DNA from: Halococcus salifodinae DSM 8989 | GTDB taxonomy: Archaea > Halobacteriota > Halobacteria > Halobacteriales > Halococcaceae | Length of the DNA: 64,000 bases | NCBI RefSeq assembly: GCF_000336935.1 | Contig: NZ_AOME01000051.1 | Coordinates: forward strand, 224,919-288,918 | Direction of reading: 5' to 3' | Part shown: piece after piece, positions 1-64,000 of the stretch | Position numbering within the stretch: position 1 is the stretch's first letter | How the letters are laid out: each line of letters begins with the position of its first letter | Program-made: the position numbers and the translations under genes | Notes under the pieces: generated by a model | What the model was told of the DNA's origin: nothing | Seen by the model: the letters and a program-made list of their open reading frames with translations, nothing else | Databases searched by the model: none

Positions 1-36
1 CTTGCCAGCCCGCTCAGAGATGTGTATAAGAGACAG
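1..36. other. Nextera/Tn5 sequencing adapter left on the contig end
   Basis: Bases 18-36 are exactly the 19-bp Tn5 mosaic end AGATGTGTATAAGAGACAG. The preceding bases match the end of the early Nextera primer tail (TTGCCAGCCCGCTCAG). This is library sequence, not genome. An ORF read through it gives the familiar artefact peptide MCIRDR. The genome starts at base 37, so the gene that follows lacks its 5' part because the contig ends here, not because the gene is broken. Confidence 0.97.
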
Positions 37-1778
37 GTCGCATACAGGTCGTCATCGTCGCCGTGATGCTCGTCGCGCTCGGCTGGTTCGCGGTCGGTGG
101 GACGCCGTCGGTACAGCCGACGAACTACGCGGGCTTTTTCGACAGCGGTGTCGGGGGGATCCTCACGGCCACCGGACTCGTGTTCGTCTCGTACGCGGGC
201 GTGACGAAGGTGGCGAGCGTCGCCGAGGAGATCGAAAACCCCGAACGGAACATCCCGCTCGGGATCCTCGGCTCGCTCGCGTTCACGACGGCGCTGTACG
301 CGCTGATCGTGGTCGTCATGCTCGGCGTTACCGACACGTCGGCTATCGCCGCCTCGGACGCACCGATGGCGGTCGCCGCGGAGGCTGCACTCGGCCCCGC
401 AGGCGTCGCCGCCGTCGTGGTCGCGGCGCTGCTCGCGCTGGTGAGCACCGCCAACGCCGGTATCCTGTCGTCCTCTCGATACCCGTTTGCGATGAGTCGG
501 GACAACCTCGTTCCCCCGTCGCTCGGGCAGATCAGCGACCGCTTCAACACACCGAGCGCGTCGATCACCCTCACCGGCGTCGTCCTGCTACTGCTCATCG
601 CGTTCGTCCCGCTCGAAAGCATCGCCAAGCTGGCGAGCGCGTTCCAGATCCTCGTGTTCGTCCTCGTCAACTTCGCCGTCGTTGCGTTTCGCCGCGGGTC
701 GATGGAGTACGAGCCCACGTTCGAGGCTCCGCTGTACCCCTGGATGCAGGGCTTCGGCGTCGTCGGTGGACTGCTCTTGCTCACGCAGATGGGGACCATC
801 CCGCTCCTCGGAGCCGTTCTCATCACGGCCGGAAGCGTCGCGTGGTACTTCTGGTACGCCCGCGACCGCGTCGAGCGCGAGGGTGCCGCCGTCGACGCCG
901 TCCGGCGTGAACTCGGCAAGCAGGCTGTCGAGCGCACCCGTGCAGCCGTCAGCCCGACCGGCGAGAGCTACGAAGCGCTCGTGGCGGTCCCCGAGGACGT
1001 GGACCCCTCACACGAGGCGGCGCTCGTGGACGTCGCTGTGGATCTCGCAGCCCCGCAGCACGGACGAGTCTCGGTCGTCAGATTCGACGAGGTGGCCGAC
1101 CAGGTACCCCTGGAAGCGGCTGCCGAGCAATCGCCCGCCGACATCGAGTTCGAGGAACGGACGGACACGCTCGCGACCGATGTGAACGTCCCCGTTCACG
1201 TGAGCGAGGTCGTGAGCCACGATACCCGCCACGCGCTAGCCAATCACGTGACCGAGACCGGTGTCGACACGCTGGTGATGGAGCGGGAAGCAGGCGGCCT
1301 CCGCGACCGACTGTTCGGCTCCGACGCCGACTGGGTGCTCGAACACACCGACTGCGACGTGGTGCTGGTGGACGACGACGGCGAGGGGTTCGGCACGGTC
1401 GATACCGTTGCCGTCATCACCGACGAGGGGCCGTACGATCCGGCGAAGATCGCCATCGCGGACGCGATCGCGACGGCTCACGATGCCGAGGTGACACTCG
1501 AGTACGCGGTCGAGGAGTTCGTATCCGAGGAACAGCAGCGGACGATCACCGACTACCACGAGGAGGTCGCACAGCTCTGCTCGGCACCCGTCAGGACCGG
1601 CGTCGTCGCCGACGGTGGGACCACGCCGCTCGAAAGTCGGGCGGCCGATGTCCTCGTCGTCAGCACCGACGAACAGCGACTCGCGGCCGATGCCGACTGT
1701 CCGGCGCTCGTCGTCCGCCCGCGCGAGGCGACGAACCCCGGATGGCTCGGTCGGGTGCTCGAGCGCTGGCTGTTGTAG
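37..1778 (+). CDS. APC-family amino-acid permease with C-terminal universal-stress-protein domains (5' truncated)
   Basis: The frame is open from the adapter junction; GTG 63 is internal and should not be taken as the start. The visible part begins inside a membrane helix and contains about eight hydrophobic segments to nt 870. The conserved sequence VEEIENPERNIPLGI-like around nt 220-260 is typical of the APC superfamily. The last 300 residues are soluble, with two USP-like halves beginning near YEALVAVPEDV and VDTVAVITDEGPYD. Permease-USP fusions are common in haloarchaea, where the USP part probably senses nucleotide or stress. It likely sits in the cytoplasmic membrane and imports amino acids or other cations. 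The missing N-terminus is probably 150-180 residues. An Lrp-type regulator follows 43 bp downstream and could control it. Substrate is unknown. Confidence 0.85.
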
Positions 1779-1821
1779 CGAACGGTAAACGCTTTCCCGG
1801 GAGGGACCGCGTACTCAGTCC

Positions 1822-2334
1822 ATGCCACAGCGCGATTTGGACGAGCTGGATCGGTACGTGATCTACCGGCTTCAGGAGAACGCCTGGGAGACCTCGGCCG
1901 CCGAGATCGCCGCGGATTACGGTGTCTCGCCGAGTACGGTCCGCAACCGCATCATTCGTCTCAGAGATGACGACGTCATTCAGGGGAGTCATATCGACGT
2001 CGACTACGAACGCGTCGGCTATCAGCTGTTCACCATCATCTTCTGCACCGCTCCGATCCCGAAGCGCGAACAGCTCGCTCGCGACACGCTGGAGATCCCC
2101 GGTGTGGTCTCGGCCCGGGAGCTGATGACCGGTGAGGAAAACATCCACGTCGTCGCTGTCGGGCGCGACGGTGACGACCTCAGCCGCATCGGACGGGACC
2201 TCGCCTCGCTCGGTCTCGAAATCGTCGAAGAGGAACTGGTACACAACGAGTACTTCTGTCCGTTCCACTGGTTCGGCCCCGACGAAGAGGCGGCTGACGA
2301 CGCGCCGTCTCAACCTGACCCGAACGAGGAATGA
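1822..2334 (+). CDS. Lrp/AsnC-family transcriptional regulator
   Basis: A 170-residue protein. An N-terminal winged helix-turn-helix occupies residues 5-60, with the recognition stretch YGVSPSTVRNRIIRL. A RAM/AsnC-like ligand domain with a VxSARELMTGEENIHVVAVG-type core follows at residues 65-145, and the tail is acidic. Such proteins bind DNA as oligomers and respond to amino acids or metabolites. Its position directly after a permease, on the same strand, suggests it regulates that transporter; this is inference. The start is ATG 1822. The C-terminal motif with paired aromatic and Cys residues (YFCPFHWF) differs from classical Lrp and resembles the haloarchaeal subgroup that lacks a full RAM ligand pocket. 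Confidence 0.88.
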   Translation: MPQRDLDELDRYVIYRLQENAWETSAAEIAADYGVSPSTVRNRIIRLRDDDVIQGSHIDVDYERVGYQLFTIIFCTAPIPKREQLARDTLEIPGVVSARELMTGEENIHVVAVGRDGDDLSRIGRDLASLGLEIVEEELVHNEYFCPFHWFGPDEEAADDAPSQPDPNEE

Positions 2335-2482
2335 TCGACCATCGGGAACGGTTCGTCGGAGGACTGAAACACACACGATCGCAGTCGATGGTCCGGATTC
2401 GTGTCTCGCCGTACGGTTGCGTGAAGGATGGCTTTCCCGGCGGTGCAACGGACTCATCTCACTAGCATGAAAACAGAAATAG

Positions 2483-2488
2483 TTTACA
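2483..2488 (+). promoter_or_regulatory. TATA-like element for the DUF368 gene
   Basis: The sequence TTTACA lies 23-28 nt before GTG 2511. That is the spacing seen for leaderless haloarchaeal transcripts, and it supports the GTG start over the out-of-frame ATG at 2467. Confidence 0.45.
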
Positions 2489-2510
2489 CGATCCGGTCGA
2501 CGAGAACGCA

Positions 2511-3525
2511 GTGCCGACACCAAACGGAGACACGTCTTCGGGATTGAGGATCGCTACGGAGTCCTTATCCACGTTTCGGGCGTCTGCGAAGGTCTTCGTC
2601 GTCGGAATCCTGATGGGGAGTGCCGACGCCGTTCCCGGCATCTCCGGCGGAACAGTCGCGCTTATCGCAGGCATCTACGGACGCCTGATCGCGGCTATCA
2701 CAGCGATCACCCCGCCACGTGTCCTCGATCTCCTTCGAGCGATACTACCGGTGGGGTTCCGGGAGTTCGAGACACCGCGCCGGTGCGATCCTCGAGGAGT
2801 TCGATGCGGTGTTCGTGGCCACCTTGCTCACCGGAGTCGTGACGGCCGTTCTGATCGTGGGGCGAATCGTTGAGTATGCCGCGGCCAGCGCTCCCGTTCT
2901 CCTGTTCGGGTTGTTTTTCGGTCTCATCGCCGCCTCCGCAGTGATCCTCTGGCGAGCGCTCACGGTCGATTCGATCGGCCAGTGGCTGGCAGTAGTCCTG
3001 GGATTCTCGCTCGCGTTCGCACTCTCTGGTGGTGTGAAGGTGCTCGATAGTGGCGGTCTTGCGGTCGTCTTCGTTGCCGGTGCGATCGCGGTGAGTGCGA
3101 TGATCCTTCCGGGAATCTCGGGTTCGCTTCTGTTGATCATCCTCGGGCAGTATCTCCCGATGTACGACTCGCTCAATGGGTTCGTCGACGGGATCGGCGG
3201 GATGGTTACTGGTGGTGGGTTCGAAGCGGTCGTGGGTCCTGGGCGTGAGGTTTTCACGTTTCTTTTCGGCGGTCTGGTCGGTCTGTTCACCGTTGCACGC
3301 CTCATCAGCCACCTGCTCGACAGGAACCGGGACGCAACGCTGGCGTTTCTCGTTGCCCTTGTCTTCGGAGCCCTTCGAGCACCGGTTGCGGAGCTCTCCA
3401 ACATAGAGGGGGTCGTTTGGACGGTGACGACGGTCAGCGAGTTCGGCGCAGTGGCGCTCGTGGGGGGAGTGCTGGTGCTCGTTCTCGACTGGTACGCGAT
3501 AGACATCGACTTCGGCAGTCTGTGA
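2511..3525 (+). pseudogene. DUF368-family membrane protein, interrupted by a frameshift
   Basis: Two overlapping frames together make one DUF368 protein. The first (GTG 2511 to about nt 2780) carries the first signature, MGSADAVPGISGGTVAL, and a helix. The second (to the stop at 3525) carries the paired signature AMILPGISGSLLLIILG and the remaining helices. DUF368 proteins are internally duplicated polytopic membrane proteins; related bacterial members have been linked to undecaprenyl-phosphate recycling. Reading must jump by one base between about 2745 and 2790. Removing one G from the GGGG run at 2751-2754 would restore a continuous frame. So this is either a recent frameshift or a homopolymer sequencing error; the adapter at the contig start makes the second worth checking. 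The rest of both halves looks intact. Confidence 0.8.
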
Positions 3526-3652
3526 GTGACGATCGTCGTCGTGGGTTTTCTGTGCTCTCCAGACCAGTACCGGGGTGCAGACACGATTCGGCTATCTATC
3601 AGTGTACGATTCCGTGGAGAAATCTTTTGATCGGTCGGCCCGCAGTGTGCGT

Positions 3653-5671
3653 ATGTCGACGCCGCCCGACACCCGCACGGAACCGGTAACGGAGGTACTA
3701 CATGGCCATGAGCACGTCGATCCGTATCGCTGGCTGGAAGCCGACGCCGACGATCCCGCGGTCGCCGATTGGACAGAGAGACAGAGCGAGTACACCAACA
3801 CTGTTCTCGACGAGGACCTTCGGGCGGCGTTCACCCCGGCGTTCGAGGCACTCACCGAGATTCCCGATTACGGTGCCGTGACGCCCCGTGGCAACCGATA
3901 CGTTGCTCTCGACCGCGATACTGACGCTGATCGTCCCTCGCTCCATATCCGAGATACCCCCGGAGGGGAGGCGCGCGTCCTCGCCACGCCCGACGACTTC
4001 GAGGGCGAAGCGTCCATCGACTGGTTCGACGTCGATCCGAGCGGCGAGCGGGTCGCCTACGGTGTCGCACGGGGCGGCGACGAGCAGTACGATCTCCACA
4101 TCGCCGACACGAAGACCGGCGAGGTGCTCGTCGACCGCGGGACGGTCGGCCGCACGAGCTCGCTCATGTTCGCGTGGGCAGGTGAAGGCTTCTACTACGT
4201 CGCAACGGGTGATCCGAGTGCGGGCGCACAGATGGACAAGGAGTTCCGGCACTACGCCGACGGCGAAGAGATCGTGCTCGCCACCCACGACGACCAGCAC
4301 GTCTGGCCGCGGCTCGCGTATCACGAGCCCACGGGGACGCTGCTCGCCTCGTTCGGCGAGATGTCCGGCGGGACACGCGTCACGGCGTGGCGGGAGGACG
4401 AGGAGACCTTCGAACCGCTCTTCGATGGCGGTGAGGCGAGCGTCGAGGTCGAACTCACTGACGAGACGGTCTTCCTCCGAACCGACGCCGACGCAGCGCG
4501 TGGGCGAGTGCTCACAGCGGACGCAGCGACCTTTCTCGCCGGTGAGGAGGCCCCCGAGACGGTCATCGCTGAAGGAGAAGGCGTCATCAGGGAGATCACA
4601 ACGACGCCGAACTACCTCGTCGTTCACGCCCACCGCGAGGCCGCGAGTCATCTCGCTGCGTACGATCACGACGGCACGCACGCCTTCGACGTCGAACTCC
4701 CCGCCCTCTCGACCGTCCACAGCGTCGCCGGCGATCCGGACGCCGATGACTGCTTCTACGTCGTGCAGTCGATCGAGCGACCCGCGTCGGTCGTCCACGC
4801 CGACCTCGAAACCGAGACGACCCGAACCGTCCGCGAGCCCGCCCTCGACGTTGCGGTGGACCTCGAGGTCGAGCGTCGAACCATCACGTCGACGGACGGA
4901 ACCGATGTCCCGATGTTCGTCGCCCATCGTGCTGACCGCGATCCGAGCGACGCGCCGACGGTGCTGTACGCCTACGGCGGCTTTCGAATCAATCTCACGC
5001 CGATGTTCTCGCGGTTTCGTCTGCCGTTTCTCGCCGCGGGTGGCGTCTACGCACAGGTCTGTGCTCGTGGGGGCAGTGAGTTCGGCGAGCCGTGGCACGA
5101 AGCCGGGATGCGCGCCGAGAAACAACGGACGTTCGAGGACGTCGAGGCTGCCGCCGATCACCTCGCCGAATCGGGTGTGACGACACACGACCGCATCGGT
5201 ACGATCGGCGGAAGCAACGGCGGACTCACGGCGGGCGCGGTGCTTACACGCGACCCGGACCGGTGGGGCGCGGCGGTCTGTGCGGTCCCGCTGCTCGATA
5301 TGCTTCGCTTCCATCGCTTCCTCCTCGGCGAATCGTGGACGCCCGAGTACGGCCATCCGGACACCGAAGCGGAGTACGAATGGATCCGCGAATACTCACC
5401 CTATCAACGGATCGGGGATCGCGCGTATCCACCGGTGCTCTGCACGACCGCGATGGGGGATTCACGCGTGCATTCGAGTCACGCCCGGAAAATGACTGCA
5501 CGGCTACAGAACGAGGCGGCCGGCGGTCCGTTCTGTCTTCGCACGGAGACCGACACCGGTCATGGCCTCGGTAAATCGATCGATATGAAAGTCGACGAAG
5601 AACTCGATCGATGGACGTTTCTCGCGGCTTCCCTCGGCGTTTCGTCGGAGGATGTCCCCGACGTGACCTGA
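3653..5671 (+). CDS. S9-family prolyl oligopeptidase
   Basis: A 672-residue serine peptidase. The N-terminal part has the family opening (DPYRWLEA at about residue 25) and a predicted seven-bladed propeller. The C-terminal alpha/beta-hydrolase domain holds the triad in POP order: Ser521 in GGSNGG, Asp603 in MGDSRV and His637 in TGHG. The nucleophile motif GGSNGG is usual for this branch. No signal peptide is seen, so it is likely cytosolic and cleaves short proline-containing peptides. The frame is open further upstream, but ATG 3653 is chosen because a T-rich TATA-like run (3621-3630) lies 23-32 nt before it and the family N-terminus starts there. It is monocistronic. Confidence 0.93.
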   Translation: MSTPPDTRTEPVTEVLHGHEHVDPYRWLEADADDPAVADWTERQSEYTNTVLDEDLRAAFTPAFEALTEIPDYGAVTPRGNRYVALDRDTDADRPSLHIRDTPGGEARVLATPDDFEGEASIDWFDVDPSGERVAYGVARGGDEQYDLHIADTKTGEVLVDRGTVGRTSSLMFAWAGEGFYYVATGDPSAGAQMDKEFRHYADGEEIVLATHDDQHVWPRLAYHEPTGTLLASFGEMSGGTRVTAWREDEETFEPLFDGGEASVEVELTDETVFLRTDADAARGRVLTADAATFLAGEEAPETVIAEGEGVIREITTTPNYLVVHAHREAASHLAAYDHDGTHAFDVELPALSTVHSVAGDPDADDCFYVVQSIERPASVVHADLETETTRTVREPALDVAVDLEVERRTITSTDGTDVPMFVAHRADRDPSDAPTVLYAYGGFRINLTPMFSRFRLPFLAAGGVYAQVCARGGSEFGEPWHEAGMRAEKQRTFEDVEAAADHLAESGVTTHDRIGTIGGSNGGLTAGAVLTRDPDRWGAAVCAVPLLDMLRFHRFLLGESWTPEYGHPDTEAEYEWIREYSPYQRIGDRAYPPVLCTTAMGDSRVHSSHARKMTARLQNEAAGGPFCLRTETDTGHGLGKSIDMKVDEELDRWTFLAASLGVSSEDVPDVT

Positions 5672-5788
5672 GAGTACCGGTCCAGTAATCACCTCGAACA
5701 CGTCTTCCCTGCAACGGATACCACAGTCGTTCGCGCTCGCGTTGGAGACAGACAGCGAACTTTTGCTCGCTCACCGCCATCAGTTCTC

Positions 5789-6595
5789 ATGACCGTCGAC
5801 GTCGAGGACCTCCAGTTCGCGGCCCAGGCCATCCACGAGGCCGACACCACGGTGGCGATGACCGGCGCGGGCGTGAGCACCGCCTCGGGAATCCCCGACT
5901 TCCGTGGCGAGGACGGCCTCTGGGAGCGACACGATCCCGACGATTTCCACGTCTCGCGACTCGACCGCGATCCTGGGGGGTTCTGGCGCGACCGACTCAC
6001 ACTCCACGACGCAGTCTACGGCGACGACATCGAACCGAACGCAGCCCACGAGGCACTCGCTGCTCTCGAATCCACGAACCACCTCGATCGGGTCGTGACC
6101 CAGAACATCGACGGACTCCACGCCGCGGCGGGCTCTGAGGGTGTCGTCACGATCCACGGTTCGGGCGAGCGCGCGGTCTGTCGGGACTGCGGTCGGCGCG
6201 TTCCGGCCGAGCCCGTCCGCGAGCGCGCCCGCGATGGCGAACTCCCGCCACGGTGTGAGGAGTGTGGTGGAGTTCTGAAGCCTGGCGTCGTGCTATTCGG
6301 TGAGCCCCTCCCCGAGCACGCGCTGTCCGAAGCCCACGCGCTCGCCGAGCGCGCGGATGTCTTCCTCGTCGCCGGCTCGTCGCTCACGGTCGAACCCGCG
6401 GCGTCGCTCCCCCGAACGGCGGCCGATCGCGGTGCGACGATGGTGCTCGTCAACCTGGAACGCACGCCGCTATCGGATCGTGCCGAGTACGACTTCCGGG
6501 CAGACGTGACTGACGTACTGCCCCGACTGCACGAGGCGGTCGTGACGGGCGATCCGCACGACCCGAAAGATCCTCCGGGGACGGGCCGGCCGTAG
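5789..6595 (+). CDS. Sir2-family NAD-dependent protein deacylase
   Basis: A 268-residue sirtuin. The NAD-binding motif GAGVSTASGIPDFRG is at residues 26-40, TQNID at 104-108 and the catalytic His at 123 in IHG. Two CxxC pairs (CRDC and CEEC) form the structural zinc site, and GSSLTVEP lies in the second Rossmann half. The family removes acetyl or longer acyl groups from lysines using NAD+, giving nicotinamide and O-acyl-ADP-ribose. Likely archaeal targets are chromatin or metabolic enzymes; the target is not shown by the sequence. A CTTTTGC element at 5760-5766, 23-29 nt before ATG, fits a leaderless transcript. It has no operon partner, since the RPA operon that follows has its own promoter. 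Confidence 0.95.
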   Translation: MTVDVEDLQFAAQAIHEADTTVAMTGAGVSTASGIPDFRGEDGLWERHDPDDFHVSRLDRDPGGFWRDRLTLHDAVYGDDIEPNAAHEALAALESTNHLDRVVTQNIDGLHAAAGSEGVVTIHGSGERAVCRDCGRRVPAEPVRERARDGELPPRCEECGGVLKPGVVLFGEPLPEHALSEAHALAERADVFLVAGSSLTVEPAASLPRTAADRGATMVLVNLERTPLSDRAEYDFRADVTDVLPRLHEAVVTGDPHDPKDPPGTGRP

Positions 6596-6701
6596 ATTTC
6601 TGCGCCGACCCGCCGTCGCGTGCGCGCAGCGTACAGCCAGTGGCAAGCCCACCGCACAGCCCGTCCGGGGCCTCGATCGTGTCGTGAACGGGCGCGAACG
6701 C

Positions 6702-6707
6702 TTTTAG
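6702..6707 (+). promoter_or_regulatory. TATA-like element of the RPA operon
   Basis: TTTTAG lies 22-30 nt before the twin ATGs at 6729 and 6732. No Shine-Dalgarno sequence is visible, which suggests a leaderless mRNA. Confidence 0.5.
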
Positions 6708-6728
6708 TCGACCCCGCTCGAAACGGAT

Positions 6729-8042
6729 ATGATGGAGCTCGACGATCATGCCGAGGAGCTCGCCTCCACCCTCGGCGTTGACAAAGCGGAGGTCAGAGCG
6801 GATCTCGAAAAGCTGGTGAACTACAGCGTCCCGATCGACGAGGCCAAAGACAGCCTCCGGCGGAAGTACGGCGACGGCGGCGGGGGCGGCGAGCCGTCGG
6901 CGCTCTCGATCGCGGACGTCTCGACCGCCGATTCCGCGGTCGCCGTTCGCGGGGTGGTGCTCACCGTCGGCAAGCGCTCGATCCGGTATCAGGGCGACGA
7001 CCTCGTGATCCGGGAGGGCGAGATCGCCGACGAGTCCGGAAAAATCTCCTACACCGCGTGGGAGGAGTTCGACCTCTCGTCCGGCGACACGATCGAGATC
7101 GTCGGCGCTGGCGTCCGCGAGTGGGAGGGGAGTCCGGAGCTCAACCTCGGCTCCGAGACCACAGTTAAAATCGACGACGAGCCTCTCGACGTGTCGTACG
7201 ACATCGGTGGCGACACCCACCTCTCCAAACTCGCGCCCGGCGATCGTGGTGTCGCCCTCGAAGTCGCGGTCGCGGAGGTCGAACGGAAGACCATCGACGG
7301 CCGTGACGGGGAGACTGAGATCTTGAGCGGTGTGTTCGCCGACGAGACGGGGCGATTGCCGTTCACCGACTGGGATCCACACGACGAGATCGAGGACGGG
7401 GCGTCGGTCGGGATCGAGAACGCTTACGTCCGGGAGTTTCGTGGGGTGCCGTCGGTGAACGTCTCGGAGTTCTCCACAGTAAATGCGCTCGATCGCGCCG
7501 TCGAGACTGGCGACGGCGCACCACGGATGTCCGTCCGCGAGGCGGTCGTCACCGAGGGGCTGTTCGACGTCGAAGTCACGGGCAACGTGCTCGCGGTCCG
7601 TGACGGATCGGGGCTGATCCAGCGGTGTCCCGAATGTGGCCGTGTCGTCCAGAAAGGTCAATGTCGGTCGCACGGCGACGTCGACGGCGAGGACGACCTC
7701 CGGGTGAAGGCGATCGTCGACGACGGCACTGACTCGCTGACCGCAGTACTTGGAACCGACCTCACCGCCGCGGTGTACGGCGGCGGGATCGAGGCGGCGC
7801 GCGAGGCCGCCCGTGACGCGATGGATCAGGAGGTGGTTGCCGACGACATCCGCGAGACGGTCGTGGGTCGGGAGTTTCGCGTTCGGGGCACGCTGTCGGT
7901 CGACGACTACGGCGCGAACCTCGAAGCGACCGAGTTCGAAGCGTGCGACGACGATCCTGCCGACCGGGCCCACGAGCTGCTCGATTCGGCTGACGCGGTG
8001 GCGGCCGACGGAGCAGGCGAACGTGGGCGGGTGGACGAATGA
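6729..8042 (+). CDS. rpa1: Replication protein A (RPA1-type single-stranded DNA-binding protein)
   Basis: A protein of 437 residues (436 from the second ATG at 6732). After an N-terminal helical segment and a Gly-rich hinge near residue 50 come three OB-fold stretches (about 55-150, 160-255 and 270-395). A zinc-finger motif, CPEC...C..H, sits at residues 299-314 inside the third OB region. This matches the large zinc-containing haloarchaeal RPA1 type rather than the short RPA3 type. It coats single-stranded DNA in replication, repair and recombination. Its stop overlaps the start of the RPA-associated gene by 4 nt (ATGA), so the two are translationally coupled, as in Haloferax rpa operons. 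Confidence 0.93.
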   Translation: MMELDDHAEELASTLGVDKAEVRADLEKLVNYSVPIDEAKDSLRRKYGDGGGGGEPSALSIADVSTADSAVAVRGVVLTVGKRSIRYQGDDLVIREGEIADESGKISYTAWEEFDLSSGDTIEIVGAGVREWEGSPELNLGSETTVKIDDEPLDVSYDIGGDTHLSKLAPGDRGVALEVAVAEVERKTIDGRDGETEILSGVFADETGRLPFTDWDPHDEIEDGASVGIENAYVREFRGVPSVNVSEFSTVNALDRAVETGDGAPRMSVREAVVTEGLFDVEVTGNVLAVRDGSGLIQRCPECGRVVQKGQCRSHGDVDGEDDLRVKAIVDDGTDSLTAVLGTDLTAAVYGGGIEAAREAARDAMDQEVVADDIRETVVGREFRVRGTLSVDDYGANLEATEFEACDDDPADRAHELLDSADAVAADGAGERGRVDE

Positions 8043-9640
8043 GTACCCGTCCGCAGCGCGAGACCGCCTACCGGGTGTTCGCCGCGGAGTTCGACGACAC
8101 CACCCACTCGTACGCCGAGAGCGACGAGGAGCGCGCGCCGAACTACGTCGTGACGCCGACCGGCGCGCGGGTCAACCGCCTCTTTGCGGTGGGCGTCCTG
8201 ACCGAGATCGAGTCGGTGAACGAGGAGCAGCTCCGCGCGCGAGTGGTCGATCCCACCGGCGCGTTCGTGGTCTACGCCGGCCAGTACCAGCCCGAGGCGC
8301 TTTCGTTCCTCGAACGTATCGATCCCCCCGCGTTCGTCGCGGTCACCGGGAAGGCCCGGACCTTCCAGCCCGAGGACTCCGATCGGGTGTTCACCTCGAT
8401 CCGTCCCGAGTCGCTCGCCGCGGTCGACGCCGCGACGCGTGATCGCTGGACGGTCGCCACCGCCGAACGGACCGTCGAGCGGGTGGCGACGATGCGCGGC
8501 GCGTTCGACCGCGACGAGCGGGATGACGCGCTCAGTGAGGCGCTCGAAGCGGATGACGTCGAGGCTGGCCTCGCGGCCGGTATCCCACGCGCGATCGAAC
8601 ACTACGGGACGACGCCGACGTACCTCGACGCGGTGCGGGGGACGGCGCTCGACGCGGCACGGGTTGTCGCGGGCGAGCGCGAGGAAGTCGAACCGCTCGA
8701 TGTCGCTCCCGACGAGGGCGACGCGCCCGAACCCGAGGAGACCGATCGTGGCGAACCGGCCGCCGAGACGTCGGACGACGCTGCTGTCGGGGCAGAGTCG
8801 ACGCCGACGGCGGACGATTCCGCCGAATCCGCGGCCGATTCGGAGACCGACACGAGAAGCGTATCGGATGACGAAGGCGAGTCCACCGCCGAAACCGACG
8901 AGCCGGCCACCGTGGAAGCGACGGCCGAGCCAGGCCAGGCGTCGGAGCCCGACCGCGCGGCCGACACGGATCGAGCAACGGGAGAGGACGAGGCCGACGC
9001 CGAAGGGTCGCCAATCGAACCATCCATCGAGGACCGCGAACCGACCGGCGAAACGGACGAAACAGAAGCGAGCGCCGAAGACGCCGACAGCGAGGCGGAC
9101 GAGGAGGCCGCAGCCGACGTCGACCTCGACGATCCCGAGTCGTTCGAACTCGACGACGAGGTGCGAGAGCAGGTCGAGGACGAGTACGGGACCGCTTTCG
9201 AGAGCGCCGCGGAGGTCGACGGCCCGGGCGAAGCCGGTATCGAGACGCCCGACGCTCCGGAGGAGAACGACGAAGAGACCGACAGCTCCGACGAGACTGC
9301 AACCGCTGACGCGGCTGCGGCCGACGACGCCAAATCGACAGAAACCGTCGATCCCGCCGATAGCGCCGAAGCCGAGGCGTCCGGAGCGACCGATACCGAC
9401 GAGACCGAGGGAAGCGACGACGCCGACGCCGACGCCGACGGCGACACCGATCCCGAGGAGGCGGTCGTCGCGGCGATGCAGGACCTCGACGGCGGCGACG
9501 GCGCGGATCGCGAGGCGGTCGTCGAGCGTGTGGTCGACGAGCACGGCCTTACCCCCGAGGAAGCCGACGACGGCATCCAGGACGCGCTGATGAGCGGTGA
9601 GTGTTACGAACCCGACGACGACACACTCAAATCCATCTGA
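8039..9640 (+). CDS. rpap1: RPA-associated protein (COG3390 OB-fold) with long acidic linker and C-terminal winged-helix-like segment
   Basis: 533 residues in three parts. Residues 1-200 are the conserved COG3390 OB-fold domain that pairs with RPA. Residues about 215-475 are an extremely acidic low-complexity linker of Asp, Glu, Ala, Ser and Thr. Residues about 475-533 form a compact, charged, helical segment (VVAAMQDLDGG ... VVDEHGLTPEEADDGIQDAL). That segment reads like the small winged helix at the end of eukaryotic RPA32. In Haloferax, RPA-associated proteins co-purify with their cognate RPA and share its operon. ATG 8039 overlaps the rpa1 stop by 4 nt. The linker may keep the protein soluble in high salt or act as a flexible tether. 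Confidence 0.88.
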   Translation: MSTRPQRETAYRVFAAEFDDTTHSYAESDEERAPNYVVTPTGARVNRLFAVGVLTEIESVNEEQLRARVVDPTGAFVVYAGQYQPEALSFLERIDPPAFVAVTGKARTFQPEDSDRVFTSIRPESLAAVDAATRDRWTVATAERTVERVATMRGAFDRDERDDALSEALEADDVEAGLAAGIPRAIEHYGTTPTYLDAVRGTALDAARVVAGEREEVEPLDVAPDEGDAPEPEETDRGEPAAETSDDAAVGAESTPTADDSAESAADSETDTRSVSDDEGESTAETDEPATVEATAEPGQASEPDRAADTDRATGEDEADAEGSPIEPSIEDREPTGETDETEASAEDADSEADEEAAADVDLDDPESFELDDEVREQVEDEYGTAFESAAEVDGPGEAGIETPDAPEENDEETDSSDETATADAAAADDAKSTETVDPADSAEAEASGATDTDETEGSDDADADADGDTDPEEAVVAAMQDLDGGDGADREAVVERVVDEHGLTPEEADDGIQDALMSGECYEPDDDTLKSI

Positions 9641-10413
9641 TGGCGCGGGCCGAATCGGCACGCGTCGAGCCCGTGCCCGGCGAACCCGCCGCCGTGATCG
9701 AGAGCGAGGACGAGCGCGCTCTCTGTGTGGCCGACTACCACGCCGGACTCGAAGCCGGGCTGGGTCGCCAGGGTGTCGAACTCCCGAGCCAGTCACGCGA
9801 ACGCCGCGAACACCTGCTTTCGCTGTGCGACGAGACGAGCGCGGAGCGGGTCGTCTTCCTCGGCGATCTCGCCCACGCCATCGGCGGCGCACGGGGAGCC
9901 GAGCGCGACGAGCTCGAAACGCTGTTCGCCGCACTCGACGGCCGGGCGTCGGTGACGGTCGTGAAAGGCAATCACGACGGCGCAATCGACTCGCTGGCCG
10001 ACGAGGTGGGAATCGAGATCAACGTGACACCGACCGACGGCACCACGTTCGGTAACGTGGGACTCGCACACGGCCACACGTGGCCGAGCCGGGAGGTACT
10101 GGAGTGTGAGGTGGTCTGTGTCGGCCACGAACATCCGACCGTGCGCCTGGAGGACGACGTGGGCGGGAGCCGGGCCGAGCGCGCGTGGCTCCGCGGCCGG
10201 CTCGCACCGGAGCCGTTCGTCGACCACCACGGTGAGGGGCTCGCGATCGACGGAGAGTTGGTGGTGTGTCCGGCGTTCAACGACCTCTCGGGCGGGACGT
10301 GGGTGAACGTGCGTGGCCAGGAGTTTCTCGCGCCGTTTCTGCCGGACGGGCTCGCGGAAGGCGAGGCGTACCTGCTCGACGGGACCCGACTCGGGAACTA
10401 CGAACGAGTCTGA
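9640..10413 (+). CDS. Calcineurin-like metallophosphoesterase of the RPA operon
   Basis: A 257-residue protein with the ordered metallophosphoesterase motifs: D-x-H in VADYHAG, GD in FLGDLAH, GNHD in VKGNHDG, and GH pairs in LAHGHTW and CVGHEHP. It probably uses two metal ions to hydrolyse phosphomonoesters or diesters, perhaps at DNA ends given its neighbours. ATG 9640 shares one base with the preceding TGA, so it is the third gene of the rpa1-rpap1 operon. A related phosphoesterase (Rpe) is linked to RPA genes in Haloferax. An upstream in-frame extension to 9601 exists but would overlap the previous gene by 40 nt. Its 3' end overlaps the convergent membrane gene by 16 nt. Confidence 0.9.
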   Translation: MARAESARVEPVPGEPAAVIESEDERALCVADYHAGLEAGLGRQGVELPSQSRERREHLLSLCDETSAERVVFLGDLAHAIGGARGAERDELETLFAALDGRASVTVVKGNHDGAIDSLADEVGIEINVTPTDGTTFGNVGLAHGHTWPSREVLECEVVCVGHEHPTVRLEDDVGGSRAERAWLRGRLAPEPFVDHHGEGLAIDGELVVCPAFNDLSGGTWVNVRGQEFLAPFLPDGLAEGEAYLLDGTRLGNYERV

Positions 10414-10679
10414 CCGACGAACCGCCACGTCGTTCCGATCGCCACCGCCACGAACCCGGCGACGGCGAGCACGGCGGCCGCCATCGGCGGTTCACCACTC
10501 GGAATGCCACCAGCATTCAGCGCGCGCACACTCAGACTGATCAGCAGGCCGGTACTGCCGATGAGCATCGCCACGCTGTATCGGAACCGACGACGAGCGA
10601 GAACGTCCACGAGCGACTGGGCAAACAGGAGGCCGCCGGTGACGAGATAGGCCAGCCAGGAGACGAGCGCGAGGTTCAC
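10398..10679 (-). CDS. Small membrane protein of unknown function
   Basis: 93 residues starting with GTG at 10679, with about three hydrophobic helices (residues 3-22, 35-52 and 65-85) separated by short basic loops (ARRRFRYS). No catalytic motif is visible. A T-rich TATA-like element (around 10698-10708) lies about 20-30 nt upstream on the minus strand. The gene is convergent with the phosphoesterase and overlaps its 3' end by 16 nt. The hydrophobic pattern and codon use support a real gene; function is unknown. Confidence 0.6.
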   Translation of the reverse strand: MNLALVSWLAYLVTGGLLFAQSLVDVLARRRFRYSVAMLIGSTGLLISLSVRALNAGGIPSGEPPMAAAVLAVAGFVAVAIGTTWRFVGQTRS

Positions 10680-10907
10680 GTTTGTGTGATGAATGACGGG
10701 AACAAAAACATTAGGCCACGAACACCATCGTTTTGTCTCCGCCGGTCGGCAACGAAAACATACTTCCTATATTCAGACGGTCACTTATCGCATACGCAAA
10801 CCATTCGAGGACACTAAAATTTAAATTCATGATTGGTACTGGTACAAAATAGCTACTTCCGGGCACAGGAATACTTATCGCGTTTCTAAAACGATCTTCT
10901 CTAGTCG
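10680..10907. other. AT-rich non-coding stretch at the left edge of the DUF2332 insert
   Basis: No convincing gene is seen. The composition falls far below the GC level of the surroundings, with runs such as AAATTTAAATTC near 10820. Two candidate promoter elements precede the next gene: ATACTTATCG at 10871-10880 and TTTCTAAA at 10883-10890. Confidence 0.55.
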
Positions 10908-11936
10908 ATGACTGGCTACAAGAATGCATTCGATAAATTCGCTCGTGTTGAGGCTAGGGGATCATCCCCACTATACGAAACGCTCTCACTTGGAGTCGCA
11001 GGCGACGAGGAGCTTCTCGTGCTTGCTGGCGAGGTTCCAAACGACCAACCTGCTCCCAATCTCCTTTTTGCTGCAACCCAGTATCTCCTTTTCGAGCGGC
11101 CGGCCGAACCGCTTGCAGACCGTTTTCCAAGCATCCAGACCTCTCGAAAACCTCCCGAAGAAAACACGTACGAGACGTTTCGAAACTTTTGTCTCGACCA
11201 TCGAGACGAACTCGTCTCACTTTTCCACTCGCGTCGTGTTCAAACGAATGTCGTGCAACGGAGCTCGATTCTTCTCCCTGTCTTCGAGTATGTTTCTCGT
11301 CAGTGCAATCGAACACAGATCGGACTCGTCGAGATTGGTTCAAGCGCTGGCCTGAATCTGCTATGGGACAGATACGGTTATCGCTACGGAGGACACGCAC
11401 AGTGTGGAGACCGCCAGAATCCAGTACAACTGTCGTGTGATGTCCGTGGTGGTAACAGCCTGCCGCTCCCTGACAAACTGCCACCGGTAGGGAAACGACT
11501 TGGAATCGACCTCAATACGCTTGACGTTCGAGATGAAGACGATGTACGCTGGCTTCGTGCCCTCATCTGGCCTGAACACGAAGAGCGACGGGACATGATC
11601 GAAGGAGCAGTTTCCGTAGCTCGTGAATCACCGCCGGAGCTTGTGGAAGGAAATGCATTGACTGAGCTGCGAAACATCTGCAACAAAGTCCCAAAGGACG
11701 AACAACTATGTCTTTTCAACACCCACGTTCTCTACCAATTCACCTCTCAACAACAAGAAACGTTCGCGGAACTCGTCGACGGGATCGGACGGGATCGAGA
11801 TCTGTTCTGGGCGAACTGTGAGTGGCATGGCGATGAACCCGAAGTACGCTTTGTCGAGTATACTAATGGGGCGAAATCTACTGGTGTTCTGGCGCTTTAC
11901 GATGCACATGGACGGTGGATAGAGTGGTGTCACTGA
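10908..11936 (+). CDS. DUF2332 family protein
   Basis: 342 residues with the full DUF2332 pattern: an N-terminal SPLYETL block and NLLFAATQYLL; TNVVQRSSILLP near residue 110; the best-conserved core EIGSSAGLNLLWDRYGYRYG at about 140-160; then RLGIDL and ALIWPEHEERR. The core EIGSSAGLNL resembles a methyltransferase motif I, so SAM binding is possible, but no activity is established for the family. The gene is clearly lower in GC and uses more A/T-ending codons than its neighbours. AT-rich DNA flanks it on both sides. Both facts suggest recent acquisition. The family is more common in bacteria. It has no operon partner. Confidence 0.88.
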   Translation: MTGYKNAFDKFARVEARGSSPLYETLSLGVAGDEELLVLAGEVPNDQPAPNLLFAATQYLLFERPAEPLADRFPSIQTSRKPPEENTYETFRNFCLDHRDELVSLFHSRRVQTNVVQRSSILLPVFEYVSRQCNRTQIGLVEIGSSAGLNLLWDRYGYRYGGHAQCGDRQNPVQLSCDVRGGNSLPLPDKLPPVGKRLGIDLNTLDVRDEDDVRWLRALIWPEHEERRDMIEGAVSVARESPPELVEGNALTELRNICNKVPKDEQLCLFNTHVLYQFTSQQQETFAELVDGIGRDRDLFWANCEWHGDEPEVRFVEYTNGAKSTGVLALYDAHGRWIEWCH

Positions 11937-12062
11937 TTACTAAACATCTTGAAGTTGGCCGGAGAAATCCACCATGGATGATCTGCTGAGATCTGTCTGA
12001 TGGGACTCGATTCCAGACGAAACCGAACTATTTGTGTCTCAATCACGGGTCGTGTTCGGTAA
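11937..12062. other. AT-rich spacer after the DUF2332 gene
   Basis: No gene is seen. Base composition stays low until about 12050 and then returns to the GC-rich background at the PH-domain remnant, marking the right edge of the insert. Confidence 0.45.
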
Positions 12063-12242
12063 CCCGACAGAACTTATGACACAGAACTCACCGCACCACA
12101 AGACGTGATCAAGCGGCTCCGCGGCCTGGGAACTGTCGCGTTCCGGACCGACGGGAGTTCGATGCTGAGCTTCTCCGGAATCCCGAACTACGAGGCGGTC
12201 GCCGACGCGGTGCGGGAGCGACAACGCGCGTTCGAAAGCTGA
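12063..12242 (+). pseudogene. C-terminal remnant of a bacterial-type PH-domain (bPH2/YdbT-like) protein
   Basis: The frame is open from 12063 to TGA 12242. It reads like the end of a membrane-linked PH-domain protein: a basic GLGTVAFRTDG strand pair, then FSGIPNYEAVADAVRERQ. There is no ATG; GTG 12105 would remove half the strand. Upstream lies AT-rich foreign DNA, so the gene probably lost its 5' part when the DUF2332 segment arrived. The alternative is a very short real gene from GTG 12105 (45 residues), which I think less likely. Confidence 0.5.
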
Positions 12243-12276
12243 CTGCCGGTTCCGGCGAAACGTCGGTGAGACGGAG

Positions 12277-12284
12277 TTCTTAAT
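12277..12284 (+). promoter_or_regulatory. TATA-like element of the Lhr-like helicase gene
   Basis: TTCTTAAT lies 25-32 nt before ATG 12309, consistent with a leaderless start. Confidence 0.5.
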
Positions 12285-12308
12285 CGGCTCGCGCCCCTTC
12301 CCTATTCA

Positions 12309-15146
12309 ATGGCAGACAGCGAGGCCGCCGGCCCTGCGGCGGCCTTCACGCATCTCGGGAGTGCGGTCAGGACGGCGCTCTCCGAGCGCGGGTTCGAGAC
12401 ACCCACCGAGCCACAGCGCAAGGCGATCCCGCCGCTCGCCGCCGGCCGGGACGGCCTCGTGATCGCGCCGACGGGAACCGGCAAAACCGAGACCGCGATG
12501 TTGCCGGTGTTCGACGCGGTCGCCGGGACGGAGCGGTTCGGTATCTCGGTGCTCTACATCACGCCACTCAGGGCGCTCAACCGCGACATGCGCGACCGAC
12601 TCGACTGGTGGGGCGACCAGCTCGATCTCGACATCGACGTTCGCCACGGCGACACCACCCAGTACCAGCGACAAAAGCAGGCCAACGATCCGCCCGACGT
12701 GCTCGTGACGACGCCCGAGACCCTCCAGGCGATGTTGACTGGCGAGAAACTCCGGAAAGCCCTGTCTGACGTCTCACATATCGTGATCGACGAGGTCCAC
12801 GAACTCGCGGCATCGAAGCGCGGCGCACAGCTCACGATCGGGCTCGAACGCCTCCGCGAGCTCGCGAACGCGTTCCAGCGGATCGGGCTCTCGGCGACCG
12901 TCGGCGACCCCGGCGAAGTAGGCAAATTCCTCACCGGTGATCGGGGCTGCGAGCTGATCGAGGTCGACGTCGGCAGCCGACTCGACGTCCGGGTGCGCGA
13001 GCCCCACGTCACCGACGAGGACGAGCGACTCGCGGGCGAACTCGCCACCGAACCCCCGCTTGCGAGCCACGTCCGTGCGATCCGCGATCTCGTCGCCGAC
13101 AACGAGTCGACGCTGATCTTCGTCAACACCCGCCAGACCGCCGAAGCGCTCGGCTCGCGGTGCAACGCGCTCGATTTACCTATTGGGGTGCATCACGGCT
13201 CGCTCTCGAAGGAGGCCCGCATCGAAGTCGAGGACGCGTTCAAAGCCGGCGAGCTCGACGGACTCCTCTGTACGTCCTCGATGGAGCTCGGAATCGACGT
13301 GGGGCGAGTCGATCACGTGATCCAGTACCAGAGCCCTCGCGAGGTCGCCCGCCTCCTCCAGCGCGTCGGGCGTGCGGGCCACCGCGCCGATCGCCTTTCG
13401 TCGGGGACCGTTCTCACCACGCGGCCGGACGACACCCTCGAAGCGCTCGCGATCTGCCGGCGCGCCCACGAGGGCCTCGTCGAACCCGCGGAAATCCACC
13501 ACGGCAGTCTCGACACGGTGGCGAACCAGATCGCAGGGCTCGTCATGGACTTCGGTGAGATTGCAGCCGCACGAGCGTACGAGATCGTGACTCGTGCCTA
13601 TCCGTTTCGCGACCTCTCCCGCGAGCGGTTCAAGGCGGTCGTCCGCGAGCTCTCGGGCAATCGGATCCTCTGGCTCGACGAGGAGGCCGACCGGCTCGAA
13701 AAATCGGGCGGCACGTGGCAGTACTTCTACGCGAACCTCTCGATGATCCCGGACGAGGAGACCTACACGGTCGCCGACATGGCCTCGGGACGGACGATCG
13801 GGACGCTCGACGAGCGGTTCGTGGTCAACTTCGCGGGGCCAGGCGAGGTGTTCATCCAACGGGGCGAGATGTGGCGGATCGCGGAGGTCGACGACGAGGA
13901 GAGCGAGGTGAAGGTGAGCCCGATCGAGGACCCTGCTGGCGAAGTTCCCTCGTGGACCGGCCAGGAGATCCCGGTGCCGCGGCCGGTCGCGGGCGAGGTC
14001 GGCGCGATCCAGGGTCGGGCGGGCGAATCGTTCGCCGGCGGTGCGTCGCAGGAGTCGGTGGCGCGCGACCTCGTCGATCGCTACCCAACCGACGAGTACA
14101 CCGCGAGCGAGGCGCTCGGGCCGATCGAACGCCACGCCGAGACCGACGCGCCGATGCCGACCGACGACCGGATCGTGGTGGAGTACGCAAACCGCGACGC
14201 GGTGGTGAACGCCGCGTTCGGCCACACCGTGAACGAGACGTTGGGGCGCGTGCTGTCGGCGCTGCTCGGCCAGCAGACCGGCTCGTCGGTCGGGATGGAG
14301 ATCGACCCCTACCGGATCGAACTCGACGTTCCTCGCGGCGTGGCGGGTCGGGACATCGTCGAAATCCTCGAAGACACCGACCCCGCACACGTCGAGGGGA
14401 TCATCGAACTCAGTCTCAAGAACTCCGACGCGCTGAAGTTCAAGCTCGCCCAGGTCGCGGCCACCTTTGGCGCGCTCAAGTCGTGGCAGGGAAACGAGCG
14501 CTTCGGCCGGGATCGGCTGCTCGCGGCGCTCGAAGGTACCCCCGTCTACGACGAGGCCGTCCGCGAGGTGTTCCACGAGGATCTGGCTGTCGAGACCGCC
14601 GGCGAGATCCTCGCGGCCATCCAGAACGGCGAGATCGCGATCGAAACTCACGGCGGTCGCACGCCCATCGGGATCGACGGGCGGTCGTCCGGAACCGAAC
14701 TGCTCGCCCCCGAAAACGCCGACGCGAGCGTGATCGAGACGATCCGCGAGCGGATCCGGGAGGACCGGATGCGTCTGCTCTGTCTGCACTGCGAGGAGTG
14801 GGAGCGCACCCAGGAGGTGGGCCGAATTCCCGACCAGCCCGAGTGCCCGCTGTGTGGCTCGACTCGGGTCGCGGCGCTCAATCCGTGGGCCGAGGAGGTC
14901 GTGGCGGCGGTTCGGGCCGACGAGAAGGACGACGAGCAGGAAAAACAGACCCAGCGCGCCCACCAGGCCGCGACGCTCGTCCAGAGTCACGGCAAGCAGG
15001 CCGTGATCGCGCTCGCCGCCCGCGGGGTCGGCCCACACAACGCCGCCCGGATCATCGCGAAGCTCCGCGAGAACGAAGACGATTTCTACCGCGATATTCT
15101 GGCCCAGGAACGTCAGTACGCTCGCACCCAGTCGTTCTGGGACTGA
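12309..15146 (+). CDS. lhr: Lhr-like superfamily 2 DNA helicase
   Basis: 945 residues. RecA-like domain 1 has the Walker A lysine at 59 (APTGTGKTET), the DEVH box at about 161-164 and SAT near residue 195. Domain 2 has FVNTRQTAEALGSR, then CTSSMELGIDVGRVDHVIQY and QRVGRAGHR (motifs V and VI). A winged-helix and Lhr-core region follows, with the characteristic late block GRVLSALLGQQ. Near residues 825-855 two CxxC pairs (CLHC and CPLC) suggest a zinc site. Lhr enzymes translocate 3'-5' on single-stranded DNA and unwind RNA:DNA and branched substrates in repair. It is monocistronic. Archaeal genomes often carry two such helicases; I cannot tell which paralogue this is. Confidence 0.93.
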   Translation: MADSEAAGPAAAFTHLGSAVRTALSERGFETPTEPQRKAIPPLAAGRDGLVIAPTGTGKTETAMLPVFDAVAGTERFGISVLYITPLRALNRDMRDRLDWWGDQLDLDIDVRHGDTTQYQRQKQANDPPDVLVTTPETLQAMLTGEKLRKALSDVSHIVIDEVHELAASKRGAQLTIGLERLRELANAFQRIGLSATVGDPGEVGKFLTGDRGCELIEVDVGSRLDVRVREPHVTDEDERLAGELATEPPLASHVRAIRDLVADNESTLIFVNTRQTAEALGSRCNALDLPIGVHHGSLSKEARIEVEDAFKAGELDGLLCTSSMELGIDVGRVDHVIQYQSPREVARLLQRVGRAGHRADRLSSGTVLTTRPDDTLEALAICRRAHEGLVEPAEIHHGSLDTVANQIAGLVMDFGEIAAARAYEIVTRAYPFRDLSRERFKAVVRELSGNRILWLDEEADRLEKSGGTWQYFYANLSMIPDEETYTVADMASGRTIGTLDERFVVNFAGPGEVFIQRGEMWRIAEVDDEESEVKVSPIEDPAGEVPSWTGQEIPVPRPVAGEVGAIQGRAGESFAGGASQESVARDLVDRYPTDEYTASEALGPIERHAETDAPMPTDDRIVVEYANRDAVVNAAFGHTVNETLGRVLSALLGQQTGSSVGMEIDPYRIELDVPRGVAGRDIVEILEDTDPAHVEGIIELSLKNSDALKFKLAQVAATFGALKSWQGNERFGRDRLLAALEGTPVYDEAVREVFHEDLAVETAGEILAAIQNGEIAIETHGGRTPIGIDGRSSGTELLAPENADASVIETIRERIREDRMRLLCLHCEEWERTQEVGRIPDQPECPLCGSTRVAALNPWAEEVVAAVRADEKDDEQEKQTQRAHQAATLVQSHGKQAVIALAARGVGPHNAARIIAKLRENEDDFYRDILAQERQYARTQSFWD

Positions 15147-15243
15147 TGGGGAGGCGGTGTATCCCTGGACGATCCTCCGTGGTCACGTACTGCGACCCCA
15201 TCCGTTTCGCAACTGTTATTGTTCGATTCGGACATAATCTGGT

Positions 15244-16656
15244 ATGGCCGATCTGCCGCCCCGTCGGTGGCTCGTTCGTGGGCTACTGGGGGTGATCGTG
15301 GTCTCGCTGTTGCTGTTCAGCGGTGTGCTGACGCTCTCGTACGAGGAGCCGACGCTCGAAACCAGCGTCACCGAGTCCGCGCCCGAGGGCGATACGGTGG
15401 TCGCCAGTCAGGGCTGGAACGCACGCAACGTCTCGCTGCCCGGCCGTCCGGCCCGGCTCGTCTCGGTCAATCAGTCGGGTGCCGTCGAGTGGACACACGG
15501 CGGACCGAACGGGACCGACAACTGGTTTTACGACGTCGACCCGCTGCCGAACGGCAATCTGCTGGTCGTGAACCCGGTCCAGGACAACACCGTGGTTTAC
15601 GAGTTCGATCCCGACACGCAGAAACGGGTCTGGACCGAGCGGTTCGATCTCGTCGACATCCACGACGTCGATCTCATCAACGACGACGAGCTCCTCGTCG
15701 CGGGCATCAACTACGACGAGGACCGCCCGAGCCGGGATCGGGTGTTCGTCTACAACCGCACCACCAACGACGTGACGTGGAAGTGGCTGTTCAAGAACCA
15801 CTACCCCGCCGACGCGGACAAGGGGGTCCGAACCGAGGACTGGACCCACGTCAACGACGTCGATGCGGTCCGCAATGGCGAGTTCCTCGTCTCGGTCCGC
15901 AACATGGATCAGGTGATTTCGATCAACCGCTCGACGAAGGACATCGAGCTGCGTCTCGGTCGGGACGACGATCACGAAACGCTGTACGAACAGCACAACC
16001 CGACGTATTTCGAGAGCGAGAACGGGACGCCCACGATCCTGGTGGCGGATTCGGAGAACGATCGAATCGTGGAGTACGCCCGCGTCGGCGGACCACCGGG
16101 CGAGGGTGAGTGGAAACGCACCTGGACCCTGACTGGCGATCTGAACTGGCCGCGCGACGCCGATCGCCTCCCGAACGGCAACACCCTCGTGGTGGACTCG
16201 ATGAACCACCGGGTGATCGAGGTCACACCGGCCGGTGAGGTGGTTTGGGAGATGGACGCTCCGTGGGCCACCTACGACGCCGAGCGGGTGGCCCACGGCG
16301 ACGAGCCAGGCGGACCGACCATCACCGATCAGAACGCTTCGGGGAACGTCACGCTCTACGGCGGGAGCGAGACGGGTGTCTCTGGTGCACCGACGATTCC
16401 GAGCGCCGTCAAGGGTGTGGTTGCGAAAACACCGCTGCCGGCCGGAGCGACGGCTCTCGCCGAGAGCTGGCGGCGGGTCTCGCCGTGGTTCAAGCCGACG
16501 TGGATGCCGATCTGGGCGTTTTCGATCGTGGTGGTCTCGCTGAGCGTGCTGTTGGTCTGGGGCGTCGGCGAGGGAGTTTATCAGCGCCGGCGCATCCAGC
16601 AGCGACTCGCGGGGTCGCTCGGGAGTATCCGCCACCGACTGGAACGCGGTCGGTAA
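15244..16656 (+). CDS. Arylsulfotransferase (ASST)-like beta-propeller membrane protein
   Basis: 470 residues with an N-terminal helix (about 10-32), a large extracellular domain and a C-terminal helix (about 420-440) followed by a basic cytoplasmic tail. The external part repeats the pattern DVDPLPNGNLLVV ... DADRLPNGNTLVV, as in ASST and PQQ-type propellers, with six or so blades. It contains several N-x-S/T sites (NVS, NQS, NGT, NRT) likely to be N-glycosylated. Haloarchaeal members are annotated as arylsulfotransferases, but a sulfated phenol donor in this cell is unproven. A structural or surface role is equally possible. It is transcribed alone. Confidence 0.8.
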   Translation: MADLPPRRWLVRGLLGVIVVSLLLFSGVLTLSYEEPTLETSVTESAPEGDTVVASQGWNARNVSLPGRPARLVSVNQSGAVEWTHGGPNGTDNWFYDVDPLPNGNLLVVNPVQDNTVVYEFDPDTQKRVWTERFDLVDIHDVDLINDDELLVAGINYDEDRPSRDRVFVYNRTTNDVTWKWLFKNHYPADADKGVRTEDWTHVNDVDAVRNGEFLVSVRNMDQVISINRSTKDIELRLGRDDDHETLYEQHNPTYFESENGTPTILVADSENDRIVEYARVGGPPGEGEWKRTWTLTGDLNWPRDADRLPNGNTLVVDSMNHRVIEVTPAGEVVWEMDAPWATYDAERVAHGDEPGGPTITDQNASGNVTLYGGSETGVSGAPTIPSAVKGVVAKTPLPAGATALAESWRRVSPWFKPTWMPIWAFSIVVVSLSVLLVWGVGEGVYQRRRIQQRLAGSLGSIRHRLERGR

Positions 16657-16724
16657 CGCTGGGCTGACGCGATACCGACCGTCGACGACAGCATTTCGTC
16701 GCCGCCGATCGACTGCCCGAGAAA

Positions 16725-16733
16725 GTTTTTACC
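16725..16733 (+). promoter_or_regulatory. TATA-like element of the ArsR-type regulator gene
   Basis: GTTTTTACC lies 22-30 nt before ATG 16755, fitting a leaderless transcript. Confidence 0.5.
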
Positions 16734-16754
16734 TTCCCTGCCAGTAGTCCGCGT

Positions 16755-17636
16755 ATGAGCAAGCCGGACATCCAGGAGTGTGTCGAGTGCGTCGCACCGG
16801 CCGACGCGTTCGCGCTCATCGGGAACGAGACCCGGCTGAGCATCCTCGAAGCGCTCTGGCGCACAGACGAGGAACCCGTGCGGTTCTCGACGCTCAACGA
16901 TGCGGTCGGCATGCGTGACAGCGCGCAGTTCAACTACCACCTCGGGAAGCTCACCGACCAGTACGTCCGGAAGACCGACGACGGCTACGAGCTCCGGAAC
17001 GCCGGCGCGAAGGTCGTCCGAGCGGTGATCGCGGGGTCGTTCAACGAACACCCGCACCTCGATTCGTTCGCGATCGACGACGGCTGCACCCGGTGTGGCG
17101 AGGCGCTCGTCGCGAGCTACGCCGACGAGATGCTGGCGCTCGACTGTCCCGACTGCGGCCGGGCCCACGGCGAGTACTCCTTCCCGCCCGGCGGGCTCCA
17201 CGACCGCACGAACGAGGAGGTGCTCGACGCGTTCGACCAGCGGGTGCGCCATCTCCACTGCCTCGCGAAAGACGGCGTCTGTCCCGAGTGCAGCGGCCGA
17301 ATGGAGACCACGATCTCGAAGGAGGGCGAGTGCTGTCTCGGCGTCGGGCTCCGGGCGGATCACGTCTGCGAGCACTGCGATCACAGCCTCTGCTCGGCGA
17401 TCGGGCTGAGTCTGCTCGATCGTTCGCCCGTCGTGGCCTTCTACCGCGACCACGGGATCGATCTCGGGGCGCAGCCGTACTGGCAGCTCGGCTGGTGTGT
17501 GAGCGACGATTATACTACTGTTCGGTCGGACGAGCCGTGGGAGCTCGAAATCGACATCGTGCTCGACGACGAACGGCTCCGAGCGACCCTCGACGGCGAT
17601 TTGGCGCTCGTCGATAGCCAGCGCATCGACGCCTAA
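16755..17636 (+). CDS. ArsR-type winged-helix regulator with zinc-ribbon C-terminal half
   Basis: 293 residues. Residues 12-95 are an ArsR-type winged helix (FALIGNETRLSILEALW, then FNYHLGKLTDQYV). The C-terminal two thirds carry several CxxC pairs: CTRCGEAL, CPDCGRAH, CPECSGRM and CEHCDHSLC. These form at least two zinc ribbons. This combination is frequent in haloarchaea. The zinc part may bind an effector or a partner protein; the regulon is unknown. The gene stands alone between the ASST-like gene and a small membrane protein. Confidence 0.85.
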   Translation: MSKPDIQECVECVAPADAFALIGNETRLSILEALWRTDEEPVRFSTLNDAVGMRDSAQFNYHLGKLTDQYVRKTDDGYELRNAGAKVVRAVIAGSFNEHPHLDSFAIDDGCTRCGEALVASYADEMLALDCPDCGRAHGEYSFPPGGLHDRTNEEVLDAFDQRVRHLHCLAKDGVCPECSGRMETTISKEGECCLGVGLRADHVCEHCDHSLCSAIGLSLLDRSPVVAFYRDHGIDLGAQPYWQLGWCVSDDYTTVRSDEPWELEIDIVLDDERLRATLDGDLALVDSQRIDA

Positions 17637-17762
17637 CTCTCACGGCGATTCTCTCGCGGTGTGTTCGGCCCCGGTAGCTACTGAACTCGATTTCAGTAGC
17701 CATTGTTACAGAAATGATTTTCAGATTATATTTATTGGAATCGGGGCCGTGTCTCTACCTGT

Positions 17763-18041
17763 ATGAGGCGACGAACCACTCGGCACGGGCGGACTGGGGA
17801 ACCGCGGCTGGACAGGCAGATCGGATGGGGCGAGCTGGTGGTCGTGAGCGGGATGGCGCTGTGCATCCCGCTGGTGCTGTGGACGATCACCAACCCGCTG
17901 CTCGCAGCGGGCGTCGGCGCACTCGCGGTCGGCGCGTACGTGCTGGCGCGAATCGGCGCACGACTCGTCCGGGAATCGGTCGGCAGCAAGACCGACGAAA
18001 CGAGCGAAGCGGGCGGCACGAGCGGCCAGACAGCCGACTGA
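17763..18041 (+). CDS. Small membrane protein of unknown function
   Basis: 92 residues: a basic N-terminus, two hydrophobic helices (about 24-42 and 45-64) and a polar acidic tail. The AT-rich stretch ATATTTATTG at about 17728-17737 lies 25-35 nt before ATG 17763 and is a good TATA element, which supports a real gene. It ends 15 nt from the convergent AAA ATPase gene. No family is recognised. Confidence 0.55.
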   Translation: MRRRTTRHGRTGEPRLDRQIGWGELVVVSGMALCIPLVLWTITNPLLAAGVGALAVGAYVLARIGARLVRESVGSKTDETSEAGGTSGQTAD

Positions 18042-18056
18042 ATCGGCGAGCCGGCC

Positions 18057-20427
<2,371 letters not shown>

Positions 20428-20520
20428 CGACGGGGATTCTCGGACCCCTACTGCTCGGCCGGCAGCGTCGTCGGGGCTGTATCGACACGAGTCATCGGAC
20501 CATCACCATCAACCGGCGGA

Positions 20521-20530
20521 ATATTTAATC
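20521..20530 (+). promoter_or_regulatory. TATA element of the amphi-Trp operon
   Basis: ATATTTAATC lies 24-33 nt before ATG 20554 and is one of the clearest haloarchaeal TATA boxes in the window. Confidence 0.6.
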
Positions 20531-20553
20531 GGAATCGTCGCGTAGTCGGAAGT

Positions 20554-20793
20554 ATGGCGGAGAAAAACATCGACGAGGACGAACTCGACCGTGCCGAAGC
20601 CGCCGACCGCCTCCGCGAGATCGCGGACGATCTCGAATCTGGCGAGGATTTCGACGTCGATATCCGCAACAAGACGATCTCGCTTCGTCCGCCTTCGGTC
20701 ATCGGCTTCGAGGTCGGGGCGCGAGAGAGCTCCTCGATCCTCCGTGGCCGGCGTGAGTCGGTGACGATCACGATGGACTGGAGGCCGGACTGA
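20554..20793 (+). CDS. Amphi-Trp domain protein
   Basis: 79 residues. An acidic start leads to a helix (AADRLREIADDLESGEDFDV), then beta strands ending in a Trp-containing strand (VTITMDWRPD). This is the amphi-Trp domain pattern; the function of the family is not known. Its last base is shared with the start of the next gene (TGATG), so the pair forms an operon. Confidence 0.82.
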   Translation: MAEKNIDEDELDRAEAADRLREIADDLESGEDFDVDIRNKTISLRPPSVIGFEVGARESSSILRGRRESVTITMDWRPD

Positions 20794-21155
20794 TGGCGAT
20801 TCTCGACAGCGTCGTCATCTTCCTCGTCAGTCTGATCCTCGGGACGGTCGGGATCTACGCCGGGGTTCGACTCGTTGCCGACCGCGACGTCGGATACACC
20901 AACGCCGCCATCACGGCCCTGATCGGTGCGCTGGTGTGGGGATTGGTGAGTTTCTTCATCGGCTGGGTCCCGCTTCTCGGACCGCTGCTGATGCTCGTCA
21001 TCTGGATCGGCGTCATCAACTGGCGCTATCCAGGTGGCTGGGTCGCCGCGGCCGGGATCGGTCTCGTCGCCTGGGTCGTGGTCTTCATCGTGGCGTACGT
21101 GCTCGCGACGGTCGGGTTCATCACGCCGGACGCGCTCGGCGTCCCCGGAATCTGA
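20793..21155 (+). CDS. Four-helix membrane protein of unknown function
   Basis: 120 residues with about four hydrophobic helices (3-25, 36-55, 58-76 and 85-110) and the central motif GWVPLLGPLLMLVIWIGVINWRYPGG-like split by Pro and Gly. It is cotranscribed with the amphi-Trp gene by a one-base overlap. No enzyme motif is seen. It may anchor the amphi-Trp partner at the membrane (inference). Confidence 0.78.
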   Translation: MAILDSVVIFLVSLILGTVGIYAGVRLVADRDVGYTNAAITALIGALVWGLVSFFIGWVPLLGPLLMLVIWIGVINWRYPGGWVAAAGIGLVAWVVVFIVAYVLATVGFITPDALGVPGI

Positions 21156-21188
21156 ACCGTCCGGTGCTTCGGTTTTCGTGGCCGGCAC

Positions 21189-21617
21189 TCAGTCCTCGGC
21201 GACGATCTCGAACGCGCGCTCGCCCATGTCGTCCTCCTCGAAGACGAACACTCGACCACGGGCGGACTGGGGATCGGCGTCGACGATCGTCCGATAGCCC
21301 GTCTCGCGGACGCTCACGCCGGGGAACAGCGTGGTCTCCTCGTCCTGATCCAGCAGGACGCGTCCCACGCCGGTGTCCGCGATGATCGAGTCGGCGGTCG
21401 TGCGGTCGTTGACGTAGACCAGCACGCCCTCGGTTTCGGTGGGGTCGGTCACGAGGACGTGGACCTCCTTGCCCGGTGCGGTCGTGAGCTCGCCGGTGAC
21501 CGTCTCTGGAACGCCGCCGTAGAACACTTCGCGGCCGTCGGTGTACTCCACCACGATCCCCGCATCGGTGAGGTCCACTGGAAGGGTGTCCGGCGAGAAC
21601 TCGCTGCGCTGGCTCAT
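21189..21617 (-). CDS. Conserved haloarchaeal protein (DUF5796-like)
   Basis: 142 residues, soluble and acidic, predicted mostly beta. Recognisable parts include LPVDLTDAGIVVEYTDGREVFYGG near the N-terminus and FVFEEDDMGERAFEIV at the end. The open frame extends far upstream, antisense to the shikimate kinase gene, but ATG 21617 is the only start that leaves that gene free. The two genes diverge from an 85-bp gap. No function is known. Confidence 0.78.
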   Translation of the reverse strand: MSQRSEFSPDTLPVDLTDAGIVVEYTDGREVFYGGVPETVTGELTTAPGKEVHVLVTDPTETEGVLVYVNDRTTADSIIADTGVGRVLLDQDEETTLFPGVSVRETGYRTIVDADPQSARGRVFVFEEDDMGERAFEIVAED

Positions 21618-21702
21618 GCGAGCGATAGCGCCGCCACCAGCAAAAGCGACGTGCTCGAACGCCGACCGGCAGCGGTAAGTGCGACTGTCCGAGAGCCTCC
21701 CC

Positions 21703-22593
21703 ATGAACGGACGTGCGAGCGCACCGGCAGCGGGCACGATCATCAACGCGCTCGCCACCGGCCGCGGCGCAGCGTTCGCCATCGACCGCGAGACGACCGC
21801 GACGGTCGAACTCCACGACGAGGGGGACGTCACCGGTGAGATCGACGGCGCACCCGACGCCGACACCCGACTGATCGAGCGGTGCGTCGAACTCGTCGTC
21901 GCGGAGTACGGCGACGGTGAGGGAGCACAGGTGAAAACCGAGAGCGAGGTTCCGATGGCCGCCGGGCTGAAGAGTTCGAGTGCCGCCGCGAACGCCACCG
22001 TTCTCGCGACGCTCGATGCGCTCGGGGTGCCGGTCGACGACGGCGAAGGACGCACATCGGAGAGCAGCGCGGCCGCGGTGTCACGCGAGGCGGCCGCCAG
22101 GCTCGGCGTGCGCGCCGCCCGCGAGGCTGGCGTTACCGTGACGGGCGCGTTCGACGACGCCAGCGCCTCGATGCTCGGTGGCGTCACCGTCACCGACAAC
22201 ACGGGCGACGAACTCCTCGCGCGCGAGACGGTCGAGTGGGCGGTCGCGGTCTGGACGCCCGACGAGCGTGCGTTCAGCGCCGATGCCGATGTCGCGCGGT
22301 GCGAGCGGGTCGTGCCCGTCGTGGAGGTGACGACCGACCTCGCGCTCGCCGGCGAGTACGAGCGCGCGATGACCGTGAATGGGCTGGCGTTCTGTGCGGC
22401 GCTCGACTTCCCGACTGAACCCGCGATCGCGGCGCTCGCCCACGTCGAGGGGGTCTCGCTGTCGGGCACCGGGCCGAGCTACGTCGCGGTCGGCGAGCGA
22501 TCCGAAGTCGAGAAGGTACAAGAGGCGTGGGACGAGTACGAGGGACATACATGGCTGACGACGACCCGGACCGACGGTGCATGGACGGGATGA
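21703..22593 (+). CDS. aroK: Archaeal shikimate kinase (GHMP family)
   Basis: 296 residues of the archaeal GHMP-type shikimate kinase, unrelated to bacterial AroK. The ATP-binding GHMP motif is VPMAAGLKSSSAAANAT at about residues 84-100. The C-terminal Gly-rich motif LSGTGPSYVAV is near residue 255, and the phosphate-contacting Gly block is GTIINALATGRGAAF. It phosphorylates shikimate at O3 in the chorismate pathway. ATG 21703 is chosen by homology. The gene overlaps chorismate mutase, making a two-gene aromatic amino-acid operon. Confidence 0.94.
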   Translation: MNGRASAPAAGTIINALATGRGAAFAIDRETTATVELHDEGDVTGEIDGAPDADTRLIERCVELVVAEYGDGEGAQVKTESEVPMAAGLKSSSAAANATVLATLDALGVPVDDGEGRTSESSAAAVSREAAARLGVRAAREAGVTVTGAFDDASASMLGGVTVTDNTGDELLARETVEWAVAVWTPDERAFSADADVARCERVVPVVEVTTDLALAGEYERAMTVNGLAFCAALDFPTEPAIAALAHVEGVSLSGTGPSYVAVGERSEVEKVQEAWDEYEGHTWLTTTRTDGAWTG

Positions 22594-22856
22594 GCCTCGA
22601 CGAGCTGCGAGCGGAGATCGAATCCATCGACCAGGAGCTGGTCGAACTCATCGCGCGGCGCACGTACGTCGCCGAGACGGTCGCCGACGTCAAGCGCGAG
22701 CGTGACCTTCCGACGACCGACGAGCGCCAGGAGGAGCGAGTGATGGAGCGCGCCGGTGAGAACGCAAAGCGCTTCGGCGTCGACGACAACCTCGTGAAGG
22801 CGACCTTTCGACTACTGATCGAACTCAACAAGGTCGAACAGCGCGAGCAGCGCTGA
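22551..22856 (+). CDS. Chorismate mutase (AroQ type)
   Basis: 101 residues from ATG 22551. ATG 22590 would instead overlap the aroK stop as ATGA and give an 88-residue protein starting MSLDELRAEI; both are plausible. The all-alpha AroQ fold is clear: the helix ELRAEIESIDQELVELIARR, the conserved TYVAETVADVKRERDL and the RLLIELNKVEQ end. It converts chorismate to prephenate for Phe and Tyr synthesis, the step before the tyrA product encoded 5 kb away. It is translationally coupled to aroK. Confidence 0.92.
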   Translation: MADDDPDRRCMDGMSLDELRAEIESIDQELVELIARRTYVAETVADVKRERDLPTTDERQEERVMERAGENAKRFGVDDNLVKATFRLLIELNKVEQREQR

Positions 22857-22907
22857 GAACGGCTGCCCCGGACGAGAGAATCTGACTCACCCCTCGTCTT
22901 CCGGTTC

Positions 22908-23273
22908 CTATGGCATTCTCTCGACGTCGATGTTCTCGTAATCGGTTTCTGACGAAAGTACGTCCAGCGAACGTGTTTCCGCCGTCGCTGCGTGGAACGC
23001 GTCGAACGGCGTCATGCCCTCGTCGTAGTAGTTGACGGCTTTCAGAACGACTTGTTTCTCTTCTTCGTCACGTACGGGAACGAGTTCGAGGAGGTTCGCC
23101 ACGAGCGGAACGAAATCGAACTCGTAACGCTCGCGCGCGAGGACGAGTTCGAGATACGAGAACGCCGAGGTTTCGACCTCGTGCTCATCAAGCGCCTCTT
23201 CGGCCGAACCCTGCAACCAATCGCTGTCCTTCGCGAGTGCGAGCAGGAAGTCGGTTTCGACGTACACCGTCAT
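22908..23273 (-). CDS. PIN-domain ribonuclease toxin (VapC-like)
   Basis: 121 residues. The PIN acidic residues are visible: Asp8 in VETDFLLALAKD, a central Glu in SYLELVLARERYEF, Asp in MTPFDAFHAATA and an acidic end SSETDYENID. PIN toxins cut RNA, often initiator tRNA or rRNA. Its start overlaps the antitoxin stop by 4 nt, so antitoxin comes first in the operon, as usual for type II systems. Confidence 0.88.
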   Translation of the reverse strand: MTVYVETDFLLALAKDSDWLQGSAEEALDEHEVETSAFSYLELVLARERYEFDFVPLVANLLELVPVRDEEEKQVVLKAVNYYDEGMTPFDAFHAATAETRSLDVLSSETDYENIDVERMP

Positions 23274-23515
23274 CCGTCGTCGTCTCTCCGCCGAGCGTCG
23301 GCCTTCGCCGCCGCTTCGATATCCGCTTCGATGGTTTCGATGGCTGCGTCGTCGAGGTCACCTGCTGCCCGACGGACGGCCGCAAGCGGGTCGTCCGCGA
23401 CTGGAACGAGTTCGATGCGGTCCTCGTACGTGACGAGATGGTACTGCTCGCCGTACTGCTCCCGCACCTCTTTCGGGATGTACAGCCGTCCCTGTGCGTC
23501 CGTCTCCGTTGACAT
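23270..23515 (-). CDS. AbrB/SpoVT-type antitoxin paired with the PIN toxin
   Basis: 81 residues from ATG 23515. The swapped-hairpin DNA-binding motif DAQGRLYIPKEVREQYG is at residues 6-22, followed by a strand (DRIELVPV) and a charged helix that should bind the toxin. Such antitoxins repress their own promoter and neutralise the PIN nuclease. An in-frame upstream extension adds only 13 non-conserved residues and was not used. Confidence 0.88.
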   Translation of the reverse strand: MSTETDAQGRLYIPKEVREQYGEQYHLVTYEDRIELVPVADDPLAAVRRAAGDLDDAAIETIEADIEAAAKADARRRDDDG

Positions 23516-23683
23516 GGACGAAGCTACGGTGGTGTCCTGAATGAATCTTCCCACTGATTTGTTGATGAGTTTCGGTTGCCGGCTTCAGGGTCGTCGGACG
23601 ACGGCGTTCGATCGGTAGAACGAATCGAACAGCGGGACGGTAGGAGTGCCACAGCCGTCACGTCCCGTTCCGCTTCGAGAGGC

Positions 23684-24472
23684 TCACTCGCCGTCGCGGT
23701 ACGCCGCACAGACGGTATCGAGCGTGTCGTGGTGTTCGGTGGTGTGGGGCGCGGTCAGCGGCGAGACGCTCACCCGGCCCTCGACCACCGCGCGCCGATC
23801 GGTCCCTTCCGGGTCGAGAACGTTCCCCTCGTCCATGCGCTGCCAGATGTGGTCGCTGAGGGTGATGGTCGAACCGTCGCGGACGGCGTCCATCTCGTAG
23901 ACCGTCGAGGGATGGGTGGTCTCCATCGCGGCGCGTTCGCCGGTCGAGCGTGCGGGGATCGGTGCGTTCACGTTGAGGTAGTCGGCGTGGTCGAACACGC
24001 CGTTGCCGGTGGCGTTGTCGACGAGGTGGGTCGTCGCGCGGACCGCTTCGTCGTACTCGGACTCGCGGGCGGCGTACTCCCGGAAGTCGATGTCGCCGCC
24101 GGGGATGTAGAGCGAGACCGCGATCGCGGGCACGTCGAAAAAGGTGGCCTCGACTGCGGCGCTGACAGTACCAGAACGGCCGAGGACGTACTCGCCGAGG
24201 TTCGCGCCCTGGTTGCAGCCAGAGACCACGAGATCGACATCGGGACAGAGCGAGCCGACCCCCACCACCACGCAGTCGGCGGGCGTCCCGGCGACCGCGT
24301 AGCCCAGCTCGTGTTCCTCGACGGTGACGCGGTTCGAGAGCGTGCGCCCGACCGCACTCTGATCGTCGGCGGGCGCGACGACCGTGACCTCGCCGATGTC
24401 GTCGAGTGCGTCGTAGAGCACCCGGAGACCCGTGCTCTCGATCCCGTCGTCGTTGGTCAGGAGGACGTGCAT
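23684..24472 (-). CDS. surE: 5'/3'-nucleotidase SurE
   Basis: 262 residues. The N-terminus has the SurE metal site LLTNDDGIES (Asp8-Asp9) and the conserved APADDQSAVG and VVSGCNQGANLGEYVLGRSGTVSAA blocks. SurE is a metal-dependent phosphatase acting on nucleoside monophosphates and short polyphosphates. The start is ATG 24472 (MHVLLTND); the upstream frame to 24517 has no family match. It is followed head-to-tail by the nucleoside hydrolase gene on the same strand, separated by 92 bp, so nucleotide salvage may be a shared theme. Confidence 0.94.
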   Translation of the reverse strand: MHVLLTNDDGIESTGLRVLYDALDDIGEVTVVAPADDQSAVGRTLSNRVTVEEHELGYAVAGTPADCVVVGVGSLCPDVDLVVSGCNQGANLGEYVLGRSGTVSAAVEATFFDVPAIAVSLYIPGGDIDFREYAARESEYDEAVRATTHLVDNATGNGVFDHADYLNVNAPIPARSTGERAAMETTHPSTVYEMDAVRDGSTITLSDHIWQRMDEGNVLDPEGTDRRAVVEGRVSVSPLTAPHTTEHHDTLDTVCAAYRDGE

Positions 24473-24564
24473 GCGCTGCATCCGGACGGGGGTCGCAAAA
24501 GCGCACCGCTGAACCATCGCCCACGGCTACACTATCGAACGACCGCCCACGGCCCGCGAGTCGC

Positions 24565-25488
24565 TCACAGCCCGCGGATCGCGTCGACGATCCGGTCGCG
24601 GTGGGCCGACTCGTCGACGTCGAGTGCGATCTGCGCGGTCGGGAGATCGTCGGTCGCCCCCTCGATGTCGGGGGCGATCGCCCCGCGGAAGGGGCCGTCG
24701 CCGGCCCCGACCGCGACGGGAACCTCCCGGTAGTCGAGCACGTCGTCGAGGATGTCGACGATCACGGTCGCGTCGTGGATCGCCTGATCGCCGGCGAGCG
24801 CGCCGTCCCGGATCGCCTCGACCTCGCTGTATCCGAGCCACGCCGCGAGCGTGCGCTGGGGTTCGTCTTCCTCCGCGAGTTCCTCGATCGTCCTCGCCGG
24901 GACCGTCGCTGCCTCCGTGACATCGAGGCCGACCACCTTGGGCGTCGCGCCGCGGAACACCCGAGAGACGGCCTCGGGATCGACATAAAAGTTGAACTCT
25001 GCCGCCGGGGTGACGTTGCCGGGACACAGCGCCGCGCCGCCCATCAGGTAGATGTCGTCGACGGTCGCGGGGAGGTCCTCGTCGATGGCAAGCGCGGTTG
25101 CGAGGTTGGTCTGGGGACCGATCGCGACGATCGTGAGGTCGTCGCCGTATTCACCTACTCGATCGCGGATGAACTCGACGCCGTGCTGGCTGACGGGCTC
25201 GCCCGTCGGTTCGGGCGGGTCGCCCCTGATCCCGCCTGGGCCGTGGATCTCCTCGGCGGTTTCGAGGTCACGACACAGCGGGCCTTCACACCCCCGCGCC
25301 ACGGGCACGTCGGTTCGATCGAGGTGTTCGAGGATCGAGAGAGCGTTGTGGGTGGTGTTTTCGACGGCGGTGTTGCCGGCGACGGTGCTCACGCCGACGA
25401 CCTCGATCTCGTCGCTCGCGAGCGCGATCGAGAGCGCGACGGCGTCGTCACAGCCGGGATCGGTGTCGAAGAGGACTTTCTGGGTCAT
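24565..25488 (-). CDS. Inosine/uridine-preferring nucleoside hydrolase
   Basis: 307 residues. The calcium-binding family motif DTDPGCDDAVAL sits at residues 8-19, AIGPQTNLATAL in the middle and YLMGGA after it, with a His in AIHDATVI toward the end. It cleaves the N-glycosidic bond of nucleosides to base and ribose for salvage. The TATA box ATATATAC at 25511-25518 lies 23-30 nt upstream of ATG 25488 on the minus strand and fixes this start; the longer frame upstream is not conserved. Confidence 0.93.
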   Translation of the reverse strand: MTQKVLFDTDPGCDDAVALSIALASDEIEVVGVSTVAGNTAVENTTHNALSILEHLDRTDVPVARGCEGPLCRDLETAEEIHGPGGIRGDPPEPTGEPVSQHGVEFIRDRVGEYGDDLTIVAIGPQTNLATALAIDEDLPATVDDIYLMGGAALCPGNVTPAAEFNFYVDPEAVSRVFRGATPKVVGLDVTEAATVPARTIEELAEEDEPQRTLAAWLGYSEVEAIRDGALAGDQAIHDATVIVDILDDVLDYREVPVAVGAGDGPFRGAIAPDIEGATDDLPTAQIALDVDESAHRDRIVDAIRGL

Positions 25489-25510
25489 GTCCCGCCCTCG
25501 TGGGCGATCG

Positions 25511-25520
25511 ATATATACTG
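25511..25520 (-). promoter_or_regulatory. TATA box of the nucleoside hydrolase gene
   Basis: On the minus strand the sequence reads CAGTATATAT, 23-32 nt before the start codon at 25488. It is a near-consensus archaeal TATA box. Confidence 0.65.
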
Positions 25521-25594
25521 TGGGACGAGGGCTCTGTTTCAGGCCGACCATTCGACGAGCCTCTCTGGATTTCAGCGCACTCGCCGACCACACA

Positions 25595-27007
25595 TCACAC
25601 GGGAATCCGGTCGACGACCGTCTCGGCGTCGACCACGAGGTTGTAGGCGTCCTCGTCGTCGTTCCAGAGCAGGAGACCGTTCTCGAACCGGAGGAGTGAG
25701 CCGTACTCCGCCGCGAGCAGGTCACGATTGAGTGCCGACTCGCGAACACAGACCGCGTAGTGATCGGTTCGCTCGCTGCCGTCGCTGATCTTGAACAGCG
25801 GGTTGTCGCCCGCCGCGAGCGAGTGGCTGAGCTTCGCGGCCACGAGATCCACCCGTTCAGAGACGTGGCGTTCGGCGTCCGCCATCTTCGCCGTGCGGCC
25901 GGCGTCGGGCGTGAACTCGATCCGTCGCCGGCCGTCGGTGCGGAGGATCGAGTGAGAGTACTGAACGTCGACGTTCACGAACTCGCCTGGTTCAGCGTCG
26001 GGACCGCTCGCTGCATCGTCTAGCCGGCGTTGAAACGGCGGCACGGCGAGATCGGGTTTCACATCGAACGACCAACCGCGATCGGTGGGCGCGTGGCCCG
26101 GCCACAACCGCACCGTCGGCGCGTAGATCGACGCTGGCCCCTCGTCGGCCACGCTTCGCTCGATCTCCCGAAGACCGATCGACGTCTCGCGGTCGGCGGG
26201 GGCGAGCGCGACCACCGAGCCGTCGGCCGCGAGCGAATCGAGCGCGCGCTCGACGATTCCGATTGGTTCGTCGAGCTCGCTCAGGACGTTCGCCGCCAGC
26301 ACGAGATCGTACTCGTCCTCGAACGTGAACTCCTCTATCGGAGTGCGGTGGATCGTTGGACGGAAGTTTTTCCCTGTGCCGTCGAGCAGCGCGTCGAGCA
26401 CGTCGGCCGCGGGGCTCGGCTCGACCGCGTGATACTCCACGAGGGCGTCGTCGGGAAGGAGGTCGGCGAGGCCGATGGCCGGGCCACCGACACCAGCGCC
26501 GATGTCGAGAACCCGCAACCGGCGAGGAAGCAGTCCGTCGGCGGCGAGGTCGGCGAGCACGTACTGGATCGCGGCGTAGTAATCCGGGAGGTGGTAGATC
26601 GCGTACGCGAGCGCCGTCTCGGCGTCGTACTCTACCTGTGCGCCCGCGAAGTACGATTCCTTGAACGTCCGGATGCGCTCACGGAGGCCGTTGCCCGATT
26701 CGCCGTCGGGCCATCCTGGACCGCACCGTTCGACCAGCAGGTCTTCGAGCCGTCTGGCGTGGGACTCGGGAAACCGCTCGACACCGTCGAAGTCGAGGGC
26801 GATCGGTTCCTCGGAGACGGGGACGAAGATCCCGTCAGCCCGCTCGACGAGTCCGAGATCGACCGCCGACTCCTGGAGGACGGTCCGAACGGCGGCGGGG
26901 TGGGGCTGGCCGTCGACGTACTCGTGGATCTCTTCGGGGTCGATCGGGCGGATCTCGCGGAGATACTTCGCGTTCGCGCGGACCGCCTCGCGCTGCTCGT
27001 CGTTCAT
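25595..27007 (-). CDS. Rsm22-family putative ribosomal small-subunit methyltransferase
   Basis: 470 residues. The SAM-binding motif I is VLDIGAGVGGPAIG at about residue 167, followed by YHAVEPSP and LVLAANVLSELDEP. A conserved N-terminal helical part precedes it (AYAIYHLPDYYAAIQYVL). This is the Rsm22/COG5459 family; mitochondrial relatives act in small-subunit assembly. Some eukaryotic Rsm22 proteins carry Fe-S-binding cysteines, but I see no Cys cluster here. Its start overlaps the tyrA stop by 4 nt, so it is the second gene of a tyrA operon. Confidence 0.87.
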   Translation of the reverse strand: MNDEQREAVRANAKYLREIRPIDPEEIHEYVDGQPHPAAVRTVLQESAVDLGLVERADGIFVPVSEEPIALDFDGVERFPESHARRLEDLLVERCGPGWPDGESGNGLRERIRTFKESYFAGAQVEYDAETALAYAIYHLPDYYAAIQYVLADLAADGLLPRRLRVLDIGAGVGGPAIGLADLLPDDALVEYHAVEPSPAADVLDALLDGTGKNFRPTIHRTPIEEFTFEDEYDLVLAANVLSELDEPIGIVERALDSLAADGSVVALAPADRETSIGLREIERSVADEGPASIYAPTVRLWPGHAPTDRGWSFDVKPDLAVPPFQRRLDDAASGPDAEPGEFVNVDVQYSHSILRTDGRRRIEFTPDAGRTAKMADAERHVSERVDLVAAKLSHSLAAGDNPLFKISDGSERTDHYAVCVRESALNRDLLAAEYGSLLRFENGLLLWNDDEDAYNLVVDAETVVDRIPV

Positions 27008-27810
27008 CGCTTGCCCTCACGGCCGCCGGCCGGATCGTCGCTCGGTTCGTCGTCCGATCCCCCAGCGTGGGCGTCGCGTGCCTCTCGATAGAGCCGTTCG
27101 AACTCCTCGTCGTCGGCGTTGGCGATTCGCGCTGCGGCGTCGGCGACCGCCTCCGCGCCGTCGAACGCGGTCTGGATCTCGCTGTAGACGTCTGGCGATC
27201 CCGAGAGGATCTGGTCGGCGAGCGTATCGAGCGGACCGGAGATCGGGGTGTGAAACTCCTCACGAACGTCCTCGGCGGCGAGTGCGTAGGCGAGCACCGC
27301 GGCGTGGGTGCGGGCTTGAACTGTGGCCATCGCCTCGTCGTGCTCGTCGGGCGTGGTCTCGAAGAGATCGTTCTCGGCCGCGAGCGCCGCGCGGATCTCG
27401 TCGGTCACCGGACCGGGTGCGTCCGCGACCACGGCGACGGTACCGGGCGAGTTCTCGGGTGCGAACAGCGGGTGGAAGCTCACCCGCTCACGGTCGGGGG
27501 CGTGCTCGGCCATCGCCGTCACGGGGTCAGTCATCACTCCAGTGATGTCGAAGATCGCGCGGTCGGCCTGCGTGGCGTGCGCGGCGATGCGTTCCTCGAC
27601 CGCCGAGATCGGGACCGCCAGACAGACCGCATCGAAGTGCTCGTCGCTGTCGAGTGGTATCGTCCGTCCGTCGATCGCGTCGGCAGCGGCCGTCGCGGCG
27701 TCGGGATCGGCGTCGGCGAAGGCGAGTTCCGTGTCGGCCGTCCGTTTCGCGGCGACGGTTCCGGCGAACCACCGGCCCATCGTGCCAGCGCCGACGACGA
27801 GTAACTTCAT
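27004..27810 (-). CDS. tyrA: Prephenate dehydrogenase (TyrA-type)
   Basis: 268 residues. The NAD(P) Rossmann motif VVGAGTMGRWFAG is at residues 5-17, the acidic end of beta-2 is in AFADADPD, and the family pieces DAVCLAVPISAVEE, DITGVMTDPV and SFHPLFAP follow. It oxidatively decarboxylates prephenate to 4-hydroxyphenylpyruvate for tyrosine. ATG 27810 is chosen because the Rossmann fold begins immediately after it. It is coupled to the Rsm22 gene downstream. Together with aroK, chorismate mutase, aroA and aroC, the window holds most late aromatic steps. Confidence 0.93.
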   Translation of the reverse strand: MKLLVVGAGTMGRWFAGTVAAKRTADTELAFADADPDAATAAADAIDGRTIPLDSDEHFDAVCLAVPISAVEERIAAHATQADRAIFDITGVMTDPVTAMAEHAPDRERVSFHPLFAPENSPGTVAVVADAPGPVTDEIRAALAAENDLFETTPDEHDEAMATVQARTHAAVLAYALAAEDVREEFHTPISGPLDTLADQILSGSPDVYSEIQTAFDGAEAVADAAARIANADDEEFERLYREARDAHAGGSDDEPSDDPAGGREGKR

Positions 27811-27852
27811 TGGCCGTCGTTTCCCGGCGGGCGGCAAAAGCCTGTCCGACCG

Positions 27853-28641
27853 CTATTCGAGTCGCTCGCGCAGCATCGATTCGACGGCGTCGGGATCTCG
27901 AAGGGTCGCGATCGAACACCGGAACGGTATCGGCCACGGAAGGCGGCGATGAATCGTCAGCGCGTGGTCGGATCGTGCGATCGAGTGGAGCCGTTCGAGC
28001 GGGACAAAGGCTTCACCCAGCGCTCCCGAGCGGCGTACCACGAGGCCGGATTCGAAAAGCGCGTACTGTCGCTCGCGGCCCGTGACGAGTGCGTAAGCGA
28101 CAAACACGCCGCCGAACGAGGCGAGGAACGTCGTTTCCGTCTCGAATTCGAGGGCGGTCACGAAGCTACCGACGATGACCACCACGGCGCCGACGAGCCA
28201 CGCCGCCCGGACCCCCCATTTGTAGCGGGCGTCGGGTTCGGCGTTCCACTCGACGAGGACCCGCACGTGCGCCACGTAGCAGCGCATCGCCACGACACCC
28301 ACGACCAGTCCGGCAACTGCGGGCGGAAGCAGGTAGCGGAGCCACCCGAGGGTGGCTGAAAAGGAGATGACGCCGAACGAAGCTCCGACCATGACGGCCA
28401 GCAGGGGAGCCGTCGGAGCAAACCCGAGCACGGAATGGAGGCGGCGTTCGACCGGCCACACGTCGGGATCCGTCCGCGACGCTGCGACGCCGGAAACGAC
28501 GAGCAGGGCGGCGATAGCAGCCACGAACGGCAGCCGGGTGAAGAGACCCCGCCCGGTCGCCGCGGTGGCGGTGACGAGCACGACTGCCCCTGCGTAGACA
28601 CCGAGCGCGAGATCGAACGCGTCGATCGGCGGGCGGCGCAT
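27853..28641 (-). CDS. Polytopic membrane protein with C-terminal PH-like domain
   Basis: 262 residues from ATG 28641, which has a GGGGAGG run just upstream; GTG 28659 is also possible. About six hydrophobic helices occupy residues 5-190. The C-terminal 80 residues are soluble and beta-rich (YALFESGLVVRRSGALGEAFVPLERL) and end with a helix (DPDAVESMLRERLE). That layout, membrane helices followed by a PH-like domain, is common in haloarchaea and resembles the remnant at 12063-12242. Function is unknown. It lies between tyrA and an M24 peptidase on the same strand. Confidence 0.75.
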   Translation of the reverse strand: MRRPPIDAFDLALGVYAGAVVLVTATAATGRGLFTRLPFVAAIAALLVVSGVAASRTDPDVWPVERRLHSVLGFAPTAPLLAVMVGASFGVISFSATLGWLRYLLPPAVAGLVVGVVAMRCYVAHVRVLVEWNAEPDARYKWGVRAAWLVGAVVVIVGSFVTALEFETETTFLASFGGVFVAYALVTGRERQYALFESGLVVRRSGALGEAFVPLERLHSIARSDHALTIHRRLPWPIPFRCSIATLRDPDAVESMLRERLE

Positions 28642-28693
28642 GTCCTCCCCAAAAGTCACCTGGTTGAAAATGTTGGTGATCGAATCTGATTCG

Positions 28694-29857
28694 TTACTCG
28701 ACCCGGAGCGTCTTCGGGTAGTCGGTGAGGTTCTCGTACCCGTCCTCGGTGACGACCACGAAGTCCTCGATCCGCACGCCGCCGACGGCGGGATCGTAGA
28801 GGCCAGGCTCGATCGTGACGACGTTGCCGGCTTCGAGTTCCTCGCCTTCGAAGCTCAGGCTCGGCATCTCGTGGACCGCGAGCCCGACGCCGTGGCCCGT
28901 GCCGTGGATGAATCCCGTCTCGGTCTCGGGGTCTGCTCTGAGAGTCGGCTCGCCCGAATCCTCGTAGACGTCACAGACCGCGTCGTGGATCTCGGCTCCC
29001 GTCGCGCCCGGTTCGACGGCGTCGAGCGCCGCGTCGAATGCATCCTCGGTGAGGTCGTACCACTCTTCGATCGCGTCGCTCGGCTCGCCCTTCACGAACG
29101 TTCGGGTCATGTCGGCGTGGTAGCCGGTCTCGTTGTCCCGGGGGAAGATATCGACGATGACCGCCTCGTCCGGCGCGATCGGGCCGCTGCCGCGATCGTG
29201 GGGATCGGCGGCGTCCGCACCGCTCGCGACGATGGTCTCCGAGAGCGCACAGCCCTCGCGGATGAGCGTGGTCTCGATTGCGGTCTTGACGCGCTCGGCG
29301 GTGAGTGTCTCGCCGTCGTGGACGAGTCGATCGCCATCGATCGTGGCTTCGCGCAGGAGTTCCTCGGCGGCGGCCATCGCGCGCTCGTTGGCGCGCTGGG
29401 CACCACGGACGTGGTCGATCTCCTCGTCGGTCTTCACGGCTCGAATGTCGGTGAGAACGCCCGCACCGTCGTCCTCGCTTTGCACCGCGACGTCGCGCTC
29501 GCGGAGGTCGTCGGCGACCCCGACCGGGAAGCGCGGCGGGACGAGGACGGACGAGACGTCGTGATCGTTGAGAAAAGCCGCGAGCACTTCGCCGGCGGCC
29601 TCACGGCTGCCAGCGCCATCGGTGTAATCGCTGTGGCGCGCGACGGTCTCGGCCCGGCTCGCGGTCGTCGCGCGGCCGTATTCGAGCGCCGAGACCAGGA
29701 GGTGCGTGTCGCCGTCGTAGAGCGTCACGAAGGGGTCTGGCGCGTCGAATCCCGAGAGGTAGCGCTGGTCCGGCACGTCGGAGTCGGCGTCGAGGAGGTA
29801 GCCGTCGACGCCGGCCGCGTCGAGCGCTTCGTCGAGCGCGGAGAGGTCTGGGTCCAT
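28694..29857 (-). CDS. M24-family Xaa-Pro aminopeptidase
   Basis: 387 residues. The creatinase-type N-terminal domain (1-130) is followed by the pita-bread domain with the metal ligands in order: Asp in VIVDIFPRD, Asp in HADMTRTF, His in GTGHGVGL, Glu in VTIEPGLY and Glu in RIEDFVVV. It removes an N-terminal residue preceding proline using two metal ions, and is probably cytosolic. ATG 29857 gives the family start; the 9-residue extension upstream is not conserved. The low-GC HNH insert begins just upstream of its promoter. Confidence 0.93.
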   Translation of the reverse strand: MDPDLSALDEALDAAGVDGYLLDADSDVPDQRYLSGFDAPDPFVTLYDGDTHLLVSALEYGRATTASRAETVARHSDYTDGAGSREAAGEVLAAFLNDHDVSSVLVPPRFPVGVADDLRERDVAVQSEDDGAGVLTDIRAVKTDEEIDHVRGAQRANERAMAAAEELLREATIDGDRLVHDGETLTAERVKTAIETTLIREGCALSETIVASGADAADPHDRGSGPIAPDEAVIVDIFPRDNETGYHADMTRTFVKGEPSDAIEEWYDLTEDAFDAALDAVEPGATGAEIHDAVCDVYEDSGEPTLRADPETETGFIHGTGHGVGLAVHEMPSLSFEGEELEAGNVVTIEPGLYDPAVGGVRIEDFVVVTEDGYENLTDYPKTLRVE

Positions 29858-29976
29858 GCACGAACCCTCGTCAGGCGCGAACAAAACGGTAGTGCTTCGG
29901 CGACCCTCGGCCTGAGATTGTGACGATCGTCAATACTTTTTCGTCTGGAACATGGTTTGTTGTGGTGACGCACGGC

Positions 29977-30070
29977 TGCGCGCCGCTACGTCGGCGCGCA
30001 ACTCCCGTGCGAGGGATGACTGAGCGACGGGCGAAGCCCGAGCGAAGGAATCGGCCGGGGAGGCGTGTGG
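29977..30070. repeat. Intergenic repeat element A: hairpin plus conserved 65-nt segment
   Basis: A stem of 9 bp (29977-29985 with 29992-30000) has at its centre C-TAC-G, which is C-GTA-G on the other strand, with one bulged T. It is followed by a segment (30006-30070) that is about 94% identical to 34302-34365. The segment contains GGGC-GAA-GCCC and the motif GGGGAGGCGTGTGG. No gene is present. The element lies upstream of the M24 peptidase gene and at the left edge of the low-GC HNH insert. Confidence 0.75.
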
Positions 30071-30142
30071 CCTACGGTTCTCGTTTGCGTCGGGCTTCCA
30101 ATAGGGCAGGAGAGATTACTAGATCGGCTGGTTGGTCAATCG

Positions 30143-30340
30143 CTACTGTTGCTGATTTGCGAACTCAACGTAGCCGCTGCGGGTTTCTTCGCGTAACAGC
30201 TTAGCCATCTCCACAGGGTCTCTTCCGTCAGTCATCTCGATTTCTTTCTCCACTACCCACCCTGCGTCGCTATACAGCGCGACCTGTACGACGTTATCCT
30301 CAGTTCCGAACACGAGTGTTACCGTTGCTGTTTCAGACAT
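30143..30340 (-). CDS. Small acidic protein paired with the HNH gene
   Basis: 65 residues from ATG 30340 (ATG 30355 would add five). Predicted beta strands (ATVTLVFGTEDNVVQVALYSD) are followed by a helix (DPVEMAKLLREETRS). No family is recognised. It lies 27 nt after the HNH gene on the same strand and shares its low GC content. A partner, regulatory or immunity role is possible but is only inferred from position. Confidence 0.6.
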   Translation of the reverse strand: MSETATVTLVFGTEDNVVQVALYSDAGWVVEKEIEMTDGRDPVEMAKLLREETRSGYVEFANQQQ

Positions 30341-30367
30341 GTCCTCATGGGTCAACTCGTCTTCAAA

Positions 30368-31381
30368 TTAGATTGGTTCGAAGTAAACGAACCCACCGTC
30401 CCACTCGTCCTGCGTTTCACTCCATTCATCTAGTTCCACATTTTCAACCGGGCGTTCGGGGAGTGATTTTATCACTCGATGATCGGTGAAACAGACCTCG
30501 CATTCCTGATCGAGATAATCTAGGGGGTTGTGGTTCTCAATCCGTCGCTTCATGCTTTCTGCGTAAGCACGAAACGAACCGGATTCGAGAGTCTGTTCAG
30601 GGTTCTCCAGCATTCGCTCCGCTATTTTTTCTTGACTCTGCTCGGACGCTGTACGCTCTAACACGAGTGTGCCACGTTGAACGAGGAAATTCTCGATGTC
30701 GCGTGGGATTCGTTGGGGTGTTCGGATTCGTCCTGATTCCTCTATTTTCGTGTTATTGAATCCGTCGGCGTGAGGGGGTTGAATACACGTCATAAACACT
30801 ATCTTGGGCAGTTTGATGTAATAGTATGTTCCCGCGCCGCAGACGACTGTGGCGTCTATCGCACGATCCCGATAGAATTCCCATCGGTCAGTGAGTTCGG
30901 ACGAATCTGCTTTCAACTTTAGATCGTTAAATAAAATCATGTGATGCGTGAATGGGTCTTTGTGAACCGGTTCGTCGTTCAGGATGATGTCGTGCCAGAT
31001 GTCTCGCGCATCCTTGACGGCTTCTCGTTGATGTCTTGGCAGATTTTTCCACTCTGAAAGATCCGAGTGGATGAGTCGCCAGTTTACGGAAATATGGAAT
31101 CGGTGGAGCCAGTCGTCGTGACTGAACGAGGTTGAGTCTCCTCGTTGATATGGGTGGTATATGTATCCTGCAACGGGACTCTCGAACTTGTTGAGGTGCT
31201 CTTCGCAGTCTGGGCACAGCAACTTCTCGTTGTAGTCTTGTATTCGTTCGTCAGGGTTTTCATATCCCCGAAGGAATGGTGATGCCGAACTGTTTTTGAG
31301 TTGTTTGAAGACAAATCTGGGGATGATGTGACTGTCTCTGAGTTCCGCTTCGTCACCACAGAGTGCGCATTCGGAGGGCAT
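30368..31381 (-). CDS. HNH-endonuclease-like zinc protein
   Basis: 337 residues. The N-terminus has CALCGDEAELRDSHIIPRFV (Cys-x2-Cys, then SHIIP), and CPDCEEHLNKFE follows at about residue 57. This CxxC...SHIIP...CxxC layout is typical of a class of HNH-like proteins annotated as HNH endonucleases. A second CxxC...DH motif (CEVCFTDHR) occurs near residue 300. Whether the His acts catalytically is not certain, because the classical HNH Asn-His pair is not obvious. GC content is far below the neighbours, with many A/T-ending codons, so the gene is probably acquired. It sits between aroA and the M24 gene with a small partner gene downstream. Confidence 0.72.
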   Translation of the reverse strand: MPSECALCGDEAELRDSHIIPRFVFKQLKNSSASPFLRGYENPDERIQDYNEKLLCPDCEEHLNKFESPVAGYIYHPYQRGDSTSFSHDDWLHRFHISVNWRLIHSDLSEWKNLPRHQREAVKDARDIWHDIILNDEPVHKDPFTHHMILFNDLKLKADSSELTDRWEFYRDRAIDATVVCGAGTYYYIKLPKIVFMTCIQPPHADGFNNTKIEESGRIRTPQRIPRDIENFLVQRGTLVLERTASEQSQEKIAERMLENPEQTLESGSFRAYAESMKRRIENHNPLDYLDQECEVCFTDHRVIKSLPERPVENVELDEWSETQDEWDGGFVYFEPI

Positions 31382-31635
31382 CGAATCGTGTCGATGTTAG
31401 TAGTTTCAAGACTTATAACAAGAGGGTTAATTCGAGATATCGTTGATGTCTGTCTGATCAACAATATCGACGGAGGAAGCTCTGTCTTACTGTCGCATAA
31501 ACTCAAATGGAAATTCTGCTGAGTATACGTTCTGTATCTTGCACGCCGTTTCTGACGGCCGCTGGAGAGAGCACACAAATCGGAATACGAATTCTGTTGC
31601 CAATCCCTATACCATCCCCGTCCGTGCGGGCGATC
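31382..31635. other. AT-rich gap between the HNH gene and aroA
   Basis: No gene is supported. The open frame running into aroA from 31507 has no family match and lies in DNA of lower GC. The switch to GC-rich sequence at about 31620 marks the right edge of the insert. The aroA promoter must lie here, but no clear TATA box stands out. Confidence 0.4.
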
Positions 31636-32928
31636 ATGGACGCCGAAATCCGCGAATCCGCGGTCGGGGGACGGGTCGACGCGCCGCCGTCGAAGAGCTA
31701 CACCCACCGGGCGATCCTCGCGGCGGGCTACGCCGACGGGGAGACCCTGGTCGAACGCCCGCTCGTGAGCGCCGACACCCGGGCGACGATGCGCGCCGTC
31801 GAGGCCTACGGCGGAGACGTCACCGAAACCGACGACGGACTCTCGATCCAGGGGTTCGGCGGGCGACCCGAAACGCCCGCGGACGTGATCGACTGCGCCA
31901 ACAGCGGCACGACGATCCGACTCGTGACCGCGGCGGCGGCGCTCGGCGACGGTCTCACCGTGCTCACCGGCGACGAATCGCTGCGCTCGCGCCCGCACGG
32001 TCCGCTCCTCTCGGCGATCGAGGATCTCGGGGGCCGCGCCGAGAGCACGCGCGCGAACGGCCAGGCACCGCTCGTCGTCGGCGGGCCGATCGAGGGCGGG
32101 ACGGTCGCGATGCCTGGCGACGTCTCCTCGCAGTTCGTGACCGCGCTCCTGCTGGCCGGCGCACGTACTGAGAAGGGAATCGAGATCGACCTCGAAACCG
32201 AACTCAAGTCCGCGCCCTACGTCGAGATCACCCGCGAGGTGCTCGCCGACTTCGGGATCGACACCCGATCGTCGGACGCGGGCTTCGCGGTCGCTGGCGG
32301 CCAAGCCTACGCGGCGGCGGACGGCCGGTATCGCGTGCCTGGCGACTTCTCCTCCATGTCCTATCTGCTCGCGGCGGGTGCGCTCGCGGCCGACGAGGAA
32401 CTCGAAGTCCACGGTGCGTCCCCGAGCGCCCAGGGCGACGCCGCCATCGTCGAAATCCTCGATCGGATGGGCGCTGCTGTGGAGTGGGATCGCGAGGCGG
32501 GCGTCATCACGGTCGGCCGATCCGAACTCGCGGGCGTCGAGGTCGACGTGGGCGACACCCCCGACCTCCTGCCGACGCTCGCGGTGCTCGGGGCCGCGGC
32601 CGACGGCGAAACCAGGATCGTGAACGCCGAGCACGTCCGATACAAGGAGACCGATCGAGTGAGTGCGATGGCCGAGGAGTTGGAAAAGATGGGCGCACGG
32701 GTCGAAGAGACACCCGGTTCGCTCACCGTCCACGGTGGCGACACCGATCTCCGTGGGACGCGCGTCGACGGCCGTGGCGACCACCGGATCGTGATGGCGC
32801 TCGCGGTCGCCGGGCTGATTGCGGACGGCGAGACGACGATCGCGGGCGCGGAGCACGTCGACGTTTCCTTCCCCGACTTCTTCAGGGAGTTGGCGGGGCT
32901 GGGAGCGGATGTGCAGACCACAGAGTGA
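31636..32928 (+). CDS. aroA: 3-phosphoshikimate 1-carboxyvinyltransferase (EPSP synthase)
   Basis: 430 residues. The phosphate-binding start [10 protein letters not shown] is at residues 17-26, the conserved [15 protein letters not shown] near 90, [12 protein letters not shown] near 155, and the catalytic-site blocks [29 protein letters not shown] and [11 protein letters not shown]. It joins shikimate-3-phosphate with PEP to give EPSP. The start is ATG 31636, since family similarity begins at its first residues. The active-site loop carries the usual Gly in CANSGTT. It is monocistronic here. Confidence 0.95.
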
Positions 32929-32999
32929 GCAGCGAAGGCGGACGGCAGCGATATCTGTCCGATCGGTGTCTTCTTTGTCCACCGAGGTGATTTCGACTC

Positions 33000-34265
33000 G
33001 TGCTCCGAACCGATCTCGCCGCCACCCTCCGCGAGGACGAACTCGCGCCAGGCCTCGTTCGTCCCGCGTGGGAGGACTACTGCTTCGGCAACGTCGCCGA
33101 CACCGTGCTGTCGCTGTTCGGCGACGACGCGAGGCGGCCGCTCCCTGAGGACGTGTTCGACGGTGTCGATACTGAGGGAGTGGAGCACGTCGTCGTTGCG
33201 CTGGTCGACGGGTTCGGCTGGAACCATTTCCGGCGCGCTCAGCCCGATCATCCGTTCCTCGACACGCTCGCCGAGCGGGCGACGGTGACGCCGCTGACGA
33301 GCATCTACCCCTCGGAGACGGCGGCGGCGATCACCGCGCACAACACCACGACCCAGCCCTGCGAGCACGGCGTGCTCGGCTGGTGGGCGTATCTCGATGA
33401 ACTCGGGACGACGGTCCAGACGCTCCCGTTCGCCGACGCGGGCGACGACCCGATCGCGCAGACCCACGACACCGACGCCTCGGTGCTGGTCGACGAGCGA
33501 CCGGTGTACGACCGACTGTCCGGCGATTCGGTGATCGTCGCCCCGACGGGCCAGGCGGATTCGTCGTACTCTCGCCAGGCGACCCGCGGCGCGCGCCACC
33601 GCGACTACCACAACGTCGCCCAGGGTGCCTACCGCGTTCGCGAGGAACTCGAAGCCGCGACCGACCCGACGTACTGCTATCTCTACGTGCCGAGCGTCGA
33701 CTCGCTGGCCCACCACGCCGGCGTCGCTCACCCCGAAACTGACGCCCAGCTCGGCTCCGTCCTCGACGCACTGGAACGGGAGGTGGTCGAACTGCTTGCT
33801 CCTACGGTGGCCGAACGGACGTTGCTCGTCGTGACCGCCGATCACGGCGAGGTCGACGCGACGCCCGAGACGACCGTCGATCTTCGAGACGTCGCCCTCG
33901 ACGAGCATCTTCGCCGGGACGCGAACGGCGATCCGTTGCGGCCGCTCGGTGGACCCCGCAACCTCCAGTTCCACGCCCGCGAGGGCCACCGCGACGCGCT
34001 CGTCGAGGCGATCGAAGCGGGTCTCGATCCGCTGGACCCGGTGGTGATGACCCGCGAGGAGCTGCTCGACGCGGACCTGTTCGGCGACCGTGAGCCGAGC
34101 GACCGGTTCGAGCAGCGGTGTCCGGACGTGCTCGCGGTTCCGCGCGACGGGTTCGCCGACGTGACCGACGAGGGGCTGTCCTACGTCGGAATGCACGGCG
34201 GGATGCACCCCGACGAGATGCTCGTGCCGTTCGCAGCCGCTACGGTCGATTTGTTGCAGGACTGA
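33000..34265 (+). CDS. Alkaline-phosphatase-superfamily nucleotide pyrophosphatase/phosphodiesterase
   Basis: 421 residues starting with GTG 33000. The motifs of the alkaline phosphatase/NPP superfamily are present: VALVDGFGWNHF (metal Asp), TSIYPSETAAAITAHNT with the nucleophile Thr/Ser, YVPSVDSLAHHAG (Asp and His), VVTADHGEVDAT and GMHGGMHPDEM near the end. It likely cleaves phosphodiester or pyrophosphate bonds with two zinc ions. No signal peptide is seen, so it may be cytosolic. It is followed by repeat element B. Confidence 0.87.
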   Translation: MLRTDLAATLREDELAPGLVRPAWEDYCFGNVADTVLSLFGDDARRPLPEDVFDGVDTEGVEHVVVALVDGFGWNHFRRAQPDHPFLDTLAERATVTPLTSIYPSETAAAITAHNTTTQPCEHGVLGWWAYLDELGTTVQTLPFADAGDDPIAQTHDTDASVLVDERPVYDRLSGDSVIVAPTGQADSSYSRQATRGARHRDYHNVAQGAYRVREELEAATDPTYCYLYVPSVDSLAHHAGVAHPETDAQLGSVLDALEREVVELLAPTVAERTLLVVTADHGEVDATPETTVDLRDVALDEHLRRDANGDPLRPLGGPRNLQFHAREGHRDALVEAIEAGLDPLDPVVMTREELLDADLFGDREPSDRFEQRCPDVLAVPRDGFADVTDEGLSYVGMHGGMHPDEMLVPFAAATVDLLQD

Positions 34266-34600
34266 TGGTGGCGCGCGGGAGCGCGTCGGAGACGCGCGAC
34301 TCGTGCGAGGGATGAGTGAGCGAGGGCGAAGCCCGAGCGAAGGAATCGGTTGGGGAGGCGTGTGGGCGGTGCGGTCCTTGGTAAACTCGAAGGGTAAAAC
34401 GAATCGAGTGAAGGCTCCGGCGGTCGCGGCGCGGTGCGGTAACTCCAGCGACTGCGTTCCGCGAACGAGCGCGCAGCGCGAGTGAGCGGGTGTTTTTAGT
34501 CCAGGTTTTTGGAAGGGGTTCGAGGGAGCGGAGCGACCGAGGACCCCTTGTAAAAAAGTGGGATTGCAACCTTCAAATCCCTGCGCGCCAACTCCGATCC
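34266..34600. repeat. Intergenic repeat element B
   Basis: This gap without a gene holds a hairpin GCGCGTC-GGA-GACGCGC (34281-34297), then the 64-nt segment 34302-34365 shared with element A. The segment 34484-34560 reads, in reverse complement, like element C at 50116-50182 plus 50355-50373. Here the two C-like parts are contiguous (junction 34502/34503), whereas in C they are split by a 172-nt hairpin array. T-runs at 34492-34496 and 34506-34510 could end transcription of the upstream gene. Confidence 0.75.
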
Positions 34601-35791
34601 ATGAACGGCAACGAGTTCGGGCGGCTCTTCCGCGTCACCACGTTCGGCGAGAGTCACGGCGAGGCGATGGGAGTCACGGTGTCGGGCTGTCCGGCAGGGT
34701 TGGAACTCGACGAGGAAGACATTCAACGCGAACTCGATCGGCGGAAACCAGGCCAGTCACAGATCACGACCAGCCGAGGCGAGCCCGACGCTGTCTCCAT
34801 CAAATCCGGTCTCCAGGACGGCTACACCACCGGAACACCCATCGGCATGGTGATCCAGAACAAGGACGCTCGCTCGGGGAAGTACGAGCCGTTCATCACC
34901 GCCCCCCGACCGAGTCACGGCGACTTCACTTACTCGGCGAAGTTCGGCACCCGCAACTGGGGCGGCGGCGGGCGCTCCTCCGCCCGCGAGACCGCGAACT
35001 GGGTCGCCGCCGGCGCAATCGCGAAGCAGATCCTCGCAAGCGAAGGGGTCGAGATCAGAGCGCACGTCAACCAGATCGGCGATATCCAGAGTCCTGAGGT
35101 GAGCTTCGAGGCGATGGGCGAACACACGGAGGAAAACGAGGTCCGGTGTGCGCACCCCGAGACCGCCGAGCGGATGCGCGAGCGGATCGCCGAGTATCAG
35201 GAGGAAGGCGACTCGATCGGCGGCTCGATCGCCTTCGAGATCCGCGGCACGCCCCGGGGCCTCGGCGCACCACGGTTCGACTCCGTGCCGGCGCGACTCG
35301 GCCAGGCAATGTTGAGCGTGCCCGCCGCCACGAGCTTCGAGTTCGGGTTGGGGAAAGAAGCCCGTCAGTATCGGGGAAGCGAGCGCAACGAGGACTGGAC
35401 CACCGACGAGAACGGTGATCCCATTCCGGTCGGCAACGACCACGGTGGTCTCCAAGGAGGAATCACGACCGGCCAGCCGATCACCGGGGAGGTGACCCTC
35501 CACGCCCCGACGTCGATCCCGAAAGAGCAGACCACCGTCGACTGGGAGACCGGCGAGGAGAAGACCGCTCAGGTCATCGGCCGGCACGATCCCGTCCTCC
35601 CGCCGCGGGGCGTCCCCGTGGTCGAGGCGATGTGCGCGCTCACGATGGTGGACTTCATGCTCCTGGGGGGACGGATCAACCCCGATCGACTCGACGGGAA
35701 GGCCGGCGAGTACGACACCGACTACCACCCAAGCAGCCCGGAGAACGACCCCGCCGATGCGCCGACGAGCGCCGAGTCGACCGAGGACTGA
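34601..35791 (+). CDS. aroC: Chorismate synthase
   Basis: 396 residues. The family signatures GRLFRVTTFGESHG at the start, RNWGGGGRSSARETA near residue 125 and GRHDPVLPPRGVPVVEAM near 328 are intact. The enzyme makes chorismate from EPSP and needs reduced FMN. ATG 34601 matches the family N-terminus; the open frame upstream lies in repeat element B. The C-terminus is extended and acidic. It follows aroA by 1.7 kb on the same strand, separated by the phosphodiesterase gene and element B. Confidence 0.96.
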   Translation: MNGNEFGRLFRVTTFGESHGEAMGVTVSGCPAGLELDEEDIQRELDRRKPGQSQITTSRGEPDAVSIKSGLQDGYTTGTPIGMVIQNKDARSGKYEPFITAPRPSHGDFTYSAKFGTRNWGGGGRSSARETANWVAAGAIAKQILASEGVEIRAHVNQIGDIQSPEVSFEAMGEHTEENEVRCAHPETAERMRERIAEYQEEGDSIGGSIAFEIRGTPRGLGAPRFDSVPARLGQAMLSVPAATSFEFGLGKEARQYRGSERNEDWTTDENGDPIPVGNDHGGLQGGITTGQPITGEVTLHAPTSIPKEQTTVDWETGEEKTAQVIGRHDPVLPPRGVPVVEAMCALTMVDFMLLGGRINPDRLDGKAGEYDTDYHPSSPENDPADAPTSAESTED

Positions 35792-35919
35792 GATCGGTAT
35801 CGACCGCCGGCCGGGTTCGGTATCGACTGCCGACGACATTCTCCGGAGAACGGTTCGTTCTGGTCACAGTCGCCAAAACTGTCGGCCGTCAGCGGCGTCG
35901 ATCGCGCTGCGATCGTGGG

Positions 35920-35931
35920 TTAACATGTTAA
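35920..35931. promoter_or_regulatory. Perfect 12-bp palindrome upstream of the symporter operon (candidate operator)
   Basis: TTAACATGTTAA is its own reverse complement and lies 7 bp upstream of the TATA element (35939-35945) of the next operon. An AT-only-flanked perfect palindrome at that place is a good candidate for binding of a dimeric regulator that activates or represses the symporter genes. Confidence 0.45.
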
Positions 35932-35938
35932 TGCGCAT

Positions 35939-35945
35939 CTTTAAC
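35939..35945 (+). promoter_or_regulatory. TATA element of the symporter operon
   Basis: CTTTAAC lies 24-30 nt before GTG 35969, the spacing expected for a leaderless start. The next in-frame ATG (35987) would be too far away, so this supports GTG. Confidence 0.5.
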
Positions 35946-35968
35946 ACGCTATCCGTTGACGAACGGCC

Positions 35969-36442
35969 GTGTCACGTAATACAGTCATGACGGCGGTCGG
36001 CGTCCTCGCGCTCGGGGCGCTGGTGGCCACGATCCTGGGGTCGTTCCGTGCCCTCTCGTACATCGCCGCGCTCCTCATCGTCGGTGTCGTCGCGAGTTCG
36101 TCGATCGAACGCGGATCTCGCGAACTCGATCTCGCCCCGTACAGGGGGCTGATAGCACTGCTTGCGACGACGCTCCTCGCCGGCGTGACGGCGATCTGGC
36201 TGCTCTGGTCGCCTGGCCAGACCGAGTACACCTACGTGTTCGGGATCCCGCAGGCGACGCTCGCGTATCTCGTACTGATCTGGCTCGTCCCGCTCGCCGG
36301 GGCGATCCTCTACTCGCTACGATTTCCCGCGATCGGCGGCGACGAGATCGTCGACGGGATCATGGAGCGGGCGCGGTCGGCCCAGGAGGGACGGCGGCTC
36401 CCGTTGGTGCCCGACCGGACCGCTCGGGAGGGTGACGACTAA
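35969..36442 (+). CDS. Small membrane subunit preceding a sodium:solute symporter
   Basis: 157 residues from GTG 35969 (or 151 from ATG 35987). Four hydrophobic helices are seen at about 5-25, 28-45, 63-82 and 95-115. The segment FGIPQATLAYLVLIWLVPLAGAILYSL resembles small partner proteins of SSS symporters (DUF3311/DUF997-like layout). Its stop shares one base with the start of the symporter gene (TAATG), indicating coupled synthesis. It is probably an accessory subunit of the transporter; this rests on position and topology. Confidence 0.72.
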   Translation: MSRNTVMTAVGVLALGALVATILGSFRALSYIAALLIVGVVASSSIERGSRELDLAPYRGLIALLATTLLAGVTAIWLLWSPGQTEYTYVFGIPQATLAYLVLIWLVPLAGAILYSLRFPAIGGDEIVDGIMERARSAQEGRRLPLVPDRTAREGDD

Positions 36443-38013
36443 TGCTGCCCCTCCAGGCAGAAATCCCGGTCGCCGACGATCCGTTCGTGTTGCTGTTCGG
36501 CTCGGTGTATCTCCTGATGGTGCTCGCCATCGGGGCGTGGGGGTATCTCCAAACCGAATCGACGAAGGATTTCCTCATCACCGGGAAGTCGATCGGGACG
36601 TGGGTGCTCGCGCTGACGGCCTTTTCGGTCATCCAGTCGGGCTTCGGGTTCGTCGGCGGGCCGGAGCTGATCTACGCCTACGGGACCACCTCCTTCTGGA
36701 TCTTCCTGACCGCTCCACTCGGATTCCTCGTCACGTGGGTCGTCCTCGCGAAGCGGATGCGGATCCTTGCGGACGTCAGAGACGTGCTCACGCTCGCCGA
36801 CGGGATGTACGTCCGCTACGAGAGCGCGTGGGTCCGGGGACTGACCGCGATCGCGGTCGTCGTCGGCGTGATCGCGTATCTCGCTACCAATCTCGCCGCG
36901 CTCCAGTACGTGATGCGCGCCATCTTCGGGATCCCCGTCATCTACGGGCTGTTCGGCGGCGCACTCATCCTCCTGCTGTACAGCGCGCTCGGCGGGATGA
37001 TCGCGGGCGTCTGGACCGACTTCGTCCAGGCGATCACGATGATCGTTGGCGCGGTCATCGTCTTTTTCTTCGCGATCTCCTTCGGCGGCGGGATCGGGAA
37101 CATCTCGCGGAACCTCGCGACCGCCGATCCGTCGTTGATCTCGCCCTTTGGCTCCCTCGGCGTCGACGCGGCGCTCGCAGCGCCGATCTTCGGTGCGTTC
37201 GGCTGGTGGATCATGTTCTCGATCGGGGCGGCCGGCCAGCCCCACCTCATCACGAAGTTCTACATGAGTCGGAACCTCAAGATACTCCGATGGGGTGCGC
37301 CGATCGCCGCCATCTCGTATGCGATTTCGAGCCTGCTTGCGCTCTCCACAGGACTATCGCTGCGCGCGATGGTCGAGGCGGGCGAGACCTCCGCCCCCGC
37401 GAGCGCCTCGATCGCTGGCCCGGTGTTCGTCCTCGAACACACACCCGGTGTCGTCGCCGGCCTGATCCTCGCCGCGCTGCTCGCCGCGATTATGTCGACT
37501 AGCGACTCGTTCCTCAACATCGGCGCGGCGGCGATCTCCCGAGACATCCCGCGCGCGCTGGGCCGCACCATCGACGACGACCGGACCGAGCTCCGAGTCA
37601 CCCAGGGCGCGCTCGCCGGGCTCACCGTGATGGCCACGCTCGTGGTCTTCTTCTCCGACGAACTCGTCGGCATCCTTGGCACCATCGGCTGGGGCTTCTT
37701 CGCCGCCGCCATCTTCCCGATCGCGGCGCTCGGGATGAACTGGAAGGGCGCGACGAAGCAGGGAGCCATCGCCGCGGCCGTCGTCGGGATGGCGATCAAC
37801 ATCGTGTTCAGTGCGGTGCCGCGGATCGGCCAGGCCGCGGGAGCCGAGGCGTTCGGGGGCGCGATCACCGACTTTTACGACGGGCTGTTCACCGGTCTGC
37901 CGGTCGGCGCGGCCGCGCTGCTCGCGGCCATCGTCGCGTTCGTCGGCGTCTCGCTCGCCACCCAGTCCGACTCGTCCGTTCCGGAGGACGTCGCCGCCAT
38001 CATGGAGCGATGA
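36442..38013 (+). CDS. Sodium:solute symporter (SSS family)
   Basis: 523 residues with about 13 membrane helices. Typical SSS features include DFLITGKSIGTWVLALTAFS (unwound helix TM1 region), LYSALGGMIAGVWTDFVQ (the sodium-binding TM5 region), GQPHLITKFYMSRN and the late AALLAAIMSTSDSFLNIG. The last carries the paired Ser-Thr residues that bind sodium. The family takes up sugars, amino acids, vitamins or organic acids with Na+. Substrate is unknown; the acyl-CoA synthetase encoded two genes later makes a carboxylic acid such as acetate or propionate a reasonable guess. Confidence 0.92.
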   Translation: MLPLQAEIPVADDPFVLLFGSVYLLMVLAIGAWGYLQTESTKDFLITGKSIGTWVLALTAFSVIQSGFGFVGGPELIYAYGTTSFWIFLTAPLGFLVTWVVLAKRMRILADVRDVLTLADGMYVRYESAWVRGLTAIAVVVGVIAYLATNLAALQYVMRAIFGIPVIYGLFGGALILLLYSALGGMIAGVWTDFVQAITMIVGAVIVFFFAISFGGGIGNISRNLATADPSLISPFGSLGVDAALAAPIFGAFGWWIMFSIGAAGQPHLITKFYMSRNLKILRWGAPIAAISYAISSLLALSTGLSLRAMVEAGETSAPASASIAGPVFVLEHTPGVVAGLILAALLAAIMSTSDSFLNIGAAAISRDIPRALGRTIDDDRTELRVTQGALAGLTVMATLVVFFSDELVGILGTIGWGFFAAAIFPIAALGMNWKGATKQGAIAAAVVGMAINIVFSAVPRIGQAAGAEAFGGAITDFYDGLFTGLPVGAAALLAAIVAFVGVSLATQSDSSVPEDVAAIMER

Positions 38014-38483
38014 GCCAGCGCGAGATGCAGCCATCGACAGGCATCGAGGGACGGTTCACCGAGTGGTTCCGGAACCGGCCGACCTCGCTGGAGTTCTGGG
38101 AGGTGCTGATCGGCGAGGATCGACTCGCCTGCTGTTTCGCCGGCGAGTCGTTCAGTTCCCATCTCCTCCGGGCCGACATGGGCGAGTCGACCCGTCGCGC
38201 ACTCGACGACTGCTCGACGATCGAGGCGGCCGTCGGGCTCGACGAACGGAACTTCGTCGTCCCGCTGTCGTCGGTGACGGTACTCCGACTCCGCAAGGGC
38301 ACTCGGACCAGACGGGCACGGCTGACGCTCGCGTGGGACGACGCTGAGGGCGAAACGTCGTGGACGCTCTCGAACACGAACCGTGGCGACGAACAGGCCG
38401 ATCTCGTCGAGATCCTCGCCGAGCGCGACGCGCTGGCCGAGGCCGAAGTCGAGATCGAATCACCACGGCTCGCCTTTCTCTGA
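38010..38483 (+). CDS. Soluble protein of unknown function in the symporter operon
   Basis: 157 residues; ATG 38010 overlaps the symporter stop by 4 nt. It is alpha/beta with no hydrophobic segments. The middle part (NFVVPLSSVTVLRLRKGTRTRRARLTLAW) looks like a small beta-barrel of PH type. Two adjacent Cys (LACCFAG) are noticeable. No family is recognised. It may regulate the transporter, given tight coupling. Confidence 0.68.
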   Translation: MSQREMQPSTGIEGRFTEWFRNRPTSLEFWEVLIGEDRLACCFAGESFSSHLLRADMGESTRRALDDCSTIEAAVGLDERNFVVPLSSVTVLRLRKGTRTRRARLTLAWDDAEGETSWTLSNTNRGDEQADLVEILAERDALAEAEVEIESPRLAFL

Positions 38484-38526
38484 GGCGAACCGTTTTCTGG
38501 ACCCCAACTGACGTTACCAACGACCA

Positions 38527-40200
38527 ATGACCTGGACACTCACCCTCGACGACGACAGCTACGAGACGGCGCGCGAGCGGTTCGCGTGGGGACTGCCCGA
38601 CGACTACAACCTCGCATACGATCTCGTCGGGAAGCACGACCCCGATCGGCCGGCACTCTATCAAGCCTATCCCGACGGCCGCCGCGAGACGTACACGTTC
38701 GGCGACCTCGACGCGCTCTCGGATCGCCTCGCGAACGGGCTCGCCGAGCGCGGGATCGAACGTGGCGATCGCGTGGCGGTCGTTCTCCCCCAGCGCCCCG
38801 CAAACGTCCTGACCCACCTCGCGTGCTGGAAGCTCGGCGCGATCTCGCTCCCGCTGTCGGTCCTCTTTGGTACTGATGCGCTGCGCTATCGCCTCGACGA
38901 CAGCGGTGCGCGGGTCGTCGTCACCGACCCTGACGTGACGGAGACCGCGCTCGACGTGGCCCCCGACTGCGATGCGCTGGAACACGTCGTCGAGGCCACG
39001 CCCGGTGACGTTGCGGACGCCGGAACGCCGACCGAGGGTGCGATCGCGTTCGCCGATTTCCTCGCTGACGAGGGGTTCGAGACCGCCGAAACGGACGCCG
39101 ATACGCCCGCGGTCATCCTCTATACCAGCGGCTCGACCGGCCCACCCAAAGGAGTGCTCCACGGTCACGGCGTCTGGGTCGGGCACTGTCCGGCCTTTGC
39201 GATGTACTTCGAGCACGATCTCGATGGTGTCTACTGGACGCCCGCCGACTGGGCGTGGATCGGTGCGCTCGGCGACCTCGTGTTCCCCGCATGGCACTAC
39301 GGCCAGCCTGTCGTCGGCTACCCGATGGAAGGGTTCGACGCCGAGACCGCGTTCTCGCTGCTGGCGGAGTTCGACGTGACCGGGGCGTTCGTGCCGCCGA
39401 CGGCGATCCGGATGCTGATGGGGATCGACCATCCGGCCGAGCGGTACGATCTCTCGCTCGAAGCGATCTGCTCGGGCGGCGAGCCGCTCACACCCGAGAT
39501 CCTCGATTGGGCCGACGAGACACTCGCTGGCGTGGTCGTCAACGAACTCTACGGCCAGACCGAGGCGAACCTGCTCGTGACCAACAGTCAAGAGTGGTTT
39601 CCAGCCCAGCCAGGCAGCATGGGCAAACCGGTGCCGGGTCACGACGTGGCGATCGTCGATCCCGAAACCGGCCAGCAGCATCCACGCGGCGAGACCGGCG
39701 AGATCGCCGTCCGGCGTGGCGACGACCCGGTGATCTTTCAGGAATACTGGAACGAACCCGAGAAGACTGCGGCCGCCGCCGTCGAAAACTGGCATCTGAC
39801 CGGCGACCTCGGAACACGCGACGAGGACGGGTATCTCTGGTTCAAGTCCCGCGACGACGACCTCATCATCACGAGCGGCTACCGCGTCGGGCCGGGCGAG
39901 GTCGAGGCGGCGATCCTCGACCACGCCTCCGTCGAGCAGGTCGGCGTCATCGGCGTCCCCGACGAGACCCGCGGCGAGATCATCAAGGCGTTCGTCCAGC
40001 CCGTTGCGGGTGTGTCGGGTTCCGACGGGCTGCGTGAAGAAATCCAACAACACGTCCGTGATCGTCTCGCGAAGTACGAGTACCCGCGGGCGATCGCGTT
40101 CGTCGAGGATCTTCCCCAGACGACGACCGGCAAGATACAGCGCCGAAAACTTCGCGAGCAGGAATCCAGGGACGGGGACGCGACGACGAAAACCGACTGA
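38527..40200 (+). CDS. AMP-forming acyl-CoA synthetase
   Basis: 557 residues of the ANL superfamily. Core motifs are A3 YTSGSTGPPKG (about residue 200), A5 NELYGQTEANLL (about 340), A7 TGDLGTRDEDGYL (about 425), A8 YRVGPGEVEAAI and the catalytic lysine motif TTTGKIQRRKL near 540. It activates a carboxylic acid with ATP and loads it on CoA. The pattern is close to acetyl/medium-chain acyl-CoA synthetases of haloarchaea; the exact chain length cannot be read. It lies 43 nt after the symporter operon and may use its substrate. Confidence 0.92.
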   Translation: MTWTLTLDDDSYETARERFAWGLPDDYNLAYDLVGKHDPDRPALYQAYPDGRRETYTFGDLDALSDRLANGLAERGIERGDRVAVVLPQRPANVLTHLACWKLGAISLPLSVLFGTDALRYRLDDSGARVVVTDPDVTETALDVAPDCDALEHVVEATPGDVADAGTPTEGAIAFADFLADEGFETAETDADTPAVILYTSGSTGPPKGVLHGHGVWVGHCPAFAMYFEHDLDGVYWTPADWAWIGALGDLVFPAWHYGQPVVGYPMEGFDAETAFSLLAEFDVTGAFVPPTAIRMLMGIDHPAERYDLSLEAICSGGEPLTPEILDWADETLAGVVVNELYGQTEANLLVTNSQEWFPAQPGSMGKPVPGHDVAIVDPETGQQHPRGETGEIAVRRGDDPVIFQEYWNEPEKTAAAAVENWHLTGDLGTRDEDGYLWFKSRDDDLIITSGYRVGPGEVEAAILDHASVEQVGVIGVPDETRGEIIKAFVQPVAGVSGSDGLREEIQQHVRDRLAKYEYPRAIAFVEDLPQTTTGKIQRRKLREQESRDGDATTKTD

Positions 40201-40252
40201 GGCGAACCGGCGGAGTTGGCGAAAGCAGGCGTTCGGTTCGCCCGTCGCCGCC

Positions 40253-40525
40253 TCACTCCGTGATCGTGAGCACGCCGTTGTTGGCGGCGACCTCGCTCGC
40301 CTCGGCGGGGAGTTCGAACTCGAACTGCTCGTCGCCGGCGATCACGATCGCCGTGTCGTCGAGGATGTCGACCGCGAGATCGCCGCGAGCGGTCCCGAAA
40401 TCCACGGCGACGAGGCTGCCGTCGTCGTAGTCGTGTTCAGTGACCACGGTACCCCGATCGTCGGCAGTCCGCAGTTCTTGGGGTGTCCTCACAGGTGTGT
40501 GTTGGTTCTCGGTACGGGTAAGCAC
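40253..40525 (-). CDS. Small Hsp20-like beta-sandwich protein
   Basis: 90 residues, acidic. The beta pattern DYDDGSLVAVDFG, DLAVDILDDTAIVIAGD, EFELPAEASEV and NNGVLTIT resembles a shortened alpha-crystallin/Hsp20 domain, ending with the typical NGVLTI strand. Similar short proteins are widespread in haloarchaea (DUF7127-like). A chaperone role is not established. It is convergent with the acyl-CoA synthetase gene. Confidence 0.72.
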   Translation of the reverse strand: MLTRTENQHTPVRTPQELRTADDRGTVVTEHDYDDGSLVAVDFGTARGDLAVDILDDTAIVIAGDEQFEFELPAEASEVAANNGVLTITE

Positions 40526-40574
40526 TCTGCTCGCGGATGCCGGGCGGTCCGGATCGGCCGTTCTCCGCGTCGAG

Positions 40575-40772
40575 TCACCAGTACGGGTTCGCGAGCCACC
40601 GCCGCGAACGGCTGCCGACTGCGCTCGCGGCCACGACGTACAGGGCGGCGAGCGCCACGACGATCACGGTCGTAAGCTGGAGCGCCGAGAGCGCGAGCGT
40701 TACGAGCGCACCGATCCCCGCAAGAAGCGTCGCGGCAACCACGACGGCGGCGGCGAGTTGTGAAGCGTGCAT
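40575..40772 (-). CDS. Small two-helix membrane protein
   Basis: 65 residues starting with ATG 40772. Two hydrophobic helices (about 6-24 and 28-50) are followed by a short basic tail ending WLANPYW. No family is recognised. It lies 22 nt after the regulator gene upstream on the same strand, so the two may form an operon. Confidence 0.6.
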   Translation of the reverse strand: MHASQLAAAVVVAATLLAGIGALVTLALSALQLTTVIVVALAALYVVAASAVGSRSRRWLANPYW

Positions 40773-40794
40773 CGGAGATGCTGTTGGGGGTCGA

Positions 40795-41280
40795 TCAGGC
40801 GACCGGTTCGTGTTCGCGTTCTGGCTCGCAGGCGTGTTCGATCGACTCGACCAGCGCCGCCAGTTCGTCGACGGACTGGCCGTGGGCGATGTCGCCCGAA
40901 CGGTCGTTCCAGTCGACCACGCTGGCCGAATCGAGCTTCGGGAGGTGGTTCTGAAGCAGGGAGACGTAGACGGTCTTTCGCTGTTCGGCCGAGACCGCCG
41001 TGGGCGCGATGTCGTTTTCTTCGCCGGCGATCGTTCGTGCGAGATCGCCCATCTGGACGCTCTCGTCGCGATCGAGCGCCGAGATGTGGCGGATGACCGC
41101 GCGTCGGCGGGCGTTGCTGATCAGCTCGCAGACGGTCTCGGTCGAGAGCGGGATCGACCCGGTCGGCCGATCGGTCTCGTCGGCGGCGCTGAGTCCCGAG
41201 AGGAGCCACTGTGGGACGCCCCACGACGAACCGGCCGCGTTGTCGGAGACCATTGTTCTCACGCGTTCGGACACGGCCAT
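40795..41280 (-). CDS. DUF7344-like winged-helix regulator
   Basis: 161 residues from ATG 41280 (ATG 41253 is also possible). After a variable N-terminus, the haloarchaeal block begins with LSTETVCELISNARRRAVIRHI, then GDLARTIAGEEND, SAEQRKTVYVSLLQNHLPKLDSASVVDWN. This is a winged-helix fold seen in many haloarchaeal one-domain regulators. Targets are unknown. The much longer open frame upstream runs antisense to the DUF2064-like gene and is spurious. Confidence 0.82.
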   Translation of the reverse strand: MAVSERVRTMVSDNAAGSSWGVPQWLLSGLSAADETDRPTGSIPLSTETVCELISNARRRAVIRHISALDRDESVQMGDLARTIAGEENDIAPTAVSAEQRKTVYVSLLQNHLPKLDSASVVDWNDRSGDIAHGQSVDELAALVESIEHACEPEREHEPVA

Positions 41281-41403
41281 CGTTGATAAGATTCGCGGTC
41301 CGCCGAAACCGCCACCAGTCGCACCGATAGCGACTGCAGCCACAGTTCGGCCCCACCGCGCCCGAGCCGCGTCGTTGAAGGGACCACGACGCCGATACCG
41401 ACC

Positions 41404-42180
41404 ATGCCCACCACCGCCGTGCTCTGTGATCCGCCGCACGAAGGACTCGTTCTCACCGAACTGGCGGCGACGACACCGCTCTCGAAAGCCGAGACCGCCG
41501 ATCTCTACGCCGCAATGTATGCCGACACCCTTCGGGCGGTCGAAGCCAGCGCGAGCGAACTGCTCGTCAACTACCGATCCGACGAAGATTTGCCAGGGGA
41601 GCCTGACGGCGAGGACGCTGACGACGCCGAGAGTGCGGTGCGCAACCTCGCGGACGTGGCGCTCGACGATCCAGGGGCAGCGCGCTACGAGGTCCAGATC
41701 GGCTCGACGTTCGCGGCCCGGATGGGTAACACTGTGAGCCATCTGCTCGACACCGAGGACGCGGGCTCGGTGGCGGTGATCGAACCCACCGTCCCCTTCC
41801 TGACGCGCAGCGCCCTCGACGGGATGGCGATGAAACTTCGCCGGAGCGACGTCGTGCTCGGGCCGGCGTCGGCAGGTCGGGTTCACTACGCCGGCTTCGC
41901 GTCGCCCATCGATTTCGAGGACGCCGACGCACCGCCCGCGATCGAGACACTGACCGATCGTGCGCACGACGCCGGCCACGAGGTCGACTTCGGCCCAATG
42001 GCCCCTCTCATCGAGACCCGCGAAGACATGATCGGCGCGCTCTCGCTGATCCGGGCGCGCCGGCGTGCCGGCCGCGAAGTGCCGGCGCGAACCGCCGCGT
42101 GTCTCGACGATCTCGGTCTGGAAGTCGTCGAAAACGAGGGCGACCTCGCGCTTTCGAAACCGGACACCGACAGCGATTAG
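41404..42180 (+). CDS. DUF2064-like nucleotidyl/glycosyltransferase-fold protein
   Basis: 258 residues. The layout resembles the DUF2064/COG3222 family of GT-A-fold proteins: a start of alternating strands and helices (AVLCDPPHEGLVL), ASELLVNYRSDED, YEVQIGSTFAARMGN, then SVAVIEPTVPFL and SDVVLGPASAGRVHYAGF. The classical DxD metal site is not obvious, so catalytic activity is uncertain. It diverges from the regulator gene and ends 27 nt before the tRNA-Ser gene. Confidence 0.72.
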   Translation: MPTTAVLCDPPHEGLVLTELAATTPLSKAETADLYAAMYADTLRAVEASASELLVNYRSDEDLPGEPDGEDADDAESAVRNLADVALDDPGAARYEVQIGSTFAARMGNTVSHLLDTEDAGSVAVIEPTVPFLTRSALDGMAMKLRRSDVVLGPASAGRVHYAGFASPIDFEDADAPPAIETLTDRAHDAGHEVDFGPMAPLIETREDMIGALSLIRARRRAGREVPARTAACLDDLGLEVVENEGDLALSKPDTDSD

Positions 42181-42206
42181 GTGCGTGGGTCGATAGACCC
42201 GATCGC

Positions 42207-42289
42207 GGTGGGGTGGCAGAGTGGACTATCGCGCCTGTCTTGAAAACAGGTGGCCTATGGCCTCATGGGTTCGAATCCCATCCCCACCG
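42207..42289 (+). tRNA. tRNA-Ser (anticodon TGA)
   Basis: All arms fold. The acceptor GGTGGGG (42207-42213) pairs with CCCCACC (42282-42288), with discriminator G at 42289. The anticodon stem is CCTGT/ACAGG, with loop CTTGAAA giving anticodon TGA at 42241-42243. A long variable arm (TGGCCTATGGCCTCA), typical of serine tRNA, is present. The T-arm is ATGGG-TTCGAAT-CCCAT. CCA is not encoded and no intron is seen. It reads UCA and probably other UCN codons. Confidence 0.95.
42269..42289 (+). repeat. Direct repeat copy 1 (att-like, inside the tRNA-Ser 3' end)
   Basis: The last 21 bases of the tRNA gene, from the T-loop through the discriminator, recur exactly at 42427-42447. Integrases often use this part of a tRNA gene as attachment site and leave such a duplication behind. 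Confidence 0.8.
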
Positions 42290-42356
42290 ATGGCTTGCGA
42301 ACATCCTGTGAGCGCCTCGTGCGCGAGCAAACCACGTGAGCAAGCAATCGAGACGT

Positions 42357-42367
42357 TGGGATTCGAA
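42357..42367 (-). repeat. Inverted partial copy of the tRNA T-arm
   Basis: TGGGATTCGAA here is the exact reverse complement of the TTCGAATCCCA in both direct-repeat copies. It could pair with 42428-42438 and form an 11-bp stem. Confidence 0.7.
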
Positions 42368-42426
42368 GTAGACCAGTCGCAGCCCGCACAGCGAACGAAG
42401 TGAGCGAGCAGGAACGTCTGGCCGTC

Positions 42427-42447
42427 GTTCGAATCCCATCCCCACCG
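42427..42447 (+). repeat. Direct repeat copy 2 (att-like) downstream of tRNA-Ser
   Basis: An exact 21-bp match to the tRNA-Ser 3' end, 158 bp further on. The 137 bp between the copies hold no gene, so this looks like a collapsed or minimal integrated element. No integrase gene is present nearby. Confidence 0.8.
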
Positions 42448-42510
42448 CGTTTCTCGTGACCACGCACGACGAGCAGCAACCCTTTTGCGCCGACCGATCC
42501 ATCGACCGGT

Positions 42511-42834
42511 ATGGCTGACTGGCCGCACGATCCCGACGGCGAGGAGGGCAGCGAGGGAATGCGCAAGTACGGACAGGCGATCGTGGCGAAGAAAGTCGAC
42601 GACGAAGAGGACTTCCCGCTCGACGTCGCCGCGTTCGTCGATGCACACGGCGACGATCCGATCCGGCTCAACCACGAACGGGTCGTGAGCCTCCGCGAGG
42701 TCTTCGACGGCGTCGAGGACGAGGAGATCGACGACATTCAGACGATGCACCGGCGGGTCGGCAAGGCGATGCGCGCGAACGGGTTGTGGGAGTACACGCC
42801 CGGCTCCGACGCGGCAAGTCGCGGCGGAGCCTAA
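42511..42834 (+). CDS. Conserved haloarchaeal protein (DUF5785-like)
   Basis: 107 residues. The N-terminus MADWPHDPDGEEGSEGMRK is a highly conserved haloarchaeal sequence, followed by a winged-helix-like block (DFPLDVAAFVDAHGDDPIRLN, VSLREVFDGVE, MHRRVGKAMRANGLWEY). Function is unknown. The gene follows the tRNA-Ser attachment region by 63 nt and stands alone. Confidence 0.82.
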   Translation: MADWPHDPDGEEGSEGMRKYGQAIVAKKVDDEEDFPLDVAAFVDAHGDDPIRLNHERVVSLREVFDGVEDEEIDDIQTMHRRVGKAMRANGLWEYTPGSDAASRGGA

Positions 42835-42942
42835 CGACGGACGGGTTTTCCGTCCCTGAGTCACGGGCGGGCCGCACCGTTCGATCGATCGTGTTTGCGG
42901 CGAGACGGAAGTGCCTAAACCCCATCGATCGGAGGGGTGGAC

Positions 42943-44334
42943 ATGGCTGGCGGCACCGATTCCAGGTCGCGCCCGGGACTGTTCTCGTTCCGTGAGATCC
43001 TCGTCGCGGGCTGGGTGACGGTCACGTCACTGATCTTTTTCAACGTCTTCGTCCGGTTTTTCTACCGCACGATCCTCGACAACGACGTCGGGGTGCCGAT
43101 CCACTGGCCGATCAGCAAGTTCGCGGTTCGGCTCGGTCGTCTCGATATCTCGCGTGTCGGGGTGCTGGTCGTACTCGCAGTCGTCGTTTTCGCGGTGGCG
43201 ACCGCGTATCTCCTCTGGTTCGATCGCACCAGCCTCTGGCCGGTCGTCGTCGCCGGGGCGGTGTTGCTCGTACTCACCACGCTCACGCAGGGCCATCAGG
43301 CCGGACTCATCAGACCCATTGCCAACGGCGGGTCGTACTACCGCGCGGCGGTCACGGTCACCGATCCGGTCGCGTTCGTCACGACGTTCGAGGCGAACCA
43401 GTTGGGGCTCCCGCTCCACGCGCGGACTCATCCGCCGGGGGCCGTACTCTCGTTTTGGGTGCTCGATACGCTTCTCCCGTCGACCCGCGCCGTCTCGCTC
43501 ACCGTTGGGATCGGTTCGCTCGCGCTCTCGGCACTTCTCCTCCATCGACTGCTCGTGACGTACTACCCCCGCGACGTCGCCCAATACACCACGTATCTGT
43601 TCGTCCTTCTGCCCGCGGTTCAGATCTACTCCCTCACGACCCTCGATGCGCTCATCACCGTCGCGGCGCTCGGCGCGATCTACTGCTTCACCCGTGAGTC
43701 GCCGATCGTGGCGACGTTCGGCACGCTCGTCTGCCTGTTCGTCGCCGCCTCCCAGACGTTCATGACCGTATTTTTGGGGCCTGTACTCGTCGGGCTCGCA
43801 CTCTTGCGCCGCGACCGCATCGCACCGCTCGTCGTGATCGGCCTCTCGTCGCTCGGAATTTATGTCCTCGTGAACGTCGTCCTCGGCTACGACTACATCG
43901 CCTCGTTTCTGACCGCCTCCCATCAGCAGAACCCGAACGGCTTTTTCCCGCTCGCCGAGCCGCTGCGCTATCTCACCACGCGAGTCGAGAACGTCGCCGA
44001 GATCGCGCTCTTTTTCACGCCGATGCTCGCGGTGCTCGCGGTTCGCGGGGTGGGTGTGCTGTGGCGGTCCGCACGTGGTCTCAGCAGGCTCGACCGCGAG
44101 CCGCTCGTCATCTTCGGGCTCGCGGCCGGATCGCTACTCGGGCTGTTCGCCGTCGGTGTCTATCACACCGGCGAAACCGCTCGCGGCGCGATGTTCATCT
44201 ATCCGTTTTTGATGATTCCAGTCGCCGCCGCGATCCGAGCTGCCGACCCCACGAGACGGCGTGAGGCGCTGCTCGCGGCCGCAGTGTTCGGACAGGCACT
44301 CCTGATGCAGCTCGTCGGGGACTACCTCTGGTGA
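42943..44334 (+). CDS. Polytopic membrane glycosyltransferase-like protein (GT-C type)
   Basis: 463 residues with about 11-12 membrane helices. ATG 42943 is preceded at a good distance by GGAGGGG (42931-42937), one of few clear Shine-Dalgarno sites here; GTG 42937 is an alternative. The first external loop contains the conserved ARTHPPGAVLSFW, which matches the glycosyltransferase-39/PMT-like layout where an acidic or His motif near the first loop binds the lipid-linked sugar. Its neighbours encode a polyprenyl-pentose synthase-like enzyme and a flippase-like protein, so it may transfer a sugar from polyprenyl phosphate outside the cell (inference). Confidence 0.75.
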   Translation: MAGGTDSRSRPGLFSFREILVAGWVTVTSLIFFNVFVRFFYRTILDNDVGVPIHWPISKFAVRLGRLDISRVGVLVVLAVVVFAVATAYLLWFDRTSLWPVVVAGAVLLVLTTLTQGHQAGLIRPIANGGSYYRAAVTVTDPVAFVTTFEANQLGLPLHARTHPPGAVLSFWVLDTLLPSTRAVSLTVGIGSLALSALLLHRLLVTYYPRDVAQYTTYLFVLLPAVQIYSLTTLDALITVAALGAIYCFTRESPIVATFGTLVCLFVAASQTFMTVFLGPVLVGLALLRRDRIAPLVVIGLSSLGIYVLVNVVLGYDYIASFLTASHQQNPNGFFPLAEPLRYLTTRVENVAEIALFFTPMLAVLAVRGVGVLWRSARGLSRLDREPLVIFGLAAGSLLGLFAVGVYHTGETARGAMFIYPFLMIPVAAAIRAADPTRRREALLAAAVFGQALLMQLVGDYLW

Positions 44335-44373
44335 GGGGTGCGATAGCAAGGTTTGTCGCCGTCACCACGTCGC

Positions 44374-45414
44374 TCATGCGTCGGGACTCGGCTCGTCGGC
44401 GAGATACTTGTGCGCCGAGAACACGATGAACCCGAGGATCGCCGCGTACCAGAGCGTGCCGACCCGGATCACCATCGTCGCGCCCGCCGCGACGGATTGG
44501 GAGATCCCGAAGGTGAGCAGGAGACCGGCCATGCTCGCCTCGGCCGCGCCGAGCCCCCCCGGAAGCATGCTGACCGCGCCGATCACGGAGCCGAGCGCGA
44601 AGACGAACACTCCCACGAGGAGCGCGGACTCAACGCCGAATCCCGCGAGTACGATCCAGAGCGCGACGCCTTCGAGCCCCCACGCGATGATCCCTAACAG
44701 AGTGGCCACCGAAAGCGGCCGGAGTCGGAAGAGCGCGTAGGTGCTCTCGTAGAACCGTTCGAGCGACGCGGCGTAGTCGCCGACGACCGGGAGCGACTCG
44801 GCGGCATCGAGCAGTCGGAGGCAGCCCGCGCGCCACTGGAGCAGCCCGATTCCGGCGGCGAAGGCGACTGCGAGCGCCACGAGAACCGTGGGCGAGCGGC
44901 CGTAGGCCACGACGCCGACCCCGGCGAGCATGGCGAGCGAGACCAGATCGGTCACGCGCTCGGCCCCGACCACCGAGGTCGTGAGGCTCGCTGGGGTTCC
45001 CTCCATGTCGCGCAGCAGCCACGCCTTCCAGACCTCGCCGGCCTTGCCAGGGGTGACGACCATCATCAGCCCGCTGAAAAACACCGTGAGGCTGGTTTTC
45101 AGCGGGATGTCGACCCCGAGTTCCCGGAGGTAGAACTCCCACTTCCCGAACCGGAAGGCGTAGCCGACGGTAGTGAGGCCGATCACCGCGGCGAATGCGG
45201 GCCACTCGAACCGGGAGAAAGCCTCGACGACCCTCCCGGCGTCGGCGTAGAGGAAGAGCGCGCCGAACACCACGAGCGTGAGCACCGCGGTGGCCTGGAC
45301 GCCGTGCTCGCTCACCCACCGCCGAAGCCGTCCGGGCTGATCGTCAGCTTCGTCGCTGGGGTCCGCGCCACCCGGCTGATCGGATGAGCCGCCCGTTTCG
45401 CGGTACTCCGCCAT
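44374..45414 (-). CDS. Lysylphosphatidylglycerol-synthase-type (LPG_TM/UPF0104) membrane protein
   Basis: 346 residues, with about eight helices after an acidic N-terminal tail. Family motifs include RFGKWEFYLRELGV, VTPGKAGEVWKAWLLRD (the conserved PGKxGE block), AERVTDLVSLA and SMLPGGLGAAEASMAGLL. The domain occurs alone in flippase-like and lipid-sugar proteins such as AglD relatives. ATG 45414 shares one base with the PHP stop (TGATG). It is the last gene of the UbiA-PHP-LPG operon, which argues for a role in polyprenyl-linked sugar handling. Confidence 0.87.
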   Translation of the reverse strand: MAEYRETGGSSDQPGGADPSDEADDQPGRLRRWVSEHGVQATAVLTLVVFGALFLYADAGRVVEAFSRFEWPAFAAVIGLTTVGYAFRFGKWEFYLRELGVDIPLKTSLTVFFSGLMMVVTPGKAGEVWKAWLLRDMEGTPASLTTSVVGAERVTDLVSLAMLAGVGVVAYGRSPTVLVALAVAFAAGIGLLQWRAGCLRLLDAAESLPVVGDYAASLERFYESTYALFRLRPLSVATLLGIIAWGLEGVALWIVLAGFGVESALLVGVFVFALGSVIGAVSMLPGGLGAAEASMAGLLLTFGISQSVAAGATMVIRVGTLWYAAILGFIVFSAHKYLADEPSPDA

Positions 45415-46070
45415 CACCGCCACCCCGCGGCCGCGCGGCGCGCCTGGTGAAGTTTGGTGGCGACGTGGCCCGAGAGATATCGCCCGCGACCGCGCGGGAC
45501 GGTCGTGCCGGATCGGATGGCCTCGCGGAGCGATCCCTCACACTCGGTGTACGCGCGGCCGACCTCCATCGGGAAGTGGGCGTCGCTCCCGCCGGTCGTC
45601 GCGAGGTCGTGGTGGGCGGCGAACGCGCGCGCTTCGCGGTTGAACGACTCGCGGACGCACCGCGCGTTGACCGCCTCGACGCCGTCGACCGCCGCCGCGA
45701 GTTCGGCGAGATCGGTGTCGTAGACCTGGCGGAGCGCGTCGAACGGATGGGAGAGCACCGCGAGTCCGCCCTGGTCGTGGATGTCGTCGATCACCGAAAG
45801 CGGGTCGGTTTGCGGGGGCGCGCGCTCGACATCGATCCCGAGGAGATGGCCTTGTGTGGTCGTGACCTCGACGCCCGAGACGACATCGATATCGTCGGGC
45901 GCACACGACCCAACGCGCTCGACGTTTTCGAGCGTGTCGTGATCGGTGACGACGATCCCATCGAGGTCCGCTTTCTCGGCAGCGCGGGCGACCGCTGCGG
46001 GCGATGTCGCCGAGCACGGCGAGGCGTCGGTGTGGACCTGAAGATCGTACCGCGAGCGCGACCGACTCAT
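45414..46070 (-). CDS. PHP-domain phosphoesterase
   Basis: 218 residues. Metal ligands follow the PHP order: HTDASPCS near residue 13, VTDHDTLE near 42, Glu in SGVEVTTT, HPFDALR in the middle and GGSDAHFP toward the end. PHP enzymes are trinuclear metal phosphatases. Encoded between a prenyltransferase that should produce a 5-phosphoribosyl lipid and a membrane flippase-like protein, it could remove the 5-phosphate (inference). It overlaps UbiA upstream by 4 nt and the LPG_TM gene by 1 nt. Confidence 0.88.
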   Translation of the reverse strand: MSRSRSRYDLQVHTDASPCSATSPAAVARAAEKADLDGIVVTDHDTLENVERVGSCAPDDIDVVSGVEVTTTQGHLLGIDVERAPPQTDPLSVIDDIHDQGGLAVLSHPFDALRQVYDTDLAELAAAVDGVEAVNARCVRESFNREARAFAAHHDLATTGGSDAHFPMEVGRAYTECEGSLREAIRSGTTVPRGRGRYLSGHVATKLHQARRAAAGWR

Positions 46071-46987
46071 CCGACCAGCCCGACGAGCCACGCCCGCGGG
46101 CGTCCATAGAGCACGACGACCGCGACGACCCCCCAGAGCGCGAGGTTGAGCAGCGACTGACGGTCGAACAGGAGCGTGCCCGGCGATGCGGCCATCCCGC
46201 TCGTGGTGTGAACGAGATGGTGGTATCGAAAGACGCCGAAAAAGGCAAAGGGGAGCGTGAGCATCATCGCGAGCTTCGCCCCCGTGAACGTGTAGATCGA
46301 GTACGAAATGAGGAGCGTGGAGATGACCACCACGAGCAGCTGATCGAGCGTCTCGGGGGTGTACTCGTCGAGCGTTGCGCGGGTCTCGGCCGGGTTCGCG
46401 CTCGCCGCGAACTCGTGGCGGCGCTTGCCGAGCGCGAGCAGGAGTGCGGCGAGGAACGTACAGACCACGAGCCACGGGCTAAGTGCGACGCCGATCGCCA
46501 CCACGCCCGCGACCGCCCGCAGCACGAACCCGAAGGCGATCAGGAGGACGTCGACGAGGACGACGTCCTTCAGATACAGTGAGTACGCGGCGTTCTGGAC
46601 GAGATAGGTCGCCACGATCACCACGAACAACCCTCCAAGGGTGTACGACAGCGCGAACCCGAACAGGAGGAGGCCGACGCCGAACGCGGCCGCGGTTGGC
46701 ACACTCACCTGGCCGCTGGCGATCGGCCGCTTTCGCTTTTCGGGATGGCGGCGGTCGGCCTCGACGTCGCTGATGTCGTTGAAGATGTACGTCGCGCCGG
46801 CGACCGCACAGAACGCCGCGACGCCGATCGCGACCTGCCCCCACGCGACGGGATCGAACAGCCGGCCCGAGAACACGATCGCGATCAGGAGTACCGCCTG
46901 CTTGTACCACTGCCACGGGCGGATCTCGCGGGCGAGCCCGGCGGCGGTCCGTGCGAGGCTCGCCTGATGTGTCTGCGCCTCGGCCAT
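46067..46987 (-). CDS. UbiA-family prenyltransferase, decaprenyl-phosphate phosphoribosyltransferase-like
   Basis: 306 residues from ATG 46987 (ATG 47014 is also possible), with about nine helices. The first Asp-rich motif, NDISDVEADRRHPEKRKRPI, closely follows the NDxxDxEADxxHPxKRxRPIA pattern of mycobacterial DPPR synthase (Rv3806c), and GKRRHE also matches. That enzyme joins PRPP to decaprenyl phosphate. Here the acceptor would be dolichyl or another polyprenyl phosphate. It heads an operon with PHP and LPG_TM genes and is divergent from the epimerase gene. Confidence 0.87.
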   Translation of the reverse strand: MAEAQTHQASLARTAAGLAREIRPWQWYKQAVLLIAIVFSGRLFDPVAWGQVAIGVAAFCAVAGATYIFNDISDVEADRRHPEKRKRPIASGQVSVPTAAAFGVGLLLFGFALSYTLGGLFVVIVATYLVQNAAYSLYLKDVVLVDVLLIAFGFVLRAVAGVVAIGVALSPWLVVCTFLAALLLALGKRRHEFAASANPAETRATLDEYTPETLDQLLVVVISTLLISYSIYTFTGAKLAMMLTLPFAFFGVFRYHHLVHTTSGMAASPGTLLFDRQSLLNLALWGVVAVVVLYGRPRAWLVGLVG

Positions 46988-47149
46988 TGTCCCTCGTGTG
47001 TCGTCGCGAGCCATAAACCTGACCGATCGATACGCACCGTTCCGGATCGTTTCGTCCCTCCGTCGGGCGGTCGAACGGGTGAAATCACCGAACGAGTGCT
47101 CGAAGTCGTATCGGTAGATAGTTGAAACCGGGTCGTCAACGCCGACATA

Positions 47150-48250
47150 ATGTCATCTCCCTCCGAAGGCGACGAGCGACTCGCGGAGCCAGGATCGATG
47201 CTGGTCACCGGCGGTACCGGCTTCCTGGGACTCCACACCTGCCAGTATTTCAAAGAGCGTGGCTGGGACGTGACCGCGCTCGATCTCAAGCCGTTCAAAG
47301 ACGAGGACGAGATCGAGGGCGTCGAGTACGTCGAAGGCGATGTCCGCGACGAGGAAAGCGTCCGCGAGGCGATCGCGTCGACCGGCGCGGACGCGGTGGT
47401 CCACACCGCCGCCGCGCTCCCGCTGTGGGACGACCAGCGCATCCGCGAGACCACCATCGACGGCACCCGGAACGTGCTCTGGGCCGCGAAGGAGGAGGGC
47501 GTCGATCGCGTTGTCTATGTCTCCTCGACGGCGGTCTACGGCACCCACGACTCCCACCCGATCACCGAGGAGTCGCCGCTCGACGGCGTCGGGGCGTACG
47601 GCGAGGCGAAGATCGAGGCCGAGAAGATCTGTGAAGACTTCCGCCGGATGGGGATGTGCGTGCCGATCCTCCGCCCGAAGACGTTCATCGGCCCTCAGCG
47701 TCTCGGCGTCTTTCAGGTCCTCTTCGACTGGATCGAATCGGGCGCGAACGTCCCGATGGTTGGCTGGGGCAACAACAAGTACCAGCTCATGCACGTCTAC
47801 GACCTCGTCCGTGCGATGGAGTTCATGATCGCGAAGGACGAAGCGGACGTGAACACCGTCTTCAACGTCGGTGCCGACGAGTTCGGCACGATGAAAGAGG
47901 ACTTCCAGGCCCCGATCGACTATGCGGGAACCGGCAAACGCACGATCGGGACACCCACGCCCCTCACCGTGTTCGCGCTCCGTGTCCTCGAAAAGCTGAA
48001 TCTCTCGCCGCTGTATCCGTGGGTGTACGAGACCGCCCACGAGGACTCCTATGTGTCGGTCGAGAAGCTGAAATCGCTCGGCTGGGAGCCCAACTACTCG
48101 AACAAGGAGGCGCTCGTCGAGACCTACGAGTGGTACCTCGACAACTACGAGGAGCCCGAACGCGAGGACGACGCCACGGGACTGGATCACCGCGTCGCGT
48201 GGGATCAGGGCGCGCTCGCGCTCGTGAAGGGCGTGTTCAAACGGATCTGA
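47150..48250 (+). CDS. NAD-dependent sugar epimerase/dehydratase
   Basis: 366 residues of the extended SDR family. The NAD motif VTGGTGFLG is at residues 19-27, with VVHTAAALPLW and YVSSTAVYG, and the catalytic YGEAK (Tyr-x3-Lys) near residue 150. A further variable part (GWGNNKYQLMHVYDLVRAMEF) binds the sugar. It lies next to the DPPR-like operon, so a 2'-epimerisation step on a lipid-linked or nucleotide sugar is plausible. Homologues without this context would be called UDP-sugar epimerases. It is followed by a HAD gene 22 nt later. Confidence 0.88.
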   Translation: MSSPSEGDERLAEPGSMLVTGGTGFLGLHTCQYFKERGWDVTALDLKPFKDEDEIEGVEYVEGDVRDEESVREAIASTGADAVVHTAAALPLWDDQRIRETTIDGTRNVLWAAKEEGVDRVVYVSSTAVYGTHDSHPITEESPLDGVGAYGEAKIEAEKICEDFRRMGMCVPILRPKTFIGPQRLGVFQVLFDWIESGANVPMVGWGNNKYQLMHVYDLVRAMEFMIAKDEADVNTVFNVGADEFGTMKEDFQAPIDYAGTGKRTIGTPTPLTVFALRVLEKLNLSPLYPWVYETAHEDSYVSVEKLKSLGWEPNYSNKEALVETYEWYLDNYEEPEREDDATGLDHRVAWDQGALALVKGVFKRI

Positions 48251-48272
48251 TAACCGAAAATCCAACAGAGCT

Positions 48273-48905
48273 ATGCATCTCGTTGTCGATTACGGCGGTG
48301 TCATCGTCGAGCACGGCGACGAGCGCGAACACGCCCACGTTCTGGGCGTCGACCCCGAAACCGACCCGTATCCCGGATGGCTCGCCTACTTCGCGTTTCG
48401 TGACGGCTTCGTCCAGAGCACCCCGGAGTACATCGAACTCCTCTCGACGCTCACCGAGGCGTCCCACGAAGCGTGTCGTGAGTACGTCGAGAAAACGTGG
48501 CTCGACCCCGAGTTTCCCGAAGAACACGTTGACGTCCTCCGGGAGCTCGCACGCGATCACACGCTCGTCCTCTTCGGCAACATGGCGCGCCCATGGATCG
48601 AGACGGTTCTCTCGGAGCACGACGTGCACGAGTGTTTCGACGATCTCGTGGTCTCTTCGGACCTGCGACGGTCGAAACCCCATCCAAAGGGGTACTTCGA
48701 GTGTCTTCCCGAGGGCGACGAACCAGTCGCCTTCGTCAGCGACGAGTACAACGAGGACCTCATGATGGGCGAAACGCTCGGGATGACGTCAGTGTGGGTC
48801 GAAAACGACGCGGAGACGCCGTACCGAGAGCCCGACGTTCGGATTTCGACGCTCAGTGACCTTCCGGACGTCCTCTCGACCGACGGACGTCTGCCGTTCC
48901 AATGA
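48273..48905 (+). CDS. HAD-superfamily hydrolase
   Basis: 210 residues. Motif I reads VVDYGGVIVE, with the nucleophile Asp but Gly at the usual second Asp/Thr position, as in the HAD subfamily IA (epoxide-hydrolase N-domain type). Motif II is LFGNM (Gly/Asn replacing Ser/Thr), motif III Lys is in RRSKPHPKGYF, and motif IV is FVSDEYNEDL. The altered motif I suggests weaker or different phosphatase activity. It is cotranscribed with the epimerase and could be the sugar-phosphate phosphatase of the pathway. Confidence 0.84.
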   Translation: MHLVVDYGGVIVEHGDEREHAHVLGVDPETDPYPGWLAYFAFRDGFVQSTPEYIELLSTLTEASHEACREYVEKTWLDPEFPEEHVDVLRELARDHTLVLFGNMARPWIETVLSEHDVHECFDDLVVSSDLRRSKPHPKGYFECLPEGDEPVAFVSDEYNEDLMMGETLGMTSVWVENDAETPYREPDVRISTLSDLPDVLSTDGRLPFQ

Positions 48906-49099
48906 TTCGTCGTTTTGACGTAGTTCTGACTTCGGTGTTGTGGGCGTTTAATCGTCCGTTCTTCCGACACACACAGATACTTCCTATCGTGTGACGTGAT
49001 GACGCACATGGGCAACCCCAGCGTGAGACGAAGCGCCGGACCCAGGCCGCTCGATGGCTCGTCACGCGGCCAGGCGGTCGGCCGTGGCTGGGGACGCCG

Positions 49100-50110
49100 A
49101 TGACCGCGCGCTCGCTGTTTTTCACCGGCCAGACCGAGATCGCGCTCCGCGAGATGCCGATCACGGAACCGGCCGACGGGGAGGTGCGGGTCCGCACGAC
49201 GGCGTCGGCCATCAGTGCCGGCACGGAACTGCTGGTGTACCGCGGCCAGGTGCCCGAATCGATGGCGGCCGACGAGTCGATCGACGCCCTCGACGGTGAC
49301 TTCGAGTACCCGCTCCAGTACGGCTACGCGGCCGTCGGCCGCGTGACGGCGGTCGGGAACGACGTCGACGACGCGTGGCTCGATCGCCGGGTGTTCGGGT
49401 TCAACCCCCACGAGAGCCACTTCGTCACCACGCCGGCGGCGCTTCGCGAAGTTCCGGAAACGCTCTCCGACGCCGAGGCCGCGCTGCTGGCGAACGCCGA
49501 GGCCGCGGTCAACTTCCTTCTCGACGGGCGGCCCGCACTCGGCGAGCGCGTCGCGGTGTTCGGCCAGGGCGTCGTCGGCCTCCTGACGACGGCGTTGCTC
49601 GCCGACCTCCCGCTCGAAACGCTGGTCACCGTCGACGGCTACGAGCGCCGACGCGACCTCTCGATCTCGCTCGGAGCTGACGTCGCGATCGATCCGGACG
49701 ACGACCTCGACGCGCGTCTCGACGGCCACGAGCCGCCCCGTGGCGCGGATCTCGCCTACGAGCTCTCGGGCCAGCCCGACGCGCTCGACGACGCTATCGA
49801 CGTCGTGGGCACCGCCGGCCAGGTGATCATCGGCTCGTGGTACGGCACGAAACCCATGCACCTCGATCTCGGGGGGACCTTCCACCGGAGTCGCATCCGC
49901 CTCCAGAGCAGTCAGGTCAGCACCATCGACCCCGTCGACCGCGGCCGGTGGTCGAAGGAACGCCGCTTAGGCGAGGCCTGCCGGCTCCTCGAACGGATCG
50001 ACGCTGAACGACTCGTGACCCATCGCGTGCCGATCGAACGGGCCGACGACGCCTATCGCCTTCTCGACGAACGCCCGCGGGAGGCGATTGGGGTTCTCCT
50101 CACCTACTAG
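49100..50110 (+). CDS. Zinc-type alcohol dehydrogenase-like protein (MDR family)
   Basis: 336 residues. The GroES-like N-domain contains TTASAISAGTELLVYRGQVP and PLQYGYAAVGRV; the Rossmann part has VFGQGVVGLLTTALL at about residue 150. Cys and Glu ligands of the catalytic zinc are largely missing, as in the sugar- and chlorophyllide-reductase branch. It may oxidise or reduce a sugar. The ATG is at 49100; the frame is open to 48995 but contains no start codon. It lies at the end of the UbiA/epimerase gene neighbourhood. Confidence 0.82.
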   Translation: MTARSLFFTGQTEIALREMPITEPADGEVRVRTTASAISAGTELLVYRGQVPESMAADESIDALDGDFEYPLQYGYAAVGRVTAVGNDVDDAWLDRRVFGFNPHESHFVTTPAALREVPETLSDAEAALLANAEAAVNFLLDGRPALGERVAVFGQGVVGLLTTALLADLPLETLVTVDGYERRRDLSISLGADVAIDPDDDLDARLDGHEPPRGADLAYELSGQPDALDDAIDVVGTAGQVIIGSWYGTKPMHLDLGGTFHRSRIRLQSSQVSTIDPVDRGRWSKERRLGEACRLLERIDAERLVTHRVPIERADDAYRLLDERPREAIGVLLTY

Positions 50111-50115
50111 AAGCC

Positions 50116-50182
50116 CACTTTTTTTACAAGGAGCCCTCAGTCACGCGCTTCGCGCGCTCCCTCGAACCCCTTCCAAAAACCT
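50116..50182. repeat. Repeat element C, left conserved part
   Basis: The segment matches the reverse complement of 34503-34560 in element B: T-tract, ACAAGG, CCCTCGAACCCCTTCC, AAAAACCT. It contains a small CGCGC-TTC-GCGCG hairpin that B lacks (B has a shorter GCTCCGCTC version). Confidence 0.75.
50119..50125 (+). terminator. T-run terminator after the MDR dehydrogenase gene
   Basis: Seven T residues begin 9 nt after the stop codon at 50110. Archaeal termination relies on such U-tracts together with aCPSF1, whose gene lies 3 kb away in this window. The run is also the edge of repeat element C. Confidence 0.55.
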
Positions 50183-50354
50183 GTTTCCGTGAGTAGCGCG
50201 GGACCGGAGGTCCCGCGGACCGTTCGCGCGGCGGAGCCGCGCGAAGACGAAGGCGAACGGAGGCTCGGAAGACGAGCGGCACGAGGTGCGAGCGTAGTGA
50301 GCACCTCGATGCGAACGGCGAGGAACGAGCCGTGAGCGAAGCGAATCTTCCGGT
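50183..50354. repeat. Hairpin array inserted into repeat element C
   Basis: This 172-nt segment splits a sequence that is contiguous in element B. It contains three hairpins. The first has 9-bp arms around GGA (50197-50217). The second has 10-bp arms TTCGCGCGGC/GCCGCGCGAA around GGA (50223-50245). The third has an 8-bp outer stem CGAGGTGC/GCACCTCG (50282-50308) whose exact centre reads C-GTA-G. A weaker GGCTCG/CGAGCC pair (50262/50326) encloses the third. No gene is present. Confidence 0.8.
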
Positions 50355-50373
50355 GGACTAAAAACACCCGCTC
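50355..50373. repeat. Repeat element C, right conserved part
   Basis: The segment GGACTAAAAACACCCGCTC matches the reverse complement of 34484-34502 in element B, where it directly adjoins the left conserved part. Confidence 0.7.
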
Positions 50374-50543
50374 GCTCACTTCGTTCGCTCACGGCGAACC
50401 GTGCTCGCTTCGCTCGCACGGACGTTCTCTATTCGCACCGCTGAAGCCCTCGGCGCGCTCGCTGTGCTCGCGCGCCTCGCCCTTCATCCGCTGTCAGAGA
50501 AACCTCCGACAAGCCTCGTGTTCGTTTCACTCACACGAGACGC

Positions 50544-50670
50544 CAGGAGAACTCTGTTCTCCTGAGCCTCGACTCGCTGCGTTCTCGTGAGCCGAAGGTG
50601 AACGAGGGTTCGGAGTCGTTCGAAAGGCGCTTCGCGCCTTTCGTGATGACGAGGGAGCTTCGCTCCCTCG
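50544..50670. repeat. Second hairpin cluster of element C
   Basis: Three perfect hairpins lie within 127 nt: CAGGAGAAC-TCT-GTTCTCCTG (50544-50564), CGAAAGGCGC-TTC-GCGCCTTTCG arms of 10 bp (50621-50643) and CGAGGGAGC-TTC-GCTCCCTCG arms of 9 bp (50650-50670). All loops are three bases closed by C-G. Basic, Ser- and Arg-rich ORFs that cross the region are by-products of the repeats and are not genes. Confidence 0.8.
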
Positions 50671-50804
50671 AACCACGCGCGAAGCGTGCTCCGGCATTCG
50701 TCGGGACACCAGGCCCGCGCCACCGTCGTCGCTTGTCTCGGGCTATTTCACTTTCACTCCGGGGATGGCATCGGTTGATACCCGTTGGGGACTGTTCGAC
50801 AGCC

Positions 50805-50963
50805 ATGTTCGAGAATCTCGCCGCGAGGTGTGAGGCGGCCGAGTGCGACCGCGACCTTCCGGACGAGCCGTCGCTCGTCTTCCGTGATCCGTCGGGAGAG
50901 CGCCGCGCTTACGAGTGTCCGTGCGGTGCGGTCACGGTGACGGTCGCGAAGGCACACGCCTAA
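50805..50963 (+). CDS. Small Cys-containing protein of unknown function
   Basis: 52 residues from ATG 50805, with four Cys: two in the N-terminal part (ARCEAAECDRD) and two in ECPCGAVTV near the end. A zinc site is likely. It is followed 24 nt later by the DUF371 gene on the same strand. The upstream continuation of the frame runs through hairpin DNA and was rejected. No family is recognised. Confidence 0.6.
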   Translation: MFENLAARCEAAECDRDLPDEPSLVFRDPSGERRAYECPCGAVTVTVAKAHA

Positions 50964-50987
50964 CCGCCGACGGGGCCGACGGAACGC

Positions 50988-51401
50988 ATGAAGGAAGTCG
51001 TCCACGCGCGCGGCCACGAACACGTCACCGCACAGCACGCGAGCACGCTCGAACTCACGAGCGACGACTACCTCACGCCCGCCGGCGACTGCATCATCGG
51101 GATCGAAGCCGATCGCACGCCCGCCGACTTCGATCAAGAGTTCGTCGCGGCCTGTCGCGACGCCGACGCGACGATCACCGCGACGTTCGAGGCAGGCGAT
51201 CACACCCAAACGGTCCGCGGGCGAGGCCATCCAGAACTCGAATTCACGAACGACCGGAGCCTGGTCTGTCGGACGAGCGAGTACGTCGACGATCGGACGG
51301 TGATGGTGGATGCGGACGCGGCGGCCGCCGATCTCGATCGGAACCTCGTGGCGGCGCTCGCCGATGGTGCGGATCTCCAGGCTACCTTCCGGGTCGAATA
51401 G
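50988..51401 (+). CDS. DUF371 family protein
   Basis: 137 residues covering the complete DUF371 domain: VHARGHEHVTAQHASTLELTSDDYLTPAGDCIIGI at the start, then RGRGHPELEFTNDRSLVCRTSEYVDDRTVMV. The domain is archaeal and without known function; the His-rich first strand and conserved Asp could bind a metal. It sits between the small Cys protein and nth, with short gaps, suggesting one transcription unit. Confidence 0.88.
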   Translation: MKEVVHARGHEHVTAQHASTLELTSDDYLTPAGDCIIGIEADRTPADFDQEFVAACRDADATITATFEAGDHTQTVRGRGHPELEFTNDRSLVCRTSEYVDDRTVMVDADAAAADLDRNLVAALADGADLQATFRVE

Positions 51402-51431
51402 CGTTTTGTGGCCGGCACTCGTCCCATCGTC

Positions 51432-52247
51432 ATGAGCAACGACGCGGAGCCGTCCGAGAACATCAGCGGGGGTCCCGATGGCGGTGGACTCGAAACGGCG
51501 TTCGAGGAGCGCGAAGCCGACACACGCACCGAGGCCGTGGTGGACCGGCTCGGCGAACGCTACTGGCAGAAGACCTACGGCGGCCAGGACGCCTTCGAGT
51601 GTCTCGTCCGCACGATTCTGAGCCAGAACACGAGCGACAAGGCGAGCCAACCAGCCCACGACGTGCTGATGGATCGGTACTGCGAGGAGGACGGCGATCT
51701 CGCCGCCACGCTCGCCGACGCCGACCAACCCACGCTCGCCGAAACCATCGAGTCGGCGGGCCTCTACAACCAGAAATCGGCGACGATGATCGCCATCGCC
51801 GAGCGCATCGTCGATGAATACGGTGGGGCGGAGGAGTTCAACGGGTTCGTTGCCGAGGGAGATCCCGAAACCGTGCGCGACGCGCTCCTCGATTTTTCGG
51901 GCGTGGGTCCCAAAACTGCCGACTGCGTGCTCCTGTTTTCGGGCGGGCGTGCGGGCGTCTTTCCAGTCGACACCCACGTCCACCGCATTTACCGCCGGCT
52001 CGGGATCGCGCCGCCCGAGGCCGACCACGAAGAAGTCAGGGCGGTCGTCGAAGACCAGGTACCGGCCGAGAAATGTGGGTTCGGCCACACCGCCTCGATC
52101 CAGTTCGGGCGGGAGTACTGCACCGCGCGCAAACCGGCGTGTCTCGATGATCCCGACGCCTGTCCGATGGCTGATCTCTGCGATCAGGTCGGTGTCTATC
52201 CCGAAACGGGCGAGGTGGTCGATCCCGCCGACGCGCCGGCGGAGTAG
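51432..52247 (+). CDS. nth: Endonuclease III (DNA glycosylase/AP lyase)
   Basis: 271 residues. The helix-hairpin-helix GVGPKTADCV carries the catalytic Lys161, and Asp180 follows in PVDTHVHRI. The Fe-S cluster cysteines are C230, C237, C244 and C250; the middle spacing is six residues rather than the two of E. coli Nth. The enzyme removes oxidised pyrimidines and nicks the abasic site. ATG 51432 is preferred over the upstream 51408 start because the extra eight residues are not conserved. An acidic N-terminal tail of 25 residues is typical for halophiles. Confidence 0.94.
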   Translation: MSNDAEPSENISGGPDGGGLETAFEEREADTRTEAVVDRLGERYWQKTYGGQDAFECLVRTILSQNTSDKASQPAHDVLMDRYCEEDGDLAATLADADQPTLAETIESAGLYNQKSATMIAIAERIVDEYGGAEEFNGFVAEGDPETVRDALLDFSGVGPKTADCVLLFSGGRAGVFPVDTHVHRIYRRLGIAPPEADHEEVRAVVEDQVPAEKCGFGHTASIQFGREYCTARKPACLDDPDACPMADLCDQVGVYPETGEVVDPADAPAE

Positions 52248-52250
52248 GGA

Positions 52251-52652
52251 TCACCGGCGAGCGACGGCGACGACCAGCGCGAGCGAAACGAGGACGAACG
52301 CGATCAGCGAGAGGTTTGGCACTGTCAGGCCAAGAATTTGGTACTGGACGGTGCCGCAGCTTCCGACCGAGCAGGTCGCGGAGTCGGCCGTGGCCTGGAA
52401 CCACGAGTGGTAGGCCGCCACGCCAGCCCCGAGAACCGACAGCGGCAGCGCGCTGCGGTAGACGCCGGGGCGGTTTTCGAGCGCGGCCACGCCGAGGATC
52501 ACAGTCAGGGGGTACATCAGGATGCGTTGGTACCAGCAGAGCTCGCAGGGGATCAGCCCGAGACCGAGGCTGAGATAGAGGCTCCAGATCGTGGCGATCG
52601 CCGCGACGAGCGTGGCAACCGCAAGCCAGAGTCGAGAATTGATACGGCGCAT
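52251..52652 (-). CDS. dsbB: DsbB-type disulfide bond formation membrane protein
   Basis: 133 residues with four helices. The first redox pair is CELC (Cys36 and Cys39) at the end of the first helix, and the second pair is C94 and C99 in ATCSVGSCG in the second external loop. The LIPCELCWYQRILMYPL block is the family hallmark. It should reoxidise a thioredoxin-like partner outside the cell using a membrane quinone. It is convergent with nth, 3 nt apart, and its promoter region adjoins the hairpin array D. Confidence 0.93.
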   Translation of the reverse strand: MRRINSRLWLAVATLVAAIATIWSLYLSLGLGLIPCELCWYQRILMYPLTVILGVAALENRPGVYRSALPLSVLGAGVAAYHSWFQATADSATCSVGSCGTVQYQILGLTVPNLSLIAFVLVSLALVVAVARR

Positions 52653-52763
52653 TTGCTGACCTCTCGCACAAGTGGAACGTAGTGGTTGCGGTACGAGTCG
52701 CCGCCCGTGAGCAGAGGCTACGCTCCCGGCGCGCGCAACTGCGGTGCGGCGCAGCCTGGTGTC

Positions 52764-52940
52764 CTGACGAGCGAAGTCGTTCGAAACGGCGATAACGAGG
52801 CGCTACGCGCCTCGAACCGTTGGCGCGGCGAAGCCGCGCCAAGAAGCCGTTTCGTGATGTCGTCAGATTCCGACGGAATCTGACTGCTTGCAGGAAATCA
52901 CCGATTTCCTGCAATGACGAAAGACGCGAAGCGTCTTTCG
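52764..52940. repeat. Hairpin array D, main part with a three-way branched fold
   Basis: Five perfect hairpins lie in 177 nt: CGAGGCGC-TAC (52796-52814), TTGGCGCGGC-GAA (52820-52842), GTCAGATTCC-GAC (52862-52884), TTGCAGGAAATC-ACC (52888-52914) and CGAAAGACGC-GAA (52918-52940); arms are 8-12 bp. An outer 9-bp stem, CGAAACGGC (52782-52790) with GCCGTTTCG (52846-52854), encloses the first two and makes a three-way junction. A further CTGACGA/TCGTCAG pair (52764/52860) is an alternative. No gene is present between dsbB and aCPSF1. Confidence 0.85.
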
Positions 52941-52957
52941 GACCACGAGGCAGGGCT

Positions 52958-53073
52958 TGGAAGAGTTCCGCTCTTCCAGTGGACATGAAAAGGGCGAGGC
53001 GCGCCGTCGTTTCGCTTCGTCTGCTCGCGGGCCTACGGCCCGCTCGCACGGTCCGCGGGACGCGGAGCGTCCC
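52958..53073. repeat. Hairpin array D, right part homologous to element C
   Basis: Hairpins are TGGAAGAG with a 5-base centre (52958-52978), GCGGGCC-TAC-GGCCCGC (53027-53043) and GGGACGC-GGA-GCGTCCC (53057-53073). In reverse complement the last two align with the first two hairpins of element C. They share the flanks GAGTAGCG, GCGGACCGT and AGACGAAG, while the stems differ but stay paired. Confidence 0.82.
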
Positions 53074-53102
53074 TCGCTACTCGCGCGAGACGCCGAGGGC
53101 TT

Positions 53103-55010
53103 TCACTTGAATCGGAAGGTTTCGAGGTTCTTCGGCGCGAACGTCCGCATGTTGTAGTTGTGATACAGCGCCGAGGAGAGATCCTGGACGCTCGACTCGT
53201 CGCCGTGGACGCAGAGCACTTTTTCAGGCCTGGGATTCATCGTCTTCACGAAGTTTTCCAGCCCCTGGCGGTCGGCGTGGCCCGAGAACCCGTCGACGGT
53301 CTCGACGTCGAAATCGAGGTTGAGCGTGTCCGAACGGCCGCGGCCGTTGCGCGGGATCTCGTCCCAGCCGTTTTGGATGCGGCGGCCGAGGGTGCCCTGG
53401 GCCTGGTAGCCAACGAAGACCATCGTGGTGTCGGTGTCGGCTCCGAGATGATCGAGCCACGACATGATCGGGCCGCCGGTGACCATCCCCGAGGTCGAGA
53501 GGATGATCGCGGGATCGCCCGCGGCGACCTCCTCGCGCTCGTCGTCGCCCTCGTCGATGTGGTTGAACTGGGGTGCGAGGAACGGGTTCTCGTCGTCGTG
53601 GAAGATGCGATCCCGGAGATCGTCCCGAAGGTACTCGGGATAGGTGGTGTGGATCGCGGTCGCCTCCCAGATCATCCCGTCGAGGTGGACGGGCATTTCG
53701 GGGATCTTCCCGGTGCGCATCGCCTCTTCGAGGACGAGCATGATCTCCTGAGAGCGCCCTACCGCAAAGGCCGGAATCAGAATTTTGCCACCCTGATCGT
53801 GGGTTTCGTTGATGACCTCGATCAGGTTCTCTTCGGAGTCGGCCTGATCGGTCTGGTAGTCGTTCCGGCCCCCGTAGGTGGACTCCATCACGAGCGTCTC
53901 GACCCGCGGGAAGTCGTTGACTGCGCCGTTGAACAGTCTGGTATCGTCGTAGTGGATGTCGCCCGAGAAGGCCACGTTATAAAATCCGTCGCCGATGTGG
54001 AAGTGGGCGACCGACGACCCGAGGATGTGGCCGGCGTTGTGGAGCGTGAGCTTCACGTCGGGCGCGATGTCGGTGACGTCGCCGTACTCGATCGGGATGG
54101 CGTGTTTGACCGCTTCCCGGACCATCGCGCTGTCGTAGGGCGGGCTGCGGCCCTCTTTCGCCGCGACGTCGAGGTAGTCGAGCTGGAGCAGTCCCATCAG
54201 GTCGCGGGTCGGCTCGGTGGTGTAGATCGGCCCGTCGTAGCCGTACTTGAACAGGAGGGGAATCAGCGCGGAGTGATCGAGGTGGGCGTGAGTGAGGACG
54301 ACGGCGTCGAGCGAATTCAGGGGGTTCGCCTCGGGAACTTGGAGGTACGGCGCGTCGTCCGAACCCGGTTTGTCGCCACAGTCGATCAGGATTCTCGTCT
54401 CGGGCGTCGAGAGGATAAAGCTCGCGCGGCCGACCTCCCGACAGCAGCCGAGCGTCGAGATCCGAACCCACTCGTCGTCGGCCATCTCCTCGCGGTGGAT
54501 CTGGCGGCCGACCCGCTCCAAGATGTCGCGGCGCTCCTCGCGCTCCTGTTTGAGGAAGCTTCTAACGTTGGAAACCGTGGAGGACTCGATCGGCGGCGTC
54601 CGGACGACTTCGGGCGTCCAGCCGACTTCCTGGGTGATCTCCCGGAGCGTCGAGCCGTGCCGGCCGATCACCATGCCTGGTTTGGCGGCCTCGATCACGA
54701 CCTCGCCGGTGTCGGCGTGGAAGTCGAGGTCGGAGACATCGGCCTTCTCGGGGATCACGTTCATGACCTGCTCGCGTGCAGTCGTTGGATCGGTGAGCGC
54801 GTCGGGGACCGGCCGCACGGTGATGCGCTTGCGGAGCTGACCCGCGAGGTTGCGGATCAGGTCGCCGTTGCGCGCGAACTTCTTCGGGTCGCGCGTGTAG
54901 ATCACGAGTTCCGGTCCCTCGTAGGTCACGTCCGACACGGAGATGTCGTTCGGGAGTTCGTCGACTATCGTTGCCTGTAGCTCGTCGAGCTGCTTGTCAA
55001 CCGTACTCAT
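53103..55010 (-). CDS. fttA: KH/beta-CASP ribonuclease aCPSF1 (transcription termination factor FttA)
   Basis: 635 residues, the family length. Two KH domains occupy about 1-145 (GMVIGRHGSTLREI is the second GxxG loop). The metallo-beta-lactamase domain follows, with HAHLDHS near residue 240, HNAGHILGSS and SGDIHYDD. The beta-CASP part holds ESTYGGRND, IPAFAVGRSQE and the final HGDE histidine. The enzyme cleaves nascent RNA at U-tracts and terminates transcription in archaea. ATG 55010 starts the family sequence; the open frame further upstream is not conserved. It is transcribed alone. Confidence 0.96.
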   Translation of the reverse strand: MSTVDKQLDELQATIVDELPNDISVSDVTYEGPELVIYTRDPKKFARNGDLIRNLAGQLRKRITVRPVPDALTDPTTAREQVMNVIPEKADVSDLDFHADTGEVVIEAAKPGMVIGRHGSTLREITQEVGWTPEVVRTPPIESSTVSNVRSFLKQEREERRDILERVGRQIHREEMADDEWVRISTLGCCREVGRASFILSTPETRILIDCGDKPGSDDAPYLQVPEANPLNSLDAVVLTHAHLDHSALIPLLFKYGYDGPIYTTEPTRDLMGLLQLDYLDVAAKEGRSPPYDSAMVREAVKHAIPIEYGDVTDIAPDVKLTLHNAGHILGSSVAHFHIGDGFYNVAFSGDIHYDDTRLFNGAVNDFPRVETLVMESTYGGRNDYQTDQADSEENLIEVINETHDQGGKILIPAFAVGRSQEIMLVLEEAMRTGKIPEMPVHLDGMIWEATAIHTTYPEYLRDDLRDRIFHDDENPFLAPQFNHIDEGDDEREEVAAGDPAIILSTSGMVTGGPIMSWLDHLGADTDTTMVFVGYQAQGTLGRRIQNGWDEIPRNGRGRSDTLNLDFDVETVDGFSGHADRQGLENFVKTMNPRPEKVLCVHGDESSVQDLSSALYHNYNMRTFAPKNLETFRFK

Positions 55011-55319
55011 AGTAAGACTCGGGTCATGTGCTGAGAGACCACGCGTGTGCCGGTCCGGCGTCGCCCCCGGCTCCCGGTCGGACCGATCCCTGATCGCCGG
55101 TGTGGGTCGGTCCGTTCGGTGGACGGGAACCGTTCGCGAGAGGCACGGACTGTGGCATACAATACTCTCTGGAGGTCGTTCGGTCCGCACGACGCGTGGG
55201 TCCGGACTCGTGACAGTGGACTGCTGAGAGCCCGGAGAACCCGCGTGTATCTGCTCCTATCGGGTGACGGTAATAAAACCTTTCGCAAAGCGTACCCCGC
55301 CAGCACTCCGTTCTGCCGT
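55011..55319. other. Intergenic region between aCPSF1 and the next gene
   Basis: No gene is supported. Two divergent promoters must lie here. AATAAAACC around 55272-55280, about 40 nt before ATG 55320, is the best TATA candidate for the plus-strand gene. The stretch next to the aCPSF1 start is GC-rich without a clear element, which may mean a long leader for that gene. Confidence 0.4.
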
Positions 55320-55814
55320 ATGCGCCTCACCCCGGCCACCGTCGCCGACGAGCGCGAGTGGATCACAGAGCGCGCCCCGACCGTGGTGCCGCTGCTCAAC
55401 GACGTCCGGACCGACCTCGCTGCCGCCTTCGATACCGAGGTCGACAGCGTCTCGCCGGAAACGTACCGTGCGGAAGTCGACGTGGTGTTCGCCGACGTCG
55501 ACCTCGCGGTGAACGTCGCCGCGCTCTCGCGCCTGCTGCGCGAACTCGACGTCGAGGGCGACTATCCGGGCTTCGTCGTCGACGAGCTGCTGGGCCGCGA
55601 GCTTGCCGGGGCCATCGCTGGGAATCAGCCGCTTCGACTGCTCGGCGAGGCCACCTTCCACTACGCCGACGTCACGACCCACACCGAGGGTACGGCGGGG
55701 CTCGACGACCTCGACGCCGCGCTCGCGGCCGGCTTTCAGACACGCTTGCCGGGGTGGGACTGGACCACGAGCGAAAGTCCGTTCGCGGTCGCTTTCGACG
55801 ACTCCCGCTCGTGA
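55320..55814 (+). CDS. Conserved soluble protein of unknown function
   Basis: 164 residues from ATG 55320, acidic, alpha/beta. Recognisable stretches are VVPLLNDVRTDLAAAFDTEVD and LAVNVAALSRLLRELDVEGDYPGFVVDELLGREL. No membrane helices, signal or metal motif is seen. The codon pattern and compact fold support a real gene. Family not recognised; the gene stands alone before the ABC transporter. Confidence 0.68.
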   Translation: MRLTPATVADEREWITERAPTVVPLLNDVRTDLAAAFDTEVDSVSPETYRAEVDVVFADVDLAVNVAALSRLLRELDVEGDYPGFVVDELLGRELAGAIAGNQPLRLLGEATFHYADVTTHTEGTAGLDDLDAALAAGFQTRLPGWDWTTSESPFAVAFDDSRS

Positions 55815-55928
55815 TCGTGTTTGCACGGTGCGCACGATGCGTTCGGTAGTGAAGCCGAAAGTATCGGTCAGACACGCGGGCTTCCCCAACCGGTTTCACC
55901 GACGGCAGCCAACCGCGCAGAGCCACCC

Positions 55929-57860
55929 GTGAGCTCGGACCACACTCTCGACGCCGAGTACATCGAACAGCAACGCGAGACGATCGATCACCCGCTGCTC
56001 CGACTGTTCGTCGAGTTCGGTCGGGGGAGCCGCCGCTGGTTCGCCGTCGGCGTGCTGTCGAGCACGATTGCACGCTTTCTCTCGCTGATCCCGCCGGTAC
56101 TCCTCGGGGTCGCGATCGACTCGCTCTTCGAGAACACCAAGGCGTTCACGCTGCCGTACGTTCCGACGGTGTGGCTGCCGGAGTCCACAGCGGCACAGTT
56201 CTGGTTCGCGGTCGCCGTGATGGCGGTCGCGATGGTCGGGGCCGCCGTTCTGAACTTCGTCCGGCAGTCCACGCTCAACCTCTTTTCGCACCGAGTCAAA
56301 CACGAGGTCCGGACCGCGAGCTACCAGCGGATGCAGCGTCTCGACATGGAGTTTTTCAACGAGATGCAGACTGGCGAGCTCATGAGCATTCTCTCGAACG
56401 ACACCAATCGATTGGAACAGTTCCTCGATTCGATGATGGGCGAGGCGATCCAGCTCGGGGTACTGATTCTCGGAACGGCCGCGATCCTGACCGCGATCAA
56501 CCCCCAGCTCGCGGCAGTCACGCTCGCCGTGATCCCGGTCGCCGGGGCGTTCACCTACTGGTTCATGCGGGTCGCGGAGGAGCGCTACGCCGATGTCCGC
56601 TCGTCGGTCGGCAGTTTAAATAGCCGCCTCGAAAACAACCTCGGCGGGATCGAGGTCATCAAGTCCTCGAACACCGAAGAGTACGAGGACGAGCGCGTGC
56701 GCGAGCACTCGTACAACTACTTCCGCCTCGACTGGCTCGCGCTCCGACTCAACTTCATCTATCGTCCCGGGCTGGAGGCGTTGATCTCGATCTCGTTCGT
56801 CCTCACGTTCGTCGTCGGCGGTCTTTGGGTCGTTACCGGCACGGCCCCCGGGCCCCTCACGGGAACCCTCTCCACGGGCGATCTCGTCATCTTTCTCCTC
56901 CTAACCCAGCGCCTCGTCGAACCCCTCTCACAGATGGGAACCATCGTCGACCGCTACGAGGACGCCAAAGCCTCCACCAAGCGCATCCTCGGGCTGATGT
57001 CCATTCCCGTTTCGATCGAGAACGCCCCCGGCGCGACCGGGCTCGATACCGTCGAAGGCCAAGTGGAGTACGACGACGTTACCTTCGGCTACGACGACGA
57101 GCACGTGCTCCGCGACATCGATTTCACCGTCGAACCTGGCGACACCGTCGGCCTCGTCGGCCCGACCGGCGCGGGCAAGACGACAGTTCTGAAACTGCTT
57201 CTGCGTCTCTACGACGTGGACGAAGGTTCGATTCGGCTCGACGGCCACGACGTCCGGGATCTCACGCTCGAAAGCCTCCGCGGGTCGATCGGCTACGTCG
57301 GCCAGGAGAACTTCCTGTTCGACGGCACGGTTCGGGAGAACATCCGGTATGGGAAATTCGACGCCGACGACGCGGCAGTCGTCGAGGCCGCACAGCGCGC
57401 GGAAGCCCACGAGTTCATTTCGAATCTTCCCGAGGGGTATGATACCGACATCGGCGAGCGCGGCGTGAAACTCTCCGGTGGCCAGCGCCAGCGGGTCGCG
57501 ATCGCACGGACCATCCTCCAAGACCCCGCCATCCTGATCTTCGACGAGGCCACCTCGGCGGTCGACACCGAAACTGAGCTCCTGATCCAGCGATCGATCG
57601 ACGACCTCGCCGCCGACCGGACCACCTTTGCGATCGCCCACCGGCTCTCGACGGTGCGCGACGCCGACACGGTCCTCGTGCTCGACGACGGCCGGATCGC
57701 CGAACGCGGCTCCCACGACGAGTTGATCGCGGCCGATGGGCTGTACGCCAACCTCTGGCGGGTTCAGGCCGGCGAGATCGGCGACCTCCCAGAGGAGTTC
57801 GTCGCGCGGGCGAGTGAACGCATCGCCCAGCAGACCCCAGATAGCGCCGGGACGGACTGA
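55929..57860 (+). CDS. ABC transporter, fused membrane and ATP-binding domains (exporter type)
   Basis: 643 residues from GTG 55929; an in-frame TTG at 55821 gives a longer but non-conserved N-terminus. Six helices (about 35-340) are followed by the nucleotide-binding domain. Walker A is GPTGAGKTT with Lys417, the Q-loop is in YVGQENFLF, the signature is LSGGQRQRVAIAR and Walker B ILIFDEATSAVD. The D-loop and H-loop His (IAHRLS) are intact. A half-size exporter works as a homodimer; the substrate could be a lipid, drug or peptide. It is convergent with the TRAP operon. Confidence 0.92.
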   Translation: MSSDHTLDAEYIEQQRETIDHPLLRLFVEFGRGSRRWFAVGVLSSTIARFLSLIPPVLLGVAIDSLFENTKAFTLPYVPTVWLPESTAAQFWFAVAVMAVAMVGAAVLNFVRQSTLNLFSHRVKHEVRTASYQRMQRLDMEFFNEMQTGELMSILSNDTNRLEQFLDSMMGEAIQLGVLILGTAAILTAINPQLAAVTLAVIPVAGAFTYWFMRVAEERYADVRSSVGSLNSRLENNLGGIEVIKSSNTEEYEDERVREHSYNYFRLDWLALRLNFIYRPGLEALISISFVLTFVVGGLWVVTGTAPGPLTGTLSTGDLVIFLLLTQRLVEPLSQMGTIVDRYEDAKASTKRILGLMSIPVSIENAPGATGLDTVEGQVEYDDVTFGYDDEHVLRDIDFTVEPGDTVGLVGPTGAGKTTVLKLLLRLYDVDEGSIRLDGHDVRDLTLESLRGSIGYVGQENFLFDGTVRENIRYGKFDADDAAVVEAAQRAEAHEFISNLPEGYDTDIGERGVKLSGGQRQRVAIARTILQDPAILIFDEATSAVDTETELLIQRSIDDLAADRTTFAIAHRLSTVRDADTVLVLDDGRIAERGSHDELIAADGLYANLWRVQAGEIGDLPEEFVARASERIAQQTPDSAGTD

Positions 57861-57897
57861 GTAAGCAAGACCGCGACTGCCACGTCCGCGAGCTGAT

Positions 57898-60729
57898 TCA
57901 GGCTTCCGACGCGCCTGGCTCCGTCTGCTCGGTCGGTTCGGCACCCGATCCCGATCGTCGCCGGTTAGCGAGCGCGAGCGCGCCGAACAGCACTCCGCCG
58001 ACGGTGCGCAGTGCGAGATCGAGCACGATCGTCCCGAACCCGACGTTCATCTCGACCAACCCGAGCAGGCTCTCGACGCTGTTGAACAGCAGCCCGGGAG
58101 CCATCAGGAGGAGTGCGGCGAGCGCGAACAGCGCACGTTCGAACCGGGAGACGTCAGTGTAGAGGAAGCCGATGACTGTCGCTCCGAGCGCGATGACACC
58201 GAGGAACACCCCCACGATCGGGATGAGTACCTCGGGAACGAAGTAACCCAGATCGAGCACGTCGCTGAATCCGACGACCCGATAGACCTGGTCGGCGTCC
58301 GGATCCACACCCGGGATCCGTCGGAGCATCACGATCCCCGGCACCAGGACGAACGCGAACGGCACGATGACCTTGTTGAGTGAGAGCGAGAACGCCTCGA
58401 TACCGGTCTGGAACGGATCGGATTTCGCGACCCCGGATGCCGCGTACGCCGCGACCGCCACCGGCGGCGTGATGTCGGCGATCACGCCGAAGTAGAGGAT
58501 GAACAGGTGTGCGGCCAACAGCGGCACCTCGAACGCCGCGATCGCGGGCCCGAGCAGCGCGACGAGGATGATGTACGTCACGGTGGTCGGCATCCCCATC
58601 CCGAGAATGATCGAGGAGATCGCAGTGATCAGGAGCAGCAAGACGAGCGAGCCGCCCGCGACGTTGAGGATCAGCGTGGTGAGGTTCGGTCCGAGGCCGG
58701 TGGTGCTGATGACGCCGGGAATGACGCCGGCGGCGGCGACCGCGATCACGACCGGGGTCGCGGTGCGCGCACCCGCCTCCATCGACCGCACGACGAACGA
58801 GAAGTAACCGACAGCCCGGTTGTCGGCGAGCTGCGGGCGGCCGAGAGTCCCAGTTGCTGTCTCCGTAGCTTCGTCGACCTGATCATCGTAGTCGAGTAAC
58901 GGTGCGTCGGCGTGTGGACGCGCGAGCAGCGTGAAGAAGCTCACCGCGAGCACGATCCAGCCGAGTTCGCCAACGACGGCCGCGGCGGCCGCCGCCGGGG
59001 CCATCCCCGCGCCACTCGCACCGGTGAGTGCGCCGACCACGGTCGTCCCAGCGACGAGGTAGGAGACGAACTCGACCGCCGCGAGACCGGCGATCGTGCC
59101 AAGCAGCGGCCACTGGGTCCGGTCGTTGTACGCCGCGACGAGGGCGATCAGCGCGGCGATCGCGACCAGCGTGAACCACGCCGAACGTGCAACCGTCAGT
59201 CGTGCCCCGATCAGGTAGTAGAGCAAGAGCCCGATCGGGAGGAGGTAGAACCATCCCCGACGGAGATGCGAACGGAGCGTGACGAGCTCGGACGCGTCGA
59301 CGCCGCCGATCCCCGCTCGCGAGGCTTCGAGGTGGACCATCACCCACACCCCGAAGAAGAAGACGAGCGCGGGAACGGTCGCCGCGACGATGACGTCGGC
59401 GAAGGGGACGCCGATGAACTCCACGATCAGGAACGCCGCTGCGCCCATCACCGGCGGGAGGATCTGTCCGCCCGAGGAGGCAGACGCCTCCACGCCACCG
59501 GCGAACTCGGCACGATAGCCCGTCCGCTTCATCAACGGGATGGTGAACGCCCCCGTAGTGACGGTGTTCGCGATCGAGGAGCCCGAAATGGTGCCCATGA
59601 ACCCCGACGCGAGGATCGACGCCTTCGCCGGCCCGCCCTTCCGCCGGCCGGTCGCGCTGTAGGCGAGATCGATGAACCACCGGCCCGCACCGCTCATCTC
59701 GAGGAACGCGCCGAAGAGGATGAAAATATAGATGAACTGAACACTCACCCGGACCGGAACGCCGAAGACGCCGTTCGCGGTGTTGTACCAGAGGTTCTGA
59801 ACGACGTCGCTCCACGCGGTCTGTTGAATCTGGCCGAGCACGCCGATCAGCGGCGCGTCGCGTGGGATCAAGAAGCCATACCGGGCGTAGACGATGAACA
59901 TCCCGACGATCCCCATGAGATACACCCCCAGCGTTCGTCGGGTGGCTTCGAGCACGAGCAGGACGCCGAGCGCGCCGAGCACGAACGCATACGACGACTC
60001 GGCGAACGGGATATCGAGTGCGGCCACCGCCTTCACGACGAACTCGAGATCGAGATAAGGGACGAACTCCGCAATCGTGCGCCATGCGTCGAGATAGACT
60101 TCAGAGGTCGTACGCCCGCCATCGAGCCCGAGCGCACGGAGCTGTTGAATCTCGTCGAACTCGGTGAGCATGTAGAGCGACGAGAGCGCCGCAACGACCA
60201 TCAACACGACATCGATCGGCGTCACGCGGTCGCGGTCGGGATCGAGCAGTAGCCAGCGAACACCACCACGGACGCCGCGTGCACCGCGCGTCACGGGGTT
60301 CGTCTCCCCGAAACGGGTTTCGAGCGCGGGCACGATCCGCGACAGCCGTCGTGAGAGCGCGCCGTCACCCTGTGTCGCTGGGAAGAGCAGGAAGGTGAGC
60401 AGGAGGGCGAACGTGACGTGGAGGCTGTTGACCTGCAACGACTGGAGCGAGCCGAGGCTGACCTCACCGACGAGCGGGAGCGAGAGCTGGAAGATGAACC
60501 CGTGTGCGGCGAGCCACATCTGGAACGCCGAGAACGTGACCCCGATGAGGAGCACGGCGACGGCGGCGGGTCCGCGGAGCGAGCGCCGGCGTTCGAGTTC
60601 CTCCACGAGTTCGTCCGCGTCCTGCTCCGGCGAGGTGTCTGCGGTCGCCGGAGCGGTGGATGGCGTGGCGGTCGCCGTGTCGGGGGTCGATACGTCGGAA
60701 TCGTCGGTCGGTGGTGGATCGGAGGTCAT
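57898..60729 (-). CDS. TRAP transporter fused 4TM-12TM permease (TAXI type)
   Basis: 943 residues with about 18-20 hydrophobic helices. A small-subunit part (about 40-200) is joined to the large DctM-like part. The latter contains GSSIANTVTTGAFTIPLMKRTGY and LILGMGMPTTVTYIILV, the conserved substrate-cavity motifs with paired Gly-Met-Pro. The protein imports an organic acid such as glutamate or a dicarboxylate with sodium, using the TAXI binding protein encoded upstream. An acidic, Thr/Ser/Pro-rich N-terminal tail of 35 residues precedes the first helix. Its start shares one base with the DUF1850 stop. Confidence 0.94.
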   Translation of the reverse strand: MTSDPPPTDDSDVSTPDTATATPSTAPATADTSPEQDADELVEELERRRSLRGPAAVAVLLIGVTFSAFQMWLAAHGFIFQLSLPLVGEVSLGSLQSLQVNSLHVTFALLLTFLLFPATQGDGALSRRLSRIVPALETRFGETNPVTRGARGVRGGVRWLLLDPDRDRVTPIDVVLMVVAALSSLYMLTEFDEIQQLRALGLDGGRTTSEVYLDAWRTIAEFVPYLDLEFVVKAVAALDIPFAESSYAFVLGALGVLLVLEATRRTLGVYLMGIVGMFIVYARYGFLIPRDAPLIGVLGQIQQTAWSDVVQNLWYNTANGVFGVPVRVSVQFIYIFILFGAFLEMSGAGRWFIDLAYSATGRRKGGPAKASILASGFMGTISGSSIANTVTTGAFTIPLMKRTGYRAEFAGGVEASASSGGQILPPVMGAAAFLIVEFIGVPFADVIVAATVPALVFFFGVWVMVHLEASRAGIGGVDASELVTLRSHLRRGWFYLLPIGLLLYYLIGARLTVARSAWFTLVAIAALIALVAAYNDRTQWPLLGTIAGLAAVEFVSYLVAGTTVVGALTGASGAGMAPAAAAAAVVGELGWIVLAVSFFTLLARPHADAPLLDYDDQVDEATETATGTLGRPQLADNRAVGYFSFVVRSMEAGARTATPVVIAVAAAGVIPGVISTTGLGPNLTTLILNVAGGSLVLLLLITAISSIILGMGMPTTVTYIILVALLGPAIAAFEVPLLAAHLFILYFGVIADITPPVAVAAYAASGVAKSDPFQTGIEAFSLSLNKVIVPFAFVLVPGIVMLRRIPGVDPDADQVYRVVGFSDVLDLGYFVPEVLIPIVGVFLGVIALGATVIGFLYTDVSRFERALFALAALLLMAPGLLFNSVESLLGLVEMNVGFGTIVLDLALRTVGGVLFGALALANRRRSGSGAEPTEQTEPGASEA

Positions 60730-61238
60730 CAGTTGATTCTATCGAGTGCAGTCCGCAGAACGGAGCGTTCGGCGACGTGAAGCCGAACGCCCTCCGCGTT
60801 CGAGAGCGCCACGAGATCATACGTCCGGTCGCCGACGCGGAGTCGGTGGCCCGCGACCCGTCCCGGTTCGACGTACAGCTCCTCGTAGTCGCCCGGCGGG
60901 TCGAAGACGTACCACCCGTTCTCACGTGTCACGTTCGCCCGCGATGGCAGGCCCCAGCCGTACGACTGGAACTCCATTCGTGTCATTTCGAGGCTACCGT
61001 TGTGGACGGTGTAGATGTCGTGAACCGGGGTTTTCTCGACGCTGTGAGTGTAGTTGAGCGCGACCGTCGTCCCTTCGTCGACCGGGGTGGCGAGCAGTCG
61101 TTCGCCACTGTTCGCGTTTTCGACGACGAGCGCGCTGCTGGCGGGCGTCGCCGCGGCGACGGCAGTGATCACGACGATGAACGCCAACAGCACGACGAGA
61201 ACGCGGACGCCACGCTGGAGCCGTCGCCGTCGTGTCAT
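60729..61238 (-). CDS. DUF1850 family protein of the TRAP operon
   Basis: 169 residues. An N-terminal helix (11-30) anchors or exports the protein. The DUF1850 part has ALNYTHSVEKTPVHDIYTVHNGSLEMTRMEFQSYGWGLP, the conserved Ser-Val-Glu and SYG motifs. This domain is found almost only beside TAXI-type TRAP permeases, often between binding protein and permease as here, but its role is unknown. It shares one base with the permease start and lies 121 bp after the binding protein gene. Confidence 0.9.
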   Translation of the reverse strand: MTRRRRLQRGVRVLVVLLAFIVVITAVAAATPASSALVVENANSGERLLATPVDEGTTVALNYTHSVEKTPVHDIYTVHNGSLEMTRMEFQSYGWGLPSRANVTRENGWYVFDPPGDYEELYVEPGRVAGHRLRVGDRTYDLVALSNAEGVRLHVAERSVLRTALDRIN

Positions 61239-61359
61239 CGATGAAGACGTTCGGTCGTCATTCTCGGAGCGATCGTGTTCGGATGATGGTCATCGCGTCG
61301 GTTCGAGAGCCGGGCGGACCGGTGAAGCTCACGGCCCGTCCGGCGGCCGCGTCAGCAGA

Positions 61360-62673
61360 CTACGAGGCGTTGGTGTCGGTCGTGTTTCCGGCGTCCGATG
61401 CGGTCGTTTCGGCCATCGACGTGCTGTCTTCCGTCGTATTGCCGGACGCGTTGCCGCCGGTCATGTTTCCATCCGACGTGGTCATCCCGCCGTCGGTCGT
61501 GTTCCCATCCGAGGCGTTGGTCGCGTTGCCAGCGCCACCGGCCGACTCGAAGTACGCCGCCGCACCGGGGTGGAGTTCGATCGACATCCCCTCCTGGGCG
61601 GAGCCGGCGCTGATGAACTCCGTCTTGATCGTGAGATCGGAGACGTTGTCGAAGATCGCGGCGGTCACGGTCTCGACGGTGGCCTCGGGGACTTCGGTGG
61701 TCGTGGCGATCATCGCCTGCACTGCGACCGTCGGCTTCGCCTCATCGATGCCCGCGTAGGTGCCGCCGGGGATCTCGTCGTCGGCGAAGAAGCTGGCGGC
61801 CTCCTTGACCTGCTGGCGTTCCTCGCCCTCGATGGGGACGATCCCGATCGAACTCGTCTCGGCGAGTTCGGCGATCGCGCCGACCGGCCAGCCGCCGACG
61901 ATGAACGCGGCGTCGATGTCGCCGTTCTGGATCTGCTCGGCCGCCTGCGAGAAGTCGGTGTTCTGCTCGGTGAAATCCGAGACGCCGATCGCTTCGAGGA
62001 TCGTGAGCGCGTCGACCTGCGTCCCGCTACCGAGGTCACCGGTGTTGATCGTCGCGCCGCTCAGATCCGCAATCGACGCGATATCGCTGTCGCCCGGCGT
62101 GACGACGGTGATGGTTTCGGGGTACAGCGTCCCCACACCCCGTAGGCTCTCGATGGCGTTGCCTTCGAAGGCCTCGATCCCCTCGCCGTTCTTCGCGAAC
62201 GAGGCGATGTCGTTCTGGATCAGCGCGAAGTCGGCGGAGCCGTCCGAGAGGCTGCCGACGTTCTCGACCGATGCACCCGTCGAGCGAACCTGGAGGCTGA
62301 AGTCGGTGTTGTCCTCGACGACCTGCTTGATCTCGTTCGAGAGCGGGAAGTACGTCCCGCCGGTGCCGCCAGCGTCCCAGACGAGGTTGCTGCTGCCGCC
62401 CCCGCCACCGCCGGACTCGTTTCCGCTCTCGTTGCCCCCGCCGCTTTCCGTGCCGCTTCCGGATGTGGTGTCCGCCCCACCGGAGGCGGTCTCACCGCCA
62501 CCGGAACCGTTGTCGCCCGAGCCGTTCTCGCCGCCGCCACCGCCGCTACAGCCCGCGAGACCTGTCGCACCCACGACGCCGACCGCGCCGGCCGTTTGCA
62601 GGAACCGCCGCCGCGAGGTGTTCCGAGTTCGATCGATCGTGTCTCGTCGGTCGTTGGCGTCTTTCTCTGCCAT
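61360..62673 (-). CDS. TAXI-family TRAP substrate-binding lipoprotein
   Basis: 437 residues from ATG 62673. A Tat signal (RRRFLQ at residues 21-26) ends with the lipobox GLAGC, so Cys42 is probably lipidated and the protein is anchored outside. A Gly/Ser-rich linker follows, then the TAXI fold (WDAGGTGGTYFPLSNEIKQVV ... ALIQNDIASFA ... INTGDLGSGTQVDA). After the fold there is an unusual tail of about 65 residues rich in Asn, Thr, Gly and Ser, with roughly eight N-x-S/T sites. It delivers substrate to the fused permease. Upstream frame to 62724 was not used. Confidence 0.92.
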   Translation of the reverse strand: MAEKDANDRRDTIDRTRNTSRRRFLQTAGAVGVVGATGLAGCSGGGGGENGSGDNGSGGGETASGGADTTSGSGTESGGGNESGNESGGGGGGSSNLVWDAGGTGGTYFPLSNEIKQVVEDNTDFSLQVRSTGASVENVGSLSDGSADFALIQNDIASFAKNGEGIEAFEGNAIESLRGVGTLYPETITVVTPGDSDIASIADLSGATINTGDLGSGTQVDALTILEAIGVSDFTEQNTDFSQAAEQIQNGDIDAAFIVGGWPVGAIAELAETSSIGIVPIEGEERQQVKEAASFFADDEIPGGTYAGIDEAKPTVAVQAMIATTTEVPEATVETVTAAIFDNVSDLTIKTEFISAGSAQEGMSIELHPGAAAYFESAGGAGNATNASDGNTTDGGMTTSDGNMTGGNASGNTTEDSTSMAETTASDAGNTTDTNAS

Positions 62674-62827
62674 TCGTGATGGATTCGTCCGCGCACAAAT
62701 CAACTTACCGGATAAATAGTGCAAGACGTATGAGGACGACGATCGACTGTCGCGCGTCTCGATCCAGCGTTCGCCGCGTTCGACCGAACCACACCGCGTT
62801 TAAGCCGCCCCGGAAACAGCAGTACGT

Positions 62828-64000
62828 ATGAGCGAGCCGGAAACACAGGAACTCGGCATCACCGAGTCGAAGGAGCACAGCCCCGGCGAGTGGTACGCCG
62901 AAGTCGTCCAGAAGGCGGGTCTCGCGGACTACGCCCCGATGGGCGGGTTCATCGTCACGCGCCCTCGCGGGTACGCGCTCTGGGAACGCATTCAGGACCA
63001 TCTCGACGGCTGGTTCAAAGAGACGGGGGTGGAGAACACCTACTTCCCCATGTTCATCCCTGAGAGCTACCTCGAACGCGAGAAGGAGATCGTCGAGGGG
63101 TTCGACCCCGAGGTGGCGTGGGTGACCCAGGCCGGCAGCGACGAACTCGACGAGCGCCTCGCGGTCCGCCCCACCAGCGAGTCGATCATCACGCCGTTCA
63201 TGAGCCAGTGGATCAGGAGCCACCGCGATCTCCCGATGCGGCTGAATCAGTGGTGTTCGGTGGTCCGCTGGGAAGCAACGGATACGAAGCCGTTCATCCG
63301 GACCAAGGAGTTCCTCTGGCAGGAGGGCCACACCGCCCATCGCGACGAGGAGAGCGCGTGGGAGGAGACGATGCTCCGCCTCGACCAGTACCGTCGGGTC
63401 CACGAGGAAGTACTCGCGCTCCCCGTCCTCGAAGGTCGAAAGCCCGAACACGACAAGTTCCCCGGCGCGCACACCACCGCGGCGATCGAATCGCTGATGC
63501 CCGACGGCAAGGCACTCCAGTCCGCGACCAGTCACTACCTGGGTGATGGGTTCGCCGAGGCGTTCGACGTGACCTACGTCGACGAGGACGAGAACGAGCA
63601 CGTCGCCCACACCGCCTCGTGGGGGCTGTCGTGGCGCGCACTCGGCGGGATGATCATGACCCACTCGGACGATCAGGGACTCAGCCTCCCCCCGACGCTC
63701 GCGCCCGAACAGGTCGTCATCGTCCCGATCTGGCAGGAAGACACCCGTGACGAGGTGCTCGAATACGCCGCCGACCTCGCCGCCGAACTCGACGAGGCGG
63801 ACGTTCGAGTGGAGCTCGACGATCGCGACGAGCGCAATCCCGGCTTCAAGTTCAACGAGTGGGAGCTGAAGGGCGTCCCGCTCCGGATCGAGATCGGGCC
63901 GAACGAGGTCCAGAGTGATGAGGCGACCGTCGTCCACCGCCCCGACGGTGAGTCCGCGGTCGAGGACCGTGAGGGGATCGTCGAGGCGGTCAGCGACCAC
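62828..64000 (+). CDS. proS: Prolyl-tRNA synthetase, archaeal/eukaryotic type (3' truncated by the window end)
   Basis: 391 codons of the gene are present, with no stop before base 64000. Class II motifs are clear: motif 1 region GFIVTRPRGYALWERI, motif 2 around LAVRPTSESIITPFMSQWIRSH with the RWE strand VVRWE, and KPFIRTKEFLWQEGHTAH. Motif 3 is in ASWGLSWRALGGMIMTHSDDQGLSLPP. The anticodon domain begins with QVVIVPIW. The short archaeal form lacks the editing insertion of bacterial ProRS. It charges tRNA-Pro. ATG 62828 gives the family start; the promoter is shared with the divergent TRAP operon. Confidence 0.96.
   Translation, partial: MSEPETQELGITESKEHSPGEWYAEVVQKAGLADYAPMGGFIVTRPRGYALWERIQDHLDGWFKETGVENTYFPMFIPESYLEREKEIVEGFDPEVAWVTQAGSDELDERLAVRPTSESIITPFMSQWIRSHRDLPMRLNQWCSVVRWEATDTKPFIRTKEFLWQEGHTAHRDEESAWEETMLRLDQYRRVHEEVLALPVLEGRKPEHDKFPGAHTTAAIESLMPDGKALQSATSHYLGDGFAEAFDVTYVDEDENEHVAHTASWGLSWRALGGMIMTHSDDQGLSLPPTLAPEQVVIVPIWQEDTRDEVLEYAADLAAELDEADVRVELDDRDERNPGFKFNEWELKGVPLRIEIGPNEVQSDEATVVHRPDGESAVEDREGIVEAVSDH

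Follow-up and report, generated by a model that had tools for sequence, protein, structure and literature searches.

Two arrays of short hairpins, array C (parts mapped at 50187-50676) and array D (parts mapped at 52763-53082), lie in the window, the 64,000-nucleotide stretch of Halococcus salifodinae DNA that was analyzed, and they raise the question of what makes or keeps such structures. The arrays are probably made up of small, non-autonomous mobile elements that are nested in one another and moved as folded single-stranded DNA. The observation was larger than that of an earlier note on this locus, which had missed that the unit is a double-hairpin mobile element of 50-66 nt, nested and order-wide in its range.

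The earlier note had described uniform triloop hairpins with C-G closure, mostly with GNA loops, and had held that chance could not explain them. Between positions 50183 and 53073, 11 such hairpins were found, all closed by a C-G pair, and GNA was present on one strand in nine. The shuffled-DNA count that the note had proposed as a refutation was run on a 400-kb sample of 20 stretches over eight contigs, picked before an array-rich second sample; the genome counts are from sampled stretches rather than from the whole genome. With a loop length of 3 and arms of at least 9 bp, 32 perfect inverted repeats were identified versus four in shuffled DNA, and the claim was not refuted. The C-G closing pair was found in 30 of the 32, and the loop was GNA or its complement TNC in 25. 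Other loop lengths were mostly near the background of the shuffled control, except that 1-nt loops were likewise raised (14 versus 3). Among same-genus genomes, loop-3 hairpins exceeded the shuffled counts in G002 (19 versus 2) and G008 (10 versus 0), while the excess was weak in G003 (5 versus 3). Counts equaled the background, with no loop-3 excess, in G005, G012, G014, G015, G016, G018, and G020. Per distinct stem, GNA/TNC loops were in the majority for 45 of 64 from Halococcus and for 38 of 61 from other haloarchaea; among shuffled hairpins, the corresponding figures were 1 of 14 and 0 of 6. DNA folding was far better than that of shuffles in both array C (z -6.9) and array D (z -8.9). The results rule out chance, as the note had held, and support its further claim that a hairpin-forming nucleic acid is kept here; what is invariant is structural, as the loop and closing pair were fixed while the stems varied.

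A second class of hairpins in the arrays, the GA class, included a variable outer stem, a 2x2 mismatch, a short inner stem, and a GNA loop. For inner stems of 2 bp, the mismatch was GA/GA 64 times versus twice in shuffled DNA; with inner stems of 7-12 bp, it was GA/GA in 10 of 17 cases versus 0 of 3. Where the inner stem was 2 bp, the GA strand and the GNA loop were always on the same strand: G-strand cores had 25 GNA and no TNC loops, the complementary reading had 24 TNC and no GNA, and unique copies had 95 GNA and no TNC. This coupling did not hold where the inner stem was 7-12 bp. The base 5' of GA was a pyrimidine in 79 of 90 and 54 of 63 cases. As judged from their sequence, the GNA loops and the GA/GA mismatch are motifs that confer unusual stability on DNA hairpins.

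The hairpins were found to be paired in elements of 50-66 nt, which comprised two hairpins and a linker of 3-10 nt and fell into several subfamilies. The alpha element (62 nt) has the design GTCGTT-hairpin-TGATGA-hairpin-AACCAC, with ends complementary over 6 nt only (GTCGTT/AACSAC), and was present across Halobacteria (order-wide) with covarying stems. Its hairpin hpA was found in nine of ten same-genus genomes and never in the reversed control; the loops were GNA or TNC in 30 of 30, with no fixed loop strand within alpha. Matches to the flanks and linker alone gave perfect second stems in 49 of 63 cases, along with swapped pairs, and the covariation score was 0.195 versus 0.081 when shuffled. 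The motif GAGCGNAGCGA alone was rejected as a phylogenetic marker, as its background was too great and its reversed control was high too. The elements were carried by both archaeal chromosomes and plasmids; carriage by viruses was rejected after searches of IMG/VR and phage records gave no match.

In array C, empty-site comparison identified a host GA-class hairpin on the plus strand (50187..50260; CCGT-GA-G...GAAGGC-GA-ACGG) that is split by a beta double-hairpin element of 54 nt (50195..50248, plus strand; AG-hp1-GACCG-hp2-GAC), the boundaries of which were also taken from empty sites. A hairpin search placed two perfect hairpins with C-GGA-G loops in this element, one of 9 bp (50197..50217) and one of 10 bp (50223..50245). 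Excising 50195-50248 rejoins TTTCCGTGAGT^GAAGGCGAACGG in the host hairpin, and insert-free copies of the host exist, for example CTTCGTGAGCCGGAGGCGAACGAAGG and CCTCGTGAGCGGAGCGAACGAGG. The next host GA-class hairpin (50266..50352, plus strand; CGGAAGAC-GA-GCGAAGC-GA-..TCTTCCG), an uninterrupted copy of which occurs at L029:1879, carries at its tip an insert of two GA-class hairpins (50279-50338), as seen from copies with and without it. The direct repeat GAGCG flanks this insert at 50274-50278 and 50334-50338. Sequence and class statistics identified a GA-class hairpin with an 8-bp outer stem, a GA/GA mismatch, and a GTA loop at 50282..50308 (plus strand). Two others were recognized on the minus strand, at 50399..50421 (GA and GNA on minus, loop GAA on minus) and 50452..50476 (loop ACA). 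A double-hairpin insert of about 50 nt (50492..50540, minus strand) is missing in other module copies (L039 versus L035, L075 versus L063), and the hairpin search also found a perfect 9-bp hairpin with a TCT loop (50544..50564), which is the first half of a gamma element and is followed by an AGC linker. The last feature, assigned through alpha comparisons, is a 62-nt alpha (50615..50676, plus strand; GTCGTT-hpA(CGAAAGGCGC)-TGATGA-hpB(CGAGGGAGC)-AACCAC), in which hpA (10 bp, 50621..50643) and hpB (9 bp, 50650..50670) are perfect hairpins with TTC loops.

Array D is a three-level nest, with a beta element in an alpha loop, a delta element in the alpha linker, and the alpha in a host hairpin. 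Level 0 is a GA-class hairpin with alpha at its tip (52763..52954, plus strand; CCTGAC-GA-GCGAAGC-GA-GGCAGG). Excising 52777-52945 rejoins CCTGACGAGCGAAG^CGAGGCAGG in this hairpin, which is empty in a related species (G008 ortholog CCTGCCGAACGAAGTGAGGCAGG). The level 1 alpha (52777..52945, plus strand) is 60 nt after removal of its two inserts. One of these level 2 inserts, a beta-type double hairpin of 52 nt (52791..52842, plus strand), was placed by empty sites at C^GAA of the hpA triloop, and the insert-free counterpart of the site is CGAAACGGC-GAA-GCCGTTTCG at L060:8019; perfect hairpins of 8 bp (TAC loop) and 10 bp (GAA loop) start at 52796 and 52820. The other, a delta double hairpin of 57 nt delimited by insert removal (52858..52914, plus strand), lies mid alpha linker (TGA^TGA), a site that carries other inserts in other copies. 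Here the search returned a hairpin with a C-GAC-G loop at 52862, which was scored as a 1-nt loop because the loop G and C can pair, and a perfect 12-bp hairpin with an ACC loop from 52888. The alpha hpB (52918..52940) is perfect, with 10 bp and a C-GAA-G loop. A GCT linker (52955-52957) leads to the second hairpin of the level-0 gamma element (52958..52978), the G008 equivalent of which is CGGGAGAGC-TTT. Additionally, the hairpin search and class statistics identified a beta-prime element on the minus strand (53020..53082; TCTGCTC-hp(GCGGGCC-TAC)-TCGCACGGTC-hp(GGGACGC-GGA)-CTACTC), with GA/GA mismatches outside its first stem and perfect 7-bp hairpins from 53027 (TAC loop) and 53057 (GGA loop).

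Comparisons of copies with and without inserts showed that the elements are dispersed and nested and that matched sites may carry or lack them, and orthologous presence and absence was observed with gene flanks; within-genome empty sites could partly be deletions or gene conversion. Insertion was without clear target duplication and often took place at another hairpin's tip, although only about 10 of about 22 cases classified by hand were of this kind. Specifically, alpha joins at G^C, in some cases inside another hairpin's GAGCGNAG^CGA core, beta joins immediately 5' of a C^GNA triloop, and delta joins at the middle of the alpha linker. None of these junctions needs a target duplication; a direct repeat of 5 nt was found at one array C insert and a 3-nt ambiguity at other junctions. 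Counting against the preferred reading, removal of alpha restored a hairpin tip (score of at least 6) in only 10% of copies, though 1.7% was expected. Likewise, a perfect enclosing stem occurred no more often near elements than when the flanks were permuted (0.106 versus 0.104), and a general rule that every element lies inside such a stem was unsupported.

Palindromes can act as operator sites, and the arrays might be explained by double-stranded protein-binding palindromes, or by chance in GC-rich DNA. This is improbable in the extreme, as the stems are diverse and covarying, the loop and closure are fixed, and the pattern was not reproduced by shuffled DNA. The hairpins were located in intergenic DNA, which would also suit RNA-level elements such as terminators, mRNA stabilisers, or small RNAs, which RNA copies might have spread, and hairpins and G.A pairs are common in RNA as well. 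Such elements are nevertheless very unlikely here: in tandem-gene contexts the sense to antisense ratio of GNA was 21:23 for perfect hairpins and 7:10 for the GA class, hairpin density was similar in tandem, convergent, and divergent intergenic regions, and an Rfam search of the window matched only a tRNA. Reverse transcriptases, for which the earlier note had suggested looking, were absent from the seven array-bearing genomes searched. Because strand bias was lacking and density was equal in all contexts, a transcript-level function was rejected as the main account. The note had left a choice between DNA hairpins and RNA stems; the hairpin is retained, and the folded molecule is most likely DNA, because a transcript-strand bias is absent. 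Loop orientation also varied between occurrences of one and the same stem, which likewise favors DNA. The loop frequencies ranked GAA > GGA > GCA > GTA, which fits the known stabilities of DNA mini-hairpins, for which PMC6479982 (citing Yoshizawa 1997) gives a melting point 6 degrees higher for the GAA loop than for GTA.

Two hairpins, no clear target duplication, and a preference for ssDNA-like targets are traits of IS200/IS605 elements. The two hairpins might hence be left and right IS200/IS605 ends, moved in trans on ssDNA by a Y1 (HUH) TnpA in the manner of PATEs or REPINs, and G000 has four Y1 genes. This origin seems unlikely, however, as a search of the genus for PF01797 gave no match in the array-bearing G008 (99% complete) and G002 (97%), whereas G005 has a Y1 enzyme yet no hairpin enrichment. 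Few triloop hairpins occurred near the Y1 loci of the genus and, in a limited comparison with IS605-type ends, none bracketed the gene as element ends; loops in alpha lacked a fixed strand. Two plasmid hits had suggested that alpha itself forms the right end of IS605 elements, which was rejected: in both tnpB-bearing elements (L293, L294), alpha was inserted inside the right-end palindrome region and did not constitute it. Y1/RAYT was rejected as the driver on the genus search, and the REP/RAYT analogy of the earlier note, which had proposed looking for Y1-type transposases, was not supported, as the family is absent from G002 and G008. Integron attC sites are unlike the triloop design. Also doubtful is an account without transposition, in which dispersed functional or neutral hairpins were copied to new places by replicative template switching and gene conversion, and nested inserts and loop flips arose through short homologies at hairpins. 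Some junctions do carry direct repeats or short homologous stretches (GAGCG at 50274/50334; negative query gaps), a tandem module duplication lies beside a gamma insert in G000, and the same stem was seen with loops in both orientations. Template switching alone, however, does not predict inserts that uniformly comprise two hairpins and span 50-66 nt, nor that their boundaries recur across unrelated genera and contexts.

For the preferred reading, mobile elements moved as folded DNA, the mobile form would be single-stranded, either lagging-strand DNA or a fragment released during replication or repair, and GNA loops and tandem sheared G.A pairs may maintain and protect its fold. Hairpin tips might be opened by a structure-specific nuclease or transposase that acts in trans, and the folded strand could be captured there and then fixed by replication. 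The spacer of a long perfect hairpin may flip through inversion between the arms, which would give both loop orientations. The elements carry no recognisable enzyme of their own, and none is tied to them. As a tentative extension, they may be an order-wide kind of selfish DNA in which the fold is the trait that replicates, with short ssDNA double hairpins, stabilized by GNA triloops and tandem sheared G.A pairs, entering at hairpin tips via ordinary replication or repair enzymes and no dedicated transposase. If the fold alone drives spread, these would be selfish elements that lack an enzyme of their own, and the unexplained organellar double-hairpin elements might be a parallel case. The data suggest that GNA triloops and tandem sheared G.A pairs, hairpin motifs known for their exceptional stability in the test tube, are used genome-wide in cells. 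The movement of transposase-free small archaeal repeats has so far been unexplained, and the precise structural definition, recognisable insertion points, and order-wide range of the present elements make it testable in cultivable, genetically tractable haloarchaea.

The closest known systems are the SMR-A repeats of Haloquadratum, compared by description, and organellar double-hairpin elements. SMR-A of Haloquadratum walsbyi (HqIRS42/43/55) are small, high-copy, and transposase-free, with mobilisation called enigmatic, and are inserted without target duplication within near-terminal palindromes of PATE/IS605 elements (PMC3119063). The present elements are likewise small and without a transposase gene. 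Alpha lay within the right-end palindrome region of IS605-type elements in the two cases above, but 27 of its 29 plasmid hits were not annotated under a transposase. In contrast, SMR-A measure about 110 bp and end in prominent inverted repeats (PMC3119063), their published description mentions no GNA-triloop or GA/GA design, and the elements here mostly target each other. Haloquadratum plasmid PL47 was rejected as an SMR-A source, as no hairpin with arms of at least 9 and loops up to 12 nt was found in it. PATEs are non-coding, have near-terminal palindromes and no duplication, and include 52-bp terminal-only forms (PMC3119063), all of which resembles the present elements and favors a Y1 origin; however, the palindromes of PATEs correspond to IS605 ends, a correspondence not shown for the elements here, and two array-bearing species are without a Y1 transposase. 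REP/REPIN sequences are similarly extragenic paired palindromes in mosaic clusters (PMC3116915, PMC2817692), but they consist of one conserved palindrome in inverted pairs rather than many unrelated stems (64 distinct in the Halococcus sample), and they need RAYT/Y1, neither of which is in G002 or G008. The organellar elements, including sponge RHEs (PMC2800124) and the double-hairpin elements of Allomyces mtDNA, belong to organelle genomes and are unrelated in sequence to these archaeal chromosomal and plasmid elements, and the passages describing them give loops not of the GNA type and report no tandem G.A design. They are, however, also short intergenic hairpins, two adjacent ones moving here as one unit, and the palindromic repeats of Volvox, with loops of 3-5 nt (TAAA/TTTA, both strands of one sequence), are described as often nested in one another (PMC2670323).

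The hairpins of arrays C and D, within window positions 50183-53073, belong to elements with a defined anatomy, an order-wide range, covarying stems and insertions nested in one another. Every hairpin listed in the earlier note was confirmed to be present, and C-G closure was found in all. The note had held that chance could not account for them. In a 400-kb sample of eight contigs from the Halococcus salifodinae DSM 8989 genome (a 4.2-Mb draft in 109 contigs), the 3-nt loop length was outstanding among hairpins with arms of at least 9 bp, with 32 occurrences vs. 4 in shuffled DNA, which refuted chance; shuffling kept dinucleotides only, so that protein-coding structure lay outside the null model, yet most hairpins were intergenic. 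Closure by C-G was observed in 30 of the 32, and the loops included GAA/TTC (19), GGA/TCC (five) and GTA (one). Among 91 perfect hairpins with GNA or TNC loops, 77 were intergenic, 11 coding and three at gene edges. The same excess was present in two genomes of the same genus, G002 and G008, and also in G136, a distant genome (12 vs. 3.3 shuffled for stems of at least 8 bp, 11 of the 12 being GNA), and it was not found in several relatives.

Many arrays also contained imperfect hairpins, in which a 2x2 mismatch separates a variable outer stem from a short inner stem capped by a triloop. This mismatch was GA/GA in 64 of 134 hairpins whose inner stem was 2 bp long (shuffled, 2 of 74) and in 10 of 17 whose inner stem was 7-12 bp long (shuffled, 0 of 3). 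In this GA class, the GNA loop always lay on the GA strand when the inner stem was 2 bp: GA-plus cores had 25 GNA and no TNC, GA-minus cores 24 TNC and no GNA, and unique copies 95 GNA and no TNC. No such coupling was observed with long inner stems, a loss that would follow from loop inversion where the arms are long and perfect. A pyrimidine directly preceded GA in 79 of 90 and 54 of 63 copies. Py-GA-Pu is the context that allows tandem sheared G.A pairs to stabilise DNA. Additionally, most hairpins had a purine-rich 5' arm, on both strands alike (CGAAAGACGC, CGAGGGAGC, CAGGAGAGC, CGGAAGAGC).

When array C was queried by BLAST against the genome that carries it, 92 matches were returned, with blocks in both orientations, and comparison of copies revealed inserts of about 50-66 nt with two hairpins in each. 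The 99 adjacent hairpin pairs shared recurring linkers (AGC/GCT, TCATCA/TGATGA, TGCAA and RACCG). Four subfamilies were distinguished (hp, hairpin): alpha, GTCGTT-hp-TGATGA-hp-AACCAC (62 nt); beta, AG-hp-RRCCG-hp-GAC (54 nt); gamma, C-hp-AGC-hp(GA class)-ACG (about 50 nt); and delta, TGTC-hp-TGC-hp (57 nt). A hairpin-poor backbone module, ACCGCAACCGCACAGCACCGCCGAAGCCCTCGG...CTCGCCCTTCATCC, also recurred at many array loci (e.g., L084:2776-2811 vs. L133, both fetched stretches) and was tandemly duplicated in H. salifodinae; it may be an older element hosting hairpins.

The alpha stems covaried. Across 26 aligned copies the covariation score was 0.195, vs. 0.081 when shuffled and at most 0.094 when slid; since these copies had been pre-selected as perfect, the fair test was a query of alpha flanks and linker only, in which the hairpin was not demanded. 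Of its 68 matches, 63 had an odd-length second segment, and these paired perfectly in 49 cases and with one mismatch in eight. Second-stem swaps occurred at pair 6 (G-C 25, C-G 15), pair 7 (A-T 21, G-C 17) and pair 8 (G-C 30, C-G 11).

Alpha was found in nine of ten genomes of the genus Halococcus at 1-8 copies, with 30 of 30 loops GNA or TNC and a reversed control of zero. GTDB genomes yielded at least 120 stretches that contain the exact stem CGAAAGRCGC with any loop. All but one of the 80 fetched were haloarchaeal, from genera including Haloarcula, Halorubrum, Natrinema, Natronococcus, Halorientalis, Halovivax and Salinarchaeum. The remaining match, in Streptomyces (L218), was exact, near a contig end and without alpha flanks, and is probably due to chance. 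In 607 kb around alpha stems, a sample biased to element-rich places, other triloop hairpins numbered 157 vs. 8, with C-G closure in 149. Alpha was carried by 29 haloarchaeal plasmids and was absent from phage records and IMG/VR viral contigs. In genome counts, GAGCGNAGCGA reached about twice its reversed control in five genomes of other genera (G117, G136, G031, G093 and G099), which suggests wider or decayed relatives; both hairpin classes were strong in an 80-kb sample of G136 and were not seen as strongly in those of G093 and G099.

Empty sites and matched loci strongly support movement of the elements. Sites with cleanly matched filled and empty copies (insertion point, ^) were found for alpha in TCCGGCC-TC-G^C-TGT-GC-TC-GGCCGGA (L136), for beta in CCTCGT-GA-GC^GGA-GC-GA-ACGAGG (L149, L044, L047, L049; window 50195) and CGAAACGGC^GAA-GCCGTTTCG (L049; window 52791), and for gamma in CCCCC-GTA-GGGGG (L147, L148). 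Several other inserts lay in mid alpha linker or beside hairpins, and a hand count gave about 10 hairpin-tip insertions among about 22 distinct events. Of 62 alpha copies, 52 were joined to the target at G^C, and in 15 the removal of alpha brought back a GA or TC core. Restored hairpin tips amounted to 10% vs. 1.7% with permuted flanks (score 6), while a general enclosing stem was not commoner than with permuted flanks. In array D, removal of 52791-52842 (beta) and 52858-52914 (delta) left a canonical 60-nt alpha, TCGTTCGAAACGGCGAAGCCGTTTCGTGATGACGAAAGACGCGAAGCGTCTTTCGGACCA, and removal of alpha as well left a GA-class hairpin, CCTGACGAGCGAAG^CGAGGCAGG, whose G008 ortholog is uninterrupted (CCTGCCGAACGAAGTGAGGCAGG); hence, array D is a single host hairpin carrying a three-level nest. 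With gene flanks matched, the intergenic site of array C held a nine-hairpin array (about 650 nt) in G002 and none in G008. Gene-flanked comparisons also revealed six hairpins in G008 where G002 has at most one, and a gamma element and a duplicated module in H. salifodinae that are absent from G008.

Array C is flanked on one side by a zinc-dehydrogenase-like gene, which ends at 50110, and on the other by a small gene followed by DUF371 (50988) and endonuclease III (51408) genes. Array D lies between two minus-strand genes, DsbB-like (52251-52652) and FttA (transcription termination factor, 53103-55190), the latter adjoining it with its 3' end. Tracts of T5-T7 or A5 frequently flank arrays (e.g., ACTTTTTTTACAAGG and GGACTAAAAACACC; window 50120-50180 and 50358-50366; L058:13531) and could be bidirectional archaeal transcription terminators. 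One entire array was enclosed by an 11-bp inverted repeat, TGAACCTTTTT.

The earlier note left open single-stranded DNA hairpins or RNA stems, of which the DNA reading was favoured over the RNA reading, given the lack of sense/antisense bias, both loop orientations and a DNA-like loop ranking. By simple codon-based gene calls, GNA in tandem-gene regions was sense in 21 and antisense in 23 perfect hairpins (seven and 10 in the GA class), and hairpin density was alike whether the flanking genes were tandem, convergent or divergent. Read along the strand of the element itself, alpha loops were GNA 20/TNC 16 and GNA 21/TNC 18; both orientations occurred in 15 of 21 Halococcus stems and 11 of 17 others with at least three occurrences. 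For one fixed stem searched order-wide with free loops (n = 81), GAA (26), GGA (19), GCA (eight) and GTA (two) followed the order expected for DNA mini-hairpins, among which GAA exceeds GTA in stability by 6 degrees (PMC6479982). An Rfam search of arrays C and D returned no matches.

The elements may pass through a folded single-stranded intermediate and be captured at opened hairpin tips. A Y1 transposase (PF01797) had no match in G002 or G008; another genome, G005, encodes one, and its hairpins are not enriched. No reverse transcriptase was found in seven array-bearing genomes, and TnpB-like genes were present in all eight genomes searched. No description of this hairpin design was found in the open-access literature searched. 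Haloquadratum SMR-A repeats target near-terminal palindromes without duplication, their movement being called "enigmatic" (Dyall-Smith and colleagues, PMC3119063), and the location of alpha within the palindrome region at the right end of elements bearing tnpB, on Salinirubellus and Halovenus plasmids, is consistent with this targeting. At L293:2400-2640 and L294 (reverse strand, about 2437-2552), alpha and other double hairpins lie at the tnpB 3' ends of IS605-type elements and provide the final codons and stop (TGA of the TGATGA/TGATCA linker), which could give an altered TnpB tail and overlapping guide-RNA region.
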